DNA of 28,991 bases, taken from a virus. Below are positions 1 through 28,991 of the stretch, piece after piece (within the stretch, counting starts at the first letter, position 1; every line of letters starts with the position of its first letter). The DNA is taken from positions 1 to 28,991 of IMG/VR virus record IMGVR_UViG_3300034105_001244. One strand, given 5' to 3'. A model generated the notes under the pieces. The model did not search any database, had not been told where the DNA came from, and saw only the letters and a program-made list of their open reading frames with translations. Made by a program: the position numbers and the translations under genes.

Positions 1-660
1 TGAATCATAAACATAACTATTCAAATAATAATTAGTAACACTTAAACCAGTGAATGATGAACCTAAAGGATATACATTAGCAAATATTTGATTTAGTGAA
101 CCACCAGTATAATTACTATCGGTTGCTGCTGATAATGAACCTGGAAGATTATTAAATTGATTATTGATTAAATTATTATTCCATAATGTTTGTAATAAAG
201 AATCATTAGAAATAAAATTAGTAATAGTGTTTTGAGAATCAGCAGTAAATGTAAATAATGTACTATAAGTTCCAGCTGTAATAGTTGGACCTACTGTTGT
301 AGCATCATAACCACATTTAACAGTTAACCCCCATGTACGACCAGCATCATAACCACATAATCCTAATACTCTAGTAACATATAATTGACTAGCTTGATTT
401 AAATATTGATTTGCAATATATGGTAATTCATATCTAGGAAAATTAGTAATACCATCTCTCACATCACTAATACCACCAAATATATCAGAAAAGTCATTAA
501 TACTTTTTATTAGTACTGGTTGAAATGCTGGACCAATTAATGTTTCACCCACTAAACCAAGTCTAGTTTTTACTAGCGGTGGTGGCGGTGGTGGCGGTGC
601 TGATGGACTAGGCATCGGCCCAAAATAAATCCATGGTGCTACTGTTATATTATTTCCCAT
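1..660 (-). CDS. Tail sheath paralogue, N-terminal part (runs off window)
   Basis: The reading frame is open for 220 codons from ATG at 658-660 to the left edge, so the 3' part is missing. The protein aligns along its length with the N-terminal part of the 955-residue sheath encoded just upstream. Shared signatures are LGLVGET, GPAFQP, FGG, YELPY, LYVTRVLGL and GYDAGR. This makes it a second sheath-type protein, a structural component of the contractile tail. Its first 30 residues differ: instead of the usual SPGVYTSE arm it has a proline-rich segment (PSPSA followed by seven prolines) before the conserved LVKTRLGLVGET. It is separated from the main sheath by a terminator and has its own ATATTTAT element, so it is probably transcribed on its own. 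It may be a minor or specialised sheath subunit; that role is inference. Confidence 0.88.
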   Translation of the reverse strand, partial: MGNNITVAPWIYFGPMPSPSAPPPPPPPLVKTRLGLVGETLIGPAFQPVLIKSINDFSDIFGGISDVRDGITNFPRYELPYIANQYLNQASQLYVTRVLGLCGYDAGRTWGLTVKCGYDATTVGPTITAGTYSTLFTFTADSQNTITNFISNDSLLQTLWNNNLINNQFNNLPGSLSAATDSNYTGGSLNQIFANVYPLGSSFTGLSVTNYYLNSYVYDS

Positions 661-696
661 ATTGTATTCTTAATTTAAAAATTTTATATCTTATTA

Positions 697-704
697 ATAA
701 ATAT
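697..704 (-). promoter_or_regulatory. Candidate late promoter motif ATATTTAT (sheath paralogue)
   Basis: On the minus strand the sequence reads ATATTTATTAATAA, 36 bases before the ATG at 660 and downstream of the terminator of the main sheath gene. The same octamer in the same orientation occurs before most other transcription units in this window. Its role as a promoter is inferred from that recurrence. Confidence 0.5.
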
Positions 705-710
705 AATAGA

Positions 711-740
711 ATAAAAAAACCCTCGATATTTCGAGGGTTT
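711..740 (-). terminator. Rho-independent terminator after main sheath gene
   Basis: A perfect 10-base-pair stem (AAACCCTCGA paired with TCGAGGGTTT) with a TATT loop lies at 717-740. On the minus strand it is followed by a run of T residues (plus-strand A run 713-719). It starts 22 bases after the stop codon of the main sheath gene, so it should end that transcript before the second sheath gene. Confidence 0.88.
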
Positions 741-762
741 ATTATTTTAATCTAAGTTTTTA

Positions 763-3630
763 TTAGATATTATCGAAGCTTGCTCCAGTATTCATAATGT
801 TAAATTCTAACGTAATGAACTCTAATGCTTTAGTAGGTTTCAAGAATATTCTTCCTACTAATTCTCCTCTATCAATTGATTCTGGAGTATCATCTAGAAC
901 AACTCTAAAGTCAGTTAAACCTCTGTTAGCTCTGATGTTATCCAAGATTGGATTAACAAGAGTTAAGAATTGGTTTCTAACAACTGAATCGTTTTGTTCG
1001 AATAATAATCTGATAGAAACAGCAGATATAAGTTTTCTAGCTTGTAACAATAAACGTCTAACGTTGATTCTGTTAAGAGCTGTATCTTTAACTTGTAAAG
1101 TTTTATTCCCCCAAATTTTAACACCATCAGATGCAAAAGTTGTGATTGGATTAATTCTAGCTTCATACAAGACATCTCTATCTTCTTGAGTTAATTTAAC
1201 CCTAGCTTTGATACAATCAACATCACCTCTTTGGATACCAGCAACTGCGAACCATGGGAAAGAAATATTATCAGTTAATGCGATATTTCTAACTACGTCT
1301 CTTGTAGGTGGCATGTAAATGTACACGTTATTTTCAGTATCATTTACTTGAACCCATGGCCAGTAAGTAGCTGTATAGTTACTATCAAATGAACCATCTA
1401 ATGTTGAAGCAACATCTTCTGGTGTCATTACCTCACCACCAGCATCAATATCAGGTAAGTTAGCAATATATAATGAATCCGCTCTATCAGTTTCAATCAT
1501 TTCAATTGTAGCCTCACATAAGTTACTATTAGTGAATAAATCAATACCTGGAGTAGCAAATACATTAATATTAACTGCCTCTGGGTTTCTAAATGACCAA
1601 ATAGCTTCTAAGTATGCGTAGTAATCAGAATTGATTCCAGCATCACCATTTGATAATGCGATAGTACTGAAGTTACCTTTAGTTTTACCTAAAACACCTT
1701 TAGTTCCAGTTGCAATATATCTATCATTATTAGTTCTACTAGTTCTATATACATCCCATCCATCATATCCACCATATGGTGCAAACGTAAATTTACGTGC
1801 ATATACTTCTTGATATTCACCACCTTGAACTCCAGCTTCAGTTCTAAATTCATTATTACCTACCTCAAATTCAAATACTGGGTAGTAATATAAACCATTA
1901 GCAGCTGTACCAGAAATTAAAATTCTAACATTATCAATAGTTGCACCAGTAGCTTGAACATCCATATGGAATCCTTTAGTCATACCAGTCCATTGATTAA
2001 TAGTTGTACTATCTGGAACACCTTTATAAGTAAAGAAATCCTCTTCAATACCAACTAAATCAGATAAACCTTGATATACTTTTCTTTTTTGAGTTGAACT
2101 AGTAACACCAACATAATTCTTTTTATAAGTAATTGATGGTGAAACAGCTGTACCAGTTTGAGTAGTTTCATATTTTCTAATTGGGTATCCAACAAATCCA
2201 GCTGGGAAAGTATCTGAAATATCAGTACCTTCTTCCATTTCAATTAACACATAATTAGATTTAGATGCGAAATCACCATTTAACGTACCAATTCTTTTAG
2301 CAATATAATTATTAGACATTGGGTCCATACTTAGTTTAGTATATTTCTCGTAAACCGCTTTATTAGAATCAGTATCATAGAAATTTCTAATCTCTAAATC
2401 AAACTCTTTATCATCTGGTTTAATATTAATGATAGACATTTTAAATAATTTATTCGCAGTGTCACCATCAGAAATAGTCCAGAATCTGAATAATCTGAAT
2501 AAGTTAGAACCACGTAATTCAGAAACTACCCATGGAGTAACAGCTGGTTGATAAATTTGTTTGTATTTAGCAAATTTAGTTGAGTAATCAACCAAAGTTA
2601 AATTAATACCTCTAATTTTACTATCTACTACGAAATCATTAAACATTTCAGAGAAAATCTCCTCAACATATACAGCAGTTTTACCATCTTGAGCACCTCT
2701 ACCTAATACTTTAGTAATGTAGTTATTTTTAGTTTTATCAAAAGATAAATCATATTGGAATGCACCAGATACACTAGATGTACCAGTTAACGCAAAATTA
2801 CCATTAGCATCAGTTTCAGCGCCAGTAGCAGTAGTACTAAATGCAATTGGATATGTACCACCAGTAACTTCAAAGTTTAATGATTCATTTCCATCATAAG
2901 CAGCTCTACTTCTTAATAATGCTAATACTTTATTCTCAACATCACTATAACTAGTACCAGCAGAATATACTGTTACACCACTTGTTGTACCAGTAGTAAA
3001 AGCACCAGAAGTTCCAACAGCAGTTAAAAAGAAATTAGTAATACCAGCACCACTAAATGATGAACCAGTTTTCTTATATACTGTGTTAGTACTAGCTAAC
3101 GAACCTACTGGGGATGATGGAACTATCCCATTTAATTCATCAGCTAATAATCCTTCATTAAATAATGTTTGAATGAATGAATCACTTGATGTTAATGCAA
3201 CGATTACGTTAGATGAGTCAGCAGTAAATGAAAATAAACTACCATATGTAGTTCCAGTTCCATTAGTAGCTACTAAAGTTGATGAATCAAGTTCAGCATC
3301 AGCAGTAATAGCCCATGCACGACCAGCGTCATAACCTGATAAACCTAATACTCTCGTAACAAATAATTGATTTGTTTTTGATAAGTAAGATTTAGCTACA
3401 TACGGTAACTCATACTTAGGAGCACCAGTATCTTTATTTTTTGATGCATTTAATCCACCAAAAAATGAGGTGAACTCACCATAATCTTGTACGAAGATTG
3501 GTTGAAATGCTGGACCTTTAGTAGTTTCTCCAACTAAACCTAAGGTTGTTACACCAACTGATTTAGTTACAAACGATAGGTCTTTTTCTGATGTGTAAAC
3601 CCCTGGGCTCACAAATACTTTGTTTGGCAT
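763..3630 (-). CDS. Tail sheath protein
   Basis: This 955-residue protein is the main contractile tail sheath subunit. The N-terminus has the typical SPGVYTSE arm, then LGLVGETTKGPAFQP and YELPYVAKSYL. The C-terminal third carries the conserved sheath core: WGNKTLQ near 840, RINVRRLL near 854 and a final strand region ending with ALEFITLEFNI near 935. T4 gp18 is about 660 residues, so this one is large. The extra length lies in the middle (about residues 90-650), which is rich in Ser, Thr and Gly and probably forms outward-facing domains. Copies polymerise around the tail tube and contract on infection. ATG follows an A-rich leader with no Shine-Dalgarno. The gene has its own candidate promoter (3661-3680) and terminator (711-740). 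Identity is secure; the size of the insertions is the unusual point. Confidence 0.96.
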   Translation of the reverse strand: MPNKVFVSPGVYTSEKDLSFVTKSVGVTTLGLVGETTKGPAFQPIFVQDYGEFTSFFGGLNASKNKDTGAPKYELPYVAKSYLSKTNQLFVTRVLGLSGYDAGRAWAITADAELDSSTLVATNGTGTTYGSLFSFTADSSNVIVALTSSDSFIQTLFNEGLLADELNGIVPSSPVGSLASTNTVYKKTGSSFSGAGITNFFLTAVGTSGAFTTGTTSGVTVYSAGTSYSDVENKVLALLRSRAAYDGNESLNFEVTGGTYPIAFSTTATGAETDANGNFALTGTSSVSGAFQYDLSFDKTKNNYITKVLGRGAQDGKTAVYVEEIFSEMFNDFVVDSKIRGINLTLVDYSTKFAKYKQIYQPAVTPWVVSELRGSNLFRLFRFWTISDGDTANKLFKMSIINIKPDDKEFDLEIRNFYDTDSNKAVYEKYTKLSMDPMSNNYIAKRIGTLNGDFASKSNYVLIEMEEGTDISDTFPAGFVGYPIRKYETTQTGTAVSPSITYKKNYVGVTSSTQKRKVYQGLSDLVGIEEDFFTYKGVPDSTTINQWTGMTKGFHMDVQATGATIDNVRILISGTAANGLYYYPVFEFEVGNNEFRTEAGVQGGEYQEVYARKFTFAPYGGYDGWDVYRTSRTNNDRYIATGTKGVLGKTKGNFSTIALSNGDAGINSDYYAYLEAIWSFRNPEAVNINVFATPGIDLFTNSNLCEATIEMIETDRADSLYIANLPDIDAGGEVMTPEDVASTLDGSFDSNYTATYWPWVQVNDTENNVYIYMPPTRDVVRNIALTDNISFPWFAVAGIQRGDVDCIKARVKLTQEDRDVLYEARINPITTFASDGVKIWGNKTLQVKDTALNRINVRRLLLQARKLISAVSIRLLFEQNDSVVRNQFLTLVNPILDNIRANRGLTDFRVVLDDTPESIDRGELVGRIFLKPTKALEFITLEFNIMNTGASFDNI

Positions 3631-3660
3631 ATTCTTTTGTTTTTAAATTGTTATTCGCTT

Positions 3661-3680
3661 TATTATTTAATAATAAATAT
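3661..3680 (-). promoter_or_regulatory. Candidate late promoter of tail sheath gene
   Basis: On the minus strand this is ATATTTATTATTAAATAATA. The core octamer (3673-3680) ends 42 bases before the sheath ATG. The same 20 bases occur, in the gene's orientation, before the neck protein gene at 17818-17837. An exact 20-base match between the leaders of two structural genes points to a shared promoter element. Confidence 0.62.
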
Positions 3681-3703
3681 GTGGGAATTTTACAAAAGAA
3701 TTC

Positions 3704-3726
3704 TTATGATATAGAATATATCATAA
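3704..3726. promoter_or_regulatory. Inverted repeat, possible operator
   Basis: Two perfect 9-base arms, TTATGATAT (3704-3712) and ATATCATAA (3718-3726), flank a 5-base spacer. The dyad sits between the sheath gene leader and the start of the small plus-strand protein at 3776. A symmetric site next to a probable ribbon-helix-helix gene suggests an autoregulatory operator. It could instead act as an RNA hairpin. Confidence 0.42.
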
Positions 3727-3741
3727 TTTGTGTGATTTTTT

Positions 3742-3759
3742 TCATACTAGTGTCATACT
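3742..3759 (+). repeat. Direct repeat TCATACT, 11-base period
   Basis: TCATACT occurs at 3742-3748 and again at 3753-3759. The 11-base spacing is about one helical turn, an arrangement often bound by ribbon-helix-helix dimers. It lies 17 bases upstream of the ATG at 3776, so a bound protein would block transcription or initiation. Function is inferred. Confidence 0.35.
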
Positions 3760-3775
3760 TATTAAGAAAAGCCTT

Positions 3776-3928
3776 ATGAAAAGAGATAAAAACTTAAAAA
3801 TTACACCTATTACTCATGAACTCCTTAAGAAGTATTGTGAGGAAAACGGTCTTAAAATGTTTGCATATGTAGAAAAACTTATTAAGGAAGCATGCACACC
3901 TAAAAGAAGTTTGTATGATGAAGACTGA
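3776..3928 (+). CDS. Small ribbon-helix-helix-like protein
   Basis: A 50-residue protein starting at ATG 3776. The frame can be extended upstream only by non-ATG starts, and the conserved-looking part begins after this ATG. It has a short basic N-terminus with a possible strand (NLKITPITHE), a helix (HELLKKYCEENG), a turn, and a second helix (MFAYVEKLIKEA). This matches the strand-helix-helix plan of Arc/CopG-type DNA-binding proteins common in phages. A dyad and an 11-base-spaced direct repeat lie just upstream and could be its operator. Its stop codon directly abuts the stop of the convergent gene at 3929, with no spacer. It is the only plus-strand gene inside the left structural block. No toxin partner is seen, so a toxin-antitoxin role is not supported. 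Confidence 0.6.
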   Translation: MKRDKNLKITPITHELLKKYCEENGLKMFAYVEKLIKEACTPKRSLYDED

Positions 3929-4477
3929 TTATATTTTTTGTATAGGTGATACCATATTATTTTTTATTAGTATGTTTTCAAAATAATAGTTAACATTTAT
4001 TTCATCAGTACTAGTTAATATATTATTATCGTATTCTAACCCATAAATTAATTCACCCCAAAATAAACTATTAATATCTTTAATTAAAAAAACTAATTTA
4101 GTTTCATCAAAATTTTCTGTTTCAAATTCATATTTAAAAATAATACCGTTTAAATGTTGTAAAGATATTAAATAATTATTATTTTCTTCTTTTAAAATAT
4201 AGTCTTTTTTTTCTATAATATTTGATAATATATACGGTTCATCATTAACCAAAATATTAATTTGACAACCATTACTATTTGTTATACCATAAATTAACCC
4301 AAAATCATTAACATCTTTCCAATTTTTATATGTTATTTGATTATTTTGTTCTAATATAGGTATATTAGTATTACATTCCATTTGATGTGTTACTATATAA
4401 TTAGATTGCATATCAGTTAAGTTACCAATACTCATCTCAACACCATAACCTAAAAATTCTATCTTTATATTATCCAT
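3929..4477 (-). CDS. Hypothetical protein, end of fibre operon
   Basis: A 182-residue acidic, Asn/Ile-rich protein of unrecognised family. It begins MDNIKIEFLGYGVEMSIG, has no obvious transmembrane segment or signal peptide, and looks like a soluble beta-rich protein. ATG at 4475-4477 lies 10 bases after the stop of the fibre gene at 4488, so it is probably co-transcribed as the last gene of that unit. Its stop directly abuts that of the convergent small regulator. From its position it may be tail-associated; there is no sequence evidence for a specific role. Confidence 0.7.
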   Translation of the reverse strand: MDNIKIEFLGYGVEMSIGNLTDMQSNYIVTHQMECNTNIPILEQNNQITYKNWKDVNDFGLIYGITNSNGCQINILVNDEPYILSNIIEKKDYILKEENNNYLISLQHLNGIIFKYEFETENFDETKLVFLIKDINSLFWGELIYGLEYDNNILTSTDEINVNYYFENILIKNNMVSPIQKI

Positions 4478-4487
4478 TTTAATTTAT

Positions 4488-5279
4488 TTAACCTATTTGT
4501 AATTCTATTGATGGGAAACTAGTTCTAGTACCAGCTTTACTTCTAGGATTGGCTGGGAAACCAAGAGCACTATCAGTTGTGTTGGTCCAAGCTATTAAAT
4601 TATTAACTGGACAAGCAGACCCAAATAAGCTAGTCGTAGTACCACCAACAGCCACACCAATAACAATCCAACTACCACCACTAAAGGTTAAATTTTGACC
4701 AGATTCAGCAACTATTGAAACAGAATTTAATGTTGAAACTGTAGCACCAGCACTCTGACCAACCAAAACAGCTGTTAAATCTTGACCCCTATAAATGCCT
4801 ATCCTAACACTATCAGAACCAGCAGTTGAAACTGAAAAATCAACTTTATGTATAGTTAAATTATAAGGTATTTTAAAATTTAGATAGTAATCATTCGAAC
4901 CAGTACCTACTGCAACACTAGACGTTGCTATTGGGACAACTAACACACCAGCATTTGGTAAACCAGCATATGTAGTTGCAGATAGTGTACCATATATTGT
5001 TGTATTTCCAGATACTGTTAATTTATTATTACCTATAGGTGCTATTAAACCAATAGCAGTATTACCACTTGCGTTGATAACAAAATGAGATGTATCACCG
5101 TTATCTTGGTCTTGAACAACAAATGCATCTCCAGAACCAGCTTGAATAATTTTAACCATCTCAACTGAACTATTTCCAGAGAATAATGATTGAGTAGAAG
5201 CGGTAACAGTTAAGTTACCAGTGATAAATGAGTTATTATTTGAGATAAACCCATTTTTTATTTGAAATTCGTTTGCCAT
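4488..5279 (-). CDS. Modular tail-fibre or tip protein
   Basis: A 263-residue protein rich in Gly, Ser, Thr and Val. The N-terminal half holds fibre-type modules: GSGDAFVVQDQ followed by FVINASGNTAIG (a segment related to the FSV-ND units of the 1066-residue fibre), then LTVSGNTTIYGTLSATTYAGLP. The LSATTYxxLP linker recurs in the other fibre genes here. The C-terminal half (from about residue 110) looks like a single globular beta domain and could be the distal binding domain. It has its own candidate promoter at 5325-5332, and the gene at 4477 follows it closely. Assignment as a tail fibre rests on the shared modules. The target and exact location on the virion are unknown. Confidence 0.72.
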   Translation of the reverse strand: MANEFQIKNGFISNNNSFITGNLTVTASTQSLFSGNSSVEMVKIIQAGSGDAFVVQDQDNGDTSHFVINASGNTAIGLIAPIGNNKLTVSGNTTIYGTLSATTYAGLPNAGVLVVPIATSSVAVGTGSNDYYLNFKIPYNLTIHKVDFSVSTAGSDSVRIGIYRGQDLTAVLVGQSAGATVSTLNSVSIVAESGQNLTFSGGSWIVIGVAVGGTTTSLFGSACPVNNLIAWTNTTDSALGFPANPRSKAGTRTSFPSIELQIG

Positions 5280-5324
5280 GATTAATGCCTTTCCCTATCC
5301 AGGATTAATTTATATGTTATGTAT

Positions 5325-5332
5325 ATAAATAT
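5325..5332 (-). promoter_or_regulatory. Candidate late promoter motif ATATTTAT (fibre gene at 5279)
   Basis: On the minus strand the context is AATATATTTATATACATAA, 45 bases before the ATG at 5279, in the only sizeable spacer of this area (5280-5377). The surrounding TATATAAATATATT (plus strand) is shared with the repeats at 12559-12614. Confidence 0.5.
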
Positions 5333-5377
5333 ATTCTAATAAGGAAAAATTTAATTATTTTAAACTAATCTTTGAAA

Positions 5378-6073
5378 TTAAAGACCGAATCTAGATTTTG
5401 TTGCGTTATAGTTTTGTAAAACTTCTGTAGCTGATAACGCCTTATTATATATTTTAATTGAACCAATATTAAAATTACCATATGTACTACCAGCTTTACC
5501 AATATATAATCTATCAGTAGCATCCCTTAAAGCAACTGTACCACTGCCAACTTTAGTACCCACTAAAACACCGTTCTTATATAATTTAACATTACCATTA
5601 TCATTCCTAACCAGTGTAAAATTTTTCCAAACATTTAAAGTAATTGTATCAGTATATAAACTTGTTGTTGGATAACTTAAAGGTCCTTCATTAAAACCAT
5701 GTGTTGACGATGGAAATACAGCTATACCCCAAGTCCAAACATTTGAATCAAATGAATCTGAACCATAATACAAAATAGGACAAGGTGTTGTTGATTTCAT
5801 ATTAACCCAAATATCGATTGTATTCATGGTACCTAATATTTGACTAGCGATATTAAACGACTCATTAGACCCATCAAATAATAAAGAACCATTATTAGTT
5901 GAATCATAAACTGGTGAGTTTACTAATGTGCCTATATAATTATTACCCGAAATATCTTTTAAAGATGTGGGTGAAAAGTATCTATTATAAGAATTATTGG
6001 TAGCTGCATCTAAATATAACACCAACCCATCTTTAATGATGTTAGGTCCTCTATAATTTTTAGCTGTACTCAT
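5378..6073 (-). CDS. LamG/concanavalin-fold structural protein, paralogue 3
   Basis: A 231-residue protein related to the two LamG-like proteins upstream (6330-7034 and 7034-7753). It shares IIKDGLVLYLDAA near residue 12, LLFDGSNE, the strand SIKIYNKALSATEVLQNYNA and the terminal RFGL. This is the pattern of LamG/concanavalin A-like jelly-roll domains, which bind carbohydrates or act as structural tips in phage adhesion proteins. The ATG overlaps the stop of the 87-residue gene (ATGA), so it is translationally coupled and last in a tight four-gene run. It is the most divergent of the three, lacking the FxSGSTVWN segment. A role in glycan binding at the tail tip is inference. Confidence 0.75.
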   Translation of the reverse strand: MSTAKNYRGPNIIKDGLVLYLDAATNNSYNRYFSPTSLKDISGNNYIGTLVNSPVYDSTNNGSLLFDGSNESFNIASQILGTMNTIDIWVNMKSTTPCPILYYGSDSFDSNVWTWGIAVFPSSTHGFNEGPLSYPTTSLYTDTITLNVWKNFTLVRNDNGNVKLYKNGVLVGTKVGSGTVALRDATDRLYIGKAGSTYGNFNIGSIKIYNKALSATEVLQNYNATKSRFGL

Positions 6074-6333
6074 GGCATTGGTCTATCATCAGTCCATTCT
6101 GGACCATTTAGTATTATCACTATTTCGTCATAAGTATATGGTCCTTCATTTGTTGTTAAAGCTAATACAGATGAAGGTATTTCAACTGAATCCCATTTAA
6201 CAAATGTTTTGGTACCATCAATTGATTTTCTAACTGTATCAATTGATGTTTCTTGTACTTGAGTAAAATCTATTAAATTTAATTCTGATACAGCAAGTAT
6301 CATGAATTTTCTTGTATTGTAATCTTGTATCAT
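6070..6333 (-). CDS. Small conserved-looking protein between LamG paralogues
   Basis: An 87-residue soluble protein, with helical N-terminus (KFMILAVSELNLIDFTQV), a central TSIDTVRKSIDGTKTFVKW segment and an acidic C-terminus ending WTDDRPMP. It overlaps both neighbours by four bases (ATGA junctions), so its translation is coupled to the LamG-fold proteins on both sides. The family is not recognised with certainty. Its size and position would fit a small assembly factor or chaperone for the adjacent adhesins, but nothing in the sequence proves this. Confidence 0.7.
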   Translation of the reverse strand: MIQDYNTRKFMILAVSELNLIDFTQVQETSIDTVRKSIDGTKTFVKWDSVEIPSSVLALTTNEGPYTYDEIVIILNGPEWTDDRPMP

Positions 6334-7034
6334 AATCCAAATCTTTTTTTTATTGCGTTATAATTTTGTAATATTTCAGTTGCTGATAAAGCTCTATTAT
6401 ATAATAAAACAGTACTAAAATAAGCGTTTGAATAAATATCATAATTTTCAACAAAACCAACATAAAATTTAGTTAAAGTACTAGTTACAACTGTTGTATT
6501 TAATCCAGAATTTGATTGATTTAACAATTGACCGTTTACATAAATTTTACCTTTCGTAGCGTTTGTTGCTTGTGAACCATCAAAAACCCCAACAATTTGA
6601 TACCAACCATTTGTCCAAGTCAAAGGTGCTACATTATTATTTGCACCACCAGCAGAGTTACCAAAATAAATATTGCCATCTGTATACCATTCTAAGAAAA
6701 ATCCTTGTCTAACTGAATGTTTCCATGAACCAACAATAATATCTCTATCACTCGCAATCTTTTTAACCCAATAACTAATTGTAAATTGACTACCACCTCT
6801 AATTGTATTAGTCGGTGTAGTACCAAAATCAACATATTCATTTGTTCCGTCAAATAATAAAATACCATTATTACTAGAACTAAAGGTAGGTGCGTTATAT
6901 ATTATACCTTTTTCACTAGATTTACTTAAATCATTCCATACCGTACTGCCACTAACAAATGATTTAGTGTTAGCAGCATCTAGATATAAAACTAAACCAT
7001 CGGTTATCATTTTTTTTGATATAATTCCAGACAT
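6330..7034 (-). CDS. LamG/concanavalin-fold structural protein, paralogue 2
   Basis: A 234-residue protein. The N-terminus has MITDGLVLYLDAANTKSF, then SGSTVWNDLS, ILLFDGTNEYVDFG, a central SYWVKK strand typical of LamG jelly-rolls, and the C-terminus LYNRALSATEILQNYN followed by KKRFGL. It is closely related to the upstream paralogue (7034-7753), so the pair arose by duplication. Its ATG overlaps the upstream stop by one base (TAATG) and its stop overlaps the next ATG. Probable carbohydrate-binding or tail-tip structural protein; the virion location is inferred from the neighbouring fibre genes. Confidence 0.77.
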   Translation of the reverse strand: MSGIISKKMITDGLVLYLDAANTKSFVSGSTVWNDLSKSSEKGIIYNAPTFSSSNNGILLFDGTNEYVDFGTTPTNTIRGGSQFTISYWVKKIASDRDIIVGSWKHSVRQGFFLEWYTDGNIYFGNSAGGANNNVAPLTWTNGWYQIVGVFDGSQATNATKGKIYVNGQLLNQSNSGLNTTVVTSTLTKFYVGFVENYDIYSNAYFSTVLLYNRALSATEILQNYNAIKKRFGL

Positions 7035-7753
7035 TATTTCCCAAATCTACTTTTTAATGTGTTATAATTTTGTAATATTTCAGTTGCAGATAAAGCTCTG
7101 TTATATATTTGTATATTTGACATATTACCATTGAAAGCACTAGAGTAACTACCACCTAGATTTCTATATATACCAATATTTAATGGACTTGTACTGTTGA
7201 ATAATGATGAATAACTACCTACCAAAGTTGATGGTACTAATATTCCATTAACATAAATATTAACTGAGGTTGATGTATGCACAACATTAACATTATTCCA
7301 TGTATTTGTAGTTATAACAGAACTATTAGTAGTATAACTACCAGTTGGGTTTCCACTACAGTTTCCACTAGGAATCCAATACCATTCAATTTTTCCATTT
7401 GTTAATATTGATAAAGAATATGAGAATTGATTACCGTTACACCATTCTTTAGCTGCAATAGTTTGAGTAATACTTAAAGAAACACTTCTAAACCAAAATG
7501 ATAATGTTAAATTATTTGTTATTTGCAAAGAACTATCATTACCTAAAGTAATAAAATCATCACTACCGTCTAATATTATATTACCACCATTACTAGAATT
7601 ATATATCGGTCCATTCGTCAATACACCATTATTATTATTTATCCCTAAATTATTCCATACCGTACTACCACTGATAAAGGATTTAGGGTTAGCAGCATCT
7701 AGATATAATACTAGACCATCAGTTACTATTTTGGGTGAATATCTAAATGCCAT
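7034..7753 (-). CDS. LamG/concanavalin-fold structural protein, paralogue 1
   Basis: A 239-residue protein with KIVTDGLVLYLDAANPKSF at residues 8-26, SGSTVWNNLG, IILDGSDDFITLG, LSFWFRS and the C-terminal IYNRALSATEILQNYN with RFGK. The conserved ends and more variable middle match the two paralogues downstream. The ATG follows the stop of the 1066-residue fibre gene after one base (TAATATG), so it is made from the same transcript. Two cysteines (in WCNGNQ and GNCSGN) are peculiar to this copy. Probably a glycan-binding or capping adhesin subunit; the ligand is unknown. Confidence 0.77.
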   Translation of the reverse strand: MAFRYSPKIVTDGLVLYLDAANPKSFISGSTVWNNLGINNNNGVLTNGPIYNSSNGGNIILDGSDDFITLGNDSSLQITNNLTLSFWFRSVSLSITQTIAAKEWCNGNQFSYSLSILTNGKIEWYWIPSGNCSGNPTGSYTTNSSVITTNTWNNVNVVHTSTSVNIYVNGILVPSTLVGSYSSLFNSTSPLNIGIYRNLGGSYSSAFNGNMSNIQIYNRALSATEILQNYNTLKSRFGK

Positions 7754-7754
7754 A

Positions 7755-10700
7755 TTATATGCTTCTTACAATTGTTTTTAATGTCCATCCAGTTGTTGTT
7801 GCTGAACTACTTAATACTGCATTACTACCAACTACTGCAACTGAGAATGAAATACCAGCTGTTGTTCCTATATCGTTTGTTGACACATCAGTAGATTGTG
7901 CTGTTGTACCACTCCATATAGACATAATTGTTCCAGCTCTAGCACCAGTTGAACTTATCACTGTGTAATCAAAGAATGCTCCAGTATAACCACTTGTTGG
8001 TATAGAATAAACTGTATTCGTACCAGCTGTAAGTGTTAATCTTACTGTTGTATTTAATGAAGGAGCTTGATAACTACCCATTAAAATAGTATTATCAGAG
8101 AACACCTCGACAATTGGTAAACCAGATATATCGTTGACGCTAAATAATGAACCAGTTAATGAATCGGTAACACTAAATAACTCACCTTGAGAACCAACAA
8201 CACTAAATATTGGTGAAGTTGTACTATTTCCAGAACCTATTACTGTAAGTATATTTTGACCAGTACCAGATGCTGTTAGAGTATTCGCACTCACACCACC
8301 AGTAAAATAAGTTGCACCAGACACTGTACCACCAGTAAATGAACCCCCACCAGTACTGAATCCAGTAACTGTAAATGTTCCTCCAGTGTTATTTGTAAAC
8401 GTAGCAGTACCTGATGATAATGTACCCCCAGTTACTCTAACATCAATAGGTAAATTTAAATATGTAGTCGCACTAAATGTATTAGCAGTTAAACCATTAG
8501 TAAATCTAGTTGCACCATTAACTGTACCACCAGTAAAGTTAGATGCTGGAACAACTTCTAAATTAACAGTTGTAGCGTTATTAGTTAATGTAACGGTACC
8601 ACCAGTAGAAGTTAAAGATTTGAATTGTAAATCAGCAGCGACTTTCTGTGCAAATAAACCAGTACCAGAACCTAAGTTTGATGCAGTGTTTATTTCACCA
8701 CCACCACCAGATAATAAGTTTGTAGATACACCAGCACCAGCAGCAGTCAAATCAATATAAGCACCTCTAGCTGTTCCACCTTGTTCAAAAAACCTAAGTT
8801 TATTTTGATATACATCAATAGTAACTCCACCAATTAGTGTAGTATTGGTAACAGCTTTGTTAAGGAATATTTCACCACCTTCATCACCAGTTGAATTATA
8901 TGACCTTAAATAACCTAAAGCATTCACATCACCACTAACAGTTGTAGTCCCACTTATATTTGTATTTCCAGTAACTATTATATCACCATTTACAGTTAAA
9001 CCAGTTAGAGTATTAAATAATACATTAAATGTACCACCAGTATTATTTGTGTATGTAAATGTATTACTAGAATAAGTAACACCAGTTACACTTACATCAG
9101 TTGGTAGGTTATAATATGTTGTCGCAGAAACTGTTGTTGCTGTAAGACCATCAGTATTTGCAATGAAACCGTTTGATTGGAAAGTAGTACCAGAAATATA
9201 ACCATCAGCTCTTATAAATGATGTAACACCATTTGCTGCTGTCTGACCTTCTATTAATCTAGTTATGTTATCAGCATTTCCAGTACCATTTTTAATAGTC
9301 AAACCATCAAGTGTTGCATTTATAACAATTTCTGGGTTTGTTGAATTATTATATGCTTGTTGAAGGTTAGTAGTTGATACACCACCAGCAGTACCGATAG
9401 TCTCACCAAATTTAGATGCCAAAAAGAATTGTGCTTTAGATGTATCAGTTAAATCTGATGCTGTTGATAAAACAGTTAATATACCGATTAGGATAGCATT
9501 ATCTCTAAAATTAGAAAAAGTGTTAAACGTTTCTGTTGAAATACCAGCAACCGCTGCTGCAAAATTAGAATAACTAGTTTGTCCATACTGAATTCTAAAT
9601 ATACCATTTTGAACTAAATAAATTCTTTGGTTTGTTGCTTTGGTACCACTTAATGGTGTTATAACACCATTCAAATCATAGTTTAATGGGTCAATATTTG
9701 TAATATTTGTTGAAGTACCACCAGTTTGTGTTCTATATTGGAATGTTGTTGTTGTATTTCCAGAAACATAAAGTTGATTAGGGTTTAAAATGTCAGTAGA
9801 AAAATTAATACCTAACCCATATAGATAATTAGCAGTTGTTGCAAATGTTAGATTAGCAGCATTTGCATATGGAACAATACCACCATTCACAAAACCAATT
9901 GGTTGGAACATATCTCTTAACTGAGACAAGGGTGTTAATACAAAGTCTGGTTGACTAAATGCGTTAATAATACTTGTTTTATCAGCGTGACCTAATTTAC
10001 CTAAGAAAATATTTTGTCTTCTTTCTTTTTCTGTTAAAGGTGTGACTGTTTGTTGTATTGTACCACCACTAGTAATATAAACATATGTTTCAGTACTAGA
10101 TGAAACATATAAAGCAGTATGCGTACCACCAGTATATTCTACATATGTTAAAAATGGTATTGTTGGATTTGTTGCATCATCAACAATAAACCCTTTCACT
10201 CGTGAAACACTAAAAGTAGAACTAGTAACCTTTGATAACCCACTAAATTCAATAACACCAGTGTTAGCTTGTGTTGAACCAATATTATAACCTATTATAA
10301 CCCAATTAACACCATCACTAATCAATTGAACTGAATTACCTTTGGTTAATAAAACATCATTTCTATCATCAATAAATTCACCAAATTGTGAAATAACATT
10401 CACAATACCATCATCTTCATTCTTAATCACCAATAGCTTACCTTGAACACCAACTGCGGACATCAAAGTTATATCCAAAGTACCACCAGTAACAGTTAAA
10501 AAATAATCAGCAGTAGTTGCTGTATAAGAACCAGTTACATTTTTTTGTGGAAATATGATACCACCAGTAGATGTTACACCACTAGTTTGTGTTAACCCAG
10601 TAACATTCAATGTATCAGCAGTTAAACCACCAGTATAAATAGTTGGACCATAAACTGTACCACCAGATAATGGTAAATAATCGTCAGCAAAAGAAGGTAA

Positions 10701-10955
10701 ATTAAGATATGTTGTTGCAGATATCGTATTGGCAGAAATAGAAGGTGAAAATAAACCACCAGTCATTGTATCACCAGTTCTAGCAACTCTATCCCAACCT
10801 ATTGGAAGTATTGAGTTTGCTGTGGTTCCAGATGCGTATAATATTCCGTCAGCTGTGTTTATAGCTAACTCACCAAGTCTTAAATCACCAGCTGCTGGTA
10901 CTTTTCCAGCAACATTTGAACGTTTAAGTAAAAACGTATTATTTCTATTTGCCAT
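7755..10955 (-). CDS. Large modular tail-fibre protein
   Basis: This 1066-residue protein starts with a typical phage fibre N-terminus: LLKRSNVAGKVPAAGDLRLG (residues 9-28), ELAINTADG, then RTGDTMTGGL at 59-68, a motif of trimeric fibre shafts. A large central region (roughly 120-600) is probably globular and of unknown family. After it come repeated shaft modules with ATTYxNLP linkers, FTNNTGGTFTVTGF units and TGGTVSGAT segments. The C-terminal part has FSVTDSLTGSLFSVNDISG followed by a beta domain ending KTIVRSI, probably the tip. The same modules occur in the fibre genes at 11107, 23818 and 27240. It is the first gene of a tightly coupled run with the three LamG paralogues. Likely a host-recognition fibre; receptor unknown. 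Confidence 0.85.
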   Translation of the reverse strand: MANRNNTFLLKRSNVAGKVPAAGDLRLGELAINTADGILYASGTTANSILPIGWDRVARTGDTMTGGLFSPSISANTISATTYLNLPSFADDYLPLSGGTVYGPTIYTGGLTADTLNVTGLTQTSGVTSTGGIIFPQKNVTGSYTATTADYFLTVTGGTLDITLMSAVGVQGKLLVIKNEDDGIVNVISQFGEFIDDRNDVLLTKGNSVQLISDGVNWVIIGYNIGSTQANTGVIEFSGLSKVTSSTFSVSRVKGFIVDDATNPTIPFLTYVEYTGGTHTALYVSSSTETYVYITSGGTIQQTVTPLTEKERRQNIFLGKLGHADKTSIINAFSQPDFVLTPLSQLRDMFQPIGFVNGGIVPYANAANLTFATTANYLYGLGINFSTDILNPNQLYVSGNTTTTFQYRTQTGGTSTNITNIDPLNYDLNGVITPLSGTKATNQRIYLVQNGIFRIQYGQTSYSNFAAAVAGISTETFNTFSNFRDNAILIGILTVLSTASDLTDTSKAQFFLASKFGETIGTAGGVSTTNLQQAYNNSTNPEIVINATLDGLTIKNGTGNADNITRLIEGQTAANGVTSFIRADGYISGTTFQSNGFIANTDGLTATTVSATTYYNLPTDVSVTGVTYSSNTFTYTNNTGGTFNVLFNTLTGLTVNGDIIVTGNTNISGTTTVSGDVNALGYLRSYNSTGDEGGEIFLNKAVTNTTLIGGVTIDVYQNKLRFFEQGGTARGAYIDLTAAGAGVSTNLLSGGGGEINTASNLGSGTGLFAQKVAADLQFKSLTSTGGTVTLTNNATTVNLEVVPASNFTGGTVNGATRFTNGLTANTFSATTYLNLPIDVRVTGGTLSSGTATFTNNTGGTFTVTGFSTGGGSFTGGTVSGATYFTGGVSANTLTASGTGQNILTVIGSGNSTTSPIFSVVGSQGELFSVTDSLTGSLFSVNDISGLPIVEVFSDNTILMGSYQAPSLNTTVRLTLTAGTNTVYSIPTSGYTGAFFDYTVISSTGARAGTIMSIWSGTTAQSTDVSTNDIGTTAGISFSVAVVGSNAVLSSSATTTGWTLKTIVRSI

Positions 10956-11023
10956 GTATATAATGGTATGTCTTAAAAATCTCTATAAAGAGTTATGTGT
11001 ATAGGTTATGTAACCTCTATAAA

Positions 11024-11031
11024 ATAAATAT
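11024..11031 (-). promoter_or_regulatory. Candidate late promoter motif ATATTTAT (1066-residue fibre)
   Basis: The minus strand reads GCATATTTATTTTATAGAGG, 68 bases before the ATG at 10955. The motif overlaps the end of the palindrome at 11027-11056, so terminator and promoter may share sequence. The leader between the two also has a CTCTATAAA direct repeat (plus strand 10981-10989 and 11015-11023). Confidence 0.4.
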
Positions 11032-11056
11032 GCACAATTCATGAATTGTGCATATT
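11027..11056. terminator. Perfect 30-base palindrome, probable terminator
   Basis: The bases 11027-11056 form a perfect inverted repeat with no spacer, built on TGCACAATTCATGAATTGTG. As RNA it would form a stem of about 13 pairs with a 4-base loop. On the minus strand it lies 50 bases after the stop of the 480-residue fibre gene and is followed by TTATTTTATAG. That fits a terminator, although the T run is interrupted. A protein-binding site is the alternative. Confidence 0.5.
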
Positions 11057-11106
11057 ATAATTATTATATTTTTAAAGTAAATGTATAAATATTTAACTTT
11101 TGATAA

Positions 11107-12549
11107 TCAATATTGTCCCCCATCTAATATATCTCCCTCAGCAAGAACTCTAACCCCATTCGGTGCATTTGAATCACCATTTGTATTTCTAATTACAATA
11201 TCACCAATTGGAGAATAAAAGTTTCTATTTTGATTACCAGTTGAAGCAGTATATTCAGTATTAGGTGAAAAATTAGAGTTTAAGTAAGATACACCAATAC
11301 TTAATGTTGTTGCAGTATTTGCAATACCAGAACCATCTTGAATTGTCCAACCAGCACCAACAGAAGTTACTGTTGTATTTCCAGTTGGATTATAGTTAAG
11401 CGTGACATTAGGGTCTTCTACATATAATTCAGTAGTAAATGCAGAAACAGCTGGACCAAATACTGTCAATGAACCTTGAATTATTGCATCACCAGCAACA
11501 TTTAAACCACCAGTACCAACATTTATAGTACCATCAGAAGGAACACTAAATACATTAGTACTAGCATTATATGTAAATCCAGCTTCATCAGTCAACAAAC
11601 CACCAGTACCAACATAAGGAACTCTACCAGCTGTCAAGTTAGATAACGTTAAACCAGACATTGCTGTAATGTTTATTGTTTTATCTACTTGCCCTTGGTT
11701 TTGTGATAAAGTAATCAAATTACTTGCTGAATTGTATGTCAAACCAGTTACATATGTATCTGTTGAATTAATACCAGTCAACGTATACGTACCACCAGTA
11801 TTATTGGTGAACGTAGCAGTACCAGCATTGTAAGTAGCACCAGTTGTGTATATATCTCTAAATCCAGTTACACTAAATGTTCCGCCAGTACTATTTGTAA
11901 ACGTAGCAGTTCCAGCTGCATCAACATAAGAAACCGTACCACCAGTTACAACAATATCAAGCAACGAATCAACATTGAATGTACCACCAGTACTATTTGT
12001 GAATGTATATACTCTTGTTGTATTGTTTGGTGTACCACCAGTAACTGTAGAAAGACCAGTAAGACCAGAACCATTACCTACATATGTTGTTGCTGATAAA
12101 GTACCATTAACAGTTAAACCAGTCATTGTATTTATTAAAACTGTTAAATCAGCTTGACCAACATTTTGTTTTATTGTAAATACGTTGTCTGAATACGTAA
12201 ATCCAGTTACATATGTATCAACACCAGATATTGTTGCAATATCTGCCAATACAAAACCATTAGTTGTACCAGATAAGAATTTACCAGCTAAATTTGTTAA
12301 ACCAGCATATGTTGTTATTTGATTTCTAATTTTTAAGTTATAAAGATTAGAACCAACTTCAAAGAAATTACCGTTAGCACCAGCACCAGCTGGTACCCAA
12401 TCATTTGTTCCACTGGTAACACCAGAGAACATCATTATACCAGCAGCTGTGTTAACTATCGGTTCACCAGCATATAATGTAGCACCAGAAAAAGGTGCTG
12501 CTGAATTTGCATTATTTTTTAGAATAAATCTAGTACTTCTATTTGCCAT
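11107..12549 (-). CDS. Modular tail-fibre protein
   Basis: A 480-residue fibre protein. The N-terminus (MANRSTRFILKNNANSAAPF, then AGEPIVNTAAG) resembles that of the 1066-residue fibre. The middle contains at least three successive beta modules of the type TGGTxxxxGTATFTNNTGGTFxVTGF, alternating with TYVTGLTYNSASN-type units and one ATTYVGNGSGLTGL linker. The C-terminal 110 residues (from about ELYVEDPNVTLNYN) form a different domain ending EGDILDGGQY, similar in its last residues to the 244-residue fibre (NDTLLGGTY). The Ser/Thr/Gly-rich repeats are typical of trimeric beta-structured shafts. Two copies of a promoter-like repeat precede it. Likely a tail fibre or fibre segment. Confidence 0.8.
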   Translation of the reverse strand: MANRSTRFILKNNANSAAPFSGATLYAGEPIVNTAAGIMMFSGVTSGTNDWVPAGAGANGNFFEVGSNLYNLKIRNQITTYAGLTNLAGKFLSGTTNGFVLADIATISGVDTYVTGFTYSDNVFTIKQNVGQADLTVLINTMTGLTVNGTLSATTYVGNGSGLTGLSTVTGGTPNNTTRVYTFTNSTGGTFNVDSLLDIVVTGGTVSYVDAAGTATFTNSTGGTFSVTGFRDIYTTGATYNAGTATFTNNTGGTYTLTGINSTDTYVTGLTYNSASNLITLSQNQGQVDKTINITAMSGLTLSNLTAGRVPYVGTGGLLTDEAGFTYNASTNVFSVPSDGTINVGTGGLNVAGDAIIQGSLTVFGPAVSAFTTELYVEDPNVTLNYNPTGNTTVTSVGAGWTIQDGSGIANTATTLSIGVSYLNSNFSPNTEYTASTGNQNRNFYSPIGDIVIRNTNGDSNAPNGVRVLAEGDILDGGQY

Positions 12550-12558
12550 TTTTTATTG

Positions 12559-12614
12559 TTTTTATATAAATATATTATTTTATTAATTACTTTTACTTTT
12601 TATATAAATATATT
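12559..12614 (-). promoter_or_regulatory. Duplicated promoter-like element before 480-residue fibre
   Basis: An 18-base sequence, TTTTTATATAAATATATT on the plus strand, occurs at 12559-12576 and again at 12597-12614, a 38-base period. Each copy contains the octamer ATATTTAT on the minus strand (12566-12573 and 12604-12611). These are 16 and 54 bases from the ATG at 12549, so this gene may have tandem late promoters. Confidence 0.5.
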
Positions 12615-12620
12615 TTATTA

Positions 12621-13355
12621 TTAATAAGTTCCGCCTAAAAGTGTATCGTTTTGAATTATTGAGTTATCAGCAGTTATTTGTCTAAGGTTACCTTGATAAT
12701 CGTTACCCAAATCCAATGTGGGTGTATTAACTTTTATTGATGATGTCCAAACTGTTGATGTACCACTAACCGTATTTATATCTCTAAATCTTTTAGATGT
12801 GCTACCAACATCTATCATCCCATCTAAATTAGGAATTAAAGTAGTATTAAATATTGTCTGACCACTAGTTAAATTAATTTGAGTATCACCACTACAACTT
12901 ACAATTTTATTTGTTTGGATTGATGTGCAAGCACTTATTGTCGTAGCTGATAAACCACTAGTAAAGTTAGTTAAACCATTTACAGTACCACCAGTAAAAG
13001 TATAATCACTTGGCGTTGCTGCACTAAGTGTTAATATTTGGTTAGTATTGTCAGCTAATATAGAAAGGTTTATACCGCTAAATATTAAATTATCACTTGA
13101 AGTAGTTGCTATAACACTACCTTGACCAATAGTTGATGAGCTAAATGAACTAAACGTATTAATACCAATTGTCGAACCAGTATTAGTAACATCAATATTT
13201 ACTTCCCAATCACTTAAACCATCCTTATTAAAATAAAGGGTAGCTGTATCAACGTCAGTAAATTGTGAACCCTTAGGTGCAGCATGATTAGGTACTCCAT
13301 GACCAGCTTGTATTAATATGTAACCAGCAGTTAATGTTGTTATTTGTGTAGCCAT
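12621..13355 (-). CDS. Tail-fibre protein with ISACT/cysteine module
   Basis: A 244-residue fibre-type protein. The N-terminal region (GYILIQAGHGVPNHAAPKGS, then TDVDTATLYFNKDG) resembles the attachment end of phage fibres. The middle has TFTGGTVNGLTNFTSGLSAT, a shaft module shared with the 1066-residue fibre. It also has SACTSIQTNKIVSC, whose two cysteines are 11 residues apart, as in the 188-residue protein. The C-terminus contains DVGSTSKRFRDINTVSG, a motif recurrent in fibre tips, and ends NDTLLGGTY. The start is ATG with no Shine-Dalgarno. A structural, virion-surface role is well supported; the precise position is not. Confidence 0.78.
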   Translation of the reverse strand: MATQITTLTAGYILIQAGHGVPNHAAPKGSQFTDVDTATLYFNKDGLSDWEVNIDVTNTGSTIGINTFSSFSSSTIGQGSVIATTSSDNLIFSGINLSILADNTNQILTLSAATPSDYTFTGGTVNGLTNFTSGLSATTISACTSIQTNKIVSCSGDTQINLTSGQTIFNTTLIPNLDGMIDVGSTSKRFRDINTVSGTSTVWTSSIKVNTPTLDLGNDYQGNLRQITADNSIIQNDTLLGGTY

Positions 13356-13378
13356 TATAATATTTTTCTTTATATTTA

Positions 13379-13386
13379 ATAAATAT
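13379..13386 (-). promoter_or_regulatory. Candidate late promoter motif ATATTTAT (244-residue fibre)
   Basis: The minus strand reads GCGATATTTATTAAATATAA, 23 bases before the ATG at 13355, in the 43-base spacer after the 188-residue gene. The GATATTTATTNAA context is shared with the sites at 17818 and 27176. Confidence 0.48.
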
Positions 13387-13398
13387 CGCTAAATTAGT

Positions 13399-13965
13399 TT
13401 AACGTTTGATAATTTCCCAATCCGATGTCCAATTGTAAGTTTTACTCAACTCACCAGATATTTGTATTAATATATTAGAACCAGAACCACTAAAAGATAC
13501 ATCAGTAGGGTTAAGTCCATTAGATTGTTTATCAGTATCGTAATTCTCAATCATCACAGTGGATACACCACCAATATTCATAACACCTATAGTTCTTTTC
13601 CAAAATCCATAATTATTAATATCTAAATGTGCTGTAACATACACCTCAATAAATCTAGTTGTACCACTTGTGATACCAGTTATACTATCAATAGTATATA
13701 AACCATCGTCATTAGTTGTTTTAGTCGCTTCAGTTCGCTTTATAATGTTAGTTAAACCAGAACCATCGCCATAGAATGCAGTAGCATAAATAGAAGTACC
13801 ACTGTAATCACCAAGAACTGATATATTACTATCGATATAAATTAAATCATTAAAACATGAAGCAATATAATTAGTATAAACACCAGTACACGCACTAAAT
13901 GTATTATCACCTATAGTATCAACGATAAAAGTTTGAGTAACGTTTGTATTTCTATTCTGACTCAT
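13399..13965 (-). CDS. Small tail-fibre-type structural protein
   Basis: A 188-residue protein with a fibre-type N-terminal half: TFSACTGVYTNYIASC (two cysteines 11 residues apart, as in the 244-residue fibre) and ATAFYGDGSGLTNI, a linker frequent in phage fibres. The C-terminal half (from about residue 80) is a single beta-rich domain ending WTSDWEIIKR. Its ATG follows the stop of the gp15-like gene after one base (TAATATG), so it is coupled to the tail-completion genes. That could place it near the base of the fibre system. Function beyond structural is not resolved. Confidence 0.72.
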   Translation of the reverse strand: MSQNRNTNVTQTFIVDTIGDNTFSACTGVYTNYIASCFNDLIYIDSNISVLGDYSGTSIYATAFYGDGSGLTNIIKRTEATKTTNDDGLYTIDSITGITSGTTRFIEVYVTAHLDINNYGFWKRTIGVMNIGGVSTVMIENYDTDKQSNGLNPTDVSFSGSGSNILIQISGELSKTYNWTSDWEIIKR

Positions 13966-13966
13966 A

Positions 13967-15022
13967 TTATATTATATTTGCAGTTAACATAAATTTACTA
14001 GTATCAAAGAAGTTTTTATTAATACTAACATAAACTGTTGAACCAGCGTTTATTATTATCGGACTACCAATCGGTAATTGTAATCCATTGAAAACTTCGA
14101 TACCATCAACAATTATTTGAATATTTGTTATTAATTCAACATTATCAATAGTTATTAATTGTATTTTATAATCAGCAACAAATCTGAAACTAGTATCTGC
14201 TTTAGGTTTAAATACAAAATTGTAAAATAATGAAGTACTTTGTTTAACCACTTCAAAATTCATTTTAGGTACAATCTTATCATTAACCTCTAACATAACC
14301 ATCGCTCTATTAATTGATGGTATAACCTCAAAATTATCTTCGTCTTGAACATACCCAATCAACTTCATATCAAATGGTTGAACATAAAATCTTCTGTTTT
14401 CAAAATCATCGATATTACTCTCGTCACCAATATTTTCCAATATAATTGGCATTGGATGACCATTAACCCTTACATAAAATTGTATTGATTGAAACGCTTG
14501 TTGAACTTTAAAATTTAATTTATTTAAATCTCTCATCTTGTTACAGAATAAACGTACCTCATATAAGAAATCAACCGATACTGGTTGAGGAATCTTATAA
14601 GTGTCAACGCCACGTCTACCATCAATAAAGGTGGGTACTTTCATATATGTATAGTTCTGACGACCAGGTATGTTATATAATCCAGCTTGGTTTGTACCAA
14701 CTTGTGGATTAGGTTGTCTAACTACCGTAATGAAAGGCATCTTAATATTTTTAAACTTATCAGAAAATTGCCAAGTTTTACTAAACTCAGACCATCTCTG
14801 TAACGTTAAAAATATTACTGGAACCTTCTCACCATCAATTACTATCTCCAAATCCTTATCAACAAACTCAACAAAAGTTTGGTCAACATCTTCATAACTA
14901 ATACCTCTAGGTAAAAATGTACCTTTATCAGCGATATCATGAAGTATATCTTGTCTTCTCTCATAACCAATATGTTGGTTTATGAAATCAATATTTTTTC
15001 TAAATCCCTTTGGAACTCCCAT
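13967..15022 (-). CDS. Tail completion/sheath stabiliser-like protein (gp15-type, tentative)
   Basis: A 351-residue protein with no signal peptide. The region from about residue 60 to 240 has the plan seen in T4-like completion proteins: PVIFLTLQRWSEFSKTWQ, then IKMPFITVVRQPNP, then PQPVSVDFLYEVRLFCNKMR with a following QAFQSIQFY segment. After this come VQPFDMKLIGYV and a C-terminal extension (about 265-351) that looks like an added Ig-like domain. T4 gp15 is about 270 residues. The gene sits directly after the gp14-like gene (12-base gap) and before fibre genes, matching the gp14-gp15 order of T4. The protein would cap the tail and join it to the neck. The assignment is by pattern and order, not close similarity. 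Confidence 0.52.
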   Translation of the reverse strand: MGVPKGFRKNIDFINQHIGYERRQDILHDIADKGTFLPRGISYEDVDQTFVEFVDKDLEIVIDGEKVPVIFLTLQRWSEFSKTWQFSDKFKNIKMPFITVVRQPNPQVGTNQAGLYNIPGRQNYTYMKVPTFIDGRRGVDTYKIPQPVSVDFLYEVRLFCNKMRDLNKLNFKVQQAFQSIQFYVRVNGHPMPIILENIGDESNIDDFENRRFYVQPFDMKLIGYVQDEDNFEVIPSINRAMVMLEVNDKIVPKMNFEVVKQSTSLFYNFVFKPKADTSFRFVADYKIQLITIDNVELITNIQIIVDGIEVFNGLQLPIGSPIIINAGSTVYVSINKNFFDTSKFMLTANII

Positions 15023-15034
15023 TTTATTTACTTA

Positions 15035-15559
15035 TTAAAGCGCTCTAAACTCATTATCGTCTACTGCTGTACATACAACAGTTCTGAACGCACCCTTATA
15101 CCCTAATATGGTATGTTTGTTATCGTAATTTTTTCTACCATCATTAACAACTGAGAAGAACCTTACTTCATCTTCAGTTACTGGGTAACCTATGTAATCA
15201 CCATATGAAATATCCACATCTAAATGTGTTAATTGAGACGAATAAATACCAAATGTAAATTGACCATCTTGTAAATATCTAAGACTACCAGCCCCACTAT
15301 TGTAAGCTTTATTTTCAGCTTCATTAAGTATCGGCATAACTTTTAATTCAATAGGTGGTAAATATTTAATTTCATCCATGGCTGCTTCACCATAAACACT
15401 ATCAGATGCTGTATTAACTCTATCTACTCGATAAAGAATAATTGTAAAGTTATTATCACCTTCAATTGCTTCTCTACCGAAGCCTATTTCTAACTCAAAT
15501 TCCTTATCTGAAAAGAATTTATTTGAACGAGTAATCGGAATTTTTCTTGGTGTTGACAT
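15035..15559 (-). CDS. Neck protein, gp14-like (tentative)
   Basis: A 174-residue protein. It contains VNTASDSVYGEAAMDEIKYL followed by PPIELKV. This resembles the DxxYGE...YxPP segment of gp14-type neck/head-tail connector proteins of T4-like phages. It is followed by GQFTFGIYSSQL and a GDYIGYPVTEDEVRFF segment, also typical of that group. T4 gp14 is about 250 residues, so this is a shorter form. It is the first gene of the large minus-strand structural block, followed after 12 bases by the gp15-like gene. Two candidate late promoter motifs lie 12 and 30 bases before the ATG. Role: joins the filled head to the tail. A generic tail-completion protein is the alternative. Confidence 0.55.
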   Translation of the reverse strand: MSTPRKIPITRSNKFFSDKEFELEIGFGREAIEGDNNFTIILYRVDRVNTASDSVYGEAAMDEIKYLPPIELKVMPILNEAENKAYNSGAGSLRYLQDGQFTFGIYSSQLTHLDVDISYGDYIGYPVTEDEVRFFSVVNDGRKNYDNKHTILGYKGAFRTVVCTAVDDNEFRAL

Positions 15560-15571
15560 ATGTTTTTATTC

Positions 15572-15597
15572 ATAAATATTAACGATAATATAAATAT
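15572..15597 (-). promoter_or_regulatory. Two ATATTTAT motifs, candidate late promoter of neck/fibre block
   Basis: On the minus strand ATATTTAT occurs at 15572-15579 and 15590-15597, 12 and 30 bases before the ATG at 15559. The more distal copy is better placed for a promoter. They lie in the 121-base divergent region 15560-15680, which also holds the plus-strand copy at 15633. Confidence 0.5.
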
Positions 15598-15632
15598 GTC
15601 TTTAACTATTGATTTTATTTTAAAATATGGTT

Positions 15633-15640
15633 ATATTTAT
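15633..15640 (+). promoter_or_regulatory. Candidate promoter motif ATATTTAT (helicase block)
   Basis: The plus strand reads GGTTATATTTATGC, 40 bases before the proposed TTG start of the helicase. It is oriented with the gene, like the other copies. A TAATTTTG box at 15676-15683 matches the Bacteroidetes TAnnTTTG element, but there is no TTG about 20 bases upstream. That box is therefore weak. Confidence 0.4.
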
Positions 15641-15680
15641 GCTTTAAATGTATAACGTAAAAAAATAAAAATATGTAATT

Positions 15681-17528
15681 TTGATAAATTTAGATGATAT
15701 AAAAGGGTACTCAGCTGTCAATATTCTTAAAGAATATGATGGTAAAAATCCTTATATTAAAAAACTTAAGAAGAAATTAATTAAGTTCGGTAAAATTACT
15801 TTAACAACATTCCAAAGTGAATATATAGTTGATAATCATAAAAAAGACCCTATGTTAATAAATAAAATTGTTAGCATAACTGAATATATTGGTGAAGAAT
15901 TAAAAAAACAACATAACCTTACATTTGTACCTCAAAAGATTTTAATTGAGTACATGTTAGCTGATTCCAATAAGACATTCCATATATATGGTAAGTTGAA
16001 AAGAAATCAAGAAAAATCTGATATGTATTTCATCCCTAAAACTCAAGTATTAGATGACCCCTATTTTGATGAGATTGACATTGAAGTTGATTTTGAAAAA
16101 TATGAAAAACTTGATACTTTTAAAGGTATGGATGGAAGTAATGGTAGAAAGATTCTAGATTTACAAAAAGAGGGTATTAAATTCCTTCTAAGTAAGAATG
16201 GGGCCATCCTAGCTGACCAGATGGGTAGTGGTAAAACATTACAAGCAACTGTCGCTGCATTAGAGTCTGGTGCTAAAAAGATATTAATAGTTTGTCCATC
16301 ATCAGTTAAGATAAACTGGCAAAGAGAAATAAACTACTACCAAGAATTTGACATAGCTATTATTAATAATAGAAAATGGGATAACGCTAAATTTACTATT
16401 ATCAATTATGATATTCTTAAAAACTTTCACACTATTAAAACTGAGGCTAATAAGGATAATTATCATTTAATTGAGAACCAACATCTATTAGACTCTAAAT
16501 TTGATTTATGTATTATCGATGAAGCACATAACTTAAAGAATAAAGATAGTAAGCGTGGAGCTATCATGAGTGACATATGTAAAACTATTGATAAAGTATG
16601 GTTATTGAGTGGTACACCAGTTGCAAATAGACCAATGGACTATTTTAATTTATTGAAATTGATTAAGTCACCATTGACTGAAAATTGGAAGTATTTCGCT
16701 ACTAGATACTGTGATGGTAGACAAATTACTACTACAGTAAGAAATGGCTTTAAAAAGAAAGTATGGTTAACGAATGGAGCTTCTAATCTTGAAGAGTTAT
16801 CGATTAAAACTAGAAATATATTTTTAAGACGATTAACTGAGGATTTTGCCGATATGCCAGATAAAACAGTTACACCATTAATGAATGATTTAACCAAAGA
16901 GCAGAAAAAGCAATATGACCAGTTATGGGAAGATTATTTGGTTGAAAGAGAAAATAATAAAAAGAATGTTAATATTCAAAGAGATTTAGTTGAGTTAGGT
17001 TTATTGAGAAAGTATATGGCCATGGAAACTATACCACATACAATTGAATTAGTCGATGAGATTGTTGAACAAGGAAATAAAGTAGTTATCTTCACATGTT
17101 TTACTGAAGAATTATTAGCATTAGCTAATCACTACGGTAATAAGTGTGTTGTACATTATGGTCAAATGAATGAAAAGGAAAAGCAACGTTCAGTAGATGA
17201 ATTCCAAAATAGAGAAGATGGACCAATGGTATTTATTGGTAATATTGTTTCTGCTGGAGTAGGTATTACATTAACTAGAGCACATTATGTTGTATTTAAT
17301 TCGTTTGATTGGGTTCCAGGTAATTCTGAACAAGCTGAATTTAGATGTTTTAGAATTGGTCAAAAAAACAATGTAAAAATATACTATAATCTATTTAATG
17401 ATACCGTGATTAATAAGATGTGGTATACATTGAATTATAAAAAAGAAGTAATAAGCAAAATCATTGGTGGTGATAGTTTATCAGACAATGAAATTGTAGA
17501 TATAATAATTAATGAAATATTGGAATAA
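15681..17528 (+). CDS. SNF2-family helicase/ATPase
   Basis: A 615-residue SF2 helicase of the SNF2 (SMARCAL1-like) type. Motif I is ADQMGSGKT at 178-186, motif II DEAH at 280-283, motif III SGTP at 310-313, motif V near SAGVGIT (524-530) and motif VI QAEFRCFRIGQ at 551-561. Phage SNF2 enzymes are thought to move or anneal DNA at forks and in recombination or repair. The first 150 residues form a separate accessory region. The start is uncertain: an in-frame TAA at 15666-15668 limits it, and the first usable codon is TTG at 15681. The first in-frame ATG is codon 58. An ATG followed at once by TAA sits 8 bases before the TTG. The glutaredoxin gene follows after one base. Confidence 0.92.
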   Translation: MINLDDIKGYSAVNILKEYDGKNPYIKKLKKKLIKFGKITLTTFQSEYIVDNHKKDPMLINKIVSITEYIGEELKKQHNLTFVPQKILIEYMLADSNKTFHIYGKLKRNQEKSDMYFIPKTQVLDDPYFDEIDIEVDFEKYEKLDTFKGMDGSNGRKILDLQKEGIKFLLSKNGAILADQMGSGKTLQATVAALESGAKKILIVCPSSVKINWQREINYYQEFDIAIINNRKWDNAKFTIINYDILKNFHTIKTEANKDNYHLIENQHLLDSKFDLCIIDEAHNLKNKDSKRGAIMSDICKTIDKVWLLSGTPVANRPMDYFNLLKLIKSPLTENWKYFATRYCDGRQITTTVRNGFKKKVWLTNGASNLEELSIKTRNIFLRRLTEDFADMPDKTVTPLMNDLTKEQKKQYDQLWEDYLVERENNKKNVNIQRDLVELGLLRKYMAMETIPHTIELVDEIVEQGNKVVIFTCFTEELLALANHYGNKCVVHYGQMNEKEKQRSVDEFQNREDGPMVFIGNIVSAGVGITLTRAHYVVFNSFDWVPGNSEQAEFRCFRIGQKNNVKIYYNLFNDTVINKMWYTLNYKKEVISKIIGGDSLSDNEIVDIIINEILE

Positions 17529-17529
17529 G

Positions 17530-17793
17530 ATGAAAAGAAATGTAAGAGTTTTCGGTATTGAAGGGTGTTCATACTGTGAAGAAATTAAAACAAAATTAAG
17601 TGAAGGTAATATCGAATATCGATATATTGATATTGACTCACCAGAGAATGAACAAGAAACTGAAGAGGTATTTAATGTTGCACAATCAGAAAGAGTTCCA
17701 GTCATTGTAGTTGGTGGTACTATACTAGTACCAGAGAAATCATTTGATACAATTGACGAGGCTTACGAAATGATTAAAAGATTTATTGGTTAA
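17530..17793 (+). CDS. Glutaredoxin
   Basis: An 87-residue glutaredoxin. Its redox motif CSYC is at residues 13-16 after the first strand (VRVFGIEG). It has the cis-proline VP at 56-57 (ERVPVIVVGG) and the C-terminal helix. In large phages such proteins usually supply electrons to ribonucleotide reductase during dNTP synthesis, but no reductase gene is visible here. ATG at 17530 is one base after the helicase stop, so the two are co-translated. An alternative ATG at 17512 would overlap the helicase by 17 bases and add six residues without family support. The family assignment is firm; the partner is unknown. Confidence 0.93.
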   Translation: MKRNVRVFGIEGCSYCEEIKTKLSEGNIEYRYIDIDSPENEQETEEVFNVAQSERVPVIVVGGTILVPEKSFDTIDEAYEMIKRFIG

Positions 17794-17817
17794 TATTAGT
17801 ATTGTTTGATTTCCTAG

Positions 17818-17837
17818 ATATTTATTATTAAATAATA
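17818..17837 (+). promoter_or_regulatory. Candidate late promoter of gp13-like neck gene
   Basis: The plus strand reads ATATTTATTATTAAATAATA, identical over 20 bases to the sheath promoter region (3661-3680, minus). The core octamer ends 19 bases before the ATG at 17845. This suggests the neck gene can be expressed late, independently of the helicase and glutaredoxin genes. Confidence 0.62.
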
Positions 17838-17844
17838 ATTAAAT

Positions 17845-18996
17845 ATGGGAGTTAGTAATGACGATAGAAATAGAATGTTCGAACAATTTCGAGTTTCTAT
17901 GGGTGCGCCTTACAGAAAGGTGGAATTAGATGATGACCAATTATGTACACTATTAGAAATAGCTATTGAGGATTATGCTCAATATGTTCAAGAATGGTTA
18001 GTGGAACATCAATGGCAATCACTGTTAGGTCAGAATGTAGATACAACTGATATGGCATTTGCTTTGAGTGTTAGAGGTTTAGACTTATCAACACAATATA
18101 GTTACGCTTATTCAAAACAAGTTGGTCTACAAACAAGAGGTCCTTGGGAATTAAAGAAAGATTATATTAATATTGAATCTGGTAGACAAGTATATCAAAT
18201 ACCAGCTGGTAGAGAAATAAATCAAGTATTATATATCACACCACCAACAACTGATAAAGCATTATTTGCTAACTACGGTGGTATTAACTATGGTTTAGGT
18301 GGTGGATTTGCTCAAATGGGTACTGGAGCTGGTGGTGCTGGAATGGCTGGAGCTGGTTATGGTGGTTATTATATCGCACCAGCTTATGATATTTTACTTA
18401 CCGCTGGTGATATGAATCTTAAAGATAGAATTCTTAAATCAGATTTGGTTTATAAAATTACTGCTGGTCCTGATGGAACTAGGTTATTACATTTGTTGAG
18501 TACTCCAGGTTCTAAAATATCTTTTGGTGGTGCAATTAATCAAACTGGTGTTGGTGGTGGAATGAACTTAACTGGGTGTCAAGTATGGTATCACTATTAT
18601 GATACTACTAATGATAACGTAGATGAATGTAGAGCAGCTAATTCAGATATTATTACATTACCAAATGAAGTTCCATTAGCAAAATTAGATTATTCTAAAT
18701 TCAATGAACCAACTAAAGTATTAATTCGTCAATTATTTATTGCTGAAGCAAAAAGAGCATTAGGTAGAACTAGAGGAAAATTCTTAGGGGTAGTTGGACC
18801 GCCAGAAGCTGAAAGAACAATGGATTATGATTCATTACTATCTGAAGGAAATGAAGAAAGAAAAGCAATATTAGAACGTTTAGACGTAAGGTTAGATAGA
18901 TTATCATCAACTAAACAACTTGAAAGAAGCGCTAATGAAGCTGAAAATTTAAACAAATCAATCAAATTTAGACCGTTAGGTTTTTATATCAAATAA
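17845..18996 (+). CDS. Neck/head-tail connector protein, gp13-like (tentative)
   Basis: A 383-residue protein. The N-terminal helical region (VELDDDQLCTLLEIAIEDYA, about 27-46) resembles that of T4-like gp13 neck proteins and other head-tail connectors. It is followed by a beta domain with YQIPAGREINQVLYITPP. Residues 144-174 form a glycine-rich stretch (GGINYGLGGGFAQMGTGAGG and on), probably a flexible insert. The C-terminal half contains VWYHYYDTT and a charged helical segment (AEAKRALGRTRGKF) near 300, then a coiled, polar tail. Gene order also fits: gp14- and gp15-like genes start 2.3 kb away on the other strand. It would sit on the portal after DNA packaging. A candidate late promoter and a terminator bracket the gene. 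Confidence 0.62.
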   Translation: MGVSNDDRNRMFEQFRVSMGAPYRKVELDDDQLCTLLEIAIEDYAQYVQEWLVEHQWQSLLGQNVDTTDMAFALSVRGLDLSTQYSYAYSKQVGLQTRGPWELKKDYINIESGRQVYQIPAGREINQVLYITPPTTDKALFANYGGINYGLGGGFAQMGTGAGGAGMAGAGYGGYYIAPAYDILLTAGDMNLKDRILKSDLVYKITAGPDGTRLLHLLSTPGSKISFGGAINQTGVGGGMNLTGCQVWYHYYDTTNDNVDECRAANSDIITLPNEVPLAKLDYSKFNEPTKVLIRQLFIAEAKRALGRTRGKFLGVVGPPEAERTMDYDSLLSEGNEERKAILERLDVRLDRLSSTKQLERSANEAENLNKSIKFRPLGFYIK

Positions 18997-18998
18997 AA

Positions 18999-19022
18999 AA
19001 AGGGACTGTAATAAGTCCCTTT
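18999..19022. terminator. Bidirectional terminator between neck and polymerase genes
   Basis: A 9-base-pair stem, AAAGGGACT (18999-19007) with AGTCCCTTT (19014-19022), has a 6-base loop. It is followed by TTCTTTTT on the plus strand and by a T run on the minus strand (plus A run 18995-19001). It lies exactly between the convergent stops at 18996 and 19032 and can serve both. Confidence 0.88.
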
Positions 19023-19031
19023 CTTTTTATA

Positions 19032-22000
19032 CTAAAAATTCCATTCATCATCTTCATCCTTAGTAATTACTAAACCACCATTCTTTTCTTGTGACTTAGC
19101 TCTTTCTAATGATTTCTGAATACCTAACTCAGCTTGGTATGCTTCTTCTAAAGTTCTAGCACTTCTATAATAATCTGAACCAGAATTATAAAGTTCCATT
19201 GTACACCAGTAACCATCCATTACTTCTATCCATTGATTCTCAGTTAAGAAATCTTTCATTATACCAATTGTTTCATCCTCAATAACTTCATCATCTTCAA
19301 GCTCATCGTCTGAATTATGTGTGTCTAACCACATATTGAATTTCTCAGTATAACTAAAATCACCTTCAACTGCATTCATGAATATTTCACGTTCTTTAAC
19401 TACCTCTAAATAATCAAATAATTTATCGATAGTACTTATGATAACTTCCCATTTATTAGATACTATGTAACCAGTTTCTTCATCAATAGAGAATAACTCT
19501 TGCAACTCTTTAACTAACATACCAGTTTCAGACATACCTTGGAAATCATTTTGTTTTAAATTCTTACAGATAATATCAAAAGTTTCTTTCTCTTTAGCAA
19601 TACTATCAGCTTTCATTTTAGCTAATCTTTCATGGTAATCAGTTCTAACTCTTTCCCATTCCTCTTCTTCCATATTATTTGGAAGTTTATTAACTGAATC
19701 CCAGAATCTAATCTCTTTATCTTCCATTGTCATAAGAGCTTCATAACTATCTTGGTCAGATTCTTCAAATGGTTTACCAGCAATCAATTTACATTGTTTC
19801 TCAGTAAATACACCTCTTTCCTCTAACATAAATAACTTAGTCTTTTTATCCTTTACAACGTTGATAATTATGTTATGTCTAATGTCAGTATCAAAACATA
19901 CTAATAGTGGCTTAATTCGCTTGTTAAATGCATCTAGATACTTAGGAATGTTATATTCAGTATTAATTAAGTTAGGGTCCATGTCAATTTGCTCTTGAGG
20001 AATCAATTTACAATTAAATTCAACATGAGTTTGACCAGTAGCTTTATCTTTAACCGCTTTAATATCACTATGTGATTTAGCTTCACCAGTATTGATATAG
20101 TAAATTGTATCACCTAAATTAACATCTAAGTTATTAACTAATATTAATTCCATATATGCTTGTCTAGCTTTTGCTGCACCAGCTTTATTGGTGCCTTTAC
20201 AATAAACATCTACATAATTCTTAGGTGTCATTTTAACTCTAGACTTAGAAGCCATTTTAAGTACTGGCATTTGGTAACTATAGATTTTATTTACATGTTC
20301 GTAATAATACTCTATGAAATCATAACCTTTATCATCTAATAACATTCTAACACCTTTATCGATAAATTCTTCGATATATTCTGGCATTGCTTTAGATTTA
20401 ATACTGTTACCAACTAATTTAACTTTACCATCTATATCATTCGCATAATTCTTTCTAGCAAAGTTGATTGTAGCATCACAAATATCATCGATATCTAATC
20501 CCATTCTACCTAACATGTAAGTTTCATTGAATTCAGCTAATACAGCATCAAGACCAGTTAATTCTTGCCCTACTTCATAATGATTAGTTTTCCAGTGACT
20601 AGCTTGAGTAATATATTTAATTTCATCTACATTATCAGGGATTGCAAAGTTACAACCATCCGTATCTAATACTAATGCTCTAAATCCGTATTTCTCAGTA
20701 AAGAAACGAACCATTAATCTTAAGTATTGTCTACCTCTACATGTAGTTTCCTCAGCACAATCTGAATCACCCCAGTTAAAGATATAAGGAGCACCATACG
20801 CACCAAAGAATGAGTTAGCTAATATTTTAAGTGGTAACTGTTTCTTATCGTAATTAGAAGCTAATTTCTTATGTTTCTTAATTGCTTTCTCTACTTTTTC
20901 AATCTCTTCTGGAGTTAAAGTATCTCTTCTTTCTTCTAACTTAGTAGCTAATTCTTTTGCTTTATCTTTATGTTCACTAGTTAAGAATTTAAACTCATCA
21001 CGTTTATCAACAACATATGTCAATAAACCCTCCATAACGCCAGATATATCTAACGATGGGAATATACCATGTGTTAACTCTGTTTTTGGATATAACGCAG
21101 CGAAATCGGCCTTCACAACGTTCTTAGCAAAACCTACCTCAAGTAATCTTGAAAGACCACCAGTAAATTCTCTTTTCTTTTGTAAATCTGGAACACCTAA
21201 ATTATTCTGATAGGACCATGCAGCCATAATCAACTTCCATTGACCAGCGGTACCCATTGTTGAGCTTCGCATATATGATGTTGGTAATATCTTAGCAATC
21301 AAATAAGCGGCCTGATTATAAATTCCATCAACTTGCTCAGTTTCCCAAAGGTCATCTAATAAGTATCGTTGAACAATATAATCACCCTTAACTATTTTAA
21401 CTCCTTCTGGTAATTCATCTATATATTCAGAATTCTCTAACAATCCCCATTTACCATTTGATTCATTAAACCAATGGTCTCTAGCATCAGCCCAAGTTTT
21501 ATTGATAACATCACCATCAACATAAACCCTATTAGGTTTAGCTACTCCAGAATATTGAGTAATATATTTTAATGACCATTTCTTAATACTTGAATTAATC
21601 GCTTGTGCTCTACGAACGGAGTGTGAGATATCTAAAACACTGGTACCCCATATATAAGTCTGTTTATAAGCCTCTTGTTCACCACCAAGCTTAAGCATTG
21701 CATCTTTTCTCTTAACTGGTACATTAGGATTTAATGTTTTAACAATATCATAGAAATCTATCCCTAAACGTTCACAACGTTTTTCAATGAATGGCCAGTC
21801 AAAGTTCTCGGAGTTATACGCTGTGATAATATCTGGACATATATCATATACTATTTGAAAGAACTCTTTAATATTAGCTCTTTCAGATTCCCTACGTTCT
21901 TTTCCATTTTCACCTTTTGTTTCTAAGATTCTTTCATAACCTTTATTATCTTTAATACCGATTTGGAATATACCATTAATTACTGGGTCTAATCCTTCGG

Positions 22001-22523
22001 TCTCAAGGTCAAATTGAAGTCTATGGACATCATTATAATCATCCATACCTTTAAATAAACGTTTACCAGTTTGAATAAGGAATTGTTCATCAGGGGAGAA
22101 TGAAGTGAATAATTTCTTATTATCTTCATGTCTTGCATCAACACCACCATTTCTAAAAAAGTCTTGTAATTTAGAATAACCATGACCAGTTATAGTTACA
22201 AGGTATTTATAACCATTAGCCATACGTTCTGGTTCTTCACCATCTTCAGTTAATGTTCTTAATTTTTTGAAACGGATATTATTTTTCTTGGCAACTTCTT
22301 GTATTTTTCTACGATTACCACCATAAAGTCTTTTAACCACTTCTTCTTTAACCCAAACGAATGGTTTAAATTTATGTGGTTCAATCCTTTTCCCAGTTTC
22401 TGGGTCATTAATAATTAGATAAACGAGATTCTCTGAATAAGAAGATTCAATCCCAACAATGTATTGTTGTGGGTCACTTCCTTCGAGAAACTGTTCAATC
22501 TGTTCAAAGCTCACTTTCTCCAT
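19032..22523 (-). CDS. DNA polymerase, family B
   Basis: A 1163-residue replicative polymerase with 3'-5' exonuclease. Exo I is FDLETEG (acidic pair at 172 and 174) and Exo II is AYNSENFDWPF (235-245). Exo III is probably around YLLDD (387-391). Polymerase motif A is KADFAALYP (471-479), motif B KILANSFFGAYG (566-577) and motif C LDTDG (619-623). Motif C has Gly in place of the Ser of DTDS, a variant also found in archaeal family B enzymes. No inserted intein or intron interrupts the motifs. T4 gp43 is about 900 residues; the extra length is mainly C-terminal, with an acidic stretch (SDDELEDDEVIEDE) near 1075. The gene is alone in its unit, with a host-type promoter and a bidirectional terminator. 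It ends in TAG. Confidence 0.96.
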   Translation of the reverse strand: MEKVSFEQIEQFLEGSDPQQYIVGIESSYSENLVYLIINDPETGKRIEPHKFKPFVWVKEEVVKRLYGGNRRKIQEVAKKNNIRFKKLRTLTEDGEEPERMANGYKYLVTITGHGYSKLQDFFRNGGVDARHEDNKKLFTSFSPDEQFLIQTGKRLFKGMDDYNDVHRLQFDLETEGLDPVINGIFQIGIKDNKGYERILETKGENGKERRESERANIKEFFQIVYDICPDIITAYNSENFDWPFIEKRCERLGIDFYDIVKTLNPNVPVKRKDAMLKLGGEQEAYKQTYIWGTSVLDISHSVRRAQAINSSIKKWSLKYITQYSGVAKPNRVYVDGDVINKTWADARDHWFNESNGKWGLLENSEYIDELPEGVKIVKGDYIVQRYLLDDLWETEQVDGIYNQAAYLIAKILPTSYMRSSTMGTAGQWKLIMAAWSYQNNLGVPDLQKKREFTGGLSRLLEVGFAKNVVKADFAALYPKTELTHGIFPSLDISGVMEGLLTYVVDKRDEFKFLTSEHKDKAKELATKLEERRDTLTPEEIEKVEKAIKKHKKLASNYDKKQLPLKILANSFFGAYGAPYIFNWGDSDCAEETTCRGRQYLRLMVRFFTEKYGFRALVLDTDGCNFAIPDNVDEIKYITQASHWKTNHYEVGQELTGLDAVLAEFNETYMLGRMGLDIDDICDATINFARKNYANDIDGKVKLVGNSIKSKAMPEYIEEFIDKGVRMLLDDKGYDFIEYYYEHVNKIYSYQMPVLKMASKSRVKMTPKNYVDVYCKGTNKAGAAKARQAYMELILVNNLDVNLGDTIYYINTGEAKSHSDIKAVKDKATGQTHVEFNCKLIPQEQIDMDPNLINTEYNIPKYLDAFNKRIKPLLVCFDTDIRHNIIINVVKDKKTKLFMLEERGVFTEKQCKLIAGKPFEESDQDSYEALMTMEDKEIRFWDSVNKLPNNMEEEEWERVRTDYHERLAKMKADSIAKEKETFDIICKNLKQNDFQGMSETGMLVKELQELFSIDEETGYIVSNKWEVIISTIDKLFDYLEVVKEREIFMNAVEGDFSYTEKFNMWLDTHNSDDELEDDEVIEDETIGIMKDFLTENQWIEVMDGYWCTMELYNSGSDYYRSARTLEEAYQAELGIQKSLERAKSQEKNGGLVITKDEDDEWNF

Positions 22524-22538
22524 ATATACAATTTTTTA

Positions 22539-22569
22539 CAAATGTATACTAAAAAAATCTAATAAACAA
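22539..22569 (-). promoter_or_regulatory. Bacteroidetes-type promoter of DNA polymerase gene
   Basis: On the minus strand a TTG (22567-22569) is followed after 20 bases by TACATTTG (22539-22546). This matches the Bacteroidetes housekeeping consensus (TTTG or TTG, about 19-21 bases, TAnnTTTG). The box ends 15 bases before the ATG at 22523, giving a very short leader. The ATATTTAT motif is absent here, so the polymerase is probably an early or middle gene read by unmodified host RNA polymerase. Confidence 0.58.
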
Positions 22570-22580
22570 TAGAATGGTAT

Positions 22581-22955
22581 TTATTTTTTTATACTACCAT
22601 CTAGAACTTGAATATAAAGCTCTTCTCTGATAGGAACAACAAGTGTTCCAGTACCATCTAAAAACTCAATTGTGAATTGTCCAAGATAAGTACCTGGTTT
22701 TGAGGTATCTCTAGTTGTAAATTGATATACTAAATAATATTCTTCGATACTACAACCTACGTATTCAGTCTTAGGTGATAGTCCAGTTAGTTTTCTAGAA
22801 ATATGTTTAATACCAGTTTTAATGTCAGTCATACTGAAGTATATATTAGCGTTTTGAACTAAATCAAAAAAGTGGGTATAATTGTTTATACCATCTTGAA
22901 TTAATTCAAGTTTTAATACTGGTAATGTTGCGTTCTTATTAATGTAAAAATCCAT
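22581..22955 (-). CDS. Small Ig-like (BppU N-terminal-like) structural protein
   Basis: A 124-residue protein with a single beta-rich domain: MDFYINKNATLPVLKLEL, then VQNANIYFSMTDIKTGI, and YYLVYQFTTRDTSKPGTYLG followed by QFTIEFLDGTGTLVVP. This layout (polymer-like strands, a DTxxPGTYxxxF segment, then a DG turn) resembles the N-terminal domain of baseplate upper proteins such as BppU. That domain anchors receptor-binding modules. It is the last gene of the adhesion block, 17 bases after the lectin-fold gene. The resemblance is by pattern only. A linker or attachment role for the adjacent adhesins is inferred. Confidence 0.55.
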   Translation of the reverse strand: MDFYINKNATLPVLKLELIQDGINNYTHFFDLVQNANIYFSMTDIKTGIKHISRKLTGLSPKTEYVGCSIEEYYLVYQFTTRDTSKPGTYLGQFTIEFLDGTGTLVVPIREELYIQVLDGSIKK

Positions 22956-22959
22956 ATAT

Positions 22960-22967
22960 ATAAATAT
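22960..22967 (-). promoter_or_regulatory. ATATTTAT motif very close to a start codon
   Basis: The octamer lies only 4 bases before the ATG at 22955 and inside the short spacer after the lectin-fold gene. This is too close for an ordinary promoter of that gene unless the message is leaderless. It may be a chance match or a general A/T-rich leader. Confidence 0.2.
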
Positions 22968-22972
22968 TTATG

Positions 22973-23818
22973 TTAAGTTGTAAATCCATATTTAGATTTA
23001 AAATAATTCCATACTGTAATCAAACCAGCATTTGGTACAGCACCATCATAAATTAATACTTCTGCAACATCTATTGCACTTGCTTGTGCGTATGTTGAAC
23101 CGTTATAACCACCAGCAATATATAATTTAGCAGTTGAGGATACTGGCATCATTTTTTTATTCCCACCACCAGCAATAGCTGTGCTTTTAAGTGTAGCACC
23201 AGCATAACCAGTACATGTGCCACCACTCATTCTATATGTATAATAAAAGAATTTTTCATCATCAATACCACCAGAACCCCATGGTACACTAATTTTAGTT
23301 GGATTAAATGCTTGGTTAAAATACCACATATCTATAAAATTAGGTCCAGCGTCACCATCAATACCAAATCCTTCAGATTCAGAACCCCAAGCAGCATTAT
23401 ATTCAATTATTGGGTTACCAGAACTCCAAGTTCTTAATGGATTTTTTCTTATAACAAAGAATACTGTGAATCCAGTTGATATAACTTGTAAACTAGCTGA
23501 ATTAGTAGCTGCCATATGTTCTGTATTAACGTCATTAAATTGTACAAATGGGTATGAAGATGATGAACCATAAGGCGCAAATGTAGTGGCAGAATATGAA
23601 GGTGAAGTAATTGTCGTAGCAGTTAAATGATTACCATATATAGTTTGGTCTTGCCAAAATCTAATATCTGTGTTATTAAGTGCTGCTGGGACATAAGGTA
23701 ATCCATTATAAACTCCCTTTAAAGCATCAACCCAAAATACAGCCTTAGCTGTCCCAAATACTGGTATAGGGTCACCTGAACTATATCCTTCTCTAAAATT
23801 AAATGGTACGTTAAACAT
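22973..23818 (-). CDS. Lectin-fold (LamG/ConA-like) structural protein
   Basis: A 281-residue protein with features of the concanavalin A/LamG jelly-roll: AVFWVDALKGV near residue 26, IRFWQDQTIYGNHL, FVQFNDVNTEHMAA, GFTVFFVIRKNP, SAIDVAEVLIYDGAVP and a C-terminal VWNYFKSKYGF. The last element parallels the LQNYNxxKxRFGL ends of the three LamG paralogues at 5378-7753, so it is a distant relative. Its ATG overlaps the stop of the 1113-residue SHAEG fibre, so the two are translationally coupled and probably assembled together. A glycan-binding or fibre-tip role is likely but unproven. Confidence 0.72.
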   Translation of the reverse strand: MFNVPFNFREGYSSGDPIPVFGTAKAVFWVDALKGVYNGLPYVPAALNNTDIRFWQDQTIYGNHLTATTITSPSYSATTFAPYGSSSSYPFVQFNDVNTEHMAATNSASLQVISTGFTVFFVIRKNPLRTWSSGNPIIEYNAAWGSESEGFGIDGDAGPNFIDMWYFNQAFNPTKISVPWGSGGIDDEKFFYYTYRMSGGTCTGYAGATLKSTAIAGGGNKKMMPVSSTAKLYIAGGYNGSTYAQASAIDVAEVLIYDGAVPNAGLITVWNYFKSKYGFTT

Positions 23819-26800
23819 TATCTAAAATCTTTTGCTATTAGACCATACAAGTTTGTACCGTCACTTATGAATGTGAATATATCCACTGAATTGGATGTTG
23901 AGCTTAATACTGGTGCAATACCTGATTGCCATTTATATTGTGTAGCCCATGTTATCAATCTAGAACCAGTAGCATTTTGTTTAACAATCATAGTATAAAC
24001 TGCACCATTCTTAATATTCGTACCACCACTTATACTAGTAGTTGCAGCAGATAATATAACGTGTTGTAAATTACTATTATCCCAGTTTGGTATAAATGAT
24101 GAAGTTAATGTACCAGCAGTATAAACTGGGTTATTTGTTTGACCAGTAAATGTTAAATTACCATTTATCGTTAAACCAGTCATTGTATTAATATTAACAG
24201 TTAAATCACCACTAGATTGTTTAACAGTTAAATTATTATTTGAATATGTAAATCCAGTTACAGATGTTGAACCAGTACTAAATCCAGTTACATTAAATGT
24301 GCTACCACTATTATTAGTAAATATAGCTGTTCCAGTGGAGTTGTTATAAGTTCCACCAGTTACAAATGTATCACTAGTTTTAAATCCAGTTACTGTAAAA
24401 GTACCGCCAGTATTATTTGTAAATGTAGCATTACCATCAGTATAAGTACCACCAGTAACTCTTACATCGGTAGGTAATGTTCTAGTTTTTATTGTACCAT
24501 CAGTACTTTTAACTAAGAATTGAGTTAATGTGTTATCAGTTGTAGCTGACTGTATATTTAAATAAGGTACATAAACAGTATCATCATTACTACCAGCAAT
24601 ACCAGTACCACCTAATACAGCACTTCTATTACCAAATGCTGTTGATTCAGTTGACCAAATAAATGATGTTGTACCAGATGCTTTTGTATTATGACCACCA
24701 GCAAATGTATAATCACCAAATGCTTCAGTATTTTCACCAATTGAAGTGGATGTTAAACCTCTAGCCCATGTTGAATGTCCAGCAGCAAATGAATTAATAC
24801 CATCAGCCATTGTAGCGTTATTTACTGCAAAAGAATAATTTGCTACAGCATCTAAACCACTATCATTTAAAGCTTTAAGCGAATAAGTTCCAGTTGTACC
24901 AGATACCCAATAGCTATCACCACCAGTACCACCACCAGTACCACCACTAATACTACTTAAATTTCTAAAAGCAACATTATTATTAGCGTCTAATGTTAAA
25001 AATCTAATTGTTGTGTTATCATTAGTAACTGTTTTTATATTTAATTTTTGAACATAAACAGTATTATTTGACGAACCAGTAATACTGTCACCACCCAATA
25101 TAACCACACCTACTTTACCATATGGTATAACATTTTGATAACCACCCATAATGAAAGATAATTCACTATTACTAATTGTATTACCAGTACCACCTAAGAT
25201 AGCATTGTAATATCTTGTGAATGCTGGGTTACCATCTGATAAAATACCGTTATCCGAACCACCAATAATAGTAGAACCATTACTATCAGTCATCTCATTT
25301 GAATTACCACCAATAATGGATGAGAATTTAGATGAAATAATTGTGTGGTATTGACCATTTAAAATACTTGATTGTTTACTATTAGTATCTATAGTGTTAG
25401 TAAAACCATTTAATATAGTAGCAGTATCAGAATTATCTATTCTATTAGCATCACCACCAATTATTACCGAATAATTTGGTATAATACCAGCAAGTGAATT
25501 TTCTTGAAAAATATTGTTATTAGCACCACCAAATATTGACGCATAAGTTACACCATTAGCTTCAATAGTTGAATTGTAAGTACCAATAATTGTATTATTA
25601 GATGAACCAAAACCACCACCATCTTCTATATGGCTACCTTCAGAATTTATGATGACTGATGTTGATTGAGATGTTAAATATGAGTTACTTGAGTTGTAAA
25701 TACCATTAAATGAATTATTCCCATCTATAAGATTACTATCACCACCCATGATAACATCACCAACTGCGTCACCACTACCAGAATTATTTTCTATTTTATT
25801 ATTAGAACCAGCACCAATAAATGAATATGTTGGTAAATTAAAATTAAATGTATCAATAACGTTATTATAACCACCAACTATGGCAGAACTATCTGCTTGT
25901 ATTGTACCATTAGCATCACCACCTAACACAACACCATAGTACGTATCAATTAATAAGTTAGCATTACCACCAAAAATACCAGAATTAACACTAGCACCAT
26001 ATAATAAATGTGAATTACCACCCACTATAGAACCAGACTCTGAACCAGATTGGATATAATGGTCTTGACCACCTAAAATGGCTGAGTACGAACCATAAGA
26101 ACCATAATTTCCAGCACCAAATTGACCACTACCACTAACGTATTGGTGAACAAATGACGTATTACCACTAGCAACTACATAACCAGAAGTACCATAACCA
26201 CCAGCATGTGACCCTTCACCACTTGCAATTGTATTATTACCTTCAGCGTGTGATGTAATACCACTTGCTGTTGTAAAATATCCTTCAGCATGACTATAAT
26301 TACCAATAGCCTTTGTACCTTCACCTTCAGAGTGACTAGCAAACCCATTAGCAGTGGTACCCTTACCTTCAGCATGTGATTGACGACCAATAGCTATTGT
26401 TTTAGCACCTTCAGAATGACTATCCGTACCTAACGCTTGTGTATCAGAACCTTCAGAATGACTTGTTGTACCAGATGCTATTGTATACTCACCTTCAGCA
26501 TGTGAAGAGTTACCTTTAGCTTGTGACCCATATCCTTCAGCATGTGAATAATTACCAATAGCCTTTGTGACAATACCTTCAGCATGTGAATAATCACCTT
26601 GTGCAGTAGTTTCAGAACCTTCAGCATGTGAATAATCACCTTGTGCAGTAGTTTCAGAACCTTCAGCATGAGAATAATCACCACTAGCTGTTGTAAACTC
26701 ACCTTCAGCATGTGACGCGACACCACTAGCTATTGTGAAAGTACCTTCAGCATGTGACGCACTATTAAGAGCATGTGCATTATAACCTTCAGCATGTGAA

Positions 26801-27159
26801 TAATCACCACCAGCAGTTGTATCATAACCTTCAGCTACTGAATAGTTACCAGTTGCATCTAAACCAGTTCCGTTATTTACTTTTATTGATTTAGTACCAG
26901 TAGACCCAGATGTCCAATAGAAATCACCACCAGCACCTCCACCACCACCTGAACCAACTTCAAATGTGAAATCTTCTCCATTTAATTTTTTTAATGTAAC
27001 AAAACTACCAGAAGTTTCAGCAGTATAAATTACATTACCTTTTAAATAAAGAAAGTTATTATCTAATTCTGTATGGGATAATACATTTCCTTTTGTATTA
27101 TCGTTATAAGGTATTAAAAATGGACTAGTTACAGTCCTAAGTATTAATCTATCGCTCAT
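23818..27159 (-). CDS. SHAEG-repeat (YadA-head-type) tail fibre without S74 domain
   Basis: A 1113-residue fibre. The N-terminus (VLSHTELDNNFLYLKG at 26-41) is a common phage fibre attachment motif, followed by a glycine-rich hinge (69-79). Residues 107-320 hold about 16 copies of a 14-residue repeat of the type GDYSHAEGxxTTAxG, as in the beta-roll heads of YadA-type trimeric adhesins. Next comes a long series of IxGGxxNxI units (about 355-700). Then shorter YSFA/HAEG remnants, FTNNTGGTFTVTGF modules shared with other fibres, and a C-terminal tip domain (IVKQNATGSRLITWATQYKW near 1060) typical of fibre ends. A trimeric rod with a receptor-binding tip is expected. Two of the repeats are identical at the DNA level. 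It is coupled to the downstream lectin-fold gene. Confidence 0.88.
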   Translation of the reverse strand: MSDRLILRTVTSPFLIPYNDNTKGNVLSHTELDNNFLYLKGNVIYTAETSGSFVTLKKLNGEDFTFEVGSGGGGGAGGDFYWTSGSTGTKSIKVNNGTGLDATGNYSVAEGYDTTAGGDYSHAEGYNAHALNSASHAEGTFTIASGVASHAEGEFTTASGDYSHAEGSETTAQGDYSHAEGSETTAQGDYSHAEGIVTKAIGNYSHAEGYGSQAKGNSSHAEGEYTIASGTTSHSEGSDTQALGTDSHSEGAKTIAIGRQSHAEGKGTTANGFASHSEGEGTKAIGNYSHAEGYFTTASGITSHAEGNNTIASGEGSHAGGYGTSGYVVASGNTSFVHQYVSGSGQFGAGNYGSYGSYSAILGGQDHYIQSGSESGSIVGGNSHLLYGASVNSGIFGGNANLLIDTYYGVVLGGDANGTIQADSSAIVGGYNNVIDTFNFNLPTYSFIGAGSNNKIENNSGSGDAVGDVIMGGDSNLIDGNNSFNGIYNSSNSYLTSQSTSVIINSEGSHIEDGGGFGSSNNTIIGTYNSTIEANGVTYASIFGGANNNIFQENSLAGIIPNYSVIIGGDANRIDNSDTATILNGFTNTIDTNSKQSSILNGQYHTIISSKFSSIIGGNSNEMTDSNGSTIIGGSDNGILSDGNPAFTRYYNAILGGTGNTISNSELSFIMGGYQNVIPYGKVGVVILGGDSITGSSNNTVYVQKLNIKTVTNDNTTIRFLTLDANNNVAFRNLSSISGGTGGGTGGDSYWVSGTTGTYSLKALNDSGLDAVANYSFAVNNATMADGINSFAAGHSTWARGLTSTSIGENTEAFGDYTFAGGHNTKASGTTSFIWSTESTAFGNRSAVLGGTGIAGSNDDTVYVPYLNIQSATTDNTLTQFLVKSTDGTIKTRTLPTDVRVTGGTYTDGNATFTNNTGGTFTVTGFKTSDTFVTGGTYNNSTGTAIFTNNSGSTFNVTGFSTGSTSVTGFTYSNNNLTVKQSSGDLTVNINTMTGLTINGNLTFTGQTNNPVYTAGTLTSSFIPNWDNSNLQHVILSAATTSISGGTNIKNGAVYTMIVKQNATGSRLITWATQYKWQSGIAPVLSSTSNSVDIFTFISDGTNLYGLIAKDFR
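26577..26660 (-). repeat. Perfect 42-base tandem duplication inside SHAEG array
   Basis: Bases 26577-26618 and 26619-26660 are identical. Each encodes one 14-residue unit containing SETTAQGDYSHAEG. The neighbouring units differ at many positions, so this looks like a recent slippage or unequal-crossover duplication that keeps the reading frame. Confidence 0.85.
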
Positions 27160-27175
27160 TGGTTTGTTTTATTAA

Positions 27176-27183
27176 ATAAATAT
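27176..27183 (-). promoter_or_regulatory. Candidate late promoter motif ATATTTAT (1113-residue fibre)
   Basis: The minus strand reads GATATTTATTTAATAAAAC, 16 bases before the ATG at 27159 and just after the terminator of the upstream fibre gene. The position between a terminator and a start codon supports a promoter. Confidence 0.52.
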
Positions 27184-27189
27184 CTATAA

Positions 27190-27221
27190 AAACAAAAAAG
27201 CTGGAGACTTACCCCAGCTTT
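27190..27221 (-). terminator. Rho-independent terminator after S74 fibre gene
   Basis: On the minus strand the stem AAAGCTGG (27214-27221) pairs with CCAGCTTT (27197-27204) around a 9-base loop. A T-rich run follows (27190-27199). It lies 18 bases after the stop codon at 27240-27242. Confidence 0.85.
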
Positions 27222-27239
27222 ATTTATTTTAATTTGTTT

Positions 27240-28991
27240 TTATAGGTTAGCGTTATCTAATCTAGTCTTCAATTCTAAATTTTGTTTAGTCAATTCTTTA
27301 ATAGCCTCAACCAATACTGGAATCATACCTACATAATCAACTGTTAACATATCTTCAGTATTAGGTAATAAATTAACTAATTCTGGGATTACATTATTAA
27401 CTTCTTGAGCTATAAAACCTAATTTAGTTCCTTCTATCTCAACTTCTTCATTGAATTCAAATGAAACACCTCTAAGGTTATTTACTTTTGTTAATGAATC
27501 AGATAAATCAGTTATATTATGTTTAAGTCTTTCATCAGATGGTGTTACTATAACTTTACCACTAGCATTTGTTGATAAACTAGCAGCATTTTTAAGATTA
27601 TCAATAATTAAATCTGGTACATAAACTGTATTAGCAACAGTACCAGTAATATAATCACCAAATACAATTGTTGTTGCACCGCTTGCTACTGAATTATACC
27701 CATGTACAAATGAATAGTTACCACTAGCTATATTAGTTGAACCACCAGCATGAGAATAATCACCAATAGCTGTTGTAAATATACCTTCACTATGTGAACC
27801 AGAACCTTGAGCTATTGTATAATAACCTTCAGCATGTGCACCTTGACCATTTGCAAATGTAAATTGACCTTCAGCATGTGAACCATAACCAAATGCTTGA
27901 GTATTATCACCTTCAGCATGTGACGCTTGACCAAGAGCTTTTGTAGATTGACCTTCAGCATGTGATGTAATACCAGTAGCTGTTGTATTGTATCCTTCAG
28001 CATGTGATGTATGACCACTAGCTGTTGACAACCAACCTTCAGCATGTGAACCATAACCACCACTAGCAGTTGTAGCATAGCCTTCAGAATATGATATCCA
28101 ACCAGTAGCTCTTGTATTATAACCCATAGCAAGTGAATAATCACCAGATGCGACTAAACCACTATCATTATTAGCCTTAATAGAATATAATCCAGTAGCA
28201 CCAGATATCCAAGAATTATCTGTACCAGTGACAGTAAATGTACCACCAGTATTATTTCTAAATGTAGTTGTTCCATTTGAATAAGTACCACCAGTAACAA
28301 ATACATCAGCACCACCACCTGACCCAATGATAATATTACCACTAGCATCGATACCTAAATTATTAACACTAGTACCAGCTGGTACTGATTTTATATTTAA
28401 TTTATTTACATAAACTGTATTTGCTGTTGCACCAGTAATATTATCACCTAAAACAATAACACTTGAACCATTTGCAAAACTTGTAGAACCATGTACAAAT
28501 GAATATAATCCACTAGCTTTTGCATAATAACCACCAGCATGAGAATAATCACCAATAGCTGTTGTATAAGAACCTTCAGCATGTGATGCTTCGCCACTAG
28601 CTATCGTATAAGAACCTTCAGCATGTGAACCAAAATTACCACTAGCTGTTGTAGAACTACCTTCAGCATGTGAACCATAATTACCACTAGCTCTTGTATA
28701 ATATCCCTCAGCATGTGAATCTTCACCAATAGCTTTTGTGTAATACCCTTCAGCATGTGACGCTTGACCAATAGCTGTTGTAGCAAGACCTTCAGCATGT
28801 GATGTATAACCACTAGCTATTGTAGCGTTACCTTCAGAGTGTGTATAATCACCAAATGCAGTTGTCCCCTCACCTTCAGCATGTGACGATGACCCCAATG
28901 CTTTTGTACTACTACCTTCAGCATGAGATGTATCACCAGACGCTATTGCTGCAATACCTTCAGCATGTGAATTATTACCAATTGCAGTTGT
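27240..28991 (-). CDS. SHAEG-repeat tail fibre with S74 chaperone domain (5' end outside window)
   Basis: The frame is open to the right edge (583 residues in the window), so the N-terminus is missing. A TTG at 28896-28898 is not the start, because SHAEG repeats continue upstream of it. Two blocks of YadA-head-type repeats are separated by an FVTGGTYSNGTTTFRNNTGG module and a SIKANNDSGL segment. A few units have 15 residues (ASGNYGSHAEG). The C-terminal 100 residues are an intramolecular S74 chaperone (endosialidase type): PSDERLKHNI, then GVSFEFN, KLGFIAQEV, VDYVGMIPVLVEAIKEL and a coiled coil. In this family the chaperone helps trimerise the fibre and cuts itself off before the Ser of SDERLK (Ser codon at 27537-27539). 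Followed by a terminator. Confidence 0.9.
   Translation of the reverse strand, partial: TTAIGNNSHAEGIAAIASGDTSHAEGSSTKALGSSSHAEGEGTTAFGDYTHSEGNATIASGYTSHAEGLATTAIGQASHAEGYYTKAIGEDSHAEGYYTRASGNYGSHAEGSSTTASGNFGSHAEGSYTIASGEASHAEGSYTTAIGDYSHAGGYYAKASGLYSFVHGSTSFANGSSVIVLGDNITGATANTVYVNKLNIKSVPAGTSVNNLGIDASGNIIIGSGGGADVFVTGGTYSNGTTTFRNNTGGTFTVTGTDNSWISGATGLYSIKANNDSGLVASGDYSLAMGYNTRATGWISYSEGYATTASGGYGSHAEGWLSTASGHTSHAEGYNTTATGITSHAEGQSTKALGQASHAEGDNTQAFGYGSHAEGQFTFANGQGAHAEGYYTIAQGSGSHSEGIFTTAIGDYSHAGGSTNIASGNYSFVHGYNSVASGATTIVFGDYITGTVANTVYVPDLIIDNLKNAASLSTNASGKVIVTPSDERLKHNITDLSDSLTKVNNLRGVSFEFNEEVEIEGTKLGFIAQEVNNVIPELVNLLPNTEDMLTVDYVGMIPVLVEAIKELTKQNLELKTRLDNANL

What the first reader, a model, noticed from the sequence alone, without database searches (positions are those of the whole stretch)
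1..3630. Two tandem tail-sheath genes, one with a polyproline N-terminal arm
The gene at 1-660 aligns with the N-terminal part of the 955-residue sheath but is separately terminated and promoted. Its N-terminal arm, the part that links neighbouring subunits in known contractile sheaths, is replaced by a segment with seven consecutive prolines. A second sheath protein could form a specialised ring (at the baseplate or neck) or a mixed sheath.
Basis: partly seen in the sequence, partly recalled or inferred. Interest (0 to 1): 0.6.

Follow-up and report, generated by a model that had tools for sequence, protein, structure and literature searches.

The report
Second tail-sheath protein with altered arms
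This bacterial virus carries two copies of the gene for its contractile tail sheath; the second copy is full length but has lost the conserved linking arms that join sheath rings, so it probably forms a special end ring of the tail rather than a duplicate of the main sheath.

Summary
The gene at 1-660(-) is cut by the window edge, but a sister contig carries it whole: an uninterrupted 984-aa sheath paralog (S2), 42% identical to the 955-aa sheath (S1). Three related contigs carry the same S1-S2 tandem. The four S2s form one clade beside their own S1s, so one duplication is the simplest origin. S2 evolves faster but under purifying selection; 76 single-sheath relatives lack it.

The seven-proline run is real but confined to this species. 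The shared oddity is broader: of 134 canonical sheaths, 132 keep an SPG-type N-arm motif and 128 a GASF-type C-arm; all four S2s have neither. Their C-terminal handshake domain has diverged too, while the body is conserved. A distant 484-kb phage shows the same split in its own sheath pair.

In solved tails, both arms plug into the ring nearer the baseplate, and the first ring's arms plug into a baseplate wedge protein. S2 is therefore most likely a terminal-ring sheath, probably baseplate-proximal (inferred; no virion data). Two-sheath phages (PaBG) and multi-sheath injection systems (AFP/PVC) are known, so this is a new variant of a known kind.

The parts
1..660 (-). 5' part (220 aa) of the second sheath gene S2; complete at 984 aa in sister contig L003:7036-9990
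   Evidence: Foldseek of the full-length model: T4 gp18, E 3.5e-20; phrog_23 tail sheath E 1.7e-46 for the full protein
577..660 (-). S2 N-terminal arm (residues 1-28); lacks the SPG motif of canonical sheaths
577..597 (-). seven consecutive proline codons (residues 22-28), species-specific
   Evidence: absent in L005, L018, L083
697..704 (-). ATATTTAT promoter-like motif upstream of S2
   Evidence: consensus match only
717..740 (-). intrinsic terminator between S1 and S2
   Evidence: consensus match only
763..3630 (-). canonical tail sheath gene S1, 955 aa
   Evidence: phrog_23 E 1.9e-61; PF17482 29.4 bits (cut-off 26.9)
766..831 (-). S1 C-terminal arm (residues 934-955, ending TGASFDNI), the motif S2 lacks
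3547..3630 (-). S1 N-terminal arm (residues 1-28, VFVSPGVYTSEKDL), the motif S2 lacks
3673..3680 (-). ATATTTAT promoter-like motif upstream of S1
   Evidence: consensus match only

Best explanation
S2 is a real, full-length tail-sheath paralog that arose by one duplication of S1 in the ancestor of this phage lineage and then became specialised. Most likely it forms a single terminal hexameric ring of the contractile sheath, probably the first ring on the baseplate, while S1 builds the rest. Shown: homology, full length, tandem location near the tube gene, one clade, purifying selection, loss of both arm motifs, diverged handshake domain, conserved body, predicted sheath fold. Inferred: that S2 is in the virion, and that its altered arms plug into a baseplate wedge protein (T4 gp25 type, BW1) and its altered handshake domain meets a tube-initiator protein instead of the ordinary tube.
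For: S2 is 984 aa, uninterrupted, and predicted with a sheath fold (pLDDT 79, pTM 0.72; best PDB match T4 gp18, E 3.5e-20). The four S2s are one clade (100/100) next to their own S1s (100/98), with matching internal order. dN/dS is 0.36-0.47 for S2 and 0.19-0.28 for S1. Positions invariant in 79 single-copy sheaths are kept in S2 at 74% in the body, but 22% in the N-arm, 43% in the handshake core and 35% in the C-arm (lost in all four S2s: Fisher P 4e-5, 1.5e-5 and 6e-3 against the body). Of 134 canonical sheaths 132 keep the N motif and 128 the C motif; all four S2s and the second sheath of LR756508 keep neither. Distant single-copy sheaths still mostly keep them (33 and 29 of 35), so divergence alone does not explain the loss. 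Structural papers: ring n donates both arms to ring n-1, and BW1 accepts the arms of the first ring (PMC10811340; PMC11915804). Among solved multi-sheath systems, Pvc4 occurs only in entry 6j0n and Afp4 only in 6rao and 6rgl (6j0n and 6rao are titled as baseplates; the title of 6rgl was not seen), and the match of both to the sheath profile stops well short of their C-termini, unlike that of the paralogs numbered 2 and 3.
Against: No virion, proteomic or multimer evidence. The acceptor side of the handshake domain has also diverged, which a neck-proximal ring would predict as well. The gp25/BW1 gene of an S2 phage was not on any contig at hand, so co-divergence could not be tested. S2 evolves faster, so part of the change may be relaxed constraint. 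In LR756508 the odd paralog lies directly behind the neck genes, which would point to the neck end for that case.
Confidence: 0.42

Rival explanations
1. Two-component sheath of the PaBG type: S1 and S2 both build the length of the tail, alternating or mixed.
For: PaBG has two sheath paralogs at 38-39% identity that arose by duplication, and both appear as bands in its virion proteome (PMC7412058). S1 and S2 are 42% identical and both full length.
Against: In a mixed lattice S2 arms must enter S1 acceptors, yet both arm motifs are lost in all S2s, whereas both PaBG paralogs keep an N-arm SAGVY motif. The terminator between the genes allows separate dosage.
Confidence: 0.2
2. S2 is the neck-proximal last ring, whose handshake domain accepts the tail terminator's beta-hairpin instead of sheath arms.
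For: The handshake core 848-933 is diverged in S2. The terminator augments the last sheath ring in Mu and phiCD508. In LR756508 the odd sheath is adjacent to neck genes.
Against: A last ring still donates its arms to an S1 ring below, so its arms should stay canonical; they are the most altered part.
Confidence: 0.15
3. S2 is not a lattice subunit: an assembly factor, an alternative sheath expressed under other conditions, or a decaying copy.
For: Faster evolution and loss of arm motifs.
Against: Four species keep about 1000-codon open frames with dN/dS below 0.5 and a conserved body. The window's S2 carries the same upstream motif as S1.
Confidence: 0.15
4. The apparent second gene is an assembly artefact or a fragment at the contig end.
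For: In the window it is cut at the edge.
Against: It is complete in L003, continues towards the tube gene in L004, and has orthologs in three other assemblies.
Confidence: 0.01

Closest known systems
Pseudomonas phage PaBG two-component tail sheath (Kurochkina et al. 2018, cited in PMC7412058)
   Same: Two sheath paralogs of about 38-42% identity in one phage, from gene duplication within a lineage whose relatives have one.
   Different: PaBG genes are unlinked (about 47 kb and 165 kb on the record) and encode 528 and 547 aa; both keep an N-arm motif. Here the genes are tandem, encode 954-1125 aa, and one paralog has lost both arm motifs.
Afp2/Afp3/Afp4 and Pvc2/Pvc3/Pvc4 sheaths of extracellular contractile injection systems
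   Same: Several sheath paralogs in one machine; Afp4 and Pvc4 appear in baseplate structures and match the sheath profile poorly at the C-terminus.
   Different: Three paralogs, headless particles, much shorter proteins (354-451 aa); no close sequence relationship to S2.
T4 gp18 tail sheath
   Same: Best solved-structure match for S2 and a close second for S1 (E 1.4e-31, after the T4-like Klebsiella phage sheath at 1.2e-33).
   Different: Single sheath gene; canonical arms; 659 aa against 955-984.
Tandem sheaths of uncultured huge phage LR756508 (484 kb)
   Same: Two sheath genes side by side, one canonical and one without either arm motif.
   Different: Not in the S2 clade, so apparently an independent case; order reversed and next to neck genes.

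Membership tests
Contractile tail sheath (gp18 type; PF17482/PF04984, phrog_23) | Sheath fold | tested here: met
   AF2 of S2, pLDDT 79; Foldseek T4 gp18 E 3.5e-20, probability 1.00
Contractile tail sheath (gp18 type; PF17482/PF04984, phrog_23) | C-terminal sheath domain PF17482 above curated cut-off | tested here: met
   S2 34.4 bits against 26.9; S1 29.4
Contractile tail sheath (gp18 type; PF17482/PF04984, phrog_23) | Middle domain PF04984 above curated cut-off | tested here: inconclusive
   S1 29.2 bits against 31.4; not listed for S2 at E 0.01
Contractile tail sheath (gp18 type; PF17482/PF04984, phrog_23) | Gene near the tail tube gene | tested here: met
   gp19-like tube gene, 162 aa, 3.2 kb downstream of S2 in L004
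Contractile tail sheath (gp18 type; PF17482/PF04984, phrog_23) | Part of the virion sheath | not testable with these tools
   No virion data
Interchangeable main-sheath subunit of this phage group | Canonical N- and C-arm motifs | tested here: not met
   0 of 4 S2s against 132 and 128 of 134 canonical sheaths
PaBG-type two-component sheath | Two paralogs from a lineage-specific duplication | tested here: met
PaBG-type two-component sheath | Both proteins in the virion | not testable with these tools
   No proteomics for this phage
PaBG-type two-component sheath | Both paralogs keep an N-arm motif, as both PaBG proteins do | tested here: not met
   PaBG gp76 and gp213 both SAGVY; S2 has none
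AFP/PVC multi-sheath system | Three sheath paralogs, one confined to the baseplate | tested here: not met
   Two paralogs found on the contigs at hand; ring position not testable

The most novel reading that the evidence does not exclude
Phages have at least twice independently turned a duplicated sheath gene into a dedicated terminal-ring (starter or collar) sheath by rewriting both linker arms and the handshake domain while keeping the body: a sheath adaptor ring that I know only from injection systems.
Probability: 0.33. Interest if true: 0.65.

Novelty: new variant of a known kind. Interest (0 to 1): 0.48.

Why it matters
How sheath polymerisation starts on the baseplate and stops at the neck is normally handled by non-sheath proteins. 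A sheath paralog whose divergence is concentrated in the connecting arms gives a natural separation of function: it makes testable which arm-acceptor pairings are needed to start, extend or end a contractile sheath, and gives a sequence signature (loss of the SPG and GASF arm motifs) for finding such rings in other phages.

Tried and rejected
Artefact or truncation: rejected by sister contigs. Polyproline as the key feature: rejected, not conserved. Motif loss as a mere effect of divergence: tested with 35 distant single-copy sheaths, which mostly keep both motifs. A second S2 elsewhere in single-sheath relatives: none in large contigs of 94-306 kb or in other huge contigs. Co-divergence of gp25/BW1 with S2: gp25 was found only in single-sheath relatives, not on any S2 contig. 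Neck proteins of 351, 174 and 383 aa: median identity to relatives 56, 68 and 72%, with no comparator to decide. A first AF2 run with 4 sequences was useless (pLDDT 31). No AF2 model of S1 could be made (cap), so low confidence in the S2 arms (1-27, 974-984) cannot be contrasted with S1. A scan of bacterial genomes found no relatives, hence no host. L215 looked recoded, but reading TAG or TGA as a residue does not restore its frames.

Full report
What is there. The window (an IMG/VR virus fragment, 28,991 bp) holds two sheath genes on the minus strand: S1, 763-3630, 955 aa, and the first 220 codons of S2, 1-660. S1 matches sheath families (phrog_23 E 1.9e-61; PF17482 above cut-off) and solved T4-like sheaths. 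S2 is 45% identical to S1 over residues 27-204 (E 2.2e-45). The seven-proline run (residues 22-28, 577-597) is real and is repeated in a sister contig. A 10-bp-stem terminator separates the genes, and both carry the ATATTTAT motif that precedes most genes here.

The rest of the gene. Contig L003 carries S1, a gap of about 100 bases and the complete S2 of 984 aa; contig L004 carries 904 aa of S2, then a gp19-like tube gene 3.2 kb further on. Further tail-like genes (a tape-measure-like 894-aa protein, a large hub-like protein, a LysM-like 107-aa protein; my reading, not tested against families) follow in the same contig. S2 is therefore neither truncated nor frameshifted. With a 75-sequence alignment it is predicted as a sheath (pLDDT 79.2, pTM 0.72); the best solved match is T4 gp18, E 3.5e-20, and viral models agree.

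Distribution and origin. Three further contigs have both genes: L005 (S1 83%, S2 58% identical), L018 (954 + 1037 aa) and L083 (1125 + 1035 aa). Seventy-six distinct relatives show one sheath followed by the tube gene with no second sheath between, and large contigs of 94-306 kb contain one sheath only. In the tree the four S2s are one clade (100/100), the S1s of these phages another, and S1s plus S2s together are separated from the single-sheath relatives (100/98). With far outgroups included, the S2 stem is long and its depth unsure. The simplest reading is one duplication followed by faster evolution of S2; dN/dS is 0.47 and 0.36 for S2 pairs against 0.19 and 0.28 for S1 pairs, all below 1.

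What changed in S2. The closest S2 ortholog (L005) has no polyproline, nor do L018 and L083, so that feature belongs to one species. The shared change is larger. Of 303 positions invariant in 79 single-copy sheaths, S2s keep on average 74% in the body (29-847), 22% in the N-arm (1-28), 43% in the C-terminal handshake core (848-933) and 35% in the C-arm (934-955). The domain borders were set by analogy with the Milano sheath (PMC10811340), not from a structure of this protein. Of 134 distinct canonical sheaths, 132 have an SPG-type N-arm motif and 128 a GASF-type C-arm; S2s have neither. Thirty-five distant single-copy sheaths keep them 33 and 29 times, so distance alone does not explain the loss. 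The tandem pair of LR756508 shows the same split between one canonical paralog and one without either motif, and does not group with the S2 clade; its branch is very long, so independence is likely rather than certain.

How it probably works. In solved contractile tails, each ring donates its N- and C-arms to the handshake domain of the ring nearer the baseplate; the first ring's arms go into BW1 (gp25 type), and the last ring's handshake domain takes the terminator's hairpin (PMC10811340; PMC11915804; PMC11948020). A subunit with altered arms and a conserved body is what a baseplate-proximal first ring would look like; a diverged tube-facing handshake domain would suit a tube-initiator ring. 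A neck ring should keep its arms, and a mixed sheath needs arms that S1 can accept. Pvc4 and Afp4, seen only in entries 6j0n and 6rao/6rgl (the first two titled as baseplates), also match the sheath profile poorly at the C-terminus. The step from sequence to ring position is inference. The acceptor region is also changed, and no S2 contig reaches gp25, so the neck and mixed models remain open. The proline run sits in the linker that acts as a hinge in other sheaths (PMC11948020); a stiffer linker there is possible but unsupported.

Comparison with the known. Two sheath genes in a phage are known: PaBG has two from a lineage-specific duplication, both found in the virion (PMC7412058), and a survey notes further phages with two copies (PMC9230969). 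PaBG differs in having unlinked genes and an N-arm motif in both. AFP and PVC particles have three paralogs (for AFP; for both). This case is therefore a new variant: a tandem pair in which one paralog has systematically rewritten its connectors.

Limits. There are four S2 sequences, all from metagenomes. Host and virion are unknown, only one sheath could be modelled, and no multimer modelling was possible.

Noticed in passing
window, upstream of most genes (e.g. 697-704, 3673-3680, 5325-5332, 11024-11031, 12566-12573, 13379-13386, 15572-15597, 17818-17825, 22960-22967, 27176-27183): Motif ATATTTAT just upstream of gene starts on the coding strand; 18 matches in the window against 9.7 expected (none of 100 shuffles as high): a likely phage promoter element.
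   Followed up: partly
L005 8016-9824(-), L018 5606-7432(-), L083 5872-7674(-): An approximately 600-aa ORF that looks like a homing endonuclease (DUF723/DUF4379 zinc-finger repeats, weak match to an REase domain) sits between the two sheath genes in three relatives but not in the window species.
   Followed up: partly
L131-L136, L166-L169: Single sheath proteins of 1636-1643 aa with a very large inserted segment, against about 950 aa in relatives.
   Followed up: no
L007 8062-10536 and 11551-14025 (LR756508, 484-kb phage): A separate tandem pair of 824-aa sheaths; the upstream one lacks both arm motifs and directly follows neck-like genes.
   Followed up: partly
L007 938-3763(-): SNF2-type helicase with what looks like an intein inserted at its P-loop (GVGK...THNT).
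   Followed up: no
window 23818-28991 and 5378-7753: Tail-fibre-like proteins with long SHAEG (YadA-head) repeats and an S74 chaperone domain; three similar-looking genes at 5378-7753, the one tested having a concanavalin-like lectin domain (Laminin_G_3).
   Followed up: no
L118 5229-8027; L215: Sheath gene split into two ORFs in L118 and into many pieces in L215; reading TAG or TGA as a residue does not restore L215.
   Followed up: partly
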